In this document: positions 1-62,335 of the stretch, one piece after another
Position numbering within the stretch: position 1 is the stretch's first letter
Layout of the letters: every line of letters starts with the position of its first letter
From: Chromatiales bacterium
Lineage (GTDB): Bacteria; Pseudomonadota; Gammaproteobacteria; Thiohalomonadales; Thiohalomonadaceae
Length of the DNA: 62,335 bases
Assembly: GCA_003251535.1 (NCBI GenBank)
Contig: QKFD01000104.1
Location: 1-62,335, forward strand
Reading direction: 5' to 3'
The notes under the pieces: generated by a model
What the model saw: only the letters and a program-made list of their open reading frames with translations
What the model was told of the DNA's origin: nothing
Databases searched by the model: none
Program-made: the position numbers and the translations under genes

Positions 1-233
1 GGGCAGGGGCGCCCCTCTGCGGCGCCCCTGCCCCATCCTCGCCCCATGCTGACAGACCTAGGGGAATGCCTAGTCCACTAGGCAGCGGCCTAGTTGTTGG
101 CTCCGCCTGCGCTCCGCTAATTTTCTCTCATCCCCGGAGCGGTCGGCCCCGACCACCCGGTGACCAACGACAGGCGGTGAGGCGCACCACTGTCGCCCTC
201 CACCAATAACGATGGCGCCGACGGTCTACTCCA
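1..233. other. Left-edge non-coding stretch with a strong hairpin and CCTAG repeats
   Basis: No convincing gene is seen. Bases 1-13 and 21-33 form a perfect 13-bp GC-rich stem with a 7-base loop. No T-run follows on the plus strand, so it may terminate a gene lying off the left edge or be an mRNA-end hairpin. Between 57 and 93 the motif CCTAG occurs several times, including the dyad GCCTAG-N4-CTAGGC at 68-83. These could be operator-like sites for the gene at 234, but nothing further supports this. Confidence 0.5.
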
Positions 234-1490
234 ATGACACTCTCTTCGCAGGCAATGAGCGGTATGGGCGGGATCAAACGGGTCACGATCGACCAACTGC
301 TGCCCGGCATGTATATCCATGACCTCAACTGCGGTTGGTTAAATCACCCCTTTGTCACCAGCCGCTTCACCATTGAGAACCGCGAAACGGTCCACAAGAT
401 CGGCACCCTCGGCATCCGTGAGGTCTATATCGACACCCGCCGCGGACTGGATCTACCCAACGCCCCCACCTCGGCAGAGGTCAACTCCGCGCTGGAGCAG
501 CAGCTCCAACAGATCGCCAACGACGCCCCCGAGCTACCAGAGCGCACCACCCCAGGAGAGGAGATGGCGCGGGCCGGTACCATCCTGCGGGAGGCGGCCC
601 AGATCGTCACCGAGGTGATGCAGGATGCGCGGCTCGGACGCCAGATCGAGGTGGAGCGGTTAGAGCCGCTGGTGGAGCGCATGACCGACTCCATCCTGCG
701 CAACCAAGATGCCCTTATCTGCCTAACCCGGCTCAAGGATAAGGATGACTACACCTTCCTCCACTCCGTCAGCGTCAGTGCGCTGTTGATCGCCTTTGCA
801 CGCAGCCAAGGGTTTAGTCGCGCCGATCTCCAGCTCATCGGCCTGGGCGGCCTGCTGCACGACGTGGGCAAGACGCGGGTGCCGGATGAGATCCTGAACA
901 AACCGGGGCGACTGACCGACGTCGAGTTCGCCATCATGAAGGGCCATGTCGATCACAGCCGGGAGATCCTGGCGCAGACCGGTGGTATCGATCCGCGGGC
1001 GGTCCATGTGGCACTCCAACACCACGAACGTTATGACGGCAGCGGCTATCCCGAGGGGTTAGCGGGCGACGCCATCGCCCCCTGGGGTCAGATGGCGGCC
1101 ATCGTCGATGTCTACGATGCCATCACCTCCAACCGGGTCTATCACAAGGGGATGGAGCCCTCCGCAGCGCTGCGCAAGATGCTGGAGTGGGGCAAGTTTC
1201 ACTTTAATGAGAAGCTGGTCCATGCCTTTGTCCGCACGGTGGGGATCTACCCTGCCGGTAGTCTGGTCCTGCTGGAGAGCGGTCGCCTGGGGGTGGTGGT
1301 GGAGCAGCACGAGGGCAGCCTGCTCGCCCCGACGGTACGGGTCTTCTACTCCACCCGCTCCCGTGCCCACATCGCCCCCCGGGAGATCGATCTCTCCCGC
1401 CCCGTGGGCCATGGCGGAGGTGATCGCATTGTTGGCTACGAATCGTGGGCCGATTGGGGGCTCGATCCGGAGCGCTATATCGTGGGTTGA
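234..1490 (+). CDS. HD-GYP domain cyclic-di-GMP phosphodiesterase with N-terminal DUF3391
   Basis: The protein has 418 residues. Residues about 13-150 match the DUF3391 domain often found in front of HD-GYP domains. The HD-GYP domain follows at about 165-345. It carries the HD pair at 209-210 (LLHDVGK), the HHE motif at 263-265 and the GSGYP signature at 269-273, so the metal-binding set looks complete. HD-GYP enzymes hydrolyse cyclic di-GMP, usually to GMP, in the cytoplasm. No signal peptide, membrane segment or receiver domain is seen, so DUF3391 is probably the sensory or regulatory part. The start at 234 is uncertain: in-frame ATGs at 255 and 264 are as plausible, and no clear ribosome-binding site separates them. 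The gene stands alone on the plus strand. Confidence 0.92.
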   Translation: MTLSSQAMSGMGGIKRVTIDQLLPGMYIHDLNCGWLNHPFVTSRFTIENRETVHKIGTLGIREVYIDTRRGLDLPNAPTSAEVNSALEQQLQQIANDAPELPERTTPGEEMARAGTILREAAQIVTEVMQDARLGRQIEVERLEPLVERMTDSILRNQDALICLTRLKDKDDYTFLHSVSVSALLIAFARSQGFSRADLQLIGLGGLLHDVGKTRVPDEILNKPGRLTDVEFAIMKGHVDHSREILAQTGGIDPRAVHVALQHHERYDGSGYPEGLAGDAIAPWGQMAAIVDVYDAITSNRVYHKGMEPSAALRKMLEWGKFHFNEKLVHAFVRTVGIYPAGSLVLLESGRLGVVVEQHEGSLLAPTVRVFYSTRSRAHIAPREIDLSRPVGHGGGDRIVGYESWADWGLDPERYIVG

Positions 1491-1614
1491 AGTGGTTAGA
1501 GTTGTTGTGTAGGTGGGGAGCCGTACGGGGCGCGATGGCAATCATCGCGCCCCATTTGCATCGGGCGCCTGGAGCGGGTTAACTGCCACTCTCTCCCCCT
1601 TCGGAGCCGATGCG

Positions 1615-2493
1615 ATGAGCCAACCCAACCCCTTCGATCTCGATCAACCCAGCGCCTACCGCGCCTGGCGTGAACAGAAGCTGGCCCACCGCCCCGCCAG
1701 TGCCGATGACCTCGTGGTCACCGTGGCCGATCCGCGCCATCTGACGGACAGCGAGTATGCCGCACTGCACCAGCGCCTACGCCACTACAACATGGCCATC
1801 TACGCCAGCGACACGGCGACTCAAGCGGATAAACAGATCCCACGCGCCCTTGGCCTCCAGTTCGGCCTCGCCCACCTCGATAGCAACTACTTGGCGGATG
1901 ACGACGGCATCACCTCCCTCACCGTCAATCCGCATGGCGAGCACCCCCACTACATCCCCTACACCAATCGCCCCATCCGTTGGCACACCGACGGCTACTA
2001 CAACACCCCCGAGCGACAGATCCGCGCCATCATCCTCCACTGCGTGCAGAGCGCGGGCAGTGGTGGCGACAACGGTCTCCTCGATCATGAGCTGGTCTAC
2101 ATCGCCCTGCGCGATGAGGATCCCGAGCTGATTCGAGCCCTGATGGATCCAGCGGCGATGACCATCCCACCTGGCACTGAAGGGGATGGTGGTGAGCGGG
2201 GTGAGCGGGCTGGGCCAGTCTTCTCTATCCAGCAGGATGGCTGTCTGCACATGCGCTATACGGCGCGCAAGCGCAATATCCAGTGGCACGCAGGGGCGCC
2301 CGCCGCCGCGGCAGCGCGCCTAGAGGCACTCTTAGAGGGGGAGTTAGCGGGCAAGCTGCGGGCCCGCCTGGAGCCGGGGATGGGGCTCATCTGCAACAAC
2401 GTGCTACACGACCGGACCGGTTTCGATGACCCCGGCGCCACCCACCGGCTCATCTACCGCGCCCGCTACTTCGATCGGGTACGCGATACCTGA
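1615..2493 (+). CDS. TauD/TfdA-family Fe(II)/2-oxoglutarate-dependent dioxygenase
   Basis: The protein has 292 residues from the ATG at 1615, which has GGAG at 1603-1606. The open frame extends upstream but without support. The iron-binding HxD is visible as WHTDGYY, with the distal His in VLHDRTG and the 2-oxoglutarate-binding Arg near the C-terminus (LIYRARYF). Members of this family hydroxylate or oxidatively cleave small acids such as taurine. The substrate cannot be read from the sequence, and no sulfonate, carnitine or transport genes are nearby. The gene is monocistronic and converges on hisD, whose stop lies 37 bases away. Confidence 0.88.
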   Translation: MSQPNPFDLDQPSAYRAWREQKLAHRPASADDLVVTVADPRHLTDSEYAALHQRLRHYNMAIYASDTATQADKQIPRALGLQFGLAHLDSNYLADDDGITSLTVNPHGEHPHYIPYTNRPIRWHTDGYYNTPERQIRAIILHCVQSAGSGGDNGLLDHELVYIALRDEDPELIRALMDPAAMTIPPGTEGDGGERGERAGPVFSIQQDGCLHMRYTARKRNIQWHAGAPAAAAARLEALLEGELAGKLRARLEPGMGLICNNVLHDRTGFDDPGATHRLIYRARYFDRVRDT

Positions 2494-2529
2494 GACCGGC
2501 GGGCAGCTGACTGCCCGCCGGGGGGCGGT

Positions 2530-3831
2530 CTATTCGGTGATGCGATACTCCGCTGAACGGGCGTGGGCCGTGAGCCCCTCGCCGCGGGCCAACACCGAGG
2601 CGGTCCTGCCGAGGCTAGAGGCCCCTGCCGCTGAACACATGATGAGGCTGGAGCGCTTTTGGAAGTCATACACCCCAAGCGGCGAGGAGAAGCGGGCGGT
2701 GCGCGAGGTGGGCAGCACATGGTTGGGGCCGGCGCAGTAGTCACCCACCGCCTCGGCGGTGTAGCGCCCCATAAAGATGGCGCCGGCGTGGCGGATCTTG
2801 CCCACCAGGGCCTGGGGATCGGCCACCGATAGCTCCAAGTGCTCGGGGGCGATGGTGTTGGCAACCGCGATGGCCTCCTCCATGTCCCGCACTACGATCA
2901 GGGCAGCGCGATCCGCCAATGAGCGCTCGATGATCTCGCTGCGCTCCATGGTCGGCAGCAGGCGATCGATAGCAGCGGCCACCGCATCGGCGAAGGCGGC
3001 ATCGGGGGTGACCAGGATCGGTTGGGCATCCTGATCGTGCTCTGCCTGGGAGAAGAGGTCCATGGCGATCCAATCGGCATCGGTCTCGCCATCGCAGATC
3101 ACCAGGATCTCCGAAGGACCGGCGATCATGTCGATGCCGACGGTACCAAAGACCATCCCCTTGGCAGTGGCCACAAAGATGTTGCCGGGGCCGACAATCT
3201 TATCCACCTGCGGCACGCTCTCCGTGCCATAGGCCATTGCCGCCACCGCCTGGGCGCCGCCGACGGCGAACACCTTATCGACCCCCGCCACCGCCGCCGC
3301 CGCCAGCACCAACTCATTCATCTCGCCGCCGGGGGTGGGCACCACCATCACCAGCTCCGCCACCCCCGCCACCTTGGCCGGAATAGCGTTCATCAAGACC
3401 GATGAGGGGTAGGCCGCCTTACCGCCAGGGACATAGAGCCCGGCGCGATCCAGCGGCGTCACCTGCTGACCCAGCAGGGTGCCATCCGCCTCCACATAGC
3501 TCCAGGATTCGCTCTTCTGATGCTCGTGGTAACTACGCACCCGCTGAGCGGAGATCTCCAACGCCTGACGCTGCTCCGGTGAGATACGCTGGAGCGCCTC
3601 CTGCAAACGGGCGGCGGGGATCGTCAGCTCCGCCATAGAGGCGACGCTCATGCGATCAAAGCGGTTGGTGTACTCCACCACCGCGGCATCACCGCGACTA
3701 CGCACGGCGTGCAGGATCTCTCGCACGGTGCTCTGCACCTTCTCATCGGAGACCGCCTCCCAGGCAATGAGGCGGGCGAGTGCTGCATCAAAATCGGCTT
3801 GGCGACTGTCCAGGCGGGTGATTGCGGCCAT
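2530..3831 (-). CDS. hisD: Histidinol dehydrogenase
   Basis: A 433-residue protein of normal family length that catalyses the last two steps of histidine biosynthesis, L-histidinol to L-histidine, with two NAD+. Visible landmarks are the GPGN motif of the NAD-binding half, SQAEHD with the zinc-ligand Gln and His, the catalytic PEHLEL Glu-His pair, and the late GPNHVLPT segment. It is the last gene of the murA-hisG-hisD run and starts 50 bases after the hisG stop. The other his genes are not in this window. Separation of hisG-hisD from the main his cluster and linkage to murA is common in Gammaproteobacteria. Confidence 0.97.
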
Positions 3832-3881
3832 CGGTTACTCTCTCAAAAAAGCGGAAAAAAAGGGGGTGGCAGGCGCGTGGT

Positions 3882-6087
<2,206 letters not shown>

Positions 6088-6209
6088 CGGCTCCACTCGT
6101 ATTGGATGGATAGAACGGGCAATGATACCCGCTCCGCGATGCCAGGTGTAGGCAGCCACCGGGGTCGAATTGGAGGGAACCACAGTGGAAGAAAGGGTGG
6201 CCGGTCGGC

Positions 6210-6238
6210 CCCCTCCCCTAGCGGCCTTAAGGGAGGGG
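6210..6238. other. GC-rich hairpin between mlaB and ibaG
   Basis: An 8-bp perfect stem (6210-6217 with 6231-6238) has a 13-base loop. It lies in the only sizeable gap of the mla-ibaG-murA run. No T-run follows on either strand, so it is more likely an attenuator or mRNA-stability element than an intrinsic terminator. Confidence 0.4.
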
Positions 6239-6259
6239 CGCAGTAGCGGTGAAGGAGGG

Positions 6260-6565
6260 TTAAGCGAAGGGGAGGATCCCGTCGAGGCTACTCACCCGGG
6301 CTATCTCCCGCATCTGCCGCGGGACATTGTGAAACTGGATGGGCCGCTTGGCCCGTTCCGCCTCGCGGGTCCACTCGATGAGCAGGGCCAGACCGGCGCT
6401 ATCGGCCCGCTCCACCTGCCCAAGATCCACCGTCAGTGGGCCATCCCCACCAGTCAGCTGCGCGGTCCCCTCGCGCCACAGGGCCATGACGGTGGCGAAG
6501 GTAAGCTCCCCCACTAGGCGGAAACGCCCCTCGCCAACCGCCTCAAAGTGGCTCTCCTCACTCAC
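6260..6565 (-). CDS. mlaB: Phospholipid transport protein MlaB (STAS domain)
   Basis: A 101-residue single STAS-domain protein. The STAS fold is visible from the alternating hydrophobic stretches and the DLGQVERADSAGLALL helix region. MlaB is a cytoplasmic subunit of the MlaFEDB ABC transporter, where it binds and stabilises the ATPase MlaF. Its ATG overlaps the mlaC stop (ATGA). This is the last mla gene before ibaG. Confidence 0.92.
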   Translation of the reverse strand: MSEESHFEAVGEGRFRLVGELTFATVMALWREGTAQLTGGDGPLTVDLGQVERADSAGLALLIEWTREAERAKRPIQFHNVPRQMREIARVSSLDGILPFA

Positions 6566-7182
6566 GCCCCGCCCTCTCCCTTGCGGGCGTTAAGCTCGGC
6601 GAGATGGGTCAGCAGGCCGCCCATCCCCCCCTTCTGGATCTCTTCATTGAAGCTGGCGCGATAGTTGGTCACTAGGCTGATGCCATCGACGCTGATGTCA
6701 TAGACCTTCCAGCCATCACTACCGAGGTAAAGTTCATAGTTGATGGCCACCGCATACCCCCCCGACTGCTTCACCTCGGTCCGCACCGTAGCGCGATCCG
6801 GCCGCTCGCCTGGGCGTAGCGGCAGCATGTCGATGGATTGGTCGGTGTACTCCAACAGTGCCTTGGCGTAGGTGCGCACCAGCAGACTACGGAACTGGCC
6901 GATAAACTCCTGCTGCTGGGTTGCGTCGGCACTACGCCAGTGGCGCCCCAACACCCAACGGGACATCCGCTCGAAATCGAAGTGGGGCAGGATGAGGTCC
7001 TGGACCAGCGGATAGATGAGATCGGGATTCTCCTCCAGCTGGGCCCGCTCCGACTTGAGGCGTGCGGTCACCTGCTGGGTCGTCTCCTGCACCATGGTCT
7101 GCGCCTGCTGGGCATCCTCTGCCCACACGGCCGGCGGCAACAGACTCAACCCAAAAACCAGTAACAAGAAGAGCCGTTTCAT
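6562..7182 (-). CDS. mlaC: Periplasmic phospholipid-binding protein MlaC
   Basis: A 206-residue protein with an N-terminal signal peptide (KRLFLLLVFGLSLLPPAVWA, cleavage near residue 21). MlaC shuttles phospholipids across the periplasm between outer-membrane MlaA and the inner-membrane MlaFEDB complex. The family Pfam (Tol_Tol_Ttg2) features are recognisable, including VLGRHWRSA and the later KVYDISVDGISLV. It overlaps mlaD upstream and mlaB downstream by 4 bases each. mlaA itself is at 10344 on the other strand, so all Mla components are in this window. Confidence 0.95.
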   Translation of the reverse strand: MKRLFLLLVFGLSLLPPAVWAEDAQQAQTMVQETTQQVTARLKSERAQLEENPDLIYPLVQDLILPHFDFERMSRWVLGRHWRSADATQQQEFIGQFRSLLVRTYAKALLEYTDQSIDMLPLRPGERPDRATVRTEVKQSGGYAVAINYELYLGSDGWKVYDISVDGISLVTNYRASFNEEIQKGGMGGLLTHLAELNARKGEGGA

Positions 7183-7643
7183 TTCTCCTCCGACGCCTTG
7201 CTAAAGAGGAACTTGCCAATGAGCTGCTCCAAGATCAGGGAGGACTGGGTAATGGCAATGCTGCCCCCCGGAGCCAGCACCTCCTCCGCGCCACCCGGCT
7301 CCAGCCCAACATACTTCTCCCCCAACAGACCGGAGGTCAGGATAGAGGCACCGGTATCCTCCGGCAGCTGGTTAAAGCGTGCCTGGATGCGCAGGGTCAC
7401 CACCGCCTGGAAGGTGCGTGGGTCATAGTCGATGGCGGTCACCCGCCCGATGCGCACCCCGCCAACCGTCACCGGGGCACGGACCTTGAGCCCGGCGATA
7501 TTGTCGAAGCGGGCGGTCAGCGGATAGCCCTCATCATCGACCAAGGTCAGATTACTCACCTGCATCGCCAACACAAATAGCGCGGCGAGGCCAGCGGCCA
7601 CAAACAGGCCCACCCAGATCTCAACGGTGCGAGACTTCATCAT
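7179..7643 (-). CDS. mlaD: MCE-domain phospholipid transport protein MlaD
   Basis: A 154-residue protein with one N-terminal membrane anchor (about residues 8-28) followed by a single MCE domain (about 38-118) with the typical GLKVRAPVTVGGVRIGRV segment. MlaD forms a hexameric ring in the periplasm on top of MlaE, making the lipid channel. The length is normal for MlaD. It overlaps mlaC by four bases and follows mlaE after three. Confidence 0.95.
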   Translation of the reverse strand: MMKSRTVEIWVGLFVAAGLAALFVLAMQVSNLTLVDDEGYPLTARFDNIAGLKVRAPVTVGGVRIGRVTAIDYDPRTFQAVVTLRIQARFNQLPEDTGASILTSGLLGEKYVGLEPGGAEEVLAPGGSIAITQSSLILEQLIGKFLFSKASEEK

Positions 7644-7646
7644 GCA

Positions 7647-8423
7647 TCACTCTCCGAACATCAGGGCGGTGAGCACGAAATCGAGCCCCAGGACCGCCAG
7701 CGAAGTATGGACCACAGTGCGGGTGGTGGCCCGACTCACCCCTTCCGATGTGGGTATCGCGTCGTAGCCCTCGAACAGGGCGATCCAGGTGGCGACCACA
7801 CCAAACACCAGGCTCTTAATCACCCCATTCCACACATCATCACGGAAATCGGTAGCCGCCTGCATCTGCGACCAGTAGGCGCCATCATCCACCCCCAGCA
7901 GCCCGACACCGACGAAGTACCCCCCCCACACCCCCACCGCGCTGAAGATGGCGGCGAGCACAGGGAGGGAGAGGAAGCCGGCCAGAAAACGCGGGGCCAG
8001 TACCCGCCGCACGGGGTCCACTGCCATCATCTCCATGCCGGAGAGCTGCTCGGTGGCCTTCATCAGACCAATCTCGGCGGTGAGCGCCGAGCCGGCGCGG
8101 CCGGCGAATAACAGGGCCGTCACCACTGGCCCCAACTCGCGCACCAGCGTCAGGGCCACCACTGAGCCGAGGGACTGCTCGGCACCAAAATCGACCAGGG
8201 TGTTGTAACCCTGGAGCCCCAGCACCATGCCGACGAACAGCCCAGAGACGACGATGATGATGAGTGACAGCACCCCCACCGCGTAGACCTGCTGCACCAC
8301 CAGTCCAGGGCGCAACACCATCCCCGGCAGCCCCTGGAGGATGGCAAAGAAGAGTAGATGGCCGCGCCCCAAGCGCTGGAAAAAGGAGAGCGCACTATGG
8401 CCGAGTCCGGCGAGCCACTCCAT
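7647..8423 (-). CDS. mlaE: MlaE family permease
   Basis: A 258-residue integral membrane permease with about five to six hydrophobic segments. The conserved region [22 protein letters not shown] is typical of MlaE permeases. It is the membrane subunit of the inner-membrane phospholipid ABC transporter MlaFEDB. The start at 8423 is chosen because ATG shares its A with the mlaF TGA (TGATG). The open frame runs further upstream but would overlap mlaF. Confidence 0.95.
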
Positions 8424-9253
8424 CACCGCCCCCCCTGCCGCGACTCGCGGCCCGCCAGCAGGTCCTCGCCAAAGGGGGCCGCTGGATAGTGGAAGGGCAC
8501 CGGGCCATCCGGCTCGGCGTTGAGGAACTGCTGTGCCCAAGCGGAATCGGAGCGCTCCAGATCCGCGGGCGTACCGTGGGCAACAATCCGCCCCTGGGCG
8601 ATGAGATAGATGTAATCGGAGATGGCGGCGGTCTCCTTGACGTCGTGGGAGACGATGATGCTGGTCAGGCCCAGGGCGTCGTTTAGCAGCCGGATGAGCT
8701 TCACCAGCACCCCCATGGAGATGGGGTCCTGGCCGGTGAATGGCTCGTCATACATGATCATGGTGGGGTCCAGGGCGATGGCCCGCGCCAATGCCGCACG
8801 CCGCGCCATGCCACCGGAGAGCTCGCTCGGCATCAGGTCGCGCGCGCCGCGCAGCCCCACTGCCTCCAACTTCATCAGGACCAGATCGCGCACCATCGCC
8901 TCCGGTAGCCGGGTGTGCTCCCGCAACGGGAAGGCGACGTTGTCGTAGAGGTTCAGGTCGGTAAACAGGGCACCGCTCTGAAACAGCATCCCCATCCGTT
9001 TGCGCAGCTCATAGAGCCGGCTGCGGGAGAGGCGCTGCACCTGCTCCCCCGCCACCTCAATAGTGCCGGCGTCAGGTCTCAGCTGGCCCCCGATGAGCTT
9101 GAGCAGCGTCGTCTTACCGGTCCCGGAGGGGCCCATAATGGCGGTGACGGAGCCACGACGGATGTCAAGATCAACGCCATCGAAGATCTTCCGGTGACCG
9201 CGGCTAAAGTGCAGATCGCGAATTCGGACCAGATGTTCCTCAGGGCGTGACAT
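8423..9253 (-). CDS. mlaF: Phospholipid transport ATP-binding protein MlaF
   Basis: A 276-residue ABC ATPase. Walker A is GPSGTGKTT, the signature is [14 protein letters not shown], Walker B ends in MIMYDEPF and the switch His follows in VSHD. It energises the MlaFEDB complex. The start at 9253 has AAGGAG 11 bases upstream and fits the family length. An upstream in-frame ATG at 9313 would add 20 residues without support. It is the first gene of the mlaFEDCB-ibaG-murA-hisGD run, with about 195 non-coding bases before it. Confidence 0.95.
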
Positions 9254-9323
9254 CGCCAAAGGTGCTCCTTCAGGTAAGACGACGGATGCAGATAGGGGGG
9301 AGAGAGCCGCCAAGTCTGGGTGA

Positions 9324-9366
9324 GTTGACTGCGACAGTCAACGGGGCACATGCGCCATAGGCGCAT
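9324..9366 (-). promoter_or_regulatory. Two adjacent palindromes upstream of mlaF
   Basis: GTTGACTG-CGA-CAGTCAAC at 9324-9342 is a perfect 8-bp dyad. A second dyad, ATGCGCC-N3-GGCGCAT, follows at 9350-9366. They lie 70-115 bases upstream of the mlaF start and downstream of the gene at 9450-9950. They could be operators, leader hairpins of the mla transcript, or a weak terminator for the upstream gene. The TTGACT inside the first dyad might also be a -35 element, but no good -10 follows. Confidence 0.4.
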
Positions 9367-9449
9367 AGAAAATGTAAAAAGATCAAGCCATCCCCACCTA
9401 CCCCAGCCAATTCTCCAAAAGAGTGTAAATACTTACTCAGCACTGCCAG

Positions 9450-9950
9450 TCACACCCCTAGTAGTTCCGCTACGGTGCGTGCCCCTCGTAACACCTCTAG
9501 TGTCGGAGGCTCCCCCTCCACCACCAGTAGCCCCGTTGGACCGAGCTGTTCAATGAGCGCCCGCAGGGGCCGCGGCTCCAGCGCCCCCGGCCAGCGCGCC
9601 ACCGGAAAGGTGCCTCCCGCCACCCCCAGAGGACAACCCAGGGGGAGGTCCGAGGGCAATGCCAACGGTCCCGGAGCCACCACACCACCACAGCGCTCTC
9701 CCAATGCCTGGGCGACGGCAACTACCGCGGCCAGATCATCCCCGGGTGACCACTCCAAAAAGAAGCGAAAACCTGGCTGGGTGTCGGCCAACCACGAGTC
9801 GATAGCCGGCGCCCTCCACTCTGACGCAGGCAGGAGTAGCGCGGCAAACTCGTTGGCATAGTAGGTAAGCATCCACTCTGGAGGTAGGTCCTCTGGATAG
9901 AAGGAACCCAACCAAGCCGGATGGGCATAACCTAGGGCGCTGGTCCACAT
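9450..9950 (-). CDS. Short DUF72-like protein of unknown function
   Basis: A 166-residue protein. The start at 9950 is preceded by GAGGAAG at a good distance; a frame extending to 10004 has no such support. The N-terminal region (AWLGSFYPEDLPPEWMLTYYANEF) resembles the start of DUF72 proteins, which read like G-W-x(5)-FYP-x-LP-x(5)-YY-x-x-F. Normal DUF72 proteins are about 240-300 residues with a TIM-barrel-like fold, so this copy would be short and divergent. The second half is rich in Leu, Gly and Pro and is not recognised. It is monocistronic and divergent from the gene at 10141. The DUF72 link is by eye only. Confidence 0.65.
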   Translation of the reverse strand: MWTSALGYAHPAWLGSFYPEDLPPEWMLTYYANEFAALLLPASEWRAPAIDSWLADTQPGFRFFLEWSPGDDLAAVVAVAQALGERCGGVVAPGPLALPSDLPLGCPLGVAGGTFPVARWPGALEPRPLRALIEQLGPTGLLVVEGEPPTLEVLRGARTVAELLGV

Positions 9951-10028
9951 GAGCCACTTCCTCGAATAGGCCGAACAGTCTACTCTTGCCTGCGGCACCG
10001 GCACACGGTGGCTCGGGATCCTAGGCTA

Positions 10029-10050
10029 GGTGACCCAGTAAATGGTCACC
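10029..10050. promoter_or_regulatory. Inverted repeat in a divergent promoter region
   Basis: GGTGACC and GGTCACC are separated by 8 bases, in the 190-base gap between divergent genes at 9950 (minus) and 10141 (plus). Position and symmetry suit an operator, but no regulator is evident. It could also be a small hairpin. Confidence 0.35.
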
Positions 10051-10140
10051 TTATTGCCATATGAGCCACCTATTCCAGGTTGAATCGGGTGGGTAGAATG
10101 GGCGGTCTCGCGCACTTTACCCCCGCTTGCGAGGTACCCC

Positions 10141-10326
10141 ATGGGTGACGTAGTGCCTTTTAAAAAGCCATCCGCACAGACCCGCAATAAGGGTAAGAGC
10201 TTGTGCCGCAACGGCTTCCACAAATGGGAGCTGCTACCAGAACGCCCCTTTGACGTCCATCTGGGCAAACTGGTCACCGCCTGGCGCTGCGTCCGCTGTG
10301 GTGCCCGCAAAACTGAGGCACGCTGA
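10141..10326 (+). CDS. Small zinc-ribbon-like protein
   Basis: A 61-residue basic protein. It has a C-terminal CVRC pair (CVRCGARKTE) and one more Cys plus a nearby His in CRNGFHKW, which together could bind one zinc ion as a minimal ribbon. GAGG lies 9 bases before the ATG. It ends 17 bases before mlaA and may be cotranscribed with it. No function is recognised. Confidence 0.65.
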   Translation: MGDVVPFKKPSAQTRNKGKSLCRNGFHKWELLPERPFDVHLGKLVTAWRCVRCGARKTEAR

Positions 10327-10343
10327 GCAACAACCTTAAGGAA

Positions 10344-11126
10344 ATGAGAAGTATGTTTGGCCGTTATCCCCGTCTCACCCTCATCTTGAGCCTCCTGACC
10401 CTTGCTACGGGTTGCGCCAGCAATCCAACGGCCGACCAGCGGGATCCGCTGGAGGGTTACAACCGGGCCATGTTCGAGTTCAATGATCAACTCGACCGAG
10501 CCGTCATGCGCCCAGTGGCGGAGACCTACGAGGAGAACATGCCGGGCCCCATCAACACCGGCATCAGTAACTTTTTTGGCAACTTGAATGATGTGGTGGT
10601 ACTGGTCAACGACCTCCTCCAGTTCAAACTCAAGCAGGCCGCCTCCGACCTCGGCCGCATCACCTTCAATACCACCGTCGGCTTAGGTGGATTGATCGAT
10701 GTCGCCACCCCCATGGATTTCCCCAAACACTACGAAGATTTCGGCCAGACCCTCGGCTACTGGGGAATCCCCGCCGGCCCCTATCTGATACTGCCGATCC
10801 TGGGTCCCAGCTCCATCCGCGATAGTGGTGGTCTGGCGGTGGATGGCATCTACCTCGATCCGATCTACCAGGCCGATGTCCACCCCGACACCCGTTGGAC
10901 GGCCGTCGCCGTACGCGGCATCGACACCCGTGCCAGCCTGTTGCAGGCCAGCCGTATGGTGGATCAGGCGGCCATCGACCCCTATATATTCATTCGTGAG
11001 TCCTATCTCCAGCGCCGGGAGAATCTGGTGTACGACGGCCACCCCCCCACCTCCGAACTGGACGACTTCGACCGGATCCTGGAGGAGGATGCCGCCCAAC
11101 CCGCCCCTCCCGCCGGCCAACCGTAA
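10344..11126 (+). CDS. mlaA: Outer-membrane lipoprotein MlaA (VacJ)
   Basis: A 260-residue lipoprotein precursor. The signal peptide ends in a lipobox LATGC with Cys at about residue 24. The MlaA core follows, with DPLEGYNRAMFEFND, a NTTVGLGGLIDVA region and the LPILGPSSIRD segment. MlaA sits in the outer membrane as a ring and moves misplaced phospholipids from the outer leaflet to MlaC. AAGGA lies just upstream of the ATG at 10344; an alternative start is at 10353. It is encoded apart from and opposite to mlaFEDCB, which is common. A HMA-domain gene follows after 13 bases. Confidence 0.95.
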   Translation: MRSMFGRYPRLTLILSLLTLATGCASNPTADQRDPLEGYNRAMFEFNDQLDRAVMRPVAETYEENMPGPINTGISNFFGNLNDVVVLVNDLLQFKLKQAASDLGRITFNTTVGLGGLIDVATPMDFPKHYEDFGQTLGYWGIPAGPYLILPILGPSSIRDSGGLAVDGIYLDPIYQADVHPDTRWTAVAVRGIDTRASLLQASRMVDQAAIDPYIFIRESYLQRRENLVYDGHPPTSELDDFDRILEEDAAQPAPPAGQP

Positions 11127-11139
11127 GGAGAGCTGTCCC

Positions 11140-11340
11140 ATGCCGAATGAAGAGTTCATGGTAAAGAACGTCAAGTGTGGCGGCTGCGTCCAGAACATCC
11201 AGACCCAGCTGGGCGCGTTACCGGGAGTGAGCGCGGTAGAGGTGACCATCGAGAGCGGCAAGGTGGTCGTCAGCGGCCCCGCGCTGGACCGCGCCACCCT
11301 GGCGGCCAAGTTACAGGAGATTGGTTATCCCGCAGCGTGA
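11140..11340 (+). CDS. Heavy-metal-associated (HMA) domain protein
   Basis: A 66-residue protein made of one HMA domain with the metal-binding CxxC in VKCGGCVQNI, as in copper chaperones such as CopZ. AAGGAG lies 7 bases before the ATG. It is placed between mlaA and kdsD in the same direction. A copper or zinc trafficking role is likely from the fold. No P-type ATPase is nearby to name a partner. The motif is CGGC rather than the common CxHC, which does not settle metal preference. Confidence 0.88.
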   Translation: MPNEEFMVKNVKCGGCVQNIQTQLGALPGVSAVEVTIESGKVVVSGPALDRATLAAKLQEIGYPAA

Positions 11341-11353
11341 TCCCTCCGGCGCC

Positions 11354-12364
11354 ATGCCGCAGCCCCTACCCAACTCCGCGATCACTGCTGACGAGACAGA
11401 GCGCTTTATCGCCTTGGGCCGTGCCGTCCTTGCCACCGAGGCACAGGCGGTGGAGGCGCTACGTGGGCGCATCGGTCCCGAGTTCGCCACCGCCTGCGGC
11501 CTGATGCTCGGTTGTGAGGGGCGGGTGGTGGTCAGTGGTATGGGCAAATCGGGCCATATCGGCAGCAAGATCGCCGCCACCCTCGCCAGCACCGGCACCC
11601 CGGCCTTCTTCGTCCACCCGGGGGAGGCGAGCCACGGTGACCTGGGGATGATCACCCGCAAGGACCTGCTCCTCGCCCTCTCCAACTCCGGTGAGACCGA
11701 TGAGTTGGTCACCCTGCTGCCCCTCATCAAGCGCCTCGGGGTACCGCTGGTGGCCCTCACAGGTAACCCCACATCCCGTCTGGCCCGTGCCGCCACGGTC
11801 CATATCGATGTCAGTGTGGCGCAGGAGGCGTGCCCCCTAGGGTTGGCCCCCACGGCCAGTACCACCGCGACCCTAGCAATGGGGGATGCCTTAGCGGTGG
11901 CCCTACTGGAGGCACGCGGCTTCACCGCTGAAGAGTTCGCCCTCTCCCATCCCGGTGGCCGGCTGGGGCGTCGGTTATTACTACGCATTGACGAGGTGAT
12001 GCACAGCGGCGAGCGGATCCCTACCACCCCCTTGGGTAGCCGCCTGGCTGACGCCCTGGTGGAGATCTCTCGCAAGGGGCTGGGTATGACCATTGTCGTG
12101 GATCCCCACGGGGCCATTGCCGGGATCTTCACCGATGGCGATCTCCGCCGGCTGCTGGACCACGGCGAGGTCCACATCCAGCAGATCACCATCGACGAGG
12201 TGATGACCCGCCACTGCGTCACCATCCCCCCTGAGCTGCTGGCAGTTGAGGCGCTGAACCTCATGGAGGCACGGCGCGTCAACGCCCTGCCGGTGGTGCG
12301 GGAGGATGGCAGCGTCTGTGGCGCCATCAACATGCACGATTTACTGCGGGCCGGGGTGATCTAA
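11354..12364 (+). CDS. kdsD: D-arabinose 5-phosphate isomerase, KpsF/KdsD family
   Basis: A 336-residue protein from the ATG at 11354; an upstream TTG at 11321 would overlap the HMA gene. It has an N-terminal SIS sugar-isomerase domain (about 30-165, with VVSGMGKSGHIG and HPGEASHGDLGM) and two C-terminal CBS domains (about 205-330). It converts ribulose 5-phosphate to arabinose 5-phosphate for KDO synthesis. This feeds the pathway that uses kdsB at 14111. In many gammaproteobacteria kdsD sits next to the mla operon; here it is close but in the opposite direction. Confidence 0.95.
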   Translation: MPQPLPNSAITADETERFIALGRAVLATEAQAVEALRGRIGPEFATACGLMLGCEGRVVVSGMGKSGHIGSKIAATLASTGTPAFFVHPGEASHGDLGMITRKDLLLALSNSGETDELVTLLPLIKRLGVPLVALTGNPTSRLARAATVHIDVSVAQEACPLGLAPTASTTATLAMGDALAVALLEARGFTAEEFALSHPGGRLGRRLLLRIDEVMHSGERIPTTPLGSRLADALVEISRKGLGMTIVVDPHGAIAGIFTDGDLRRLLDHGEVHIQQITIDEVMTRHCVTIPPELLAVEALNLMEARRVNALPVVREDGSVCGAINMHDLLRAGVI

Positions 12365-12501
12365 ACCCCGCCACCACCCACTCCCCCGACCTCACGCCCC
12401 CCCCTCACACAGGCTTCACAGGTACCCCCCCGAGCAGCGCCCCTAGCCTTTACGTGACTATTGCTACATAACCCCCCTCCCAGGCCCCCTAGAATCCCCG
12501 C

Positions 12502-12551
12502 GCCGCCTACCGCTAAGGCGGCAATGGATCTGGTCCAAGGATGCCAAGGAG
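12502..12551 (+). promoter_or_regulatory. Leader hairpin and CAAGGA motifs upstream of the exported hydrolase
   Basis: A 7-bp stem (GCCGCCT at 12502-12508 with AGGCGGC at 12516-12522) is followed by CAAGGATG at 12536-12543 and CAAGGAG at 12545-12551. The motifs resemble the core of CsrA/RsmA binding sites. They lie about 85-100 bases before the GTG start at 12634. The motif-to-function link is inference. Confidence 0.3.
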
Positions 12552-12633
12552 TTCGGCCGGCTTGAGTCCCGGTTCGATCTGGCCACCGTCTGCACCAGAG
12601 TCGACTATCCACACAAGCACTGTGAGGTTCATC

Positions 12634-13350
12634 GTGAAGAAAGCTGTTGCTGCCCTGCTCTTCTCCCTTTCCGCTGCGCTCTCCCCCCTGACTGCCAGCG
12701 CTGAAGGCGTGCCGACCCTGGATAAGGCCCGCACCGCCGTCCTCATCACCGATCCGCAGAACGACTTCCTGCGTGAAGATGGCAAGCTCTACAAGCTCCT
12801 GGCCGACAACCTGAAAGAGCTGAACACCATCGAAAACATCAAGGCGCTGATGAAGACCTCTAAGAAGGCGGACGTCACCCTGGCAGTGGATCCGCTGGTC
12901 TACACCGCCCTGGACAACAACTGGGCCAACGCCGGCGCCCTCCAGCGGCAGCTGCTGGATATGAAGGCACTGCACCGCACCAGCCTGAGCGATCCGAAAG
13001 GGTTTGAGGGTTCAGGGGCCGACTTCTACGAGCCCTACAAGCAGTACATCTTCGACGGTAAGACCGTTGTAGTCGCCCCGCACAAGATGTATGGGCCGGA
13101 GAGCAATGACCTCATCTATCAGCTGCGCAGCCGCGGGATCGACACCGTGGTCCTGGGCGGCATGGTGGCCAACCTCTGCGTTGACTCCCACATGCGGGCC
13201 CTGATGGAGAATGGCTTCAAGGTCTACGTGGTCAAGGACGCGGTAGCCGCCCCCGGCGCTGACGCCTATAAGGCCGCACTGGTCAACTACGGCATGATCG
13301 CCAATGGTGTACTGACCACCGCCGAGGCGGTCCAGGCCCTCACCCAGTAA
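12634..13350 (+). CDS. Exported isochorismatase-like cysteine hydrolase
   Basis: A 238-residue protein starting at a GTG with GAGG 7 bases upstream. The N-terminus is a good signal peptide (KKAVAALLFSLSAALSPLTA) with cleavage after ASA near residue 23. The rest is an isochorismatase-fold domain: the catalytic Asp in LITDPQNDF, a Lys in VVAPHKMYG, and the nucleophilic Cys in MVANLCVDSH. This superfamily hydrolyses amides such as nicotinamide or acts on isochorismate, mostly in the cytoplasm. A periplasmic form is less common and its substrate is unknown. It stands alone with about 270 non-coding bases upstream. Confidence 0.88.
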   Translation: MKKAVAALLFSLSAALSPLTASAEGVPTLDKARTAVLITDPQNDFLREDGKLYKLLADNLKELNTIENIKALMKTSKKADVTLAVDPLVYTALDNNWANAGALQRQLLDMKALHRTSLSDPKGFEGSGADFYEPYKQYIFDGKTVVVAPHKMYGPESNDLIYQLRSRGIDTVVLGGMVANLCVDSHMRALMENGFKVYVVKDAVAAPGADAYKAALVNYGMIANGVLTTAEAVQALTQ

Positions 13351-13360
13351 TCTCCCCCCT

Positions 13361-13394
13361 GGACGTCACCCCTGCTGGAGTGGGGGTGACGTCC
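13361..13394. terminator. Strong hairpin between convergent genes
   Basis: A perfect 12-bp stem, GGACGTCACCCC at 13361-13372 with its complement at 13383-13394, has a 10-base loop. It lies between the stops of the convergent genes at 13350 and 13423. No T-run is present, so it may act as a weak bidirectional terminator or transcript-end stabiliser. Confidence 0.55.
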
Positions 13395-13422
13395 CCCTCC
13401 CCAGCAACACCGCCGTCGCCTC

Positions 13423-14088
13423 TCAAGAGATAGAACGTAGCCGCGTCCGGTCCAAAATGGTGATGGCCAGTCCCTTGACGCGGATGATGCCGTTGCTGGC
13501 GAGATTTCCCAAGATACGGGAGAGGGTCTCCGGCTGGATGGCGAGTTGGGAGGCGATGATATGCTTGGCCGCCGGTAAGGTGATCTGCTCCCCCTGCTGC
13601 TCTCCCAGATTCAACAGGTAGTTGGCGAGGCGCAGCGTCGCATTCTGTAGGGTCACCGTCTCGATCTCCTTCAGCCGTTCATGGAGCCGCACAGAGAGCC
13701 CGGCCAGGAGCCGCAGGCACGACTCTGATGAACTGCGCAGCACCCCAAGAAAGGCGCGGCTCTCCACGGCCAATACCTCCGCCGACCCCAGCGCCTGGGC
13801 CGCCACCGGATAGCGCTCCCCCTGCATGAACATCACCGCCTCGGCGAAGCTCTGGCCCGGCGAGACCACCTCTATCACCTTCTCCTGCCCATCGGGGGCG
13901 AGGCGAAACAGTTTCACCTGTCCGTGGCGCACTAGGTAGAAACGATCGGCCGCCTGGCCCTGCGAGAAGAGCAGATCACCGTCGCTGAGATGTTGTAGTC
14001 GGCTGGCCGCCGCCACCGCCGCCAGCTGCCCCTCATCCAAGGCACTGAACAGGTGGTGGTGACGCAGCAGTTCGTCTAGAGACCCCAT
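13423..14088 (-). CDS. Crp/Fnr-family transcriptional regulator
   Basis: A 221-residue protein from the ATG at 14088, which has GGGAGG just upstream. The N-terminal cyclic-nucleotide-binding-type beta barrel spans about 15-125. The C-terminal winged helix spans about 145-215, with the recognition helix near IQPETLSRILGNLASNGI. The ETLSR core suggests a Fnr/Dnr-like DNA site (TTGAT-N4-ATCAA). The N-terminal Cys cluster of oxygen-sensing Fnr is absent, so it is more like the Dnr group linked to nitrogen oxides. No denitrification genes are near. It lies just downstream of kdsB on the same strand. Confidence 0.9.
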   Translation of the reverse strand: MGSLDELLRHHHLFSALDEGQLAAVAAASRLQHLSDGDLLFSQGQAADRFYLVRHGQVKLFRLAPDGQEKVIEVVSPGQSFAEAVMFMQGERYPVAAQALGSAEVLAVESRAFLGVLRSSSESCLRLLAGLSVRLHERLKEIETVTLQNATLRLANYLLNLGEQQGEQITLPAAKHIIASQLAIQPETLSRILGNLASNGIIRVKGLAITILDRTRLRSIS

Positions 14089-14110
14089 GCCCCCTCCCTG
14101 CTGGCGTGGC

Positions 14111-14887
14111 TCAGTGCGGTAGACCTGCGTGGCCCTCCAGCCAAGCACGGACCCGCTCCAGATCGGCCGCCGTATCCACCCCAGCCCCGGGCAGCTCCAG
14201 CGCCTGGGCGATGCGGATCCGCTCGCCGTGCCACAACACCCGCAGCTGCTCCAGCGACTCCAGCTGCTCCAGTGAGGCCGGTGTCAATTGGGCATAGCGG
14301 GCGAGAAAACCGGCGCGGTAGGCGTAGAGCCCAAGGTGGCGGAAGTGGAGCCCGGCCGTTGGCGGGGTGGTCGTAGTGAACTGCTCCCGATCCCAAGGGA
14401 TAGGGGCACGACTGAAATAGAGGGCGTAGCCGGCACTGTCTACGACCACTTTAACGGCGTTGGGATCGGCCAACTCCTCGGCACTCTCGATAGGGGTGCA
14501 GAGGGTTCCCATGGCGGCATCCGGGGCGCACGCCAACAGCTCCGCCACCTGGCCGATGAGCCGCGGCGGCATGAGCGGCTCATCCCCTTGTAGATTGACC
14601 ACAATGGTCTGCGGTGCCCAGCCACGGCCGGCCGCCACCTCCGCCAGGCGATCGGTACCCGATCGGTGGTTGGCCGAGGTCATGACCACGGTAGCGCCAA
14701 AGCCCTCCGCCGCTACCCGGATCCGTTCATCATCGGTGGCGATCACCACCTCTTCGGCACCGCTCTCCAGTGCCCGGGCGTGGACGTGGGCCAACATCGG
14801 CCGGCCAGCGATGGGCAGCAGCGGCTTACCAGGCAGCCGAGTGGCACCGAACCGAGCCGGGATGACCACCCGAAAGGGGGTGGTCAT
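14111..14887 (-). CDS. kdsB: 3-deoxy-manno-octulosonate cytidylyltransferase
   Basis: A 258-residue CMP-KDO synthetase that activates KDO with CTP for transfer to lipid A. The N-terminus VVIPARFGATRLPGKPLLPI and the NLQGDEPLMPP motif are characteristic. It ends the comEC-exbB-exbD-msbA-lpxK-trm112-kdsB operon, with one base between it and the trm112 stop. It works downstream of KdsD (11354). Confidence 0.97.
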   Translation of the reverse strand: MTTPFRVVIPARFGATRLPGKPLLPIAGRPMLAHVHARALESGAEEVVIATDDERIRVAAEGFGATVVMTSANHRSGTDRLAEVAAGRGWAPQTIVVNLQGDEPLMPPRLIGQVAELLACAPDAAMGTLCTPIESAEELADPNAVKVVVDSAGYALYFSRAPIPWDREQFTTTTPPTAGLHFRHLGLYAYRAGFLARYAQLTPASLEQLESLEQLRVLWHGERIRIAQALELPGAGVDTAADLERVRAWLEGHAGLPH

Positions 14888-14888
14888 C

Positions 14889-15068
14889 CTAGATCTCCTC
14901 GTCGGGCCCCAGCTGGCGCGCCTCCTCCTCCAGCATGACCGGGATATCGTCCCGAATGGGGTAGGCGAGGCGATCGGCCTTGCATACCAGCTCTGCCCGC
15001 TCTTTCAGGTAGACCAGCGGCCCCTTGCAAAGGGGGCAGACCAGGATCTCCAACAGCTTTTTGTCCAT
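14889..15068 (-). CDS. Trm112 family small protein (YcaR-like)
   Basis: A 59-residue protein with [18 protein letters not shown] at its N-terminus, including CPLC, and the later [17 protein letters not shown]. This is the UPF0434/Trm112 family, which in Gammaproteobacteria lies between lpxK and kdsB, as here. Eukaryotic and archaeal Trm112 activate methyltransferases; the bacterial role is not firmly established. Only one Cys pair is present, so stable zinc binding by this protein alone is unsure. Confidence 0.93.
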
Positions 15069-15100
15069 CACATACCTCGTCTTGGCTCGCCGGCGCAGCG

Positions 15101-16099
15101 TTATGGGCGGAGAGAGTGTAGCAGGGCCAACAGCCGCGCCTCGAATTCGGCCGACAGCACTGCCGTCACCGGCACCTGCCATAGCTGGGGTTGATAGAAG
15201 TCGCGGCATTTTACGGCATCCTTGCCGGTGAGCAGCACCGGCAGTGGGTCACCGAACAGCAGCTCTTCTGGATGGTAGGGGTGGTGATCGGGGAAGGGGT
15301 GCTCAATTACGGTGAGGCCAGATGCCCGCAGGGCGGTAAAAAAGCGGGGGGGATGACCAATCCCTGCCACGGCGTGGACCGGGTTGGCGGTGAACTCAGC
15401 GAGTGGTAGACGTGCGCTGCCGTCGAGTCGCACCGCCTCCCCCAGCACCAGCTCCATCCCAAACTCCCCTGCTAGAGGGCTGCCGTTGGCCACCGTCAGG
15501 TCAACCGTGGCCAAGCGCCCCGGCGGTTCCCGCAGCGGCCCCGCCGGTAGGCAGTAGCCGTTACCTAAACGGCGCCCACCATCCAGCACGGCGATCTCGA
15601 TATCACGGGCCAGGCGGTAGTGCTGGAGCCCATCGTCGGCAATGATGAGATCACAGCCGTGGCGCTCCAGCAGTAGCTGAGCGGCCGCTGGCCGATCCGG
15701 TGCCACCGCCACTGGGCAGCCGGTGGCGGTGGCGATGAGTACCGGCTCATCCCCCACCTGGACCGGATCGCTGGTGAAGTCCACCGGCTGCGGCCACACC
15801 TCGGCCACCCCACCGTAACCACGGCTCACCACCCCCGGACGGAATCCCTGCGCCTTAAACAGTTGGGCCAGCCGAATCACCAGCGGCGTCTTGCCGGCCC
15901 CTCCCACGGTGAGGTTGCCCACCACCACCACCGGCACCGGCAAGCGCACAGAGCGCAGCAGGCCGCGCCGATAGGCGAGACGGCGCCCACGCGCCACCGC
16001 ACAGAAGAGCCCGGCCAGCGGTCGCAGCCCTTGGGCCAGGGGGCCGCCCTGGTACCAGTTGTGTTCGACCCAGCCCTGGAACCCCTGGCCGAGACTCAT
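15101..16099 (-). CDS. lpxK: Tetraacyldisaccharide 4'-kinase
   Basis: A 332-residue inner-membrane-associated kinase that adds the 4'-phosphate in lipid A synthesis. The P-loop is [14 protein letters not shown], followed by SRGYGG, and the [12 protein letters not shown] motif carries the catalytic Asp pair. It follows msbA after 83 bases and precedes trm112, the conserved order. Confidence 0.97.
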
Positions 16100-16182
16100 G
16101 CCGCACGCCTCAGCCGAGGGGGGCGTCCCCAGGGGAGATCCCAGCCACTACGACCCGTATCCGCCCCCCTGTGCCCCACCCG

Positions 16183-17949
16183 CTACGCCTCCACCACACC
16201 GCTATGGGTAGACATGCGATAGAGCTGGGCATAACGGCCGTTATGGGTGAGCAGCTCGGCGTGAGAGCCACTCTCCACCACTTGGCCACGCTCGATGACG
16301 ACAATGCGATCGGCCCGCTCGATAGTGGAGAGACGGTGGGCGATCACCAGGGTGGTACGCCCCTCCATCAACCGCTCCAGTGCCGCCTGGAAATGGCGCT
16401 CCGACTCCGTATCCAGGGCCGAAGTCGCCTCATCCAAGATCAGTACCGGTGCATCCTTAAGCAGCGCTCGGGCGATGGCGATCCGCTGACGTTGGCCGCC
16501 GGAGAGGAGAACACCGTTATCCCCCACCACCGTATCGAGCCCGGCCGGCAGCTCTTGGATAAACTCCATGGCGTGGGCCGCCGCGGCCGCCTGCTCAATG
16601 GCCGAGCGGCTGGCCCCCCGCAGGCGGCCATAGGCGATGTTGTTGGCGATGGTGTCGTTGAAGAGGACGATGTGCTGACTGACCAGGGCAAATTGGTCGC
16701 GCAGCTCCACGAGACTCAGTTCGCGGATGTCGCGGCCATCCAACAGGATCTGACCGGCGCTGACATCATAGAAACGCGGCAGCAGGCTGGCCAAAGTTGA
16801 CTTCCCCCCCCCCGAGCCGCCGACGAAGGCGATGGTGCGCCCCGGTTCGGCGCGGAACGAGATCCGATCCAGCACCGGGCCCTTTTGGGGGTCATAGGCG
16901 AAGGAGACCTCTCGATACTCCACGTCACCCCGGACCCGACCACAGCGCCCCTCCCCTTCATCCCACTCGGGTGGCAGGTCGATGAACTGAAAGACGCTCT
17001 CCGCCGCCGAGATCCCCCGCATCAGCGTGGCATTGACCTTGGTTAGCCGCTTGACCGGCCCCAGCAGCATCATCATGGCGGCAACAAAGGAGACGAAGCT
17101 CCCCACCGTCAACTGCGCCAAGATGGTGGGCAGGGTGGCAACGTAGATCACCCCGGCTGCCCCGACGGCAGCCACCAGCTGCACCACCGGCACGCTGGCG
17201 GCGGAGGCCGTCTCCATCCGCATATTGAGGGCCCGGTTGCGCTCATTGGCCTGCTCAAACCGCTCCCGCTCGTACCCCTCGCCGCCGAAGGTCTTCACCA
17301 CCCGCAATCCCTCGATGGTCTCCTCGGCGATGCGCGTGACATCCCCCATGGAGTCCTGGATGCGCCGGCTGTAACGGCGGAAGCTGCGGCTGATACGGTT
17401 AATCACCAGGGCGATCACCGGCGTGCCCAGCAGCAGCACCAGCGCCAACATCCAGTTGATGTAGACCATCCAGGCGAGCAGGCCCACCACCGTGAGGAGA
17501 TCCCTCACCAAGTTACTCACCACCTCACTGGCGGCGCGGGCGACCTGTTCCACGTCATAGACCAGTTTGGAGAGCAGTGTGCCGGCGGCGGTGAGGTCAA
17601 AAAAGCTCACTGGGAGGCGCAGCAGGTGGTCAAACATCTCGCTGCGCAGCCGCTTGATGACGCTGCGGGCGATCCAGTTCATCCAGTAGGCGGAGAGGTA
17701 GGAGGCCCCCCCATGGACCAGGAAGAGGACGATGATGGCCAGCGGTACCCACCGGATAACCTCCGGGTCCCGCTCGATGAAGGAGCCATCCAGCATCGGT
17801 TTCATCAGCGCAGCAAAGCTGGTCTCCGCCCCCGCCACGGCGGCGAGCGAGAGCAGGCTGATCAGAAAGGCGCGCCAGTGGGGCCGGACATAACCTAGCA
17901 GTCGGCGGTAGATGACCAACGCCGAGCTATCGGAGACGACGTTGGTCAT
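16183..17949 (-). CDS. msbA: Lipid A export ATP-binding/permease protein MsbA
   Basis: A 588-residue half-transporter with six membrane helices in the first 320 residues and a C-terminal ABC ATPase. Walker A is GGSGGGKST, the signature is LLSGGQRQRIAIARAL, Walker B is VLILDEATSALD and the switch His is in IAHRLSTI. MsbA homodimers flip core-lipid A across the inner membrane. Its ATG shares a base with the exbD stop (TGATG). Gene order and length agree with MsbA rather than a generic multidrug exporter. Confidence 0.96.
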   Translation of the reverse strand: MTNVVSDSSALVIYRRLLGYVRPHWRAFLISLLSLAAVAGAETSFAALMKPMLDGSFIERDPEVIRWVPLAIIVLFLVHGGASYLSAYWMNWIARSVIKRLRSEMFDHLLRLPVSFFDLTAAGTLLSKLVYDVEQVARAASEVVSNLVRDLLTVVGLLAWMVYINWMLALVLLLGTPVIALVINRISRSFRRYSRRIQDSMGDVTRIAEETIEGLRVVKTFGGEGYERERFEQANERNRALNMRMETASAASVPVVQLVAAVGAAGVIYVATLPTILAQLTVGSFVSFVAAMMMLLGPVKRLTKVNATLMRGISAAESVFQFIDLPPEWDEGEGRCGRVRGDVEYREVSFAYDPQKGPVLDRISFRAEPGRTIAFVGGSGGGKSTLASLLPRFYDVSAGQILLDGRDIRELSLVELRDQFALVSQHIVLFNDTIANNIAYGRLRGASRSAIEQAAAAAHAMEFIQELPAGLDTVVGDNGVLLSGGQRQRIAIARALLKDAPVLILDEATSALDTESERHFQAALERLMEGRTTLVIAHRLSTIERADRIVVIERGQVVESGSHAELLTHNGRYAQLYRMSTHSGVVEA

Positions 17950-18371
17950 CAGGGGGCGTCGGGGGGATTGGTGGTGGCAAAGGTGAGCTGGGTGAGCCCG
18001 AGCTGGCGGGCCACATCCATGGCAGTGATGACCGCCTGGTGCGGGGTCAGGCGATCGGCACTCAGGACAACGATAGGCTGCGTCCCCCCCTCTAGCGCCT
18101 CGCCGATGGCCCGTTTCAGCGTCTCTGGCTGGGTGTTGATAACCTCTTGCTGGTTGACGTAGTAACGCCCCTTGGCATCGATGGTGATATCCAGCTGCAC
18201 CCGCTCGGCCTGCACCTCGCTAGCATCTGCCTCTGGCAATTCCAGCTCGATCTCGCCCTGACGATTGAAGGTGGTGGAGACCATGAAGAAGATGATGAGG
18301 GTCAACACAACGTCGATAAGCGGCGTCATGTTGACCTCGGGATCCCGCCGCCGATGCCGTTGCAGCCGCAT
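17949..18371 (-). CDS. exbD: ExbD/TolR-family biopolymer transport protein
   Basis: A 140-residue protein with one N-terminal membrane segment carrying the proton-path Asp (NMTPLIDVVLTLIIFFMV), then a periplasmic domain. With the ExbB partner upstream it forms a proton-driven motor that powers TonB-dependent or related envelope processes. Linkage to msbA and comEC is usual for this copy in Gammaproteobacteria. There is no tonB gene in the window. Confidence 0.95.
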   Translation of the reverse strand: MRLQRHRRRDPEVNMTPLIDVVLTLIIFFMVSTTFNRQGEIELELPEADASEVQAERVQLDITIDAKGRYYVNQQEVINTQPETLKRAIGEALEGGTQPIVVLSADRLTPHQAVITAMDVARQLGLTQLTFATTNPPDAP

Positions 18372-19036
18372 CAGGCGGCCTCCAGCGGGTCGCGCTCGCG
18401 CTCACCGTGGATCACCTCCACCATCTTCAGCGCCTCCTCCTCCATCTTCAGCACCATGGCATCCACCTTGCCTTGGAAGTAGCGATAGAAGACCAGGGCA
18501 ACGATGGCGACCGCCAGGCCAGCGGCCGTAGTGATGAGGGCCTCGGCCACCCCGCCGGCGAGGATCTTGGGATTCCCAACCCCGGCATCGGTGATGGCGG
18601 CAAACGCCTTGATCATGCCAGTGACGGTACCGAGCAGGCCAAGCAAAGGGGAGATGGCGGCGATGGTACCCAGGGTATTGAGAAACCGCTCCAGCTCCAG
18701 CACCACCTGTCGCCCCGACTCCTCGATAGACTCCTTCATCACCTCGCGGGAGTGGTGCATGTTGACCAGCCCCGCCGCCAGCACCCGCCCCAGGGGCGAA
18801 CCGCTGCGCACCGCATCAATACGGCGCTCGTCCAGCTGGCGCGCTTTATACATCTGCCACACCTGAAGCACCAGCTTGGGGGGGACAACCTTATCCCGAC
18901 GCAACGTCCAAAATCGCTCGGCGATGATGGCGAGGGCGATGACAGAGGAGAGCAGGATGGGATACATCAGCCACCCGCCGGCAAGGACCATTTCCAGCAC
19001 TGTGAGATCCACCCAGTTATAAAAATCGGGCATCAC
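18371..19036 (-). CDS. exbB: ExbB/MotA/TolQ-family proton channel protein
   Basis: A 221-residue protein with three membrane segments: one N-terminal (about 15-38) and two C-terminal around GTIAAISPLLGLLGTVTGMI and ALITTAAGLAVAIVALVFY. These are the typical MotA/ExbB signatures. It forms the pentameric channel around the ExbD dimer. Its TGA overlaps the exbD ATG, and its start lies one base after the comEC stop. Confidence 0.95.
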   Translation of the reverse strand: MMPDFYNWVDLTVLEMVLAGGWLMYPILLSSVIALAIIAERFWTLRRDKVVPPKLVLQVWQMYKARQLDERRIDAVRSGSPLGRVLAAGLVNMHHSREVMKESIEESGRQVVLELERFLNTLGTIAAISPLLGLLGTVTGMIKAFAAITDAGVGNPKILAGGVAEALITTAAGLAVAIVALVFYRYFQGKVDAMVLKMEEEALKMVEVIHGERERDPLEAA

Positions 19037-19037
19037 T

Positions 19038-21350
19038 CTAGCAAACTGGGGTGGAAGCGAAAAGCGAACCAGAGCAAGCCTCTGGCTCCTGCCACCAACG
19101 CCGTGGCGCCCTGCGGTAAGAACTCACCTGCGGTGCCCCTACCACCGGCAGCAGCAACGTGATAGCACCCGCCTCATCCGTGCGCAGCAGCTGGCTCCCC
19201 TGGGCCTGATAACGGGCCACCACCTGCGGCGCAGGAAAGCCCCAGCGGTTGCGATAACCCACTGAAAAAACGGCATAGCGCGGCTGGACTCGGGTCACGA
19301 AGGCAGCGCTAGAGGAGCTGCGGCTGCCATGGTGGGGCACCACCAGGGCGGTCGCGGTCAGGCGCTGCCCGGCACGGGCCATGAGGGCCGCCTCCCCCGC
19401 CGCCTCTATGTCGGCCGCCAGCAACACACTGCCACCCGCCGCGGCCACCCGTAGGACACAGGAGCGGTCATTCTCACTCCCACCATCCCCTCCCGCTGGG
19501 TTGAGGATCTCAAACCTCACCCCATCCCACTGCCAGCGCTCCCCCTGCCGACAGCCGGGATAGCGCCCTGGCAACGCCAGTGGACCGGTCCGTACAGCAC
19601 CAAACGCTACCGTCGCTAATAGCGATTCGGCGCCCCCTGAGTGATCGTTGTCGCCATGGCTGACGATGAGCATATCGGCCTGCTGAAGCCCCAGGTGGCG
19701 CAGGTAGGGGGCGACCACCATACGGCCAGCGTCCAACTCGGCAAAGGCCGGCCCGGTGTCAAACACCAGCAGATGGTGCTCGGTACGTACCACCGCCGCC
19801 AGCCCCTGCCCCACATCCAGCACGGTCAGCCACAACTCACCTGGGTTGGGGGTAGGCGGCCGCAGCAACAACAGAGGCGCCAGCAGTGGCCACCCCAGCC
19901 AACGCGCCGGCCAGCCCTGTGGCGCCAATAGCCACAACAGGGCGGGTAGGGCCAGCAGCAGGGTCCACGGCGGTGGTGTGAGTATCCACCAGCCGAGCGG
20001 CAGCGCTGCCACCTGCTCCAACCACCACCAGATGGGCACCAGCGCCTGCTCGGCCAGGCTCAGCAGAACCCCTCCCACGGACGGCAGTAGTGCATTCACC
20101 AGGGTGGCTAACAGCAACAGAGGGACCACCACAAAGCCAACCCAAGGGATGGCCAGGAGATTGGCCAACGGCGCACTCAATGGCATCCGCCCAAAGAGGA
20201 GCGCCATGATAGGGAGCATCCCCAAGGTCACCCACCACTGGCTACGCCCCCACTGCAACCACCACCGCGGCCGCCCACTACGCCCAGCACTACTCAGTAG
20301 AAGGGCGGCTACGGCGCCAAACGAGAGCCAGAAACCGGGCTCCATCACCGCCAGGGGATCGTAGATAAGCACCGCCAGCAACGCCCCGGCCAAGGCCCGA
20401 CTCGGCCGGATCTCCCGTCCCAGGGTGACCGCCCCCAGCCCCACGGCCAGCATCACCAGGGCGCGTTGGGTAGGTATTGAGAAGCCCGCCAGTAGGGCGT
20501 ACCCCAGCGCGGCCAGGAAGGCCGCCAGAGCCGCTATCCGGGGTGCCGGTAGGTGGAGTGCCAAGCCCGGCCACCAGCGCCACACCCGGCGGGTGGTGGC
20601 AAAGGCGAGCAGGGCCACCATACCGATATGGAGCCCCGAAATGGCCATGAGGTGGGTGGTACCGGTGGCGGCCAGCAGGTCCCACTGGGCGGCATCAATA
20701 CCACTCCGATCCCCCACCGCCAGTGCCGCCATGATCCCCCCCAAGGGGGTGTCGGTCGGTAGACCGGCCCGTAAGGCTGCTCGCCAACGGTCAATACCCG
20801 CTGTTGGGGGGCGCGGTAGCACCTCCCCGCCGCGCACATAGCCGGTGGCAGCGATCCCGTGGCGAAGCAACCACCCCTCGTAGTCGAACCCACCGGGATT
20901 GGCAAAACCATGGGGGCGCTTGAGCTTTACCCGCAGCCGCCACCACTGCCCTGGCTGGAGTGTCGGGGCAGCGTCGTACCAGGCCAGACGGAGCAGGCCG
21001 GGACCTGCCAGGGGGTGCCCCTGTTCGACACGGGCAGTCGCCAAAAACTCGAAGCGAGTGCGGTAGTTATCGACATCAGGCAGGGAGTCGATATAGCCTT
21101 CTACCGTCATCTCCCGCCCCTCCCACTCGCTCGGGATTGGTATTGACACCACCCCTTGAGCGTGCCATAGCGCCCATAACGCCCCAACGGTTGCCCAAAC
21201 CAGCCACCGCACTGGATGGCTGTGGCGCAAGCGGAAGAGTAAGAGAGTGGCCAGGAGGCCACCCAGGATCAGGGCCAAGGGCTCGGGCAGGGTGGGCAGG
21301 GCCAACAGCGCGGCGATCCCCAAAAGGAAGGCAATCGTCCCTGAATACAT
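19038..21350 (-). CDS. comEC: DNA internalization-related competence protein ComEC/Rec2
   Basis: A 770-residue polytopic membrane protein. It has an N-terminal DUF4131 region with two helices, a central competence domain with many membrane segments (about 215-490), and a C-terminal metallo-beta-lactamase-like domain (about 510-740) with SHGDNDHSGG and VVPHHGS. ComEC forms the inner-membrane channel for single-stranded DNA in natural transformation. The full-length domain set suggests a working protein. It heads the operon to kdsB and is divergent from the DUF2062 gene with 58 bases between starts. Confidence 0.95.
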   Translation of the reverse strand: MYSGTIAFLLGIAALLALPTLPEPLALILGGLLATLLLFRLRHSHPVRWLVWATVGALWALWHAQGVVSIPIPSEWEGREMTVEGYIDSLPDVDNYRTRFEFLATARVEQGHPLAGPGLLRLAWYDAAPTLQPGQWWRLRVKLKRPHGFANPGGFDYEGWLLRHGIAATGYVRGGEVLPRPPTAGIDRWRAALRAGLPTDTPLGGIMAALAVGDRSGIDAAQWDLLAATGTTHLMAISGLHIGMVALLAFATTRRVWRWWPGLALHLPAPRIAALAAFLAALGYALLAGFSIPTQRALVMLAVGLGAVTLGREIRPSRALAGALLAVLIYDPLAVMEPGFWLSFGAVAALLLSSAGRSGRPRWWLQWGRSQWWVTLGMLPIMALLFGRMPLSAPLANLLAIPWVGFVVVPLLLLATLVNALLPSVGGVLLSLAEQALVPIWWWLEQVAALPLGWWILTPPPWTLLLALPALLWLLAPQGWPARWLGWPLLAPLLLLRPPTPNPGELWLTVLDVGQGLAAVVRTEHHLLVFDTGPAFAELDAGRMVVAPYLRHLGLQQADMLIVSHGDNDHSGGAESLLATVAFGAVRTGPLALPGRYPGCRQGERWQWDGVRFEILNPAGGDGGSENDRSCVLRVAAAGGSVLLAADIEAAGEAALMARAGQRLTATALVVPHHGSRSSSSAAFVTRVQPRYAVFSVGYRNRWGFPAPQVVARYQAQGSQLLRTDEAGAITLLLPVVGAPQVSSYRRAPRRWWQEPEACSGSLFASTPVC

Positions 21351-21408
21351 GAATTCTTAACCTTTGATGTCACAAAATGGCGCACTGACCGCCACGCGAG
21401 CTACGAGA

Positions 21409-21957
21409 ATGCCGAAGAAGCTGCTGAGACGCTACCTACCCGATCACCACACGCTCAAGAACCACAAGCATTTGCAGCTTTTCGGTCGGCTGCTACACGA
21501 TCCCAATCTCTGGCATCTCAATCGCCGTTCGGCCGCGGGGGCCTTCTCGGTCGGGTTATTCATGGCCTTTGTGCCGGTGCCCTTTCAGATGTTGCTGGCG
21601 GCCGCGGGGGCCATTATCGTCCGTGTCAATTTACCCATCTCGGTCGCGCTGGTCTGGCTCACCAATCCCATTACAATGCCACCGGTCTTTTATGCCGCTT
21701 ACAAACTGGGTGCCTGGTTGTTGGGGATACCGGCACATCCGCTCGATTTCAGCATGACCCCCGAGTGGTTGGCCCACGAGGCCGCGACGATCTGGAAACC
21801 ATTTTTGCTAGGCTGCTTGGTGATGGGAACGTCGGCCTCCCTCGCGGGATACCTCACCATCCGCGCCCTCTGGCGCCTCCATATCGTTCGCCATCTCAAT
21901 CGGCGGCGACAGGCACGAGGTATCCGCCAGCCAGCGGACAGCACCACCGCTAAGTAA
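21409..21957 (+). CDS. DUF2062 domain membrane protein
   Basis: A 182-residue protein from the ATG at 21409; an upstream ATG at 21364 is less likely because it lies within the short comEC intergenic gap. It matches DUF2062 by the segment around AAGAFSVGLFMAFVPVPFQM and LTNPITMPPVFYAAY. Three to four membrane helices lie between about 45 and 160, and the C-terminus is basic. The family's function is not established. A strong terminator follows 23 bases after the stop. Confidence 0.9.
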   Translation: MPKKLLRRYLPDHHTLKNHKHLQLFGRLLHDPNLWHLNRRSAAGAFSVGLFMAFVPVPFQMLLAAAGAIIVRVNLPISVALVWLTNPITMPPVFYAAYKLGAWLLGIPAHPLDFSMTPEWLAHEAATIWKPFLLGCLVMGTSASLAGYLTIRALWRLHIVRHLNRRRQARGIRQPADSTTAK

Positions 21958-21980
21958 AGCGTAAGCCTTGCAATAAAAAA

Positions 21981-22009
21981 GGGCGCCCCCAACGGGGGCG
22001 CCCTTTTTT
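21981..22009. terminator. Bidirectional intrinsic terminator
   Basis: A perfect 10-bp GC stem (21981-21990 with 21994-22003) has a 3-base loop. It is flanked by six A on the left (21975-21980) and six T on the right (22004-22009). It serves both the plus gene ending at 21957 and the minus gene ending at 22028. Confidence 0.95.
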
Positions 22010-22027
22010 GTTTTGTGACTACCGCCT

Positions 22028-22462
22028 TTATTCCGCGACGGCGTACGTCGCGCGGGAGGGTGCTATCACCTTCCCATTGCGCTTGAGATAAGCCAGGGTT
22101 TGGCCCATGTTGGTGGTGTCCATCCCCTCTTTCTCCAACGCCACTTTCAGTTCCTTGGTGCTGATGGTGCCTGCACGCGCCACCAACTCCAGCACCTTGT
22201 CAGTCAAGCTGCCACCGCGGCCACGACCGGCTGCCCGTCCACGGGGGCGTCCCCCCAGGGCGCGCAGCTCACGATCCAACGCCGCGATGTCTTTCTTATA
22301 CTGTGCCGTCAATTCACGACGACGATCTCTCAGTTCATCCTGGCGGGCGCGATTCTCCTCCCGCTGGGCCTCGGCCTCTTCCTGCTCACGCAGTTTGGCG
22401 AGTTCATAGAGTTCCTGTGCAGAGAGCTGCTCAATCGGTTTGTTGCTCGTACGTTTAGCCAT
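22028..22462 (-). CDS. Small coiled-coil, AT-hook-like, winged-helix protein; possible nucleoid-associated protein
   Basis: A 144-residue, very charged protein. Residues about 12-69 form a long heptad-like coiled coil rich in Glu, Arg and Gln. Residues 71-83 (GRPRGRAAGRGRG) resemble AT-hook or RGR minor-groove-binding motifs. Residues 84-143 look like a compact winged helix (LTDKVLELVARAG, then STKELKVALEKEG and TLAYLKRNGKV). This layout of oligomerising coil plus RGR linker plus small domain recalls H-NS, MvaT and Lsr2-type silencers, but I do not see sequence homology to them. GAGG precedes the ATG. The gene is monocistronic, with a near-consensus promoter about 110 bases upstream and a strong terminator. 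A DNA-binding role is inference. Confidence 0.8.
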   Translation of the reverse strand: MAKRTSNKPIEQLSAQELYELAKLREQEEAEAQREENRARQDELRDRRRELTAQYKKDIAALDRELRALGGRPRGRAAGRGRGGSLTDKVLELVARAGTISTKELKVALEKEGMDTTNMGQTLAYLKRNGKVIAPSRATYAVAE

Positions 22463-22576
22463 AGTGTCGCCTCAAGTGAATTCGAATTCCAGGAATCAAA
22501 ACTGCCCGGTATTGTTTTTTACCGTCGGACCCCTGCGCACCTGCCAATCCTAGGCCAGCGCTTGCCCGACGAGCGA

Positions 22577-22606
22577 ATTATATATTTCAGTTCATTTCTA
22601 TGCCAA
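22577..22606 (-). promoter_or_regulatory. Near-consensus sigma70 promoter for the gene at 22028-22462
   Basis: On the minus strand a TTGGCA box (22606-22601) is followed after 18 bases by a perfect TATAAT (22582-22577). The predicted RNA start near 22570 would give a leader of about 108 bases. The surrounding 50 bases are AT-rich against the local background. Confidence 0.75.
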
Positions 22607-22690
22607 CTCTCGTGCTCCAAAATCAAATTGGTCTGACCCATGCGCACCAAACGAAATGGTGTATGCCTCTGGCTCCCCATCCCCGAAAAA

Positions 22691-22725
22691 GAAAAGCCCG
22701 CCCGGGCGTTAGCCGGGGCGGGCTT
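22691..22725 (-). terminator. Intrinsic terminator of the DUF1631 gene
   Basis: AAGCCCGCCC at 22694-22703 pairs with GGGCGGGCTT at 22716-22725, with an inner GGC/GCC pair around a GTTA loop. Reading the minus strand, the stem is followed by TTTTC and TTTTTC. It starts 20 bases after the stop of the gene at 22745. Confidence 0.88.
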
Positions 22726-22744
22726 GCGAAAAACTGCTTTTATT

Positions 22745-25207
22745 TCAGGCTGAAGCGCCGTGTCCGCGGAGCCGATTGAGCACGGCATCCAGGGCGCGAT
22801 CGAGCACAGGAACATCCTCTATCACACGGACTAGACCGTCTCTAAATTCAACACCCAAACTGGCCGTGCTCCGCTCTGCCACCACTTGGAATTTCCAATT
22901 GACGAAGGTGAAGTCCCCCAGCAGGTCACTCTTCCAGGCCAGTTTGGCCCGCTTGCTTCCCTCCATTCCAGAGAACTCCACCCAAGTCCCCACGGTGAGC
23001 GCCCGCGCCATATCGAGGAATTCAGGTTCCACCTCCACCTCTGGCTCAAGCTCCTCCTCCAGCGGCACAAACTCCTCATGGGGGATATCGGGCTCTTCGG
23101 AGAGCATATCCTCTAGCCTTTGTAGATCGGCCAGCTGCCCCTCCATCGCGGAGATCGCTTCATCGAACATGCCGCCCTTCTTGGTGTCATCCGTCAACGT
23201 GGGCGGTACTGGCTCTGTCTTGGGTGGTTCGACCGATACTTTTGCTTGGGGAGTGGGAGTGGCTGCGCTTGCCGCAGGCACAGCGGGCGTAGGGGTAGGA
23301 CTCTTCACCGGGGTACGCTTCTCCTTGGCTGGGACGGAGGCGGGGGCCGGCGCCGGCGACTCCCCACGCAGACTGGCGAGATGGAACGGTTCTAAGACCT
23401 TGAGGATGGCCTTACGATCCTCCATCGAGTAACCCAGGAGATCGAGCCCCTGCGCCAGCCGCCGCAATAATTTGGGTAGATTACGGGCCAGCACTTGGCG
23501 CTCGCCCGCTGAGCGTCGGGGGCGTACTGACCACACTAGATCGTCGATAAAGCCGACTCTATCGCGCCAGAGCGCCCCCTCGCCGTCCTGAATACGGGTT
23601 TCAGTCAACACCTCCACCCAGGGCCCCTTCAGCACCTCAGCCACCGTCTCCGGCGCCGTCAGCTCCGAAAGTGCCTTATCCACCAGGCGTTGAACCTCCT
23701 GCCGGGTCCGCTCCCGCTCTTCCCGCAGGCGGTGGGCCTTCAGCTGCTCGTCAGCCGCCGCACGCTCTGTCTCTGCTTCCTGGTTAAGGTAGTCGGTAAA
23801 CTGCCCCAGCAGCTCCTGGAACAGCTCCACATCATCGGCAAACTCCGCCACGATGCGGTGGACCACATCTTTTATGCGCCCCAACAGCGGGCTGGTTTCA
23901 GCGCGCGCCTCTGGCTCCAGTCCTAAGCCGGCGCGGGCCAATTCATTTAATAGACGGCGGGCCGGATGGCTCTTGCGGGCAAAAAACTCACGATCGACCA
24001 GCGCCACCTTGATATAAGGGATCTGTAAACGACCGATGAGTGCCTTGAGCGAATCGGGCACATCCTCATCATCCAAAATGAACTCAAACATCATCGAGAC
24101 TAGATCGATGACATCGGCCTCACGGTGCCCCAAACCGATGTTCTCGCTACCGAGCATATTGCCCAGTAACTGCCGCAACTCCATCCCTTGAGGCAGGGGT
24201 TGATCCAAGGCCCCAGCGGCGCCGCCACCAAACTGGACACCGGAGAGGGCGCGCAACAGTTCGCCAGGATCACCCGTGCCATTGGGGCTCACTGGCAACG
24301 GCTCCCAGCCCACCGTGGAGCGCGCCTGGGCCAGGAGTTCATGTACCGCCCCTAAGAAGCCTGCCTCCTCACCAGCCAGAACACCACCGCCCCCCCCTTC
24401 GGCGGGCGCCGCTGCCCCACCGGCGGCCGCGGCCGCCTCCCCTCCAGCGCTCCCCCCTGCCCGCTGCCCGGCGCCGGCCCGCTGACCAGAGGGGGCGGAG
24501 ACCTGGCTCTTCAAGCGGGGCAGGATACCCGCCTCCATCAGCAGGGTATTGGCGTCACGGTAGACCGCCCCCAACTGGGCGAGTACGGCGCGCTCGAACA
24601 ATTTGTAGACGATCAGTTTGACTTCGAGCTTGGTTTCGAGCACCTCCACACCCTTCCGAAACGACTCGACGATCGCCTCCGGTCCAAAGGGGTTGGCCTC
24701 ATCCTTCAGCTCTTGTACCTCGAAACAGTGGCCAAGCCGCTGCTCCAGACCAAACAGCTCCTGGCCAAAGGCGCTCCGGGTCTTCTCCGCCATGCCTTTG
24801 ACGGCCAGCGACTCCTCTAGCTCCGATTCATCCACGAGACGCAGGCTATCAAGCTCTAAGCCGCTCTCTCCCCCAGCCCCCGGCCCATCGCTACTCCCTA
24901 GATCGCCCTTCTCGAAACGCCGGTAGGCCAGCCCCATCTGCTGGTTGAAGCGATCGATCATCTCCCGCCGTCGCAGGCGGAGGTCCCGCATGGCGTCGAA
25001 GTAAGCGCTCTGTTGGGAGGGGTTTTCTGCCTTATTGGAGTAGGCAAAGAGGGTGTCATCGGCACTCTCGAACATCCGCTGGAGGAGCGGTTCGAGCTGT
25101 TGTTGCACCTGGTTATGACAGTTACGAAGGGCGGCAAGGAATTGGGAATTCAAGCAGTTGCCGCCTCCAGAGCTCGGCTTAAGAGGGATGACGTTAGGCG
25201 TAACCAT
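22745..25207 (-). CDS. DUF1631 family protein
   Basis: An 820-residue soluble protein of the DUF1631 family, which is common in environmental Gammaproteobacteria and has no firmly assigned function. The N-terminal half is helical. It contains a low-complexity Gly/Ala/Glu linker at about 240-275, and a second Pro/Ala/Thr-rich linker lies at about 620-680. The last 80 residues (LTVGTWVEFSG through LVRVIEDVPVLDRAL) look like a small beta domain such as a PilZ-type fold, which could bind cyclic di-GMP, though the RxxxR motif is not clear. No signal peptide is seen. It is monocistronic with its own terminator. Confidence 0.88.
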   Translation of the reverse strand: MVTPNVIPLKPSSGGGNCLNSQFLAALRNCHNQVQQQLEPLLQRMFESADDTLFAYSNKAENPSQQSAYFDAMRDLRLRRREMIDRFNQQMGLAYRRFEKGDLGSSDGPGAGGESGLELDSLRLVDESELEESLAVKGMAEKTRSAFGQELFGLEQRLGHCFEVQELKDEANPFGPEAIVESFRKGVEVLETKLEVKLIVYKLFERAVLAQLGAVYRDANTLLMEAGILPRLKSQVSAPSGQRAGAGQRAGGSAGGEAAAAAGGAAAPAEGGGGGVLAGEEAGFLGAVHELLAQARSTVGWEPLPVSPNGTGDPGELLRALSGVQFGGGAAGALDQPLPQGMELRQLLGNMLGSENIGLGHREADVIDLVSMMFEFILDDEDVPDSLKALIGRLQIPYIKVALVDREFFARKSHPARRLLNELARAGLGLEPEARAETSPLLGRIKDVVHRIVAEFADDVELFQELLGQFTDYLNQEAETERAAADEQLKAHRLREERERTRQEVQRLVDKALSELTAPETVAEVLKGPWVEVLTETRIQDGEGALWRDRVGFIDDLVWSVRPRRSAGERQVLARNLPKLLRRLAQGLDLLGYSMEDRKAILKVLEPFHLASLRGESPAPAPASVPAKEKRTPVKSPTPTPAVPAASAATPTPQAKVSVEPPKTEPVPPTLTDDTKKGGMFDEAISAMEGQLADLQRLEDMLSEEPDIPHEEFVPLEEELEPEVEVEPEFLDMARALTVGTWVEFSGMEGSKRAKLAWKSDLLGDFTFVNWKFQVVAERSTASLGVEFRDGLVRVIEDVPVLDRALDAVLNRLRGHGASA

Positions 25208-25517
25208 GATTATTCCCAGTCTCCGGAGATCCCGATGGGAAGCAGTGAGTTTCCACGCATTATGGGCCGGTTATAGCGAATCGTTCAAAGAAACACTGTG
25301 ATCGCTCTCACATCCGCCCGCCTACCACCTGGGAGACAAATTAGACACATAGGTTAAAAATAGCTTAACCATGCTGTACCTAAAGTCACCAACACGCCCC
25401 CCATCGGCTTGCAGCTTGCCACGGCTTCGAGAACAATAGCCCTGTTCAATAGGCGTATTGAAACGCCGCCTATCCCAATAATGATCCCTTTCTGCTACGC
25501 CTTTAGGAGACGCAACC
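25208..25517. promoter_or_regulatory. Divergent regulatory region between the DUF1631 and bacteriohemerythrin genes
   Basis: This 310-base AT-rich gap holds no gene. It contains the dyad GGTTAA-N7-TTAACC at 25352-25370 and the dyad ATAGGCG-N11-CGCCTAT at 25449-25473. A possible plus-strand promoter, TTGCAG at 25409 and AACAAT at 25432 with a 17-base spacer, would drive the hemerythrin gene. The second dyad would then lie in the early leader. No known regulator site is recognised. Confidence 0.4.
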
Positions 25518-25949
25518 ATGACGATGGTCGTTTGGAAAGATGAGTACAGTGTCGATATCCAGGAGATCGACGAACAGCATAAATGTTTGGTCGAATTCAT
25601 CAATGAAATGTATAAGGCACTGGCGATCAAGGACAACCGGGAGCAGGTCGAAGAGGTGCTGAACAAGCTGGTGGACTACACCAAAGTCCATTTTGCGGTG
25701 GAAGAGTGCCTGATGCGGATGTTCGAGTACCCGGATTACGATGCCCACAAGGCGATCCACGATCGCATTGTCCACAAGGTGACGGAGTACCAGGGTCAAT
25801 TTAAGGCCGGCGACGATCGGGTCGGCATGGACCTGCTCATGTTCCTCAAGGATTGGCTATTCGACCACATCAATAAGGTGGACAAGAAGTATGTCCCCCA
25901 CCTGGTGAAAAACGGCGTTAAAAAGCGCTGGTTCAAGAAGTTCTGGTGA
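25518..25949 (+). CDS. Bacteriohemerythrin
   Basis: A 143-residue single-domain hemerythrin. The seven di-iron ligands are all visible: H21, H58, E62, H77, H81, H117 and D122. Such proteins bind oxygen reversibly and are used for oxygen storage, delivery or sensing in micro-aerophilic bacteria. A good ribosome-binding site (TAGGAGA) lies upstream. The C-terminal tail is basic. It is monocistronic and converges on lolD. The presence of a soluble oxygen carrier fits life at an oxic-anoxic interface. Confidence 0.95.
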   Translation: MTMVVWKDEYSVDIQEIDEQHKCLVEFINEMYKALAIKDNREQVEEVLNKLVDYTKVHFAVEECLMRMFEYPDYDAHKAIHDRIVHKVTEYQGQFKAGDDRVGMDLLMFLKDWLFDHINKVDKKYVPHLVKNGVKKRWFKKFW

Positions 25950-25962
25950 TCGCCGCGCCACC

Positions 25963-25991
25963 GAGCGGACCCTCCGTTCAGGCGTCCGCTC
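25963..25991. terminator. Possible hairpin between convergent hemerythrin and lolD genes
   Basis: GAGCGGAC at 25963-25970 pairs with GTCCGCTC at 25984-25991 around a 13-base loop. It overlaps the last codons of lolD. No T-run follows on either strand, so termination is uncertain. Confidence 0.35.
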
Positions 25992-26700
25992 GCCCCCCGG
26001 CCCCCTCTCCCCAGCCGTTCTCCAGAGCAAAGCGCCCATTCTCCAACCTCAGCACCCTATCCATCCGCGCCGCCAACTGATGGTCATGGGTCACCACGAC
26101 AAAACTGGTGCCTAACTCACGGTTCAGCTCCAACATCAACTCATATACCCGCTCAGCGGTGTGGTGATCGAGATTGCCCGTGGGTTCATCGGCCAGCACG
26201 CACTTGGGTGCCGTCACCAGGGCGCGGGCAATGGCGGCCCTCTGCCGCTCTCCCCCCGACAACTGGCCCGGTTTATGGCGCAGACGGTGGCCAAGACCCA
26301 CCCGCTCCAATATCCCTTGCGCCTGCGCCACGGCCTGCTCTGGCCGGTCACCACGAATAAACAGCGGCATGGCCACGTTCTCAAGGGCCGAGAACTCTGG
26401 CAGTAGGTGGTGAAACTGGTAGATGAAACCAAGGGCCGCGTTGCGTAAACGGCCCCGCGCCGCCTCATCCAGCTGATCCATACGCTGACCTGCCACCTCA
26501 ACCCAACCCGCCGTCGGTAGATCGAGTCCCCCCAAGAGGTGTAGCAAGGTGCTCTTGCCAGAGCCGGAGGCGCCCACCACGGCCACCCGCTCCCCCTGGG
26601 CGATGGCCAGTTCAACGCCATCCAGCACCTCCACGGTACTGCCTGCCTCACTAAACCGTTTAGTTAGGCCAGCACAGCTCACCACGGCCCCACTACTCAT
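25978..26700 (-). CDS. lolD: Lipoprotein-releasing system ATP-binding protein LolD
   Basis: A 240-residue ABC ATPase with Walker [10 protein letters not shown], signature [16 protein letters not shown] and Walker [13 protein letters not shown]. With the LolC/E membrane subunit it extracts outer-membrane lipoproteins from the inner membrane and passes them to LolA. Its start overlaps the lolC stop by 8 bases. Confidence 0.95.
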
Positions 26701-27940
26701 AGCGCAGCGCCTCTGCCGGCTGGGTACGGGAGGCCCGCCATGCAGGATAGAGGGTGGCCAACATGCTGATTACGAAGGCAACACCACCAATGCGCAGGAC
26801 ATCAAATAGCTCCAACTGAGAGGGCAACTCATTGATGTAGTAAACATTGGCCGGCATAAACTGGACATGGAACAGCTGCTCGATGGTAGAGACAATGCCA
26901 TTGACATTGAGGGCCAAAGCCACCCCGCCAACGACCCCCAACAGGGTGCCGATAAAGCCGATCAGCGTCCCCTGCACCATGAAGATACGCATGATGGTGG
27001 CCGGTGTTGCCCCCAGGGTCCGCAGGATAGCGATGTCACTCTCCTTATCGGTCACGGTCATCACCAGGGTGGAGACGATGTTGAAGGCGGCCACGGCCAC
27101 AATCAGCGTCAGAATGACAAACATCACCGTCTTCTCGGTGCGTACGGCCCGGAAGAAGTTGGCGTGCTGCATGGTCCAGTCGCTCACCAGAAAGACATCA
27201 TTGAGCCCCTGGGCCAGCTGGCGACTGACAAAGGGGGCGCGGAATAGGTCATTCAATTTGAGCCGTACCCCGGTCACCCCCTCCCCCATGCGAAACAGCA
27301 CCTGGGCATCGGCCAGATGGATAAGGGCCAGGGCACTGTCGTACTCGTACATCCCCGCCTCGAATACCCCTACCACGGTGAACCGCTTTAACCGCGGCAG
27401 GATCCCGGCTGGGGTGACGTTGGCGGTGGGGGTCACCACGGTCACCTTATCCCCCATGCTGGCACCGAGGCGACGAGCTAGATCGATTCCAAGGATGATG
27501 CCGAACTCCCCCGGTTTCAGCGCCTCCAGGCTTCCGGTCCGCATCTTTTCGTGGATGTCGGCCACCTGCCGCTCCTCCTCCGGCAGGATCCCGCGCAGCA
27601 CAGTGCCACTCACCTGTTGACCCAGGGTCAGCATCCCCTCCTGTTGGATAAAGGGGGCGGCAGCCACTACTTCTGGGTTCTTCAGCGCATAGGCCTGGGC
27701 CTCGCGCCACTCGGTGAGCGGTCGCAGATAGCCGTTGATGGTAGCGTGGGCGGTCATCCCCAAGATGCGCGTGCGCAGCTCCTGTTCAAAGCCATTCATC
27801 ACCGACAGCACGGTAATGAGCGCCATCACCCCCAGGGCGATGCCGAACATGGAGATCAGCGAAATAAAGGAGATGAAATGGTTGCGCCGCTTGGCGCGGG
27901 TATAACGCAGCCCGATGTAGAGTGGGAGGGGTCTGAACAT
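26693..27940 (-). CDS. lolC: Lipoprotein-releasing system permease LolC/LolE
   Basis: A 415-residue permease with an N-terminal membrane helix (about 25-50), a large periplasmic domain, and three C-terminal helices (about 270-400) with the FtsX/MacB-type fold. The N-terminus ([21 protein letters not shown]) is typical of LolC and LolE. Only one such gene lies next to lolD, so either the second is elsewhere or this organism uses a single LolF-like subunit. Confidence 0.93.
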
Positions 27941-28008
27941 GGCGCGGCATTAAACCACAACGGCATGAAAAAGGCTCGCCCGCCGCCCGCCCCATATCCT
28001 ATCTTTAC

Positions 28009-28716
28009 TCACGGACAGATCACCGGCAGCGGCGTCACCAGCCGGATCCCATCAGGCGAGACCTCCGCCCGGTAGGCCAGCGCCTCCACCCCGGCGGCCA
28101 TGGCCTCGCGCAAGGTCCGGCCATAGACAGGATCCACCTCATCTGCCGGCCGCACGCGCTGGGCATCCCCCCGCTGGACACAGTAGAAGATCACCCCCCG
28201 CCCTCCAGCGGCCACCACCCCCATCAACTCCCGCAGATGTTTACTGCCGCGGGTGGTGACTGCATCAGGGAACCAACCGAAGCCATCGCTGTCGCAGGTG
28301 GTCACATTCTTCACCTCTACATGACAGCTCCCGGCCTCGCCCTCCAACAGCAGATCGATACGACTGCGCTCACTACCGTAGGGGACCTCCCGCCGGATCT
28401 GGGGATATCCCGCCAGCTCACGGATAGTCCCATCGGCTATCGCCTCTGCCACCAGGTGGTTGGTGAGCCCGGTATTGACCCCCACCAACACCCCCGTGGC
28501 GGTCTCGCTGATCTCCCAGGCGTAGCGATATTTACGTTTGGGGTTGGCCACGTCCCGCAACCAGATGCGACTACCCGGTTCGGCGCAACCAAACATACTG
28601 CCGGTGTTGGGGGTATGGACGGTCAACTCGCTACCGTCAGGCATGATCACATCGGCGAGGAACCGTTTATAACGCCGTACCAAGGTGGCGGGGAGCAGCG
28701 GTTGTGGATAGATCAT
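28009..28716 (-). CDS. sfsA: Sugar fermentation stimulation protein SfsA homologue
   Basis: A 235-residue protein with the SfsA family landmarks RRYKRFLADV, NTGSMFGC, LVGVNTGLTN and the VEVKNVT nuclease-like core. SfsA proteins have a restriction-endonuclease-like fold and bind DNA; the physiological role is not clear. It follows relA on the same strand after about 30 bases and may be cotranscribed with it. Confidence 0.93.
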   Translation of the reverse strand: MIYPQPLLPATLVRRYKRFLADVIMPDGSELTVHTPNTGSMFGCAEPGSRIWLRDVANPKRKYRYAWEISETATGVLVGVNTGLTNHLVAEAIADGTIRELAGYPQIRREVPYGSERSRIDLLLEGEAGSCHVEVKNVTTCDSDGFGWFPDAVTTRGSKHLRELMGVVAAGGRGVIFYCVQRGDAQRVRPADEVDPVYGRTLREAMAAGVEALAYRAEVSPDGIRLVTPLPVICP

Positions 28717-28746
28717 CAGCTATTCGTCGCTATAGAGAGCGGATTA

Positions 28747-30999
28747 TCAATGGGTGGCGCGGCGCCGGGTCTCAATGATGTTGGGGAGCTGACCAATACG
28801 ATTCAGCAACCGAGCCAGCTGATCGGTATTCACTATCTCCAGGGTCAGCAGCATACGGGCGGTGTGGTGCTGGAGATCGCTCTTGGTCTCCACCGCGACC
28901 ACATTGATCTTCTCATTCCCCAACACCGCCGTGATGTCCCGCAGTAAACCAGAGCGATCGATGGCCAACACCTCGATATCGACCTGGTAGGTCTGCTGCT
29001 CACCTCCGCCCCACTCTACATCGATGAGCCGCGCCCGCTTATCGGCGTCGGCGCTGACAATGTTGGGGCAGTCGCGCCGGTGGATTGCCACACCGCGTCC
29101 CCGTGTGATGTAACCAATCACCGGATCGCCAGGTGCCGGCTGACAACACTTGGCCATGGTCACCATCAGGTCATCCACCCCTCCCACCGTGATATCGCTA
29201 CCGATACCCCGTTGACTCGTGGGCTCGCTCACCGGGATCTCAGCGATATCCCGCGACGGCGGCTCGATCCACTTATGGATGGCGCCAGCAATCTGGGTCT
29301 GGGTCACATCTCCCCGTCCTAAGGAGATGAGAAACTCGTCGGTGGCATTGAAACCCAGGAGCCCGGAGAGCTTCTCTGGGGCATAACTATCAACCCCCAA
29401 GCGATGCAGCTCCCGCTCCAACAGAGCGCGCCCCGCCTCCATATTTTGCTGCTGGTCTTGGGACTTGAACCAATGCCGCACCTTAGAGAGGGCACGGGAG
29501 GTTTTGATATAACCGGTATGGGCATTCATCCAATCCCGGCTTGGGCCACCGTGTTTGGTGGTCAACACCTCCACCTGCTCACCGCTCTTCAACTCATGGC
29601 TGAGGGGCACGATACGGCCATTGACCTTGGCCCCCCGACAGCGATGGCCGACATCGGTGTGGATGTAGTAGGCAAAGTCGAGTGGCGTAGCCCCCAGGGG
29701 GAGATCAATAACCTCACCACGCGGGGTCAAGACATAGACACGGTCCTGAAAGACCTCTGATTTGAAGCGATCAATAAAGTCACCCGCATTGCCCTCCTCC
29801 CCACTCCACTCGAATAGCTGGCGCAGCCAGGCGATCTTCTGATCGAAGTCACGATCTGCCTTTTTGCCCCCCTCCTTATACTTCCAGTGGGCGGCCACCC
29901 CCAATTCGGCGTGGCGATCCATGTCATAGGTACGGATCTGCACCTCTAAGGTCTTACCTTCCGGACCGACCACGGCGGTGTGAATCGACTGATACATATT
30001 CTCCTTGGGGGTTGCAATGTAGTCATCGAACTCCCGCGGAATGTGGCGCCAAAGCCCATGCACCACCCCCAAGGCGTGATAGCAATCGGCCACAGAGTCC
30101 ACCAATAGGCGCACCGCACGGACATCAAATAGCTCATGAAAGCCGATCCCCTTCCGCTTCATCTTCTTCCAGATGGAGTAGATGTGTTTGGGGCGCCCTT
30201 TGACTGAGGCGTTGGTGATACCCGTCTCGTTCAACTTCTCCTGCAAGGTGGCGATCACCGTATCGATATAGCGCTGGCGATCGACCCGCCGCTCATCGAG
30301 GAACTGGGCCACCTCTCGATAGGTGGCCGGCTCCAAATAGCGGAAGGAGAGGTCCTCCAACTCCCACTTCACCTGCCAGATCCCCAGCCGGTTGGCCAGC
30401 GGCGCATAGATATCGAGGGTCTCCCGGGCAATACGCCGCTGCCGCTCGCCATCGAGGTGGACCAAGGTGCGCATGTTATGCAGCCGATCGGCCAGTTTGA
30501 TGAGCACCACCCGCACATCTTCAGCCATGGCCAACAGCAACTTGCGCAGACTCTCCGCCCGCATCTCCTCTTTCCGCTTCTCGTCCTTCTTCTCCTCCTT
30601 GCTCTTCTCGCCGCTGGGCTCCTGGTACTCCTGGATCACCTTCATCTTGGTGACCCCATCCACCAGGTGGGCCACCTCTGGACCACAGGTCTCCGCCACC
30701 TGCTCCAAGGTGACGCCGGTATCCTCTACCACATCATGGAGAATGGCGGCGGCGATGGTCTCGTGATCCATCCGGAGGCTGGCCAAGATGTCGGCCACCG
30801 CCACGGCGTGGGTGAGATAGGGCTCGCCGGAGGCGCGCCGTTGCTGCTGGTGAGCGGTCGCGGAGAGGTCAAAGGCGCGGGCAATCACGGCGGCCGCCTC
30901 GGGGGAGAGGTGGGCCGTCAAACCATCGAGCAGGGCCCGCCGCTCTGGCGCGGCCTTGGGCACACCGGAGCTGGGGACCTTGGATTCGACATAGACCAT
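28747..30999 (-). CDS. relA: RelA/SpoT-type (p)ppGpp synthetase with intact hydrolase HD motif
   Basis: A 750-residue long RSH protein: HD hydrolase domain (about 40-200), synthetase (about 240-370), TGS (about 405-465), helical region, and ACT (about 675-748). The synthetase and linker look like the RelA clade (EFDDYIATPK, LGVAAHWKYKEG, VYVLTPRGEVIDLP). However the hydrolase motif HDVVED is complete at residues 88-93, unlike the degraded one of Escherichia coli RelA. A highly charged Lys/Glu insert sits at about 128-148, between HD helices. The protein may therefore both make and degrade (p)ppGpp. No second RSH is in the window. Confidence 0.93.
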   Translation of the reverse strand: MVYVESKVPSSGVPKAAPERRALLDGLTAHLSPEAAAVIARAFDLSATAHQQQRRASGEPYLTHAVAVADILASLRMDHETIAAAILHDVVEDTGVTLEQVAETCGPEVAHLVDGVTKMKVIQEYQEPSGEKSKEEKKDEKRKEEMRAESLRKLLLAMAEDVRVVLIKLADRLHNMRTLVHLDGERQRRIARETLDIYAPLANRLGIWQVKWELEDLSFRYLEPATYREVAQFLDERRVDRQRYIDTVIATLQEKLNETGITNASVKGRPKHIYSIWKKMKRKGIGFHELFDVRAVRLLVDSVADCYHALGVVHGLWRHIPREFDDYIATPKENMYQSIHTAVVGPEGKTLEVQIRTYDMDRHAELGVAAHWKYKEGGKKADRDFDQKIAWLRQLFEWSGEEGNAGDFIDRFKSEVFQDRVYVLTPRGEVIDLPLGATPLDFAYYIHTDVGHRCRGAKVNGRIVPLSHELKSGEQVEVLTTKHGGPSRDWMNAHTGYIKTSRALSKVRHWFKSQDQQQNMEAGRALLERELHRLGVDSYAPEKLSGLLGFNATDEFLISLGRGDVTQTQIAGAIHKWIEPPSRDIAEIPVSEPTSQRGIGSDITVGGVDDLMVTMAKCCQPAPGDPVIGYITRGRGVAIHRRDCPNIVSADADKRARLIDVEWGGGEQQTYQVDIEVLAIDRSGLLRDITAVLGNEKINVVAVETKSDLQHHTARMLLTLEIVNTDQLARLLNRIGQLPNIIETRRRATH

Positions 31000-31104
31000 G
31001 GGGGGAGAGCCTCGCCGGTGATAATTTGAGTTTAGTTCTAAATATCTACTCCCCGACCGCGCTTCAATGGCCCCCTCGCGGGTGGACCACGCTGGGCAGC
31101 GGGG

Positions 31105-33102
31105 TTATCTGCGCCGCCGGGGCGGGCGCGGGGTTTGGGGGGGCGGCCCGCGACGGGCCACAGGGGCGGGCCCCCGCGAGCTAGCGGGCTGCCAGGCGGG
31201 GACAAGATGGCGCTTGCCATTCCCGATGAGATCGGCACGCCCCATACTTTTGAGTGTCTCCCGCAGCAGTGGCCAATTCTCCGCGTCATGGTAGCGTAAG
31301 AAGGCTTTATGCAGCCGCCGCACCTTAAGCCCTTTGGGCACGGGGATGGGTGCCGCGCTCTGACGCACCCGCCGCAGTGGATTGCGCCCGGTGTGGTACA
31401 TGGTGGTAGCAAGCGCCATGGGTGACGGCAGAAAGGTCTGGACCTGATCAAGACGGAAGCCGTTGCGTTTTAGCCAGAGGGCGAGCTGAAGCATATCCTC
31501 ATCGGTCGTGCCGGGGTGGGCAGCAATAAAATAGGGGATGAGATACTGCTCCTTACCGGCCGCCCGCGTGGCCTGCTCAAACAGCGCCTTGAAGCGGTCA
31601 TAAGTGGCCATGCCCGGTTTCATCATCAGACTGAGCGGGCCGGGCTCGGTATGTTCCGGGGCGATCTTGAGATAACCACCGGTGTGATAGGCCGCCAACT
31701 CCCGGATATATTCCGGTGAACGAACCGCCAGGTCGTAGCGCACCCCGGAGCCGATCAAGATCTTTTTAATGCCCGGTAGCTCCCGAGCGTGGCGATAGAG
31801 CTGCACTAGGGCAGAGTGATCGGTATCGAGCCGTGGGCAGATATCGGGGTAGACACAGGAGAGTCGGCGACAGAGCGCCTCGACCCGCGGATCCTTGCAC
31901 GCCATGCGATACATATTGGCGGTGGGTCCCCCCAGATCGGAGACGATACCGGTAAACCCAGCGGTCTTATCGCGCAGCTCCTCGATCTCCCGCAGGATGG
32001 AGCCCTCAGAACGACTTTGAATAATGCGCCCCTCATGCTCTGTGATGGAGCAGAAGGTACATCCGCCAAAACAGCCCCGCATGATGTTGACCGAGAAACG
32101 GATCATCTCCCAAGCGGGGATCTTCGCCGCCCCATAGGTTGGGTGGGGCGAGCGGGCATAGGGCAGTTCATAGACCCGATCCAGCTCCGCCGTGGTGAGC
32201 GGGATAGGGGGAGGATTGACCCACAACTCACGATCAGCGTGGGCCTGGATCAAGGCGCGGGCGTTACCGGGATTGGTCTCCAGATGGAACAGGCGCGAGG
32301 TATGGGCGTAGAGCACGGGATCCGCTTTGACTGCCTCGTAGGCCGGCAAGCGCAGTACGCTCCGCTGGGGATCCGCCGCCCCCGGCCGATCCGGTCGTTC
32401 AGGATCGCTGCCATCCGCCACCTGCCAACCCTCTGGCACCTCGCGCCGCAGGAAGGCGGTGCCCCGCAGATCGGTGATCTGGGCCAGCGGCTCCCCCGCC
32501 GCCAAGCGGTGGGTCAGCTCCACCAGTGCCCGTTCGGCGTTGCCAAACAGCAGGATATCCGCCTTGGCATCCACCAGGATGGAGCGGCGCACGGTATCGG
32601 ACCAGTAATCATAGTGGGCCAGCCGGCGCAGGCTGGCCTCGATCCCGCCGAGCACCACGGGCACCTCTTTGAACGCCTCCCGACAGCGCTGGGCATAGAC
32701 CAGCGCCGCCCGATCCGGGCGCAGCCCCCCAACCCCACCAGGGGAGTAAGCATCGTCACTCCGCGGTTTGCGATCAGCGGTATAGCGGTTAACCATCGAA
32801 TCCATATTGCCGGCGGTCACGCCGAAATAGAGATTGGGTTGACCAAGGCACTTAAACGGCTCGGCGCTGTGCCAATCGGGTTGGCTGATGATGCCCACCC
32901 GAAAGCCATGGGCCTCCAACAGACGCCCGACGAGTGCCATCCCGAAGCTGGGGTGGTCGATATAGGCATCGCCGGTCACCAAAACCACATCGCAGCTATC
33001 CCACCCAAGTGTCTCCATCTCCGCCCGCGACATGGGCAGAAAAGGGGCGATGCCAAAGCGGTGGGCCCAATAGGGGCGATGGGAAAAGAGGGATCTCTGC
33101 AT
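31105..33102 (-). CDS. ygiQ: YgiQ family radical SAM protein
   Basis: A 665-residue protein from the ATG at 33102, chosen because YgiQ proteins begin near the segment [19 protein letters not shown]; ATGs at 33138 and 33156 would add 12-18 residues. The radical SAM cluster motif is [15 protein letters not shown]. The N-terminal domain carries [20 protein letters not shown], and the C-terminus ends in the Arg/Pro-rich tail usual for the family. The reaction is not established. It is divergent from the small exported protein at 33253. Confidence 0.94.
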
Positions 33103-33189
33103 GAACGGACAGGCCGAAACAGGGGGAAAGAAACCCATCGACACGGGGCGGATCATGACCGCTGGTCCCGTGGATGGCCGGGGCGGGTT

Positions 33190-33218
33190 ATGCAGACACG
33201 CCAGCTTGCAGTATATTT
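33190..33218 (+). promoter_or_regulatory. Likely promoter of the gene at 33253
   Basis: A TATATT -10 box at 33213-33218 has a weak TATGCA -35 box at 33190-33195 with a 17-base spacer. Transcription would begin about 28 bases before the start codon. Confidence 0.45.
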
Positions 33219-33252
33219 GCCCGCACGTCGAAACCCGCCAAGGAGTCGGAAG

Positions 33253-33666
33253 ATGCGCCTAGTCAATCTTGCCGTTGCCGCTGTGCTTGCCCTCAGCTGT
33301 GGGGCAACCGCAGCCGAAGAGCTTGACATGTCAGCCAGCAGTGCCCAGGCGCGCAGCGGGACAGTTTATCAAAAGCCAAGCCGTGGCATGAGTATGCAGG
33401 GGGTGCTCCGGCACTTTGGCCAACCGCTACGGAAGTTACCCGCCGTGGGGCATCCGCCCATCACCCGTTGGGTCTATCCAAACTACACTGTCTACTTTGA
33501 GCGCAACCTGGTTGTCCACTCCGTAGACCAGCGTGGAGAGCGGGCCACCGCCGCCGTGGAGGCACCGGGCAAACCAGCCCGTTTGACCGATATGCCGGCC
33601 GGTAGTGCCCCCCGCAGCGCACCGCCAGCGGGCAGCAAGCCGGCCCGTCTGACCGACATGCCCTGA
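33253..33666 (+). CDS. Small exported protein with C-terminal KPARLTDMP repeats
   Basis: A 137-residue protein with AAGGAG 8 bases before the ATG. It has a signal peptide ([20 protein letters not shown], cleavage near residue 21). The central part ([20 protein letters not shown] then [18 protein letters not shown]) resembles the small SmpA/BamE-like or DUF2845-like folds of periplasmic proteins. The tail carries the nonapeptide KPARLTDMP twice, once at the very C-terminus, separated by a Pro/Ser/Ala linker. Its function is unknown. It ends 16 bases before aguA and could be cotranscribed. Confidence 0.82.
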
Positions 33667-33682
33667 GCCCCCAAGCCCGCCT

Positions 33683-34723
33683 ATGTCAATGCAATCCCAG
33701 TTCTGTCTACCCCCTGAGTGGGCACCGCAGGAGGCCGTGCAGCTCACCTGGCCCCATCGCCATGGCGACTGGCTCCCCTGGCTGACCGAGGTGGAACCCG
33801 TCTTCCTCGCCATCGCCCGTGCAGTGAGTGCCCGGCAGGGGTTGATCGTCTGCTGCTTCGATGAGGCCCACCGTCAGGAGCTGACGGCCAAGCTGACTGA
33901 GGCCGGTGCCGATATGGCACGGGTACGCCTGTTTATCGTCCCCTCCAACGACACCTGGGCCCGGGACCACGGCCCCATCACGGTGTTCGACCATGAGCAC
34001 CACCGGCGCCTGCTCGACTTCCGCTTCAACGGCTGGGGCAACAAGTATGCCCATGAACAGGATGATCAGGTCACCCACCGCCTGCATGACCTCGGTGCCT
34101 ACGGTGAGGTAGGGCGGGAGTTGATCAACCTGGTGCTGGAGGGGGGGAGCATTGAGGTGGATGGGCGCGGTAGCCTGCTCACCACCAGCCTCTGCCTGCT
34201 GTCACCAGAGCGCAATCCGCAGCTCGGCCGGAGTCAGCTGGAGCATATGCTAGGCGAGCTGCTGGGGGTGGAGCGGGTCCTCTGGCTGGAGCAGGGCTCC
34301 CTGGAGGGGGATGACACCGATGGGCACATCGATACCCTCGCCCGCTTCTGCGATCCCAACACCATTGCCTACGTCAGCTGTGACGACCCAACCGACTCCC
34401 ACTACCTCCCACTCAAGGCGATGGCGGAGGAGTTGAGCCACTTCTCCACCCTGGAGGGGCGTCCCTACAAGTTGGTTCCGTTACCGCTGCCGGCGGCCAT
34501 CCGGGATGAGAAGAGTGGGCGGCGACTACCGGCCACCTATGCCAACTTCCTCATCATCAATGGCGCGGTACTGGTGCCTACCTACCGGGACCCCAACGAT
34601 GAGATCGCCCTCGCTCGCCTGGCAGAGTGCTTCCCGGAACGGGAGATCATCCCCATCGACTGCTACCCCCTCATCTTCCAATACGGGAGCTTGCACTGCA
34701 TCACGATGCAGCTCCCAGCCTGA
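33683..34723 (+). CDS. aguA: Agmatine deiminase
   Basis: A 346-residue guanidino-group hydrolase that converts agmatine to N-carbamoylputrescine and ammonia. Family landmarks are TWPHRHGDW, WARDHGPI, RFNGWGNKY, EGGSIEVDGRG, GHIDTLARF and the catalytic Cys in GSLHCITMQ near the C-terminus. It works with AguB (34888) to make putrescine from arginine-derived agmatine. A strong hairpin separates the two genes. Confidence 0.96.
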   Translation: MSMQSQFCLPPEWAPQEAVQLTWPHRHGDWLPWLTEVEPVFLAIARAVSARQGLIVCCFDEAHRQELTAKLTEAGADMARVRLFIVPSNDTWARDHGPITVFDHEHHRRLLDFRFNGWGNKYAHEQDDQVTHRLHDLGAYGEVGRELINLVLEGGSIEVDGRGSLLTTSLCLLSPERNPQLGRSQLEHMLGELLGVERVLWLEQGSLEGDDTDGHIDTLARFCDPNTIAYVSCDDPTDSHYLPLKAMAEELSHFSTLEGRPYKLVPLPLPAAIRDEKSGRRLPATYANFLIINGAVLVPTYRDPNDEIALARLAECFPEREIIPIDCYPLIFQYGSLHCITMQLPA

Positions 34724-34746
34724 TAGGGTGGCTCTCTCGGTGATGC

Positions 34747-34778
34747 CCTGCGGAGGGCGGCAACAGCGCCCCCGCAGG
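34747..34778 (+). other. Hairpin between aguA and aguB
   Basis: CCTGCGG-a-GGGCG at 34747-34759 pairs with CGCCC-CCGCAGG at 34767-34778, a 12-bp stem with one bulged A and a 7-base loop. No T-run follows. It probably stabilises the aguA transcript end or attenuates read-through into aguB. Confidence 0.5.
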
Positions 34779-34887
34779 TCCGCTAAAGCAGGCACCTTTG
34801 CGCGCCGGTCAGCCGGGTCCGCAACCCGCTACGCTAAGTTTGACCCGCGCCACAACCTCCCAACCCCTCGATCCCGGAGCAGCGGCC

Positions 34888-35772
34888 ATGCACAACCGCA
34901 CCCTCACCGTCGGCCTGGTTCAACACACCTGTAGCGAAGACCGGGAGGCCAACCTCTCCGCCACCCTCCTCGGTGTGCGTGAAGCGGCCGAGCGGGGGGC
35001 ACGCCTGGTGTTACTACAGGAGCTACACACCGGCGTCTACTTCTGCCAGACCGAAGAGACCGCCCGCTTCGATAAAGCGGAGTCGATCCCCGGCCCCACC
35101 ACCGAGACCCTCGGGGCCCTGGCCAAGGAGCTGGGGGTGGTCATCGTCGCCTCACTGTTTGAACGGCGCGCCGCTGGCCTCTATCACAACACCGCCGTGG
35201 TGCTAGAGCGGGATGGCACCCTCGCTGGCCGTTACCGCAAGATGCACATCCCAGACGACCCCGGTTACTACGAGAAGTTCTACTTCACCCCGGGCGACCT
35301 CGGCTTCACCCCCATCGACACCTCCGTGGGCCGGTTGGGGGTACTGGTCTGTTGGGACCAGTGGTATCCAGAAGCGGCGCGGTTGATGGCCCTGGCGGGG
35401 GCCGAGCTGCTGCTCTACCCCACCGCCATTGGCTGGGACCCGCGGGATGAGCGTGAGGAGCAGATGCGCCAACGGGAGGCGTGGATCACCGTCCAGCGCG
35501 GCCACGCCGTGGCCAACGGTTTACCGGTACTGGCCTGCAATCGGGTTGGCCACGAGCCGGATCCGGCCGGTGGCAGCGGGATCCAGTTTTGGGGCGCCAG
35601 TTTCGTGGCCGGACCCCAAGGGGAGTTCATCACCCAGGCGGGCGAGACGGCGGAGGTGCTGGTCACCGAACTGGATCTCGGCCGCTCCGAGGCGGTCCGC
35701 CGCATCTGGCCGTTCCTGCGCGATCGGCGCATTGATGCCTACCCAGATCTGCAACGGCGTTACCGCGACTGA
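34888..35772 (+). CDS. aguB: N-carbamoylputrescine amidase
   Basis: A 294-residue nitrilase-superfamily enzyme from the ATG at 34888, with GGAGC 7 bases upstream. The catalytic triad is visible: Glu in LLQELHTGVYF, Lys in YRKMHIPDDPG and Cys in LVCWDQWYPE. It hydrolyses N-carbamoylputrescine to putrescine, completing the route begun by AguA. Residues typical of AguB are the PDDPGYYEKFYF segment and the TAIGWDP stretch. A terminator follows. Confidence 0.96.
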   Translation: MHNRTLTVGLVQHTCSEDREANLSATLLGVREAAERGARLVLLQELHTGVYFCQTEETARFDKAESIPGPTTETLGALAKELGVVIVASLFERRAAGLYHNTAVVLERDGTLAGRYRKMHIPDDPGYYEKFYFTPGDLGFTPIDTSVGRLGVLVCWDQWYPEAARLMALAGAELLLYPTAIGWDPRDEREEQMRQREAWITVQRGHAVANGLPVLACNRVGHEPDPAGGSGIQFWGASFVAGPQGEFITQAGETAEVLVTELDLGRSEAVRRIWPFLRDRRIDAYPDLQRRYRD

Positions 35773-35806
35773 GAGAACGGGGCCCTAGCCACCGCCCTGT
35801 TTCCGC

Positions 35807-35831
35807 GCCCGGGGGCACATCGGGCTTTTTT
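35807..35831 (+). terminator. Intrinsic terminator after aguB
   Basis: A short GCCCG/CGGGC stem (35807-35811 with 35821-35825) is followed by six T at 35826-35831, 35 bases after the aguB stop. Confidence 0.6.
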
Positions 35832-35883
35832 CAGGCAGCGGATGTGACCACAATAACCGCGCCTGTCGCCATGCGAGCCAACC

Positions 35884-37005
35884 ATGATTGTTATCCTACA
35901 GCCTGAGATCACCCGTGACTCCGCGGAGTTCCGCGGCATCATGGCCTACCTGGAGAAGTTGCCCAACATCCAGATACGGATCCACGAGGAGTTGGGCAGC
36001 CAACAGGTGCTCACCGAACTCTATCTGATCGGCAAGACCCAGCAGGTCGATGCCGCGGATGTCGCTACCCTGCCGGGCGTAGAGCGCGTGGTGCGGATCT
36101 CCGCGGAGTACCGCATCCTCGGCCGCCACAAAGATGAGCAGCGCTCCACCAGCTTTGAGTACAACGGCGTGCACTTCGGCCAGGACAGCCTCAACGTCTT
36201 TGCCGGCCTCTGTGCCGTGGACACCCCGGAACATGTCGAGCAGATGATGCAGGCGCTCCAGGCCCACGGCCAGGTCTGCACCCGCATGGGGGCCTACAAA
36301 CCGCGCACCAACCCCTACGCCTTCCAGGGACACGGTAAAAACTGCCTACCCTATGTGTTCGAGCTGGCGGGTAAGTATGGCATCCAGGTGATCGCCATGG
36401 AGGTGACCCATGAGAGCCATATCGAAGAGATCCAGCAGGCGCTGCACGCCACGGGCCACCCCACGGGCGTGATGTTGCAGATCGGTACCCGCAACACCCA
36501 GAACTTTGAGCTGCTGAAGCAGGCCGGACGGCAGCGGGAGTTCCCGGTGCTGCTGAAGCGGGGCTTTGGCATCACCCTGGAGGAGTCGCTCAATGCGGCC
36601 GAGTACCTCGCCTCAGAGGGGAACCACAAAGTGGTATTCGGCCTGCGCGGCATGAAGACCAACATGGGTGATCCGCACCGTAACTTTGTCGATTTCTCCC
36701 ATGTCCCGGTGGTCAAACGGCTGACGCGGATGCCGGTCTGCATCGATCCCTCCCACTCGGTGGGGGTGCGTACCTACGCCCCTGACGGCCTACAGGACAT
36801 CTTCCACGTCACGGCCCAAGGGGTGATCGCCGGCGCCAACATGATCTTGGTGGACTTCCATCCCGATCCCCCCACCGCCTTGGTGGATGGCCCGCAGGCA
36901 CTGCTGCTCTCCGAGCTGCCCCACTTCCTGGAGGATGTCGCCATCGCCCGCGACGCCTACCTCAAACGGGTGGCCGCGGCCCAGCGTTGCGCCAGCCGCG
37001 ACTAA
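35884..37005 (+). CDS. aroF: 3-deoxy-7-phosphoheptulonate synthase, type I-beta with N-terminal regulatory domain
   Basis: A 373-residue DAHP synthase, the first enzyme of the shikimate pathway, condensing PEP and erythrose 4-phosphate. The first 90 or so residues form a ferredoxin-like (ACT-like) regulatory domain, as in the Thermotoga and Bacillus-related class. The barrel core shows GAYKPRTNPYAFQG, MLQIGTRNTQNFELL, LLKRGFG and CIDPSHSVG. This class differs from Escherichia coli AroFGH (type I-alpha). It is followed by a Crp/Fnr gene 32 bases downstream. Confidence 0.93.
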   Translation: MIVILQPEITRDSAEFRGIMAYLEKLPNIQIRIHEELGSQQVLTELYLIGKTQQVDAADVATLPGVERVVRISAEYRILGRHKDEQRSTSFEYNGVHFGQDSLNVFAGLCAVDTPEHVEQMMQALQAHGQVCTRMGAYKPRTNPYAFQGHGKNCLPYVFELAGKYGIQVIAMEVTHESHIEEIQQALHATGHPTGVMLQIGTRNTQNFELLKQAGRQREFPVLLKRGFGITLEESLNAAEYLASEGNHKVVFGLRGMKTNMGDPHRNFVDFSHVPVVKRLTRMPVCIDPSHSVGVRTYAPDGLQDIFHVTAQGVIAGANMILVDFHPDPPTALVDGPQALLLSELPHFLEDVAIARDAYLKRVAAAQRCASRD

Positions 37006-37037
37006 CCCCTCTGACGATGCGAGGCGGGTAGAGAGAC

Positions 37038-37709
37038 GTGGCCACCACGCCCCCCCAGTGGCTTGAGCAGTTCCCTGACCTCGCCTGCCTCACCGATGCG
37101 GCAGGTGTGGCGGCGCTGGCAGCCACCCGTGTGGTCACCCTACCCGCCGCCGCCAGCGTGTTTCGGAGCGGTGATCCCTGCCGGGCCTATATGCTGGTGT
37201 TGGCCGGCTCGGTGCGGGTACAGAAGATTGCCGAGAATGGCCGCGAGATCACCCTCTATCGGGTCCAGGGGGGACAGTCTTGTGTCCTCACCACCTCCTG
37301 CCTGATGGCCAACGACCACTACCCAGCAGAGGGGATCACCGAGAGCGAGGTCACCGCAGCGGTGATCCCGTTTGCTGCCTTCCACCGCGGCTTGGCTGAG
37401 TCGCCCCGCTTTCGGGAGTTTGTCTTTGCCGCCTATGGCCAGCGACTGGCCGATCTCATCCTACTGGTGGAGGAGGTGGCCTTCGGCCGTCTGGATCGCC
37501 GCCTTGCCCAGCGCCTGCTGGAGCTGGCCGAGGGGGGCGAACTGCGCCAGACCCATCAACAGCTGGCGGCCGATCTCGGCACCGCCCGCGAGGTGGTGAG
37601 TCGTCAGTTGAAGGAGTTTGAGCGGGCCGGCCTGCTTAGGCTCCACCGCGGCCGTATCGAACTATTAGACCCGGCTGCCCTCAAGCGACTGGGCGAGGCC
37701 TCCCAGTAG
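37038..37709 (+). CDS. Crp/Fnr-family transcriptional regulator with a CVLTTSC motif
   Basis: A 223-residue protein starting at GTG. The sensor barrel spans about 10-125 and the winged helix about 150-215 (TAREVVSRQLKEFERAGL). Two Cys are spaced by five residues at 82 and 88 (SCVLTTSC), within the loop that carries the effector site in Crp. This pattern suggests thiol or persulfide sensing or metal binding, not cAMP. VVSRQ in the recognition helix differs from the ETLSR helix of the regulator at 13423, so their DNA sites should differ. It follows aroF in the same direction. Confidence 0.88.
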   Translation: MATTPPQWLEQFPDLACLTDAAGVAALAATRVVTLPAAASVFRSGDPCRAYMLVLAGSVRVQKIAENGREITLYRVQGGQSCVLTTSCLMANDHYPAEGITESEVTAAVIPFAAFHRGLAESPRFREFVFAAYGQRLADLILLVEEVAFGRLDRRLAQRLLELAEGGELRQTHQQLAADLGTAREVVSRQLKEFERAGLLRLHRGRIELLDPAALKRLGEASQ

Positions 37710-37901
37710 TCCCCCCACGGTTGTAGAGAGACGCCGATCCAACGCGGCAGAGGGGCCGCTTGAGTCCAGCTGAGGGAGTTGGAGAGAGGTGTTGCGCACA
37801 CGGATGGCGTTGGGTGGGGGGCACACTCCAGAGCGGCCTTAGCGCCCCCTGGAGCCCCCCGCCACAGCCGCAATCCCGATGATCGGGAACCCCATACAGA
37901 A

Positions 37902-37934
37902 CCCCAGCCGCCACCTGGAATGGGGCGGCTGGGG
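37902..37934 (-). terminator. Hairpin downstream of the cold-shock gene
   Basis: CCCCAGCCGCC at 37902-37912 pairs perfectly with its complement at 37924-37934, 11 bp with an 11-base loop. It starts 20 bases after the csp stop. The T-rich tail is poor. A smaller dyad (TCCCGAT-g-ATCGGGA) lies just beyond. Confidence 0.5.
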
Positions 37935-37954
37935 CCCGGGGCTAGGGGAGGGTC

Positions 37955-38158
37955 TTACTTAACGACGATGTTGCTTGCCTGCAGCCCCTTGGGACCGTTC
38001 ACCACGTCGAAGGTGACCGCGGCCCCCTCTGCCAACGTGCGGAAGCCGTTACCCTGAATGGCGCTGAAGTGGGCGAAGACGTCGGGGCCGCCGTTGTCCT
38101 GGGTGATGAAACCGAAGCCCTTAGCGTCGTTGAACCACTTCACAGTACCTGATGCCAT
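37955..38158 (-). CDS. Cold-shock-like protein (CspA family)
   Basis: A 67-residue single cold-shock domain with both RNA-binding motifs, KGFGFI (RNP1) and DVFAHFS (RNP2). It starts [17 protein letters not shown] as usual. The protein binds single-stranded RNA or DNA as an RNA chaperone. AAGG lies 12 bases before the ATG. The 257 bases upstream hold no gene and probably include a long structured leader, common in this family. Confidence 0.95.
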
Positions 38159-38415
38159 GATGATTTGACCTTGCATAATTTGAAAATGGGATGGATGCGG
38201 CAGCGAGCGAGATGGGAGATTGAGCGTAGCCAGGCGGGTACTGCTTTCAGCAAACCATGTCGGCATCTGCCGCTGGGTTACTCTAGGTCAACCATCGCCC
38301 AATGGCCAGCCCTATTTTGTAAAGCCCGCGCTAAATTTCATCGCTTACCCCCTCCCTACCGCCGCGGGCGCCGCCATCCCCCCGCTACCAGTAGGTCAAT
38401 CCCCGCCGCTCACCT

Positions 38416-38913
38416 CTATGACGACGGCCACTGCGCCTTGAAAAAGGCGACAAACAAATATCCGAACATAATGAAGTTCGAAACTAGATTGGCCAGCAGG
38501 ACCCGGCCATACATCTCGCCCCGCCCGATCTCTCTAGCGGCCTGGGCCTTGAACAACCGTGGCAGATGCCGCGCCAAAAAACCCTCGCTCAATGCCGAGA
38601 GTAGGGTGGGCAGGAGAAACCAAGAGGGATCGATGACCCCGACTAAAGCCAGGGGAATGCCGAGCAGCAATGAGAGCAGATTCAGCACACCACTCACCAA
38701 GAAGGGTTTGGAGAAGAGCTGTAGGTAGCGATAGATCGCCCCTTCGACAGCGATGCACATCACCATGCACGCACTCACCCACTGCCAAGGGGCCACCGTC
38801 ATCATGCCCCCAAACCAGATGAGTGTTCCTGGAATCGCCGTATTGGCCAGGACCGTTGCCGGTAACAGAAGAGCACCGGCCAACCCCAGCCTAGGCCACC
38901 CCTTCATTTTCAT
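38416..38913 (-). CDS. Four-helix membrane protein of unknown function beside the exosortase genes
   Basis: A 165-residue protein from the ATG at 38913, which has AAGGA 5 bases upstream. Four hydrophobic segments are visible: about 6-31, 38-54, 65-84 and 88-107, with another near 135-158 (VLLANLVSNFIMFGYLFVAFF). Short polar loops include ARHLPRLFKAQAAREIGRGEMYG. I recognise no family. It lies 109 bases downstream of the exosortase-associated gene on the same strand, in an AT-rich gap that may hold its own promoter. A role in the exosortase system is suggested only by position. Confidence 0.75.
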   Translation of the reverse strand: MKMKGWPRLGLAGALLLPATVLANTAIPGTLIWFGGMMTVAPWQWVSACMVMCIAVEGAIYRYLQLFSKPFLVSGVLNLLSLLLGIPLALVGVIDPSWFLLPTLLSALSEGFLARHLPRLFKAQAAREIGRGEMYGRVLLANLVSNFIMFGYLFVAFFKAQWPSS

Positions 38914-39022
38914 CTTTTCCTTATGGAGCAATAGGTTACTAGACTTAACCAGGTTCGAATCAGCCGTTGAAGAATTAAAGTGTTCTAGCAAAACGAGAGG
39001 AGACTGGAGCACCCCACCACCC

Positions 39023-39634
39023 CTACGACTGGTCGGCCGCTGCTTCGTCGGCGGCCCCTTGGGGCCAGATAAGGCCGCGGTTGTACCAGCCCCACAGCAC
39101 CAACGGCGCCAGGCTGGGAATGATGAGGTTACTCAGCTGGTGGGCACTGGCGATGAGGTTCCAACGCCACATCCACGCCTCCTGACCGATGTTGGCGATC
39201 ATGGTGGGACCCAATAGCTCGGCGATCTTCACCAGGGTATAGAGCACCGCCCCGAGCGCCTGCAACAGGATCAGGATCAGGGTGCCCCAGAGCAGTTGTC
39301 GCACCATCCCCCGCCCCCGGGCGGCCAGCATCAGGGCGATGAAGAGCGGTAGCCCCATGGAGTATTGGAGCAGATCACGCTCAAAGGCGATGGGTGGCGG
39401 CGGCAGCTGGCCCGGCTGAGGGGCCGGACGCAGGCGGGTGGTCACCTCTAGCAGATGGCCATCCATGGAGGCGTGGTGCACAAAACGGCCGAAACCGTGC
39501 TCCAGCACCCCCACCGCCAACCAGCCGGGTGGAGCCGAGAGGAAGTTGGCCGCGACCCACCAGAGGGCGAAGCAGGGTATCAACCAACCGACGCTGCGCA
39601 GCAGCAGGGAGACGAGCGGATCACGCTGCGGCAC
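39023..39634 (-). CDS. Exosortase H-associated membrane protein
   Basis: A 203-residue membrane protein. The GTG start at 39634 is chosen because it overlaps the exosortase gene by 14 bases; the long upstream frame is a shadow of that gene. It has an N-terminal helix (about 11-30), a periplasmic stretch with a Pro-rich segment, and two or three later helices (about 92-108, 114-136, 170-187). Similar proteins accompany XrtH-type exosortases. The exact function is unknown; assistance in processing or anchoring of the sorted substrate is likely. Confidence 0.8.
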   Translation of the reverse strand: MPQRDPLVSLLLRSVGWLIPCFALWWVAANFLSAPPGWLAVGVLEHGFGRFVHHASMDGHLLEVTTRLRPAPQPGQLPPPPIAFERDLLQYSMGLPLFIALMLAARGRGMVRQLLWGTLILILLQALGAVLYTLVKIAELLGPTMIANIGQEAWMWRWNLIASAHQLSNLIIPSLAPLVLWGWYNRGLIWPQGAADEAAADQS

Positions 39635-40130
39635 GACGGCGCGCCACCGAGCGGGTCCAGAAGATCCAGACAACAAAGACATCGAGCATGATGAGGATCG
39701 GCCAGAGGTAGAGATGGGCCCACTCAAACACCTCAAGGTGCCATTGACCCAGATAGTAGAGGCTGATGATGCGCACCACATTGAGCGCCTGCACCACCAG
39801 CGAGCCTACCAGGAAACCAACCACCTTCTCCCACAGTGATGCCGAAGGAAAGGCCATCACGGCCGCAAACAGCACCACCATCGCCTCCACCCCGTTACAG
39901 CCGGGGAGAATCGCCACCCCAAAGTTGCTCTGGGAGTTGAAGAGTATGTTCTGGTAGGCGTAGGCGTTGGGGTCCAGCAGGGTAACCAGGCTGGCACAGA
40001 ATTTGGCCAACAGGGCGGTCCACGGCAGCACGACGGCGCGGTGGATAGGGGCCAGCAGCTCCAGTACGAGCAGACCGCTGGTGATGAGCACAAATAGGAA
40101 GAAGAAACGACGTTTGGGATCGCGGGTCAT
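39621..40130 (-). CDS. xrtH: Exosortase, XrtH-like
   Basis: A 169-residue polytopic transpeptidase-like protein of the exosortase family. The catalytic set is visible: Cys78 in ILPGCNGVEA, Arg120 in NVVRI and His139 in EWAHLYLWP. Exosortases cut a C-terminal signal (motif, membrane helix, basic tail) from exported proteins and are thought to attach them to the cell surface. The short length and the partner membrane protein downstream agree with the XrtH class, which normally recognises IPTLxxWG tails. The giant DUF11 gene directly upstream is the obvious substrate. A terminator-like hairpin lies between that gene and this one. Confidence 0.9.
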   Translation of the reverse strand: MTRDPKRRFFFLFVLITSGLLVLELLAPIHRAVVLPWTALLAKFCASLVTLLDPNAYAYQNILFNSQSNFGVAILPGCNGVEAMVVLFAAVMAFPSASLWEKVVGFLVGSLVVQALNVVRIISLYYLGQWHLEVFEWAHLYLWPILIMLDVFVVWIFWTRSVARRRAAA

Positions 40131-40171
40131 CGGCCTCGCCTCAGCTTGCTCAAGTGGCCCGTAGAAAATAC

Positions 40172-40202
40172 GGGCGGCGGGGCCGGAGAGCCCACGCCGC
40201 CC
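40172..40202 (-). terminator. Intrinsic terminator of the giant DUF11 gene
   Basis: GGGCGGCG at 40172-40179 pairs with CGCCGCCC at 40195-40202. On the minus strand the stem is followed by TATTTTC. It starts 18 bases after the stop of the DUF11 gene and would limit read-through into xrtH. Confidence 0.65.
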
Positions 40203-40219
40203 GCAACCAGCGTCTTAGT

Positions 40220-43200
40220 TTACTCCTTATCGATACGCCGCAGACCCCAGCCCAGCAGGCCCGCCGCCATGGCGACGAACAGCAGCGGCGGCATCAGGGG
40301 GATCCCCATCAGCGAGGCGTTGAACAGCGCCGAGGCAGTGACGGCAACCTGACCGTCAACAGCATCGCTCTCGATGTCACCATCTTGATTGGCATCCCAA
40401 TGCAGCTCTGCCACATTGGAGGCCTCGGTGACCCCCGGGTTCAGTATCGTTTTCAGGGTGATCACCACCTCATTGTTGGCGGCATCTTCATCGGCAGCCC
40501 CGCTATCGGAGGCCACCACACCCTCGTAGACGACCCGATTCTCACCCGACTCGAAGTTGCAAGCGGTCACCGTCGAGGCCCCTGTGGCCTCGCAGGTGAC
40601 GCTGCCAGCGACGTATTGGGTGCCATCCGGGATCGGGTCCCACATCCGCACCCGCAGTGACTCAGCGTTCTGGTTGTTAATCCAGACGATGCGCCAGGTG
40701 AGGATCGGCCACTGGACAGAGACCGTCTTGGTCCCCTGCGGCGCCAACAGCAGCGGGTCAACCGTGAGGGTCGCCTCCGCCGGGTCAACACTGACACCGA
40801 CATCGGTCACCAAGGCCCCCGCGGCGATGGAGTTGGTGAAGTCTCCATTGCTGGAGCCCACCACCGTCACCACGATGGTGCAGCCACCGGCCGGAATGGT
40901 CGCACCACTGGCGTAGACGATCTCACTGCTACCCGGGACAGCGGTGACCGAACCGAGGTCACAGCTACCACTCAGGTTGTTGGGATCGGCCACGGTGAGG
41001 CTGGCCGGCAGGCTATCGGTGAAGGGCGCGGTCAGGGTGGCATCACCGGCGTTGGTGTTGCCGAGCGAGAGCGTCAGCTCCGTACCGATGCCAATACGCA
41101 CCGTGCTCGGATTGAAGCCCTTACCCACTGAGGGCGGCGCCAGCACCAACAAGGTCGCCTCAGTGCCGCTGACATTGTTACCAGCGCTGGTCTGAAGGGC
41201 CCCCGCCGCAATGCTATTCAGATAGCTGCCAGCGGTACTGGAGGTGACGCTCAGGGTGATGGTGCAGCCCCCGTTGGGGATGGTCGCCCCGCTGGGATAG
41301 GTGACACTGCTACCACCGGCCACTGCACTCACCGCCCCGGCACAGCTGCCGCCCAGATTGGCCGGGTTGGCCACGAGGGTCCCCGCCGGCAGGTTATCTA
41401 CCAGATCAGCGGTGAGGGTGATGTCACCCGGGTTGCCGTTACCGAAGGTGATGGTGAGCGTGGAGCTGCCATCCACCGGGATCTCCGTTGGGCTGAAGGC
41501 CTTGACCACCGTCGGCGTGGAGACGATCGACAGCGTTGCCTCGGCCGGCGCGGCGTTCTGCCCCGCGCTGGTCTGGAGCCCCCCAATCGGGATGGAGTTG
41601 ACGTAGTCACCGGTGGTGTTACCGGTCACATCCACGGTGATGGTGCACCCCCCAGCCGGGATGGTGGCGCCATTGGCGTAACTCACGCTCCCCGCACCCG
41701 CCACGGCCGTTACGGCACCGGGGCAGCTCCCGCCAACAACGGCCGGGTTGGTCACCGTTATCCCAGCCGGCAGGGTATCGGTGAAGAGGGCAGAGAGGGT
41801 GATGTCGATGGGGTTGCTGTTGCCCAACGTCACCGTCAGGGTGGAGCTATCACCCGGCACGATGGTGGTGGGGTTGAACGCCTTGGCCACGGTCGGCGGG
41901 GCCTGGCTGGTAGGCGTGGTGGTAGCGCTATCGCTGTTGTTACCCGGATCCGGGTCCGGCACGCTAGAGCCGGTCACCGTCGCCGTATTGGTGTAGCTAC
42001 CACTGGAGAGCACCGTGGCGACGATCTGCAAGGTCGCGCTGTGACCGTTATCCAGCACACCGATGTCCCACACCCCGCTACCGCTGTTGTAGGTCCCAAC
42101 CGAGGGGTTGGAGCTGACAAAGCTGTAACCGTCCGGCAGCAGATCGGTGATGATGACGCTACCGGCGTCGCCTGGACCCTGGTTCTGCACCGTGATGGTG
42201 AAGGTGACATTGGCACCATGCACCGGGGTCGAGTTGCTCACCAACTTGGTGACGGCGAGGTCAGCCGGCACCTTGAAGGTGGTGTTCTCGTTGGTGACGT
42301 TGTTGGCGGTGTTGGCCTCGTAGCCGGCGATGGTCTCGACCGAGCTGATCGCCGCGTTGTTGGTGTAGACCCCAGCCACCGGCGTGGTCATCACCACGGT
42401 GAACTCGGCGTAGTCACCGGTGTTGAGATCCCCCAGCGGGCAGTCCACTGGAGTGGAGTTGTCGCACAGCGACCAGTCGCTACCACCACTACAGGTACAG
42501 TCGAAGGTACGCAGCGGCGTGTTGCCACTGTCGTAGATCGTCCCCTGGTTGACCATGGTCACCGTCAGACCCACAGGCGGGGTATCGGTGATGAAGGCCG
42601 CGGTTGCGGTGGAGGGACCGTTGTTGGTGCCACGCACGGTGTAGGTGACGCTACCGCCAGTCGGCACCGGGTCGGGGCTATCGGAGACGTTGATGAGCAG
42701 GTCCAGCTCCGGATCGGTCAAGGTATCCGTCACGCTGGCGCTGTCATTGGCCGAGTTGCGGTCATCAACGGCGGAGCTGACGCTGCCACCAAAGGTGAGA
42801 TCACCCGGCAGCCGCGGACGCACCACCAAGGTCACCGTGCGGGTCACACCATTGCCGATGCTGCTCCAACTACAAATGGGGTTGACCGGATGGTTACAGG
42901 TACCGCCACTACTGGCCGTCACAGAGACGAAATCGACATTGGGCGGCAGCAGATCGGTCAACAGCTCAACCGTCGTGGCCGGCGAGGGGCCATTGTTGCG
43001 CACCGTGAAGACATAGGTGAGCGGGGTGCCAGCCACCAGGGTGCCGCTGGAGGCGACGGTGACCTGGAGATCGGCATCGGGATTGACGGTGGAGCTGGTG
43101 GAGCTGCTGTTGTCGCCGGTGTTGGGATCGCCGATATCTTGGGAGTAGACCGAGCCGGTGTTGCTGCGGCTCCCGGAGGAGGTGGGACGCACCGCGATCT

Positions 43201-45121
43201 GCACAGTGGCCGAACCGCCGTTGAGCACCGTACCCAAGTTACAGGTGAAGGTGCTGCTGGAGAAGCTGCAACTCCCCTGGCTGGGGGTGGCAGTGGGGGT
43301 ACCGGTGTAGTTGGAGAGGCTATCGGTGACGATGACATTGGTGGCATCGGCCGGGCCGCTGTTGTTGACGGTGAGCAGATAGGTGAGGACATCACCCGCC
43401 TGCACCGGATCCGGGCCCACTACCGTCTTGACGATAGCGAGATCGGCGCTATCCCCTGACAGGGTGGTGGAGATGGCGGCAGAGCTGCTGTCGTTGGTGT
43501 TGTTGGGGTCGGTCAGGCAGACGCCGTTACAGGAGACCGTGGCGTTGTTGACCATGCTGCCGGAGGCGCCTGCCGGCACCGTCGCCACCAGGGTCACCGT
43601 AGAGGTGGTGTTGGCGGCCAGACCGGAGCGATCACAGGTCACGGTGAGCGGGTTGCTGGCGTCATCGGTGCAGCTCCAGCCGCTACCGGAGGCAGAGACC
43701 AGGGTGAAGCCCAACGGCAGGGTGTCGGTGATCCGCACCGTACCGGTCTGGGCGGCCGGCCCTAGGTTACGTACCGCGAGGGTATAGGTGACATTCTGCC
43801 CCTCACTCACCGCCACCGGGTTGGCGCTCTTGGTGAGCCGCAGGTCGGCGGTCGGCACCTGGATATTGAAGCTGGAGGTGTCGCTGTTGTTGCTCGGATT
43901 GGGGTCGCTGCCATCGGCCGTCACCGTCGCGGTATTGCTGGCGGACGGGTTGGCGTTCACCGCAGTGGCGGTGAGGGTGATGGCGGGTAGGTTACCCACC
44001 GTTGACTCCGGACCTGGCCGGGAGCAGGTGAGGGTGTTGGGTGTGGTCACCCCAAAGTCACAACTCCAGCCGCTGCCTGCCGAGTGGGAGACGTAGCTCC
44101 AGTCGGGGGTCAGGGTGTCGGTGACGATGATGTTGGTCGGCTGATCACCACCGTTGTAGCGGGCGGTGAGGGTAAAGGTCTGATCGGTCCCCTGTAGCGG
44201 TGAGGCGGAGTTAGGGGTCTTGTCGATGGAGACATCGCTACCCGGATCCACCGCCACGTCAACCACATCGGTATTGTTGTTCTGATCGGGATCAGGCGTA
44301 CCGGTGGAGGGCTGGGCTGACATCGCATAGGTGACGGTACTCCCTCCCACTGCATCAGGCCGCACAGTGATGTGGAGGGTGGAGGTCGCCTGGGCCGGGG
44401 TGAGGGTGCCGGTGTAGACCGCGGTCACCACCCCTGCGTTGTGGCTACAGCTCCAACCCGAGGCACCATCGTTGCTGACGTAAGTCACCCCGGGCGGCAG
44501 GGTGCCGGTCACCGTGATGGAGCCGGTGGCGTTACTCGGCCCGTTATTGGTCACCGTCAGCAGGTAGTCCACCGTCTCGCCGGCCACGATGGGGCTGGCA
44601 CTGGCGGTGAGCGTAGTGGCGAGATCGGCACCTGCGGTGACGGTCGTGGCCTGGCTGATATTGGTGTTGTTGGTGGAGTCGGTATCGGCCTCCGTGCTGG
44701 TGGAGGTAACCGACAGATTGATGGTGCCCACCGTCTGCGGCTGCATCACCAGGGCGACACTAATGTTTTCACCCGCCGCCATCGAGCCGATGGAGCAGGA
44801 GACGGGCCAGCTGGAGTTACAGCTGCCCACCGACGGGCTCACCGACACCAGAGTGCCGTCGGCAGAGAGGTCGTTGGTATCGAAGGCGACATTGGTAGCA
44901 CCGGTGCTACCGTTATTGTCCAAGGTGATGGTGTAGGTGAGATTGCCCCCCGCCACAATGGGGTCGGGGTTGTCGGTCACGTTGACCACCACGTCCACCG
45001 AGGCGTGGGCTACTAGAGGAAGGGCCAGCAGCCCAAACAGTGCCCCAAGTTGATACTTGCGACGCCGGGGCGGTGGAGAGGAGTCGGACCACGCGGGTGG
45101 TTGCGAATGGCTGCAAGACAT
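40220..45121 (-). CDS. Giant exported DUF11-repeat surface protein with C-terminal exosortase sorting signal
   Basis: A 1633-residue protein. GAGGAAGAG precedes the ATG. The first 40 residues form a long signal peptide with an RRRK basic patch and cleavage after AHA. About eight DUF11 (beta-sandwich) repeats fill 42-1070, each beginning with a D-L-x-V-T-like strand and containing TYT-type and NNGPS motifs. Three further, more alike repeats (about 1073-1457) begin with VAKAFNP-like segments. A Cys-containing domain (about 1457-1600) follows. The tail has MGIPLMPP, a hydrophobic helix, then LRRIDKE: the layout of an exosortase signal, but IPLMPP replaces the usual IPTLxxWG. Paired Cys occur in many repeats, suggesting disulfides. 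It is probably an adhesin or surface fibre; its role is inferred. Confidence 0.92.
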   Translation of the reverse strand: MSCSHSQPPAWSDSSPPPRRRKYQLGALFGLLALPLVAHASVDVVVNVTDNPDPIVAGGNLTYTITLDNNGSTGATNVAFDTNDLSADGTLVSVSPSVGSCNSSWPVSCSIGSMAAGENISVALVMQPQTVGTINLSVTSTSTEADTDSTNNTNISQATTVTAGADLATTLTASASPIVAGETVDYLLTVTNNGPSNATGSITVTGTLPPGVTYVSNDGASGWSCSHNAGVVTAVYTGTLTPAQATSTLHITVRPDAVGGSTVTYAMSAQPSTGTPDPDQNNNTDVVDVAVDPGSDVSIDKTPNSASPLQGTDQTFTLTARYNGGDQPTNIIVTDTLTPDWSYVSHSAGSGWSCDFGVTTPNTLTCSRPGPESTVGNLPAITLTATAVNANPSASNTATVTADGSDPNPSNNSDTSSFNIQVPTADLRLTKSANPVAVSEGQNVTYTLAVRNLGPAAQTGTVRITDTLPLGFTLVSASGSGWSCTDDASNPLTVTCDRSGLAANTTSTVTLVATVPAGASGSMVNNATVSCNGVCLTDPNNTNDSSSAAISTTLSGDSADLAIVKTVVGPDPVQAGDVLTYLLTVNNSGPADATNVIVTDSLSNYTGTPTATPSQGSCSFSSSTFTCNLGTVLNGGSATVQIAVRPTSSGSRSNTGSVYSQDIGDPNTGDNSSSTSSTVNPDADLQVTVASSGTLVAGTPLTYVFTVRNNGPSPATTVELLTDLLPPNVDFVSVTASSGGTCNHPVNPICSWSSIGNGVTRTVTLVVRPRLPGDLTFGGSVSSAVDDRNSANDSASVTDTLTDPELDLLINVSDSPDPVPTGGSVTYTVRGTNNGPSTATAAFITDTPPVGLTVTMVNQGTIYDSGNTPLRTFDCTCSGGSDWSLCDNSTPVDCPLGDLNTGDYAEFTVVMTTPVAGVYTNNAAISSVETIAGYEANTANNVTNENTTFKVPADLAVTKLVSNSTPVHGANVTFTITVQNQGPGDAGSVIITDLLPDGYSFVSSNPSVGTYNSGSGVWDIGVLDNGHSATLQIVATVLSSGSYTNTATVTGSSVPDPDPGNNSDSATTTPTSQAPPTVAKAFNPTTIVPGDSSTLTVTLGNSNPIDITLSALFTDTLPAGITVTNPAVVGGSCPGAVTAVAGAGSVSYANGATIPAGGCTITVDVTGNTTGDYVNSIPIGGLQTSAGQNAAPAEATLSIVSTPTVVKAFSPTEIPVDGSSTLTITFGNGNPGDITLTADLVDNLPAGTLVANPANLGGSCAGAVSAVAGGSSVTYPSGATIPNGGCTITLSVTSSTAGSYLNSIAAGALQTSAGNNVSGTEATLLVLAPPSVGKGFNPSTVRIGIGTELTLSLGNTNAGDATLTAPFTDSLPASLTVADPNNLSGSCDLGSVTAVPGSSEIVYASGATIPAGGCTIVVTVVGSSNGDFTNSIAAGALVTDVGVSVDPAEATLTVDPLLLAPQGTKTVSVQWPILTWRIVWINNQNAESLRVRMWDPIPDGTQYVAGSVTCEATGASTVTACNFESGENRVVYEGVVASDSGAADEDAANNEVVITLKTILNPGVTEASNVAELHWDANQDGDIESDAVDGQVAVTASALFNASLMGIPLMPPLLFVAMAAGLLGWGLRRIDKE
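40750..41905 (-). repeat. Three tandem protein-level repeats of about 128 codons
   Basis: Within the DUF11 gene three consecutive units share the order KAFxPT, LTxxxGNxNxxDxTLxA, DxLPAG, GGSCxGAV, GATIPxGGCTI, NSIxxGALxT and EATL. Each is about 385 bases. They are closer to one another than to the eight DUF11 units before them, so they probably arose by recent duplication. Boundaries are approximate. Confidence 0.8.
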
Positions 45122-45148
45122 AGCTGCTCTTCCTCGTGCTAAGGATTG

Positions 45149-45271
45149 CTTAAGGGACGCTAATCACGGCCTGTGAATAGCGGTGACGCCGCACCCTAGC
45201 GTTTCGCCTGGCGGTGAGACAATCACGGATACGCACTTAAGCTCACTAAATCTTACAGCCCTCTTAAGCTC
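45149..45271 (-). promoter_or_regulatory. Cluster of CTTAAG palindromes upstream of the DUF11 gene
   Basis: CTTAAG occurs at 45149-45154, 45236-45241 and 45263-45268. The last two are part of a 9-base direct repeat CTTAAGCTC whose copies start 27 bases apart. They lie between the start codon and the candidate -10 box. They may be regulator-binding sites. Confidence 0.35.
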
Positions 45272-45331
45272 GCTGTATGGACAGATAATAGATTGATTAT
45301 TAAATAAATAAACAAATGCCTCAGACGAACC

Positions 45332-45377
45332 CTGACCCCTGTTTTACATCACCGACACTACTGTTATTAGGGGTCAG
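45332..45377. repeat. Inverted repeat CTGACCCCT / AGGGGTCAG
   Basis: A perfect 9-bp inverted repeat with a 28-base AT-rich spacer (45332-45340 and 45369-45377), followed by ATTTTCTCTC. The GGGGTCAG core resembles ends of REP-type palindromic elements associated with REP-associated tyrosine transposases, so it may be an element remnant. It could also be a terminator-like hairpin. Confidence 0.35.
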
Positions 45378-45583
45378 ATTTTCTCTCTTCGGTGAGTTAA
45401 CAGATGTGGTGAAACAGACAGCATCCGGCGGCGCAAAAGGTGAATCAAGTCGCGCTAGATCACTGGTTGTTTGATCAGCTCTAACGGCGGACCATGACCC
45501 CGACGAGAGGTAGCCTAGATAAAGCGTGACCAACGGCCGCCCCTAACCTGACAGCGGCGCCAGAAAAGGGGGGGGTGGCGGAC

Positions 45584-46291
45584 TCAATCTTGGGTGTGGA
45601 AGAGGTAGCCGCGACTACGGATACTGCGCAGCGGCAGATCGCGGCCAATCCTCTCCCGCACCTTGCGGCGCAGGCGGTAAAAGATCATCTCCAAGCGGTG
45701 GTTATCGAACACCTCGATGCCATCGCTCAGATCGGCGATAAAACAGTCCCGCTCCACCGGCTCCCCCTCGGGCGACTCCAACAACCGGCTCATCACGGTA
45801 CGCTCCGCCGTTGTCAGCTCCACCGTCTGCCCATCGGGGGCCGCCAGCTGCCAACCATCCCGAAGCAGCTGCCAGCGGGGGGCCGTCGGCTGGGGGGTAC
45901 TCTTCACCCGCCGTCCCAGACTGATAAGAGTCGCCGCCACCACCTCAGGTTCCAGCGGCCGCACCAGATAGGCGTCCGCCCCCTCCGCTAACCCCCGCAG
46001 CCGATCCGCGGCATCCTCGCTACTGGAGATCATGGCGATGCCAAGCCGCGAGTGGCGCCGCAGATAGCGAGCCACCGCCAGGCCATCCTCATCGGGCAGC
46101 TCGGTGTCCAGCAGAACTAGGTCACAGGGGTGAGCAAAGAGGTGGCGATAGAGCTGGTGGGCGCCATGGACCCCAGTGGCCTCTAGGCCCAATTCGGTCA
46201 ACAGACCCACCAGGGCGCGACAGCGCTCCCGCCGGCTGTCGGCAACGGTAACGCGCATCGGACCGATGGTGGTCGAGAGAGAGGGCTGCAT
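45584..46291 (-). CDS. Atypical response regulator with winged-helix output domain
   Basis: A 235-residue protein with a receiver domain (about 12-120) and an OmpR/PhoB-type winged helix (about 135-232, ending in LRSIRSRGYLF). The phospho-acceptor Asp62 is present (LVLLDTELPDEDG). The acidic pocket is reduced, however: ADS in place of DD(D/E) at 17-19, and the conserved Lys is Arg at 111 (YLVRPLE). No histidine kinase is adjacent. It lies upstream of the DUF11 gene on the same strand and could control it. Starts at 46291 or 46258 are possible; neither has a clear ribosome-binding site. Confidence 0.85.
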   Translation of the reverse strand: MQPSLSTTIGPMRVTVADSRRERCRALVGLLTELGLEATGVHGAHQLYRHLFAHPCDLVLLDTELPDEDGLAVARYLRRHSRLGIAMISSSEDAADRLRGLAEGADAYLVRPLEPEVVAATLISLGRRVKSTPQPTAPRWQLLRDGWQLAAPDGQTVELTTAERTVMSRLLESPEGEPVERDCFIADLSDGIEVFDNHRLEMIFYRLRRKVRERIGRDLPLRSIRSRGYLFHTQD

Positions 46292-46349
46292 GATGGATAG
46301 GGTGTGGGCAGGCCCATCATCATAAGGGAGTCTGCCGGTGTACCGTCAA

Positions 46350-46379
46350 CCACCCCTACTCCCGCCGGGAGGGGGGTGG
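46350..46379. other. Hairpin between the response regulator and patZ genes
   Basis: CCACCCC at 46350-46356 pairs with GGGGTGG at 46373-46379, with an inner CTCCC/GGGAG stem around a 3-base loop. It may mark the end of the patZ transcript. No T-run follows. Confidence 0.4.
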
Positions 46380-46483
46380 CAATCTGGCCAGGCCCACCGC
46401 TCGCGGCCAACGTGGGATGGGGGTAGCGCCAAAGAGGCCGGGCCGGGCGCCCTCTATGCCCCGTGCAATCGGCCGCTCAAACC

Positions 46484-46513
46484 GACGACCCGCAGAGGGA
46501 CGACCCGCAGAGG
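46484..46513. repeat. 15-bp tandem repeat, two copies
   Basis: The unit GACGACCCGCAGAGG occurs twice in tandem at 46484-46498 and 46499-46513, just after the patZ stop. It is a simple local duplication with no evident role. Confidence 0.8.
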
Positions 46514-46523
46514 GACACCCACC

Positions 46524-49202
46524 CTACAGCCGCCGCACCGCCCGCTTAACCGTGGCATCCTCCTCGGCGGTGTGGATGGAGAAACGTAGCGACCGGGCCA
46601 GCGCCAGCATCTCGTGGTTATTGGCCAGGATCTCCCCCTCGATGGTCTCCAGCCCCTTATCGCGCGCCGCCTCCATCAGCTGCTCCATCAGACGGTGGCC
46701 GATCCCCCTCCCCTGCCATTGATCGGTCACTGCCACCGCAAACTCGCAGCTACGCCCATCAGGATTGATGACATAGCGGGCCACCCCCACCTGCACCTCC
46801 AGCCCCCCATCCAAGGAGACCCCGACAAAGGCCATCTCGCGGTCGTAGTCGATCTGGGTAAAGCGGGCCAACATCGCAGGGGTCAGCTCATCGATGGTCT
46901 GCATGAAGCGGAAATACTTGGCCCGCTCCGACAGACCACGCACAAAGGCCTGCTCCATCTCCGCATCCTCCGGCCGGATGGGGCGGATGACGAGATCGGT
47001 GCCATCCGGCAGCTGCCAGGTGGTGACCAGATGGACCGGGTAGGGGTAGATGGCCATATGGGCATAGCGCTCCCGGGCGGCGGTGTGGTAGTCCACCACC
47101 ACCCGGGAGTCCACCGCCACCGCCCCGCTCTCATCGACAATGAGTGGATTGATATCCAGCTCACTGATCCACGGCAGCTCGCAGGCCATCTCCGAGACCC
47201 GCATCAGTACATCCACCACCGCCTCGGTATCGGCGGGTGGCATGTGGCGAAACGCCTTCAGCATCCGGGAGACGCGGGTGCGGGCGATGATATCCCGCGC
47301 CAGAAAGCGGTTGAGGGGCGGCAGGGCCACCGCCCGATCCCCCATCACCTCCACCGCGGTGCCACCGGCGGCAAAGGTGATGACTGGGCCAAACAGGGGA
47401 TCCGAGAAGATCCCCACCAGCAGCTCGCGGCCGTTGGGGCGACGTAGCATCGGTTGGATGGTGACTCCATCGATACGCGCCTCGGGACGGTGACGCCGCA
47501 CCGCCGCCACCACCTCGTTGTAGGCGGTGCGCACCGCCTGGGCATTACTGATGCCCAGGCGGACGCCGCCGGCGTCGGACTTGTGGGTGATATCGGGGGA
47601 GTTGATCTTCATCACCACCGGGAAACCGATCGACTCCGCCTGCACCAGTGCCTCATTGGGGGAGCGCACCACCACCGCCTGGGCGGTGCGGATCTGAAAC
47701 GCCCCCAACAGCGCCTTGGATTCGGTCTCCGACAGCACCCGCCGCCCCTCCGCCAGCGCCCCCTCGATAATCATGCGCGCCCCATCGACATCCGGCGGTT
47801 GGTGGCGGGACATGGAGCCGGGGGTCTGGAGTAGCAACTGCTGGTTCTGGTAGTGGCTATTGAGAAAGGCGAACGCCTGCACCGCCGCCTCCGGCGTCTC
47901 AAAAGTGGGCAGCCCCGCCTGGGCCAACTGCTCCCGCCCCTCGGCGACCTGCACCTCCCCCATCCAACAGGTGAGCACCGGCTTCTTCTGCCGTTTGGCC
48001 ACCTGGATCACCGCCTCCGCCACCTCGGTGGGGGCGGTCATCGCCTGCGGTGTCAAAATCACCAGCACCCCATCGACCCCCTTGTCGTCCAGACAGGCCG
48101 CCAGGGCGTGGGCATAGCGTTCGGGACCGGCGTCACCGATCACATCCACCGGATTGGCGTGGGACCAGGTGGCGGGCAGGGCACTATTGAGCCGCTCCAG
48201 GGTGGTGGGGGCCAGCTCGGCGATGCGGATATGGAGATCAGCGGCCCGGTCAGTAGCCATCACCCCCGGACCGCCGCCATTGGTGACGATGGCGAGGCGA
48301 TCCCCCTGGGTACGATAGCGGGCGGCGAGGGTGCTGGCGGCGGCGAATAGGTGGCTGATGCGCAGGCCACGCACCACCCCCGCCCGACTGAGGGCGGCGT
48401 CGAAGACGTCATCCGCCCCCACTAGCGCCCCGGTGTGGGACTGCGCCGCCTTGGAGCCGGCGGCGTGGCGCCCCACCTTAAGGGCAATCACCGGCTTGAC
48501 CCGCGCCGCGGCGCGCACCCCGCTGACAAAGGAGCGCGCATCGTGGATACCTTCTATATAGAGCAGGATGCTCTCGGTCTCGCGGTCCGACACCAGATAG
48601 TCGAGGATCTCACCAAAATCGAGATCGGCCGAGATGCCGGTGGAGATGACGGTGGAGAAGCCCACCTGGTTGGCGGCCGCCCAATCCAACACCGCGGTGC
48701 AGATGGCGCCCGACTGCGAGACCAACGCCGTCTTGCCCGCCAACGCCTGCCCCTTGTTGAAGGTGACATTGAGCCCGAGACCGGGCCGCATGATGCCGAG
48801 ACAGTTGGGACCGATGAAGCGCAGGCCGTAGCGGCGGGCATTCTCCAACACCGCCTGCTCCAGGCGCCGACCCTCCGCCCCCGCCTCGCGGAAACCGGCC
48901 GAGAGGATCACCGCCCCCTTCACCCCATACTCGCCACACTGCTCGATGATGCCCGGCACCGTGGCGGCGGGGGTGGCGATCACGGCGAGGTCAACCGGCG
49001 CCTCCACCGCTGCCAGATCGGGATAGGCGCGCAGCCCCTGCACCGTCTCCCGTTTGGGATTGATGGCGTAGACCGGCCCGCGAAACTGCCCCTCCAGCAT
49101 GTTGCGCAACACCAAGGCACCGACTGCCCCTTCGCGCTCACTGGCGCCGAAGATAGCGACCGAGGTAGGTTCGAACAGACGGGTGAGGTAGTGCTGCCCC
49201 AT
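46524..49202 (-). CDS. patZ: Pat/PatZ-like protein lysine acetyltransferase (acyl-CoA synthetase-like plus GNAT)
   Basis: An 892-residue protein from the ATG at 49202, which has AAAGGGG upstream. It contains a CoA-binding domain (about 1-135), a succinyl-CoA ligase-like domain (about 145-460), an ATP-grasp domain (about 480-705) and a C-terminal GNAT domain (about 725-885, with VTDQWQGRGIGHRLMEQL). Proteins of this layout acetylate lysines of acetyl-CoA synthetase and other enzymes. The QSHTGALVG segment keeps the His that is phosphorylated in true ADP-forming acyl-CoA synthetases. As I recall, Escherichia coli PatZ has Asn there, so synthetase activity may be retained here. No acs gene is nearby. 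Confidence 0.93.
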   Translation of the reverse strand: MGQHYLTRLFEPTSVAIFGASEREGAVGALVLRNMLEGQFRGPVYAINPKRETVQGLRAYPDLAAVEAPVDLAVIATPAATVPGIIEQCGEYGVKGAVILSAGFREAGAEGRRLEQAVLENARRYGLRFIGPNCLGIMRPGLGLNVTFNKGQALAGKTALVSQSGAICTAVLDWAAANQVGFSTVISTGISADLDFGEILDYLVSDRETESILLYIEGIHDARSFVSGVRAAARVKPVIALKVGRHAAGSKAAQSHTGALVGADDVFDAALSRAGVVRGLRISHLFAAASTLAARYRTQGDRLAIVTNGGGPGVMATDRAADLHIRIAELAPTTLERLNSALPATWSHANPVDVIGDAGPERYAHALAACLDDKGVDGVLVILTPQAMTAPTEVAEAVIQVAKRQKKPVLTCWMGEVQVAEGREQLAQAGLPTFETPEAAVQAFAFLNSHYQNQQLLLQTPGSMSRHQPPDVDGARMIIEGALAEGRRVLSETESKALLGAFQIRTAQAVVVRSPNEALVQAESIGFPVVMKINSPDITHKSDAGGVRLGISNAQAVRTAYNEVVAAVRRHRPEARIDGVTIQPMLRRPNGRELLVGIFSDPLFGPVITFAAGGTAVEVMGDRAVALPPLNRFLARDIIARTRVSRMLKAFRHMPPADTEAVVDVLMRVSEMACELPWISELDINPLIVDESGAVAVDSRVVVDYHTAARERYAHMAIYPYPVHLVTTWQLPDGTDLVIRPIRPEDAEMEQAFVRGLSERAKYFRFMQTIDELTPAMLARFTQIDYDREMAFVGVSLDGGLEVQVGVARYVINPDGRSCEFAVAVTDQWQGRGIGHRLMEQLMEAARDKGLETIEGEILANNHEMLALARSLRFSIHTAEEDATVKRAVRRL

Positions 49203-49442
49203 GGTGGCCCCTTTCATCAATGGCTAACAGTAGTGCCGCCTGGCACAACCGCACAGGGCGGTCCGCCGCCAGAGGTCGGCAGTGAGAGCCGACATGACAA
49301 CACAGCCGCAAGAAAAGGCAAGCACGTGACGCAACCCGGGCGCCTTCGTGGCCTACAGCAATGGAAAAAGGGGGTGGCAAACAGCAGGATGTAACAGGAA
49401 GGTGGCCTGCGGGGCCCGGCTGGCCCCGCAGGCGGCTGATCA

Positions 49443-49859
49443 TCAAACCAGCGCGTGTACCTCCTGCTCCAGCAGGTCTAATTGCTCAATTAAGGTCTTG
49501 GAGATCCCCACCAACTCCTCTAACTTCCATGCCGCCTCCTCATGGCGCCGATGCTCCACCAGCCGGTGGATCTGGGCATAGACCAGATGCAGCAGTTCAT
49601 GGGGTCCCTGGATGTCCTGAAAGATCGAGAGGTGACCGAGCCAGCGCTGTCCTTCGCCGTAGTACCAATGGCCAAATTGGCAGTCGATATGCTGCACCGG
49701 GGCGACGTCATCACTGACGGGGACCCCGGCCACCAACCCCTGGGCATAGGCGCGCCAGCGGATGTGGGAGGATTTGGCGCGGCGGATCACCGCCAACAGC
49801 GCCTCTTGCGTAGTGGAGGGGGGAGGGGCAACGGTAGACAGGGGAGTCACATTACTCAT
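49443..49859 (-). CDS. Stand-alone CZB (chemoreceptor zinc-binding) domain protein
   Basis: A 138-residue soluble protein. The start at 49859 has AAGGAG 10 bases upstream. The four expected zinc ligands of a CZB domain are H32 (HIRW), C60 (CQFGHWYYG), H87 and H91 (PHELLH). CZB domains are usually C-terminal parts of chemoreceptors or diguanylate cyclases, where zinc or Cys oxidation changes output. Here no signalling domain is attached. A Pro-rich N-terminal tail and a helical C-terminus flank it. It is monocistronic. Confidence 0.85.
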   Translation of the reverse strand: MSNVTPLSTVAPPPSTTQEALLAVIRRAKSSHIRWRAYAQGLVAGVPVSDDVAPVQHIDCQFGHWYYGEGQRWLGHLSIFQDIQGPHELLHLVYAQIHRLVEHRRHEEAAWKLEELVGISKTLIEQLDLLEQEVHALV

Positions 49860-50031
49860 CAATGCCAGCTCCTTAATTGTGAGTCAGAACGAAGTGGCGA
49901 CGGGACCCTCACAAGGAGAGTCCCTACTCTACTGTGGCCCCCTGGCATGACCCCAGCGTGACACCTCCCTTAGCGAACCACCCTCGCCGGGCGATCGGGA
50001 TCAAACCGTGCTTTAGGTATACTTGCCGGCC

Positions 50032-50874
50032 ATGAACAGCCCCGTCACCACGATTACCGCCCTACTCCAACGCTACTCAGCGCTCCTATTCGACGCCTTT
50101 GGCGTCCTCCTCGATGACCAAGGCGCCCTCCCCGGCGCCGTCGCGCTCATCGACCGCCTCAACGCCGAGGGGCGCCCCTACTGCATCCTCACCAACTCCG
50201 CCAGCCGGCTACCAGGGGAGAGCGTCCAGCTCTATGCCGCCTGTGGCCTGGCCATCCCGGAGGAGCGCATCTTAAGTTCCGGGATGCTGCTCGCCCCCTA
50301 CTTCCAGGCCCAGCAGCTCACCGGTGCCACCACCCTGGTCCTGGGTCCGGCGGGCTCCCAGGCCTTTGCCCGGGCGGCGGGGATGGAGTTGGTCCCCCCC
50401 ACTGCGGGGTGTGATGCCGAGGTGGTGGTGGTGGCAGACGAGAAGGGCTATCCGCTTCTGGAGCAGTTTGACCACACCCTCAGCCTGATGCTGCGACGGC
50501 TAGATGCCGGCCGACCGCTCCACCTGGTGGTGTGCAATCCCGATCTCATCTACCCACGCGGCCCCGACGCCTTTGGCCTCACCGCCGGCGGCATGGCCAG
50601 CCTCTTCGAGACCATCTTGGCAGAGCGCTACGGCGCCGAGGCGCCGCGTTTTATCCGCCTGGGCAAGCCCTACGCCCCCCTCTTTGAGGTGGCGCTGGAG
50701 CGGGTTGGCAGCCGCGATGCCGTGATGGTGGGAGACCAACTGGCCACCGATATCCGCGGCGCCCATGGCGTGGGGATCGACAGCGCCCTGGTGGCGAGTG
50801 GTCTCGCCCGCCACGCCCCCACGCTGGCCGCCACCCTGCGCCCCACCTGGCAGTTACCGTCCCTGCTCCCGTAA
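50032..50874 (+). CDS. HAD-superfamily hydrolase, NagD-like (class IIA)
   Basis: A 280-residue protein with motif [12 protein letters not shown], motif II ILTNSAS, the Lys in [12 protein letters not shown] and motif [16 protein letters not shown]. The cap between motifs II and III matches class IIA phosphatases such as NagD. Substrates of this group are nucleotide or sugar phosphates; the specific one is unknown. A TATACT box lies only about 10 bases before the ATG at 50032. An upstream TTG at 50023 is less likely. nfo follows after 67 bases. Confidence 0.9.
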
Positions 50875-50941
50875 CTCCCCCACGGCGGCCGGCCAGTCGC
50901 GCCCGGCGCCCCCACTTTTTTTGCAGCCAACGGATCCCACC

Positions 50942-51790
50942 ATGAAACGTATTGGAGCCCATGTCAGCGCCGCCGGCGGCGTACAGAACGCCCCCCTCAA
51001 CGCGCAGAAGATCGGCGCCCGCGCCTTCGCCCTGTTCACCAAGAATCAGCGCCAGTGGAGCGCCAAGCCGCTCACCGAGGAGCAGATCAGCGCCTTCCAA
51101 GAGAACCTCGCCGCCGTCAACATCGCCCCCGAGCATGTGCTGCCCCACGACAGCTATCTCATCAATCTGGGTCACCCGGAGGCGGCGGCCCTGGCCAAGT
51201 CCCGCGACGCCTTTCTCGATGAGCTACAACGCTGCCAACAGCTCGGCCTACGGCTGCTCAACTTTCATCCCGGCTCCCACTTGGATAAGAGCAGCGAGGC
51301 CCAATGTCTGGCCACCATTGCCGACTCCATCAACTGGGCCCTGGCCCAGACCACCGGCGTGGTAGCGGTCATTGAGAACACCGCCGGCCAGGGGAGCAAC
51401 CTGGGCTGGCGCTTTGAACATCTGGCCGAGATCATCAATCAAGTGGAGGATCGCAGCCGCGTAGGGATCTGTCTCGACACCTGCCACACCTTTGTCGCCG
51501 GCTACGACCTGCGCACCGAGGAGGCGTGCGAGGCCACCTTCGCCGAGTTTGACCGCGTGGTGGGGTTCTCCTATCTGCGGGGGATGCACCTCAACGACTC
51601 CAAACCCGATCTAGGGGCGCGGGTCGATCGCCACCACAGCATCGGCCAGGGCAAACTGGGACTATCAGTATTTCGCTATATCATGAATGACCCCCGCTTT
51701 GAGGAGATCCCAATGGTATTAGAGACCATTGATGAATCCCTCTGGCCGGCGGAGATTGAACAGCTCTACGGCTTACAAAAAGAGATGTAA
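50942..51790 (+). CDS. nfo: Endonuclease IV
   Basis: A 282-residue AP endonuclease with the trinuclear zinc site residues visible in [52 protein letters not shown] and DRHHSIGQG. It cuts DNA 5' to abasic sites in base-excision repair. The length and motif order are normal. It follows the HAD gene on the same strand. Confidence 0.97.
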
Positions 51791-51803
51791 ATTTTTCTTT
51801 GCG

Positions 51804-51832
51804 TTGACACTCCTCACCACCTGACTTAGGTT
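51804..51832 (+). promoter_or_regulatory. Probable promoter of the CZB gene at 51903
   Basis: A perfect TTGACA at 51804-51809 is followed after 17 bases by TAGGTT at 51827-51832. RNA would start near 51840, giving a leader of about 60 bases with GGAGGAG before the ATG. Confidence 0.55.
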
Positions 51833-51902
51833 CTTCCAACATAACAACAGCACGCTGCCGGGCCTGGCCAGCGGCTCCTAACCACCTGGAGGAGCGAGAC
51901 CG

Positions 51903-52295
51903 ATGAGTGGGGACAATCCGAACTGCGGGGAAGATATGAACTTCATGAATGCTATCGAGGCCCATGTCCGCTGGAAGATCCGGTTGGAGGCCTATATCGA
52001 CGGCACGAGTCAGGAGAACCTCGATTCTGAGGTGGTCTGCCGGGATGATCAGTGTCTGCTGGGCAAATGGATCTACGGTACCGGTGGCGAGCGGTATGGT
52101 CAGCACCCCAAATTCCCCGGCTTAAAGGAGACCCATAAACAGTTTCACCGCTGCGCGGGCGAGGTGATCCGCCTGGTGGATACGGGGGACAAGGAGCAGG
52201 CGCGGGAGCTGCTCTGCAAGGGGGAGTACGCCAAGTTCAGCCACCAGATCAAGGCGGAGCTGGCACGCATGAGTCTGGAGATCGATCCCGACTGA
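51903..52295 (+). CDS. Second stand-alone CZB domain protein
   Basis: A 130-residue soluble protein. Zinc ligands expected for CZB are H21 (HVRWKIRL), C51 (CLLGKWIYG), H78 and H82 (HKQFH). It matches the CZB consensus more closely than the copy at 49443. Extra Cys (8, 46, 84) could take part in redox chemistry. No methyl-accepting or GGDEF domain is attached. It has its own promoter and a strong ribosome-binding site. A diffusible zinc or oxidant sensor is an inference. Confidence 0.9.
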   Translation: MSGDNPNCGEDMNFMNAIEAHVRWKIRLEAYIDGTSQENLDSEVVCRDDQCLLGKWIYGTGGERYGQHPKFPGLKETHKQFHRCAGEVIRLVDTGDKEQARELLCKGEYAKFSHQIKAELARMSLEIDPD

Positions 52296-52357
52296 GGCGG
52301 TGTCAGGGCAACGGCCCCTGGAGGGAGTCACCCGCCTCCGGGGCCGCCCGCCAGGGA

Positions 52358-52957
52358 CTACTTCAGCATCGCCTCCAACTGGGTAAAGTTGATCGCCTTG
52401 AAGTAGCTCTTCACCGCCGCCACCGTCGTCGGGTCGTTGCTGGAGCCGCTCACCACCACCAGCGCCTTGTTATTTACCAGCGTCGTCAACGAACCCTCCG
52501 CGCTGTTTTGGATCACCTTGCGGCCGTCGATCACCACCAGTTTCTGTTCACTCCCCCCCATGAACATCGGGTTGCCAAATAGCATCCCCATGCTCTGCAC
52601 CAGCATCGACTCACCGCTGATATTCACCCGCACCTCCCGATAGTCATCCCCCTGCTGGCGGTAGACCCGCTCGGCGTTGATGCCCCCTCCCAACATATTG
52701 GCGTTGGCGGCGGTGGTGGTGTCCTCCTCCTCGGAGACCCAACCCGCCAACGGCGGCGGCAGTAGATCCGCCATACCGGCGGCGCGCTGCTGGCGGATGA
52801 GGGTAGAGGCGGCATCAAGGGCGGTCACCGCCATCTCCAGGTCCTTGGCCTGGTAGGCACGGAGCGCTTCGTTGATCTGGTCGGTCACATCGTCGGCCAG
52901 GACGCTGCCGGGGAGCGAGATGAAGGCAGCAAGCAGGGCGGCGGTCACACGCTTCAT
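52358..52957 (-). CDS. Exported protein of unknown function
   Basis: A 199-residue protein with a signal peptide (KRVTAALLAAFISLPGSVLA, cleavage near residue 21). A helical region rich in Ala and Gln follows (about 25-65). A beta-rich part ends in TTVAAVKSYFKAINFTQLEAML. GAGGA precedes the ATG. Similar proteins occur in other Gammaproteobacteria but no function is known to me. It is monocistronic and divergent from cmoA. Confidence 0.8.
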   Translation of the reverse strand: MKRVTAALLAAFISLPGSVLADDVTDQINEALRAYQAKDLEMAVTALDAASTLIRQQRAAGMADLLPPPLAGWVSEEEDTTTAANANMLGGGINAERVYRQQGDDYREVRVNISGESMLVQSMGMLFGNPMFMGGSEQKLVVIDGRKVIQNSAEGSLTTLVNNKALVVVSGSSNDPTTVAAVKSYFKAINFTQLEAMLK

Positions 52958-53087
52958 AGGAGATATCCTCGGTCATTGAAGTTGGGGGGGTGATTCTGCG
53001 CAAGATCCCGATCCACTCCAATAGAGCAGACGCACCGCCTCGGCCGCCGATGGTAAAATCGCCACCCGCCACAATCCCCAGCCCCCC

Positions 53088-53822
53088 ATGTCACAGCGCG
53101 ACTCTATCTACGCCGAAAGCCAGCCGCTGATCGCGGATTTCGCCTTCGATCAGCGGGTCGCCCAGGTCTTCCCCGACATGATCCGCCGCTCCGTCCCCGG
53201 CTACGCCGAGGTGATCGCCTGGAGCGGCCTCATCGCCAGCCACTACGCCCAACCGGGCAGCCGCTGCTACGACCTGGGCAGCTCCTTGGGGGCCACCACC
53301 CTCTCGCTGCGCCGCCAGATCCAGACCGCCGACACCACCATCGTCGCCGTCGATAACGCCTGGCCGATGGTGGAGCGCTGTCGCGCCGTACTCGCCGAGG
53401 AGCCGACGGCAGGCGCCCAGGTGTCGCTGGTCTGTGCCGATATCCGGGATGTGATGATCCGCGATGCGTCGGTGGTGGTGCTCAACTTTACTCTCCAGTT
53501 CGTACCGCGGGAGCAGCGCCTCGCCCTCCTCAGCCGCATCCGCGCCGGCCTGCGCCCTGGCGGAGTCTTGCTGCTGGCGGAGAAGCTGACCTACCCCGAT
53601 GCCGCCGAGCAGGCGTTCCAAGAGCGGATGCAGCTCGCCTTCAAGCGAGCCAACGGCTATTCAGAGCTGGAGGTGGCCCAGAAGCGTGCCGCCCTGGAGC
53701 GGGTCTTACTGCCGGAGTCAGAGGCAGAGCACCGCAGCCGCCTCGCCACGGCCGGTTTCACCACCACCTACTGCTGGTTGCGCTGCTTCAACTTCGCCGC
53801 CTTTGCCGCCTTCGCCCCCTAA
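53088..53822 (+). CDS. cmoA: Carboxy-S-adenosyl-L-methionine synthase
   Basis: A 244-residue SAM-fold protein that makes carboxy-SAM from SAM and prephenate for wobble uridine modification in tRNA. Recognisable segments are DLGSSLGATTLSLRRQI, VDNAWPMVERC and FTLQFVPREQRLALL. It precedes cmoB by 17 bases, the usual pair. Confidence 0.95.
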   Translation: MSQRDSIYAESQPLIADFAFDQRVAQVFPDMIRRSVPGYAEVIAWSGLIASHYAQPGSRCYDLGSSLGATTLSLRRQIQTADTTIVAVDNAWPMVERCRAVLAEEPTAGAQVSLVCADIRDVMIRDASVVVLNFTLQFVPREQRLALLSRIRAGLRPGGVLLLAEKLTYPDAAEQAFQERMQLAFKRANGYSELEVAQKRAALERVLLPESEAEHRSRLATAGFTTTYCWLRCFNFAAFAAFAP

Positions 53823-53839
53823 CCACGCCCCCACTGCCG

Positions 53840-54820
53840 ATGCTCGACTACCTCGCCTCCCTCCCGACCCGCCTCGCCCACGGCCCCCTCGCCACCAGCG
53901 CCGAGGGCTTGGCGGAGCAAGCCCGTCAGCTGGTACTACGACATGGGCGGCAGGCCGAGTGGCAGGCCGCCCTGGAGGCCCTGCCGCAGACCCCGGCCGG
54001 CCCCTGCCGGCTCGATCAACCCAGCCCCACCCGCCAGCCCCCGCTCGCCGCCGCGGAGCAGGCGGCGTTGGCAGAGGCGTTGCAGCGCTTCCACCCGTGG
54101 CGCAAAGGGCCATTCCTGCTGCACGGGGTCGCCATCGACGCCGAGTGGCGCTCCGATTGGAAGTGGGCGCGGGTCGCCCCCCACCTTGCCCCTTTGGCGG
54201 GCCAGCGGATCCTCGATGTGGGCTGCGGTAACGGCTACTACGGCTGGCGCATGGTGGGGGCGGGGGCGGCCGAGGTGGTGGGGATCGATCCGACGCTGAT
54301 CTACTTCGCCCAGTTCCTCGCCCTACGCCGCTACCTCGGCGCAGAGCAGTTCCACTTCATCCCCACCACGATGGAGGCGCTACCCGGCGAGTTGGCCGCC
54401 TTCGATACCGTCTTCTCCATGGGGGTGCTCTACCACCGACGCGACCCAGAGCGCCATCTGGCGGAGCTGTATGCCGCCCTGCGTCCGGGTGGTCAGCTGG
54501 TGTTGGAGACCCTGGTGCTCCCCCCCGACATGACGGGCCAGCTCGATCCGCCGGGGCGCTACGCCAAGATGAAGAATGTCCACGCCATCCCGGCCGTCGC
54601 ACTGCTGCTCCAGTGGGTGGCCGCGGCCGGTTTTGTCGCGCCGCGCTGTGTCGATCAGGTGGCCACGCTGCCGGGTGAGCAGCGCGCCACGCCGTGGATG
54701 CGGTTTGAGTCGTTGAGTGACTTCCTCGATCCCACGGCGCCGGAACGCACCGTGGAGGGTCACCCGGCACCACAGCGGGCGGTGGTGATCGCAACCCGGC
54801 CGCCGCTGGCGGCGAGTTAA
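53840..54820 (+). CDS. cmoB: tRNA U34 carboxymethyltransferase
   Basis: A 326-residue enzyme that transfers the carboxymethyl group from carboxy-SAM to 5-hydroxyuridine at tRNA position 34, giving cmo5U. Typical segments are WRKGPFLLHGVAIDAEWRS, ILDVGCGNGYYGWRM and FSMGVLYHRRDPERHL. Length agrees with the Escherichia coli protein. It converges on mtnC. Confidence 0.96.
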   Translation: MLDYLASLPTRLAHGPLATSAEGLAEQARQLVLRHGRQAEWQAALEALPQTPAGPCRLDQPSPTRQPPLAAAEQAALAEALQRFHPWRKGPFLLHGVAIDAEWRSDWKWARVAPHLAPLAGQRILDVGCGNGYYGWRMVGAGAAEVVGIDPTLIYFAQFLALRRYLGAEQFHFIPTTMEALPGELAAFDTVFSMGVLYHRRDPERHLAELYAALRPGGQLVLETLVLPPDMTGQLDPPGRYAKMKNVHAIPAVALLLQWVAAAGFVAPRCVDQVATLPGEQRATPWMRFESLSDFLDPTAPERTVEGHPAPQRAVVIATRPPLAAS

Positions 54821-54842
54821 AGGAGCGCTGAGGGGGGGCGGT

Positions 54843-55517
54843 TCAGACGCTGATATCGTCGAAGGAGCGCACCTGCCGATGGACCGCATCGGGGTCGATC
54901 GCCCCCTCGCGCATCAGCCAAGCGGTGAACATCCCCACCTGGCGGGCGGCATCCAGCTCCTCTTTGATATCGGACAGGAACAGCACCTCATGGGGTGAGA
55001 GGCCGATCAGGGTGGAGATGGATTGATAGGCGGTCGGATCCTTCTTGGCCCCGACATTGGTGTCAAAGTAGTCGCTGAAGAGCGGGGTAAGGTCGCCATA
55101 CTCGGTGTGGCCGAACAGCAGCTTCTGAGCAAAGACCGAGCCGGAGGAGAAGACATAGAGCTTGAGGCCGCGCTGGTGCCACGCCTGGAGCTGGCGCTTC
55201 GCATCCTCATAGATATGGCCGTGGAAATCGCCGTTGCGATAACCGGCCTCCCAGATGAGCCCCTGCAACGCCTTGAGCGGGGTGATCTTGCGATCCTCAT
55301 CGATCCACTGCACCAGCAGCTCGGCCACTGCCTCCCGGGCCAGCCGGCGGTGGATGGTCGCCTGTACCTCCTCCAGCAAACGCGCCACCTCGGCGTTGTC
55401 GCCATGCTCGGCGATGAAGCGCTTCATGCGATCGCGGGAGTAGGGAAACAGCACCTCCTTGACGAATGAGAGCGAGGAGGTGGTGCCTTCAATATCGGTC
55501 AGAATGGCCTTGATCAT
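54843..55517 (-). CDS. mtnC: Enolase-phosphatase E1
   Basis: A 224-residue HAD-family enzyme of the methionine salvage pathway. It enolises and dephosphorylates 2,3-diketo-5-methylthiopentyl-1-phosphate to acireductone. Motif I is ILTDIEGTTSSLSFVKEVLFP, a MtnC hallmark, and motif III/IV appears as LFLSDIKEELDAAR. Its ATG overlaps the mtnD stop (ATGA). It is the last of the mtnB-mtnD-mtnC operon. Confidence 0.96.
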   Translation of the reverse strand: MIKAILTDIEGTTSSLSFVKEVLFPYSRDRMKRFIAEHGDNAEVARLLEEVQATIHRRLAREAVAELLVQWIDEDRKITPLKALQGLIWEAGYRNGDFHGHIYEDAKRQLQAWHQRGLKLYVFSSGSVFAQKLLFGHTEYGDLTPLFSDYFDTNVGAKKDPTAYQSISTLIGLSPHEVLFLSDIKEELDAARQVGMFTAWLMREGAIDPDAVHRQVRSFDDISV

Positions 55518-56071
55518 GCCACCCCCACAAAGCGATCAAAGTCAGGGAAGTGGGCGCTGATACCGCTGCCGGTGAAGTCGGCCAACCAGCCATCCGGGAT
55601 GGTGAAGAAGCGGATGCACTTGAAGTTGGGATGGCTCCCCATGTCAAACCAGTGGGGCACCTTGGCCGGTACCGAGATGAGGTCCCCCGCCTCGCACAAC
55701 ACCAGATAGACCTGCTCCCCGGGGTGGAGATAAAACAGCCCGCTGCCATCGACAAAGAAGCGCACCTCGAAGTCGCCATGGATATGCTCATCCAAAAACT
55801 TACCCCGCAGCTCCGCCGCCTGCGGGTGATCGGGCCGCAGGCTCATCACATCCACCGACTGAAAACCGTACTCGCCGTTCAACGCCTCCACCTGTCGGGC
55901 GTAGGCGGCCAACACCTCGGTCTGATCCGCCGCTGGGGTCAACGGCCGATCGGCTTGCCAACGCTCAAAGCGGACGCCTAGGGCGGCCAGCTCGGTGGCG
56001 ATGGCGGCGTGGTCCAGGAGGGGATCGGCAGCCGCCTTCCCCTGTTGATCGAAGATCTCCAGTCTGCTCAT
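55514..56071 (-). CDS. mtnD: Acireductone dioxygenase
   Basis: A 185-residue cupin enzyme. The metal site is H-x-H-x3-E in EHIHGDFEVRF plus a later His in VPHWFDMG. With iron it forms the keto-acid precursor of methionine; with nickel it gives a dead-end product and CO. The start at 56071 overlaps the mtnB stop (ATGA), so the longer upstream frame is not used. Confidence 0.96.
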   Translation of the reverse strand: MSRLEIFDQQGKAAADPLLDHAAIATELAALGVRFERWQADRPLTPAADQTEVLAAYARQVEALNGEYGFQSVDVMSLRPDHPQAAELRGKFLDEHIHGDFEVRFFVDGSGLFYLHPGEQVYLVLCEAGDLISVPAKVPHWFDMGSHPNFKCIRFFTIPDGWLADFTGSGISAHFPDFDRFVGVA

Positions 56072-56706
56072 GCGTGGGTCATCCTCTGAGCGTGCAGCTC
56101 GCATTGAAACAGGAATTCAAACGCCTCCAGATGGCGCAGGGCATCGGCGACGCTGGTACCCCAGACGTAGAGCCCATGGCCGGCAATGAGGTAGCCAAAT
56201 ACCGGCGCCGTCTGCTGATCCAACCACTCATCCACCTGCCCCTGGAGCCGAGGGATCTCCTGATCGTTGGGAAAGATGGGTACCACCATCTGGGTATCGT
56301 GGGTCTCTATCCCCTGAAACGCCTTCAGCAGCTCATAGCCTGCCAAGGTGAGGGCGTGGCCGAACTGGCGCGACAGCAGGGTGGCGTTCATCGAGTGGGT
56401 GTGGAGCACCGCCCCCACGGCCGGAAAACGGCGGTAGATGCCGGTGTGGAGCAGGGTCTCGGCAGAGGAGCGCTTGCCGACGGTGAGCGGCTGCCCCTCG
56501 GCGTCGATCAGCATGATGTCGTCGGCGCTCAACGCCCCCTTGTTGCGCCCGGAGACGGTGATGGCGATCTTCCCATCCCCAAGCCGCGCAGAGAAGTTGC
56601 CGCTGGTGGCGGGGACCCAGCCACGCTCATAGAGGAAACGGCCAGCCTCGCCGATCTCCCGCGCGCGGAGGGCAAACTCATGGTCTGGGGAATGGCTCAA
56701 CGGCAC
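56068..56706 (-). CDS. mtnB: Methylthioribulose-1-phosphate dehydratase
   Basis: A 212-residue class II aldolase-fold enzyme that dehydrates methylthioribulose 1-phosphate. Zinc-binding His appear in LHTHSMNATLL and the late GHGLYVWG. It heads the mtnBDC operon. The earlier steps (mtnN or mtnP, mtnK, mtnA) are not in the window. The 122 bases upstream contain a GTCTGC-N9-GCAGAC dyad at 56741-56761 but no riboswitch I can recognise. Confidence 0.95.
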   Translation of the reverse strand: MPLSHSPDHEFALRAREIGEAGRFLYERGWVPATSGNFSARLGDGKIAITVSGRNKGALSADDIMLIDAEGQPLTVGKRSSAETLLHTGIYRRFPAVGAVLHTHSMNATLLSRQFGHALTLAGYELLKAFQGIETHDTQMVVPIFPNDQEIPRLQGQVDEWLDQQTAPVFGYLIAGHGLYVWGTSVADALRHLEAFEFLFQCELHAQRMTHA

Positions 56707-56828
56707 GACTCCTGGAATGAGAGTTAGCCGGAGATTTTAGGTCTGCCATATGACCGCAGACAAGGCGAATCATCTGTCTCTGCGGGTGACGCCCCCCCTA
56801 GCGACGAGGGAGAGGGCCACTTCTGGAG

Positions 56829-57674
56829 CTAAAACGGGATCCGGGCTGGACTCAGTTCAAACTGCCGCACTTGGCCGCTGCGGGGGCAGCGGAAGGCCAG
56901 CGCCACCGCCAACAGCCGCAACCCCTCCCGATTCTTGTTGCCCTGGCCATACCGCGGATCCCCCATCACCGGGTGGCCGATCCCCGCCATGTGGCGCCGG
57001 ATCTGGTGGTAGCGCCCGGTGTCGATGGCCACCTCCAAAATGGAGCGCTGCTGCTGCGAGTCGTGGCTGACCAACTGCCAACGGGTCACCGCCCGCCGCC
57101 CATCCAAGGGGGTCTCCACCACCCCGCTGGCGCCGTGGCTGGCCGCGATGTCGCCCAATATCTCGATCCGATAGCGCTTCTGCACACCATCACCGGAGAA
57201 GAGCCGGCTCAGCGCCGCGGCGTTTTGCCGATCATGGGCCACCACCATCAGCCCCGCCGCCTCACGGTCGATACGGTGTACCAGCAGCGTCGGCCGATTG
57301 AGGCGCTGCTCCACCTGCCGCAGGAGCGAGAGCTGATCGCCCCAGTCGCTCCCCTGGGCCACCAACCCCGGCGGTTTATACCAGAGGCTGTAGCCCCGCT
57401 CATCGGCCACCAGCTCCGCCTTTGGCACGGCGGCGGCGAGCAGCTTGGGGTCATAGAAGAGGTCGATCCGCTCGCCGCTGCGCAGCTCCGCCGTCGCCCG
57501 CCGCAACCGCTTCCGCCCCTGCCGCTGGAGCCACACCGCCCCGGCATTCATCGCCCGTTTCAGCTCGCTGCGGGAGAGGCCGGTCTCGGTTGCCAGCAGA
57601 TCGATGGCGCGCACCGGCGCCACGGCCGTCAGCTGGAAGTGTTGCCGGTCAACACCGGCCTTGGGCTCAACCAT
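56829..57674 (-). CDS. RluA-family pseudouridine synthase
   Basis: A 281-residue RNA pseudouridine synthase. The catalytic Asp is in VHRIDREAAGL, and the YHQIRRHMAGIGHPVMGD segment is typical. A degenerate S4-like or N-terminal domain (about 1-75) precedes the catalytic part. AGGAGGAG lies upstream of the ATG at 57674, and the gene overlaps its upstream neighbour by 8 bases. The target RNA position cannot be assigned. Confidence 0.93.
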   Translation of the reverse strand: MVEPKAGVDRQHFQLTAVAPVRAIDLLATETGLSRSELKRAMNAGAVWLQRQGRKRLRRATAELRSGERIDLFYDPKLLAAAVPKAELVADERGYSLWYKPPGLVAQGSDWGDQLSLLRQVEQRLNRPTLLVHRIDREAAGLMVVAHDRQNAAALSRLFSGDGVQKRYRIEILGDIAASHGASGVVETPLDGRRAVTRWQLVSHDSQQQRSILEVAIDTGRYHQIRRHMAGIGHPVMGDPRYGQGNKNREGLRLLAVALAFRCPRSGQVRQFELSPARIPF

Positions 57675-57987
57675 AGGGCTCCTCCTGTCGAGGGTCGAGC
57701 AGCTGGATCTGCGCCAAGGCGCCGATGCGATAGAGATTGTGGGCAAGCAGCTGGGGGGCTGCCCGCAGCCGGATTTGCCCGCAGCGCTGGGCCAGCTGGC
57801 GCAGTGCCGCCACCGCCGTCACCAGCTCAGCAGGGCGCTCCACCTCCAGGCCGGCCAGCTCCAGCTCCAGCGCCTCCTGGGTCGGGAGTGTCGCCAACAG
57901 CGCGGCAAACAGCGCCCCCTGCCCCTCGTCGAGCAGGCCGTCGATCCGGATGGTCCCGCCGTGTAGCGGAGTCAGCACCACGCCCAT
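57667..57987 (-). CDS. Small STAS-like protein of unknown function
   Basis: A 106-residue protein rich in Leu and Ala. Its length, the IRIDGLLDEGQ start, the ALELELAGLEVERPAELV stretch and the APQLLAHNLYRIGAL end recall a single STAS domain, but the match is by shape and not strong. It starts 6 bases after the parE stop and overlaps the rluA-family gene by 8 bases, so the three are probably cotranscribed. Confidence 0.7.
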   Translation of the reverse strand: MGVVLTPLHGGTIRIDGLLDEGQGALFAALLATLPTQEALELELAGLEVERPAELVTAVAALRQLAQRCGQIRLRAAPQLLAHNLYRIGALAQIQLLDPRQEEPYG

Positions 57988-57993
57988 AACCCC

Positions 57994-59886
57994 TTATACC
58001 TCCGCCAGATCGCCCTTCTCCTCCAGCCACGCCCGCCGCTCGCTAGAGCGTCGTTTGGCCAGCAGCATATCCATCAGGCGGTCGGTATCGTCATCTTCCT
58101 CGATGGTGAGCTGCACCAGACGGCGGGTGTCGGGGTCGAGGGTGGTCTCACGCAGCTGTAGGGGATTCATCTCCCCCAGCCCCTTGAAGCGGGTGATCAC
58201 CGGTTTGGCGTTTTTCTTCTCCGCCTTCAGGCGATCCAAGATCCCCTGCCGCTCCCCCTCATCCAGGGCGTAGTAGACCTCCTTGCCCACATCGATGCGG
58301 AACAGCGGTGGCATGGCGATGAAGATATGGCCGGCCGCCACCAGCGGACGGAAGTGTTTGAGGAACAGGGCGCACAGCAGGGTGGCGATGTGGGCGCCGT
58401 CGGAGTCGGCATCGGCCAGCACGCACACCTTGGCGTAGCGCAGCCCCTCCAGGTTGCAGGAGCCGGGATCGACACCGATGGCCACGGCGATATCGTGTAC
58501 CTCCTGCGACCCAAGCACCTCCGCCGGGTCCACCTCCCAGGTGTTCAAGATCTTGCCGCGCAGCGGCATGATGGCCTGGAACTCCTTGTCCCGCGCCTGT
58601 TTGGCACTGCCGCCGGCGGAGTCCCCCTCCACCAGAAACAGCTCGGCCCGCGCAGGGTCCTGGGCGGTGCAGTCGGCCAGCTTACCCGGCAGGGCGGGGC
58701 CGGCGGTCACCTTCTTGCGCTCCACCCGCTTGCCGGCCCGCAGCCGACTCTGGGCGGCACTGATGGCCAGCTCGGTGATCTTCTGGGCGATATCGGTGTG
58801 CTGGTTGAGCCAGAGCGAGAAGGCATCCTTCACCACCCCGGCGACAAAAGCGGCGCACTCGCGGGAGGAGAGACGCTCCTTGGTCTGACCGGAGAACTGC
58901 GGCTCTTGCAGCTTCACCGAGAGGATGTAGGAGACCTTATCCCAGACATCCTCCGGGGCGAGTTTGACTCCACGCGGCAGCAGATCGCGGAACTCGCAGA
59001 ACTCCCGCACCGCCTCGGTGAGGCCGGTACGCAGACCGTTGACATGGGTGCCACCCTGCTGGGTAGGGATGAGATTGACGTAGCTCTCGCTCACCCCCTC
59101 GCCCCCCTCCGGCAACCACACCACCGCCCACTCCGCCGCCTCCCGCTCGCCGCTCATGCGGCCGAGGAACGGCTCCTCCGGCAGGGTCTCGGTCCCCTGT
59201 AGCTCATCCACCAGATAGTCGCGCAGACCATCCTCGTAGAACCACTCCTCCTGCTCCTTGGTTGCCTCCTCCAGGAAGCGGATACGCAGACCAGGGCAGA
59301 GCACCGCCTTGGCCCGCAGCAGGTGCTTGAGGCGCGGGAGGGAGAACTTGGGGCTGTCAAAAAACTGGGCATCGGGCCAGAAGCGGACGGTGGTGCCGCT
59401 GGTACGTCGCGCCACCTCCCCCACGACACTCAGCGGCACCACCCGCTGACCATCCTCGAAGGCGATGTGGTGCTCCTGCCCATCGCGCCGGACCCACACA
59501 TCCAGCCGGCGCGAGAGGGCGTTGACCACCGACACCCCCACCCCATGCAGGCCACCGGAGAACTGGTAGCTCTTGTTGGAGAACTTACCGCCGGCATGGA
59601 GCTTGGTCAGGATCACCTCCACCCCAGGCAGCCCCTCCGTGGGGTGGAGATCCACCGGCATCCCGCGGCCATCATCCTCCACCGAGAGAGAGCCATCCTC
59701 GTGCAGGATGACGCGGATATTGCGGGCAAAACCGGCCACCGCCTCATCCACGGAGTTGTCAATCACCTCCTGGGCGAGGTGGTTGGGACGTTCGGTCTGG
59801 GTATACATACCAGGCCGCTTGCGCACCGGCTCCAGACCCGCGAGGACCTCGATGGCATCGGCATTGTAGGAGCTTGAAAGCGCCAT
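57994..59886 (-). CDS. parE: DNA topoisomerase IV subunit B
   Basis: A 630-residue subunit with the GHKL ATPase domain (N-terminal RKRPGMYT, VDEAVAGF, DDGRGMP, GGLHGVGVSVVNAL), the transducer, and the TOPRIM region with FLVEGDSAGGSAKQARD and DADSDGAHI. It powers decatenation by ParC; parC is not here. The start at 59886 gives exactly the usual ParE length and has AAAGG nearby, while a frame running to 60129 is unsupported. Length and lack of the GyrB insert distinguish it from GyrB. Confidence 0.96.
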   Translation of the reverse strand: MALSSSYNADAIEVLAGLEPVRKRPGMYTQTERPNHLAQEVIDNSVDEAVAGFARNIRVILHEDGSLSVEDDGRGMPVDLHPTEGLPGVEVILTKLHAGGKFSNKSYQFSGGLHGVGVSVVNALSRRLDVWVRRDGQEHHIAFEDGQRVVPLSVVGEVARRTSGTTVRFWPDAQFFDSPKFSLPRLKHLLRAKAVLCPGLRIRFLEEATKEQEEWFYEDGLRDYLVDELQGTETLPEEPFLGRMSGEREAAEWAVVWLPEGGEGVSESYVNLIPTQQGGTHVNGLRTGLTEAVREFCEFRDLLPRGVKLAPEDVWDKVSYILSVKLQEPQFSGQTKERLSSRECAAFVAGVVKDAFSLWLNQHTDIAQKITELAISAAQSRLRAGKRVERKKVTAGPALPGKLADCTAQDPARAELFLVEGDSAGGSAKQARDKEFQAIMPLRGKILNTWEVDPAEVLGSQEVHDIAVAIGVDPGSCNLEGLRYAKVCVLADADSDGAHIATLLCALFLKHFRPLVAAGHIFIAMPPLFRIDVGKEVYYALDEGERQGILDRLKAEKKNAKPVITRFKGLGEMNPLQLRETTLDPDTRRLVQLTIEEDDDTDRLMDMLLAKRRSSERRAWLEEKGDLAEV

Positions 59887-59930
59887 AACCTTTTGTCGAA
59901 ACAGGGAATTGGACTCGGAAAGGAAGCGCG

Positions 59931-59959
59931 ATTGTAGCCCTATCCGGGGCCAGCGGGAA
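59931..59959 (-). promoter_or_regulatory. Possible parE promoter
   Basis: On the minus strand TACAAT (59936-59931) has a weak TTCCCG 17 bases upstream (59959-59954). RNA would start about 40 bases before the parE start codon. Confidence 0.4.
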
Positions 59960-60189
59960 CCGCCGCCGCAACGCCATGGTCTACCGCTGACGTTGCACAG
60001 TGATGGGCAATCGGCCAATTCAAGGCCGATCGCCGCACCTTGACAGAGGGGCAGCAGCACCGGCCGCCCCCTGTCCGCAGCCAGGGAGGCCGACGCCATC
60101 GCCCCTCCCTGCACCAAGAGCGAGCCCACCTGAACGACACTATGGTTTACACCAATGGCTGTCTATTACTGCCACAGGAGGGGGAGAAC

Positions 60190-60381
60190 ATGGCAGTTGA
60201 GATCAGGGAGTTGGTCCAGGAGATCGCCGAGCTGCGACTCCTCATCGCCGCTTGGAGCGGTCACAAGGACCCGCAACTACTGGAGGTGGTAGAGCAGATG
60301 CGGACCCGGGTGGATAGACAGCTGGAGCGGTTACAACGGATGCTCCACGCCCAACAGTGCAGCTCCCAGCAGCTCCACTAA
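60190..60381 (+). CDS. Small coiled-coil protein of unknown function
   Basis: A 63-residue helical protein with a heptad pattern over most of its length (VEIRELVQEIAELRLLIAAW, then LLEVVEQMRTRVDRQLERLQ). GGAGGGGGAGAAC immediately before the ATG at 60190 is a very good ribosome-binding site and decides this start over one at 60142. No family is recognised. It is divergent from parE and followed 7 bases later by a large GC-rich hairpin. Confidence 0.65.
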   Translation: MAVEIRELVQEIAELRLLIAAWSGHKDPQLLEVVEQMRTRVDRQLERLQRMLHAQQCSSQQLH

Positions 60382-60743
60382 TCCCCCGCCCACCCACCGC
60401 CGCAGATACCCCTAGGGCAGACGGCGGCGGGGGTGGGCCATGCCGCAGGAGACCCAGGCCAGCGGCGCGGCCGCAGGTCACCGGTTAGCACCGGCAGGGC
60501 CATCGAGAGCGTCTCCCCTCCCCCGCGGCGCGGCCAGCGTCGAGGGGCGTCACCGGTAGATCGGCCTATGCGGCGTCAGCCGCGATGGCCACCGTACCGG
60601 AGGGAGTGCCATGGTAGTCGGCGCGATGGGCCGAGCCGCCCACGCAGAGAACACACCGTCAGCGGGTCATTGAAGAGATCGTTGCGGGCCATGCGCAAAC
60701 GGATCCGGCCCCACCGCCCCAATGACCACGGCCAATAGTCGCC
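60382..60743. other. Gene-free stretch with a large GC-rich hairpin
   Basis: No supported gene; the open frames here are Arg/Pro-rich shadows. Bases 60388-60402 (GCCCACCCACCGCCG) can pair with 60422-60438, giving a long GC stem with a mismatch. It probably marks the end of the small gene before it, though no T-run follows. Confidence 0.5.
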
Positions 60744-61118
60744 TCAAGGACGCTCTCTATGCAGTAACCAGGTGTTGAGACGCCGCAATGTCGCCCTCTC
60801 TTCATCGCTGAGAGTAGCCTCACTGGAACAGACAAACTCGGGGGGAGGCCCCCCGCTAGAGGGGCTATACGCAGCCGCCAGTTTCAGATCGAGATAGTGC
60901 AAAATCGCCTGCATATGCTGCATTGGTTCGATATAACTACCCGCTGGCACGCCGTGCTCACCGTCGTAATGGAGGCAGTGCTCGTAGTCGGCCCGCTCCT
61001 CCTCATAACTCTTGAAAGGTCGCAACAAGCGCCGTAGATCGGCGGTCCCTCGATAGAGCTTGGGGCGCTCTGGAGCGGGCCCCGCGGAGGAGGCGAGAGG
61101 ATTCACTGACTCAGTCAT
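60744..61118 (-). CDS. Hypothetical protein
   Basis: A 124-residue, mostly helical, acidic-basic protein; TTAGGAG lies 9 bases before the ATG. It has His-rich stretches (EHCLHYDGEHG and PMQHMQAILHY) that might bind a metal, and two Cys. No signal peptide or membrane segment. It starts 46 bases after the Cys-rich gene at 61165 and probably shares its transcript. I do not recognise the family. Confidence 0.7.
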   Translation of the reverse strand: MTESVNPLASSAGPAPERPKLYRGTADLRRLLRPFKSYEEERADYEHCLHYDGEHGVPAGSYIEPMQHMQAILHYLDLKLAAAYSPSSGGPPPEFVCSSEATLSDEERATLRRLNTWLLHRERP

Positions 61119-61164
61119 GCAGATAGGCTCCTAACCTGAACCACTAGCGGCCAGAGGCGGGCGC

Positions 61165-61701
61165 TCACGCCACCCACCAATTCACACTGAGAAACGGTGC
61201 ACGTTCCCCGTGCCAGTGCACATGAATATCCCCCCGACCACAGTTGGGCTCGCAACAGAGGCCAACGTAGTGGATCTCAACCGAAGAGAGCGCCTCACCC
61301 GTCGCCAACACCTTGACCACGGCGCCACCGCACTCAATCTCGCGCAATAACAGATAGGCGGCCTCTCCGAGATGAGCGCTCTCCGCCAAACGACAACCAT
61401 GGCACTCCAGTGACTCAGAGAGCGCCGCCATCAACACCTCCGCGCGCTCGCCGTCAATCAACGCCATCCGCTCGCTCTCTGTGCACCACTGCGTGGGCTT
61501 GGCTGCCACCCGCTGCTGCATCACCTCCAGGGAGACGACGATCACCACCGCACCAGTCGGCACCGCGATGCACGGTCCGCAGAGGGTACTGGGTAACGGA
61601 ATGGAGCGGACCTCATCGACGGATGTCCCGGCAGGGGGGCGCCACTCCGGCACATGGTTGGGTGCGGCACGGGTAGCTGGCCGATCTCTTTGAAATCCCA
61701 A
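61165..61701 (-). CDS. Cys-rich hypothetical protein with a TTG start
   Basis: A 178-residue protein. The TTG at 61701 is chosen because AGGAGG stands 6 bases upstream, a near-ideal ribosome-binding site. Later ATGs would cut into the protein and lack such a site. Eight or more Cys are present, several in pairs: CGPC, CHGC, and CCEPNCGRG near the C-terminus, followed by HVHWHGE. This pattern suggests metal or iron-sulfur binding. No signal peptide. The product is not recognised. It is the first of a two-gene unit with the gene at 60744. Confidence 0.7.
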   Translation of the reverse strand: MGFQRDRPATRAAPNHVPEWRPPAGTSVDEVRSIPLPSTLCGPCIAVPTGAVVIVVSLEVMQQRVAAKPTQWCTESERMALIDGERAEVLMAALSESLECHGCRLAESAHLGEAAYLLLREIECGGAVVKVLATGEALSSVEIHYVGLCCEPNCGRGDIHVHWHGERAPFLSVNWWVA

Positions 61702-61879
61702 AAAACTGCCTCCTACACCACGAAAACAGTCTAGCCATAGTTATCAAAATACACGACCAAACGAACAAACTCACCACTATAAATATCACTCAATCCTCTC
61801 ATCGAATTCACCACACAACACCAACCCGGCACATCGTCAATCCCATCCACCCCCTCCTTCACCTCCTCAGAGGTGGCCC

Positions 61880-62155
61880 ATGTGTGCCTCACCAGCGATG
61901 CCCCAAACACAGGCTCATCAACGTCAAATGTCCTATCCCCCGGAGAATAAGCGCGGCGCCATCTCTCATCAACTCCCGCCCATTCTGCAACGGCTAGGGA
62001 TCGAGCAGGAGCAGTGGCACTACCTAACCACTCCCTTTGAGAGCCCCTTCAAGGGAATAGTCGGCGCGGCCCATCGTCTCAAAGCCGCTTATCAGGCACT
62101 TGGCTATCGCCGAACACCGGGAGTGGCCGCTTGTCGTAGATGTTTTTCAGCGTAA
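61880..62155 (+). CDS. Small protein resembling a transposase C-terminal tail, possible element remnant
   Basis: A 91-residue frame. Its second half (WHYLTTPFESPFKGIVGAA, then LKAAYQALGYRRTPGVAACR) reads like the C-terminal tail found on some REP-associated or IS-type transposases, where it follows the catalytic domain. No catalytic domain is encoded upstream, so this may be a remnant or a free-standing small protein. Starts at 61880 or 61928 are possible. The 170 bases upstream are AT-rich. The family link is from memory and uncertain. Confidence 0.45.
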   Translation: MCASPAMPQTQAHQRQMSYPPENKRGAISHQLPPILQRLGIEQEQWHYLTTPFESPFKGIVGAAHRLKAAYQALGYRRTPGVAACRRCFSA

Positions 62156-62306
62156 TTCACTTCTCTCCACACACTCTGTCGGCATCGATAGGCTGGGACT
62201 GGTCACCCCCGCCTTACAGTTCTGTGGCGAGGACAGCCGAGGGAGGGGGTAGGTAAGAGGGGCGTTGTCAGGTAGTTTCTCCGGCTGCGAACCCAGGAGA
62301 ATTCGA

Positions 62307-62335
62307 ATGACACGCCTTGAACGTACCACCCTGAC
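62307..62335 (+). CDS. Start of a gene running off the right edge
   Basis: An ATG at 62307 preceded by AGGAG at 62295-62299 begins a frame reading MTRLERTTL to the window edge. Too little is present to name it. Confidence 0.4.

Follow-up and report, generated by a model that had tools for sequence, protein, structure and literature searches.

The exosortase H (XrtH) encoded in the window, the whole 62,335-nucleotide stretch of Chromatiales bacterium DNA analyzed here (contig QKFD01000104.1), probably cuts the giant DUF11 protein encoded beside it at an IPLMPP motif, and the locus would then be an XrtH sorting unit of known kind. In the mechanism that we infer, the giant, a DUF11 stalk protein, would be exported through Sec, with its C-terminal helix keeping it anchored in the inner membrane. 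Judging from the family, XrtH and its membrane partner would cut at IPLMPP via the Cys/Arg/His site, and the cut giant would be passed on to the cell surface. All features of the locus lie on the minus strand, with strand and coordinates confirmed for each gene. The giant gene (positions 40220 to 45121) encodes a DUF11/DUF7933 protein that is presumed to be exported and to be the XrtH substrate. It is separated by a gap (40131 to 40219) from the gene for XrtH (39621 to 40130), which in turn overlaps that for an XrtH-associated membrane protein (39023 to 39634, start inferred).

Inspection of the enzyme bears out its original assignment to the XrtH type. It scores 173.9 bits against TIGR04177, where the cut-off is 86, and by this measure is a known XrtH type rather than a new one. 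The three predicted active-site residues, Cys78, Arg120 and His139, do not vary across two alignments (6 and 32 sequences), the AlphaFold2 model has a mean pLDDT of 95 and the enzyme looks intact. A search for solved structures related to XrtH returned none by sequence and none by fold (best E 0.45), so the substrate reading of the enzyme is not derivable from a structure. The overlapping membrane partner that had been proposed is also recovered, matching NF041730 ('exosortase H-associated membrane protein') at 127 bits against a cut-off of 35. This match covers the longer frame only from residue 58 onward, and the likely GTG start is at 39634 instead of 39781, giving a 14-base overlap with the XrtH stop. 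In an XrtH tree that leaves out L073 (only 20% filled) and the very long G051 and G195, the window enzyme sits on a long branch (1.69 versus a median of 0.12) and groups weakly with a Comamonadaceae clade that holds most of the DUF11-like giants (support 81/86). Compared with a consensus from 79 of the 80 named XrtH loci, it differs at 14 of 65 well-kept positions, including four of the nine in the stretch directly preceding the active-site Cys.

The adjacent upstream gene encodes, as predicted, a DUF11 protein of 1633 residues, with 10 DUF11 and 5 DUF7933 stretches and a signal peptide at about residues 1-40, the latter recognized by eye only. Its sorting-tail-like end, MGIPLMPPLLFVAMAAGLLGWGLRRIDKE, is encoded at 40220 to 40306 and comprises, from the sequence, GIPLMPP, a hydrophobic stretch that a low-confidence model renders as a helix, basic residues followed by DKE, and the stop codon. 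The C-terminal module preceding it (40307 to 40750) is beta-rich in a low-confidence model (mean pLDDT 68; the other four models reach 33-37). The claim that the tail lies outside the IPTL family holds: at E <= 10 neither IPTL_CTERM TIGR04174 nor PF18203 hits the end of the giant, and comparison of the full-length protein with NCBIfam and Pfam gives no sorting-tail family. In a search that used 50 of the named XrtH loci, the C-terminal module has two relatives in the XrtH genome G410, and since these end in the IPTL-type tails IPSLSQWG and IPTLSQWG, IPLMPP occupies the position of an IPTL tail. At the level of sequence, the putative recognition motif has moved away from IPTLSEWG and now reads GIPLMPPLLFV.

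Only 89 bases separate the end of the giant from XrtH, which counts for their pairing. The gap contains a GC-rich hairpin with a U-rich stretch behind it; the hairpin has a z of -2.82, with equal folding in 2 of 200 shuffles, and was not flagged in a terminator scan. The hairpin and U-rich stretch are a possible attenuator.

In the genome that carries the window, TIGR04174 gives 20 matches (14 C-terminal, 2 internal and 4 by chance) and PF18203 gives 15, none of them at the end of the giant. In total there are 15 C-terminal IPTL-like tails, 9 of which exceed the NCBIfam cut-off, alongside two IPLMPP tails. In a leave-one-out comparison the IPTL-like tails score 11.5 to 41.1 bits; when each is scored with a profile built from the remaining 14, 13 of 15 are clearly recognized and two weakly, with the limits that C10 (12.3 bits) and C32 (11.5) do not exceed the best shuffled window tail (12.3 bits; 500 full shuffles, 375 of 500 scored) and that C105a and C105b nearly duplicate each other. 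Against the profile of all 15, the IPLMPP tails score 2.8 bits (window giant) and 1.9 bits. The idea that IPLMPP is one end of a local IPTL continuum, suggested by eye from IPLVGP, IPLIGP and VPLLGP, is rejected by this comparison. With both IPTL models failing and 2.8 bits against the local tails, XrtH recognition of IPLMPP rests on adjacency and position.

The second IPLMPP protein, on contig C11, shares the GIPLMPPLLFV tail of the giant and has a related C-terminal module (72 of 148 residues identical). The original prediction of a drifted IPLMPP signal stands better than its companion, a dedicated one-substrate system: the leave-one-out comparison sets the tail apart, and the single substrate gives way to the C11 protein and to the IPTL-type tails elsewhere in the genome, which the prediction itself had named as contrary evidence. 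A dedicated sorting system is described in PMC3237569 as one with a single target in the genome, which contrasts with the two IPLMPP and 15 IPTL-like tails found. The tail motifs of the window and C11 proteins are identical at all 11 residues and at 31 of 33 bases. An identical run of 11 residues arises in 3.9% of shuffles of their alignment, and the identity could reflect recent copying. These paralogous modules and the near-identical motif DNA favor a reading in which IPLMPP is a variant that the enzymes tolerate and that spread when a C-terminal module was copied between two genes of this genome, while the window enzyme and a second XrtH on contig C85 are broadly redundant. That PEP-CTERM regions are more alike within than between species, as stated in PMC1569441, is consistent with it, as is the [IV]PxxxP pattern common to IPLMPP and 8 of the 15 local IPTL-like tails. 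However, the profile of all 15 misses both IPLMPP tails, and we rate this reading as plausible but somewhat short of an even chance.

A further alternative is that the giant is no exosortase client at all, its tail being merely a C-terminal membrane anchor and its adjacency to XrtH a remnant. The failure of the IPTL models and of the sorting-tail families would fit this, but the motif has been kept between the two IPLMPP proteins rather than the hydrophobic helix (11/11 versus 7/17), and the window XrtH appears intact. The arrangement itself also recurs. The 80 named XrtH loci lean to close relatives, since they are the best 80 of 390 confirmed by scan; 72 of them have enough upstream sequence, and in 17 of the 72 a gene on the same strand whose product bears an IPTL-type tail stops no more than about 700 bases ahead of XrtH (18 were flagged, and L075, a 107-aa ORF lacking such a tail, was excluded). 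Eleven of these 17 genes encode DUF11-like giants, 1163-1974 aa long when measured from stop to stop, and a relative of the NF041730 partner lies downstream in 75 of the 80 loci. An XrtH adjoining a giant DUF11-like protein is therefore a recurrent arrangement and not a new one, and an anchor-only tail is improbable. Cleavage of the giant by its neighboring XrtH remains the preferred reading. A profile of the two IPLMPP tails, run against 79 other genomes of which 73 have XrtH-type genes, gives no match below E 0.05, so the pairing of XrtH with IPLMPP draws no independent co-occurrence backing from these genomes.

The second XrtH, on contig C85, has its own partner and is 40% identical to the window enzyme. 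Misbinned contigs were rejected as the origin of the C85 XrtH or the C11 tail by tetranucleotide r versus the window: it is 0.87 for C11 and 0.93 for C85, and 49 loci from other genomes do not exceed 0.64. It is uncommon for a genome to have two XrtH above the cut-off (seen in 2 among 50 named XrtH genomes, one a record flagged UNVERIFIED_CONTAM). The C85 enzyme is sister to the XrtH of genome G217 (support 100/100), although both are long branches and the pairing may be overstated. The only IPTL match of G217 at E <= 0.05 is a gene with the tail IPTLSEWAMLLLTLLL, which ends about half a kb before its XrtH, with apparent fragments of another gene between them. The C85 XrtH could account for the IPTL-like tails of the genome, and two orthogonal codes might coexist in one cell: the window XrtH and partner would be retuned to a private GIPLMPPLLFV signal on two surface proteins, and the C85 pair would keep the IPTL code of about 15. 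The separable tail classes and the long, consensus-departing branch of the window enzyme agree with such a division. In contrast, the putative IPTL enzyme lies further off consensus (21 of 65 positions, and likewise 4 of 9 preceding the Cys) and scores lower against TIGR04177 (140.9 versus 173.9 bits). The 18 kb surrounding it yielded no IPTL-tailed gene, the IPLMPP proteins number only two and the same split appears in no second genome searched. We regard two codes as a tentative proposal, less likely than not.

Relative to the known exosortase H/IPTL-CTERM system (TIGR04177, TIGR04174, NF041730), the window locus shares the enzyme and partner families and, as also seen in Acidovorax and relatives, a presumed DUF11-like substrate encoded close by; its tail would be of the tripartite kind (motif, putative helix, basic end). 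It differs in carrying GIPLMPPLLFV instead of IPTLSEWG and in belonging to a genome where the XrtH-partner pairs and the tail classes each number two. Dedicated sorting pairs in which the enzyme gene adjoins the substrate gene are described for rhombosortase/GlyGly-CTERM in PMC3237569, including two enzymes in Cupriavidus metallidurans, each with an adjacent substrate. The window locus resembles these in gene order, but the enzyme is unrelated, the second IPLMPP protein sits elsewhere and the 18 kb searched around the C85 XrtH hold no IPTL-tailed neighbor. Two proteins of the genome outside the window locus resemble the midcut-by-XrtH family (NF033207) in carrying an IPTL-like segment in mid-protein; the one scanned scores 24.8 bits, below the family cut-off of 45. 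With two XrtH and two tail classes that can be told apart, the genome offers a natural experiment on specificity, testable directly through the positions at which the enzymes differ and through a swap of IPTLSEWG to IPLMPP. For annotators, IPLMPP adds a tail type that present IPTL models miss.

The window locus lies on the minus strand and comprises a giant protein of 1633 residues with 10 DUF11 and 5 DUF7933 stretches (40220-45121), an exosortase (39621-40130) and a membrane partner with a likely start at 39634, overlapping the exosortase end. As originally predicted, the exosortase is of the XrtH type with an overlapping partner, matching TIGR04177 at 173.9 bits (cut-off 86), while the partner matches the XrtH-associated protein family NF041730 at 127 bits (cut-off 35). 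The residues singled out in that prediction, Cys78, Arg120 and His139, are all invariant across 32 XrtH sequences. A confident AlphaFold2 model (mean pLDDT 95) reveals helices and short strands at residues 56 to 73, directly ahead of the active-site Cys; a search of solved structures for XrtH relatives returned none. In the 89 bases between the giant and XrtH genes, a GC-rich hairpin precedes a U-rich stretch (folding z -2.82). The structure went unflagged in a terminator scan and may reduce XrtH transcription relative to the giant. Just 3' of the partner gene, 38416-39012 (minus strand) resembles a membrane protein by eye, with no Pfam match. In composition the giant gene stands apart from the remainder of the window (r 0.53, lower than all 46 other windows), in contrast to the XrtH and partner genes, whose composition is not unlike the rest.

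A dedicated system, as the term is defined in PMC3237569, would have a single target. The proposal of such a one-substrate system did not survive a whole-genome search, which recovered 15 C-terminal IPTL-like tails (9 over the NCBIfam cut-off) and a second IPLMPP-tailed protein on contig C11. Fourteen of the IPTL-like tails match the IPTL model at E <= 10, and the fifteenth, on contig C33, was detected by a profile of local tails; two more IPTL-like segments lie mid-protein. At loci L011 (contig C95) and L013 (contig C52), a mid-protein IPALG segment with RRGG is followed by several hundred further residues, the former matching the midcut-by-XrtH family under its cut-off. The C11 protein, whose gene is interrupted by the contig start, ends in AGIPLMPPLLFVFMAGGVLLFGLRLVPRR (E 0.006 against a profile of 14 tails, the window's among them), and over its final 176 residues shares 51% identity with the C-terminal end of the giant. 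No match to the giant's C-terminal module was found at E <= 1e-6 among 368 other gammaproteobacterial genomes.

Comparison of tail profiles bears out that the giant's tail is non-canonical. When each of the 15 IPTL-like tails was scored against a profile built from the remaining 14, values ranged from 11.5 to 41.1 bits, whereas the two IPLMPP tails scored 2.8 and 1.9 bits, under the median of 6.2 bits for 500 motif-shuffled control tails. Among 500 full shuffles the top score was 12.3 bits, a level of chance clearly exceeded by 13 of the 15 IPTL-like tails but not by those on C10 and C32. Judged by these scores, the IPLMPP tail forms a class distinct from the genome's IPTL-like tails. A two-tail IPLMPP profile recovers its own tails (E 4e-25 and 6e-23); among 79 other genomes, including 73 with an XrtH-type match at E <= 1e-10, it finds nothing under E 0.05. 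Between the window and C11, GIPLMPPLLFV is identical at 11/11 residues, against 72/148 in the preceding module and 7/17 in the following part, which is consistent with a kept signal. Recent copying may also explain the motif identity, because 31 of its 33 coding bases are identical and an identical run of 11 occurs in 3.9% of alignment shuffles.

Searching 62 XrtH genomes with a profile of both modules and their tails yielded matches in four (E <= 0.001). Two relatives in a Thiotrichaceae genome (G410) carry the IPTL-type tails IPSLSQWGLLILSLLMSLAGLTLYRRHYR and IPTLSQWGIILLVLFVGIVG after the module, the latter followed by more residues. In G410 and the window alike, a sorting-type tail thus comes after the module, with IPLMPP standing in the window where G410 has IPTL. 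The relative in G420 ends in VPVDSRWMLSLLALVLLAAG and a basic end; G093 and G236 give weak matches, with reading frames running long past them. Tails of the form VPVDSRW or IPVDAPW, a further variant of the IPTL tail, occur in the XrtH genomes at loci L170 (G420) and L099.

The window's genome holds a second XrtH and XrtH-associated pair on contig C85 (L168, 9117-10250; TIGR04177 140.9 bits, NF041730 55.9 bits, cut-off 35), its XrtH being 40% identical to that of the window. Misbinning of C11 and C85 is unlikely because their tetranucleotide signatures correlate with the window at r 0.87 and 0.93, compared with <=0.64 for 49 foreign loci. It is uncommon for a genome to have two XrtH genes over cut-off: among 50 named XrtH genomes 2 do, and the record of one of them carries an UNVERIFIED_CONTAM flag. 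The presence of two enzymes and two tail classes, with one enzyme-tail pair adjacent, raises the prospect that the enzymes split clients between IPLMPP and IPTL-like tails, which we consider conceivable but somewhat improbable. The window XrtH deviates from the named consensus at 14/65 well-kept positions and at 4/9 in the stretch before the Cys, but the C85 enzyme deviates likewise (21/65 and 4/9), and this consensus is biased because the named set was selected by similarity. No second genome with such a split was found. Within 18 kb around the C85 XrtH, inspection by eye and by pattern gave no IPTL-tailed gene, only one 91-residue chance frame. In the XrtH tree, the C85 and G217 enzymes, each on a long branch, are sisters (100/100), and the window enzyme, on a long branch of 1.69, adjoins a Comamonadaceae clade with modest support (81/86). 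At E <= 0.05, G217 has a single IPTL match, in a gene whose end lies ~0.5 kb before XrtH, with apparent fragments of another gene in between; the tail of this gene, IPTLSEWAMLLLTLLL, resembles the VPTLSEWAMLLLAGLL tails seen in the window's genome. A literature search whose reach stopped short of the main exosortase paper (Haft 2012) found no paper on XrtH specificity.

IPTL-like tails and XrtH generally co-occur. With the window's genome supplying the tail profile and excluded from the counts, matches at E <= 0.001 (up to 22 candidates scored per genome) were found in 7/23 other XrtH genomes versus 7/345 without XrtH, called at E <= 1e-10 (Fisher p 3.7e-6). Among the latter seven, only G239 and G102 match at the protein end, G102 without the motif. 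The 82% complete G239 has a good C-terminal EIPTLGEWG tail (L210) and G279, a third of the seven, a mid-protein IPTLGEWG segment (L211); both are exceptions, with IPTL-like signals and XrtH undetected at that threshold. The genes, families, tails and paralogues are observed; by inference, the giant would probably be exported, retained by its C-terminal helix, cleaved by XrtH at IPLMPP and passed to the cell surface, where it would form a DUF11 stalk. According to PMC12617251, DUF11 domains can form an intramolecular isopeptide bond and are often stalks of fibrillar adhesins; PMC8671808 describes a Methylomirabilis S-layer protein with a predicted IPTL-CTERM tail.

An XrtH beside a tailed DUF11-like giant is an already known arrangement. 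Scanning named genomes gave 390 confirmed XrtH relatives; among the best 80 of these 390 loci, a relative of the XrtH-associated protein lies downstream of XrtH in 75. Of those 80, 72 have at least 900 upstream bases, and in 17 a gene on the same strand as XrtH ends within ~700 bases 5' of it with an IPTL-type tail, small intervening genes being allowed. Eleven of the 17 are DUF11-like giants, seven of them ~34-35% identical to the window giant across ~1040 residues, a figure inflated by DUF11 repeats. Occurrence of XrtH in Gammaproteobacteria is sporadic: the TIGR04177 cut-off is passed in 14/369 genomes, the window's included, and in none of 19 other Thiohalomonadaceae genomes, one of which has a weak 24.4-bit match. 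In the tree, the XrtH of a Desulfovibrionaceae MAG (L108) is nested within Burkholderiales sequences, reflecting either transfer or misbinning.
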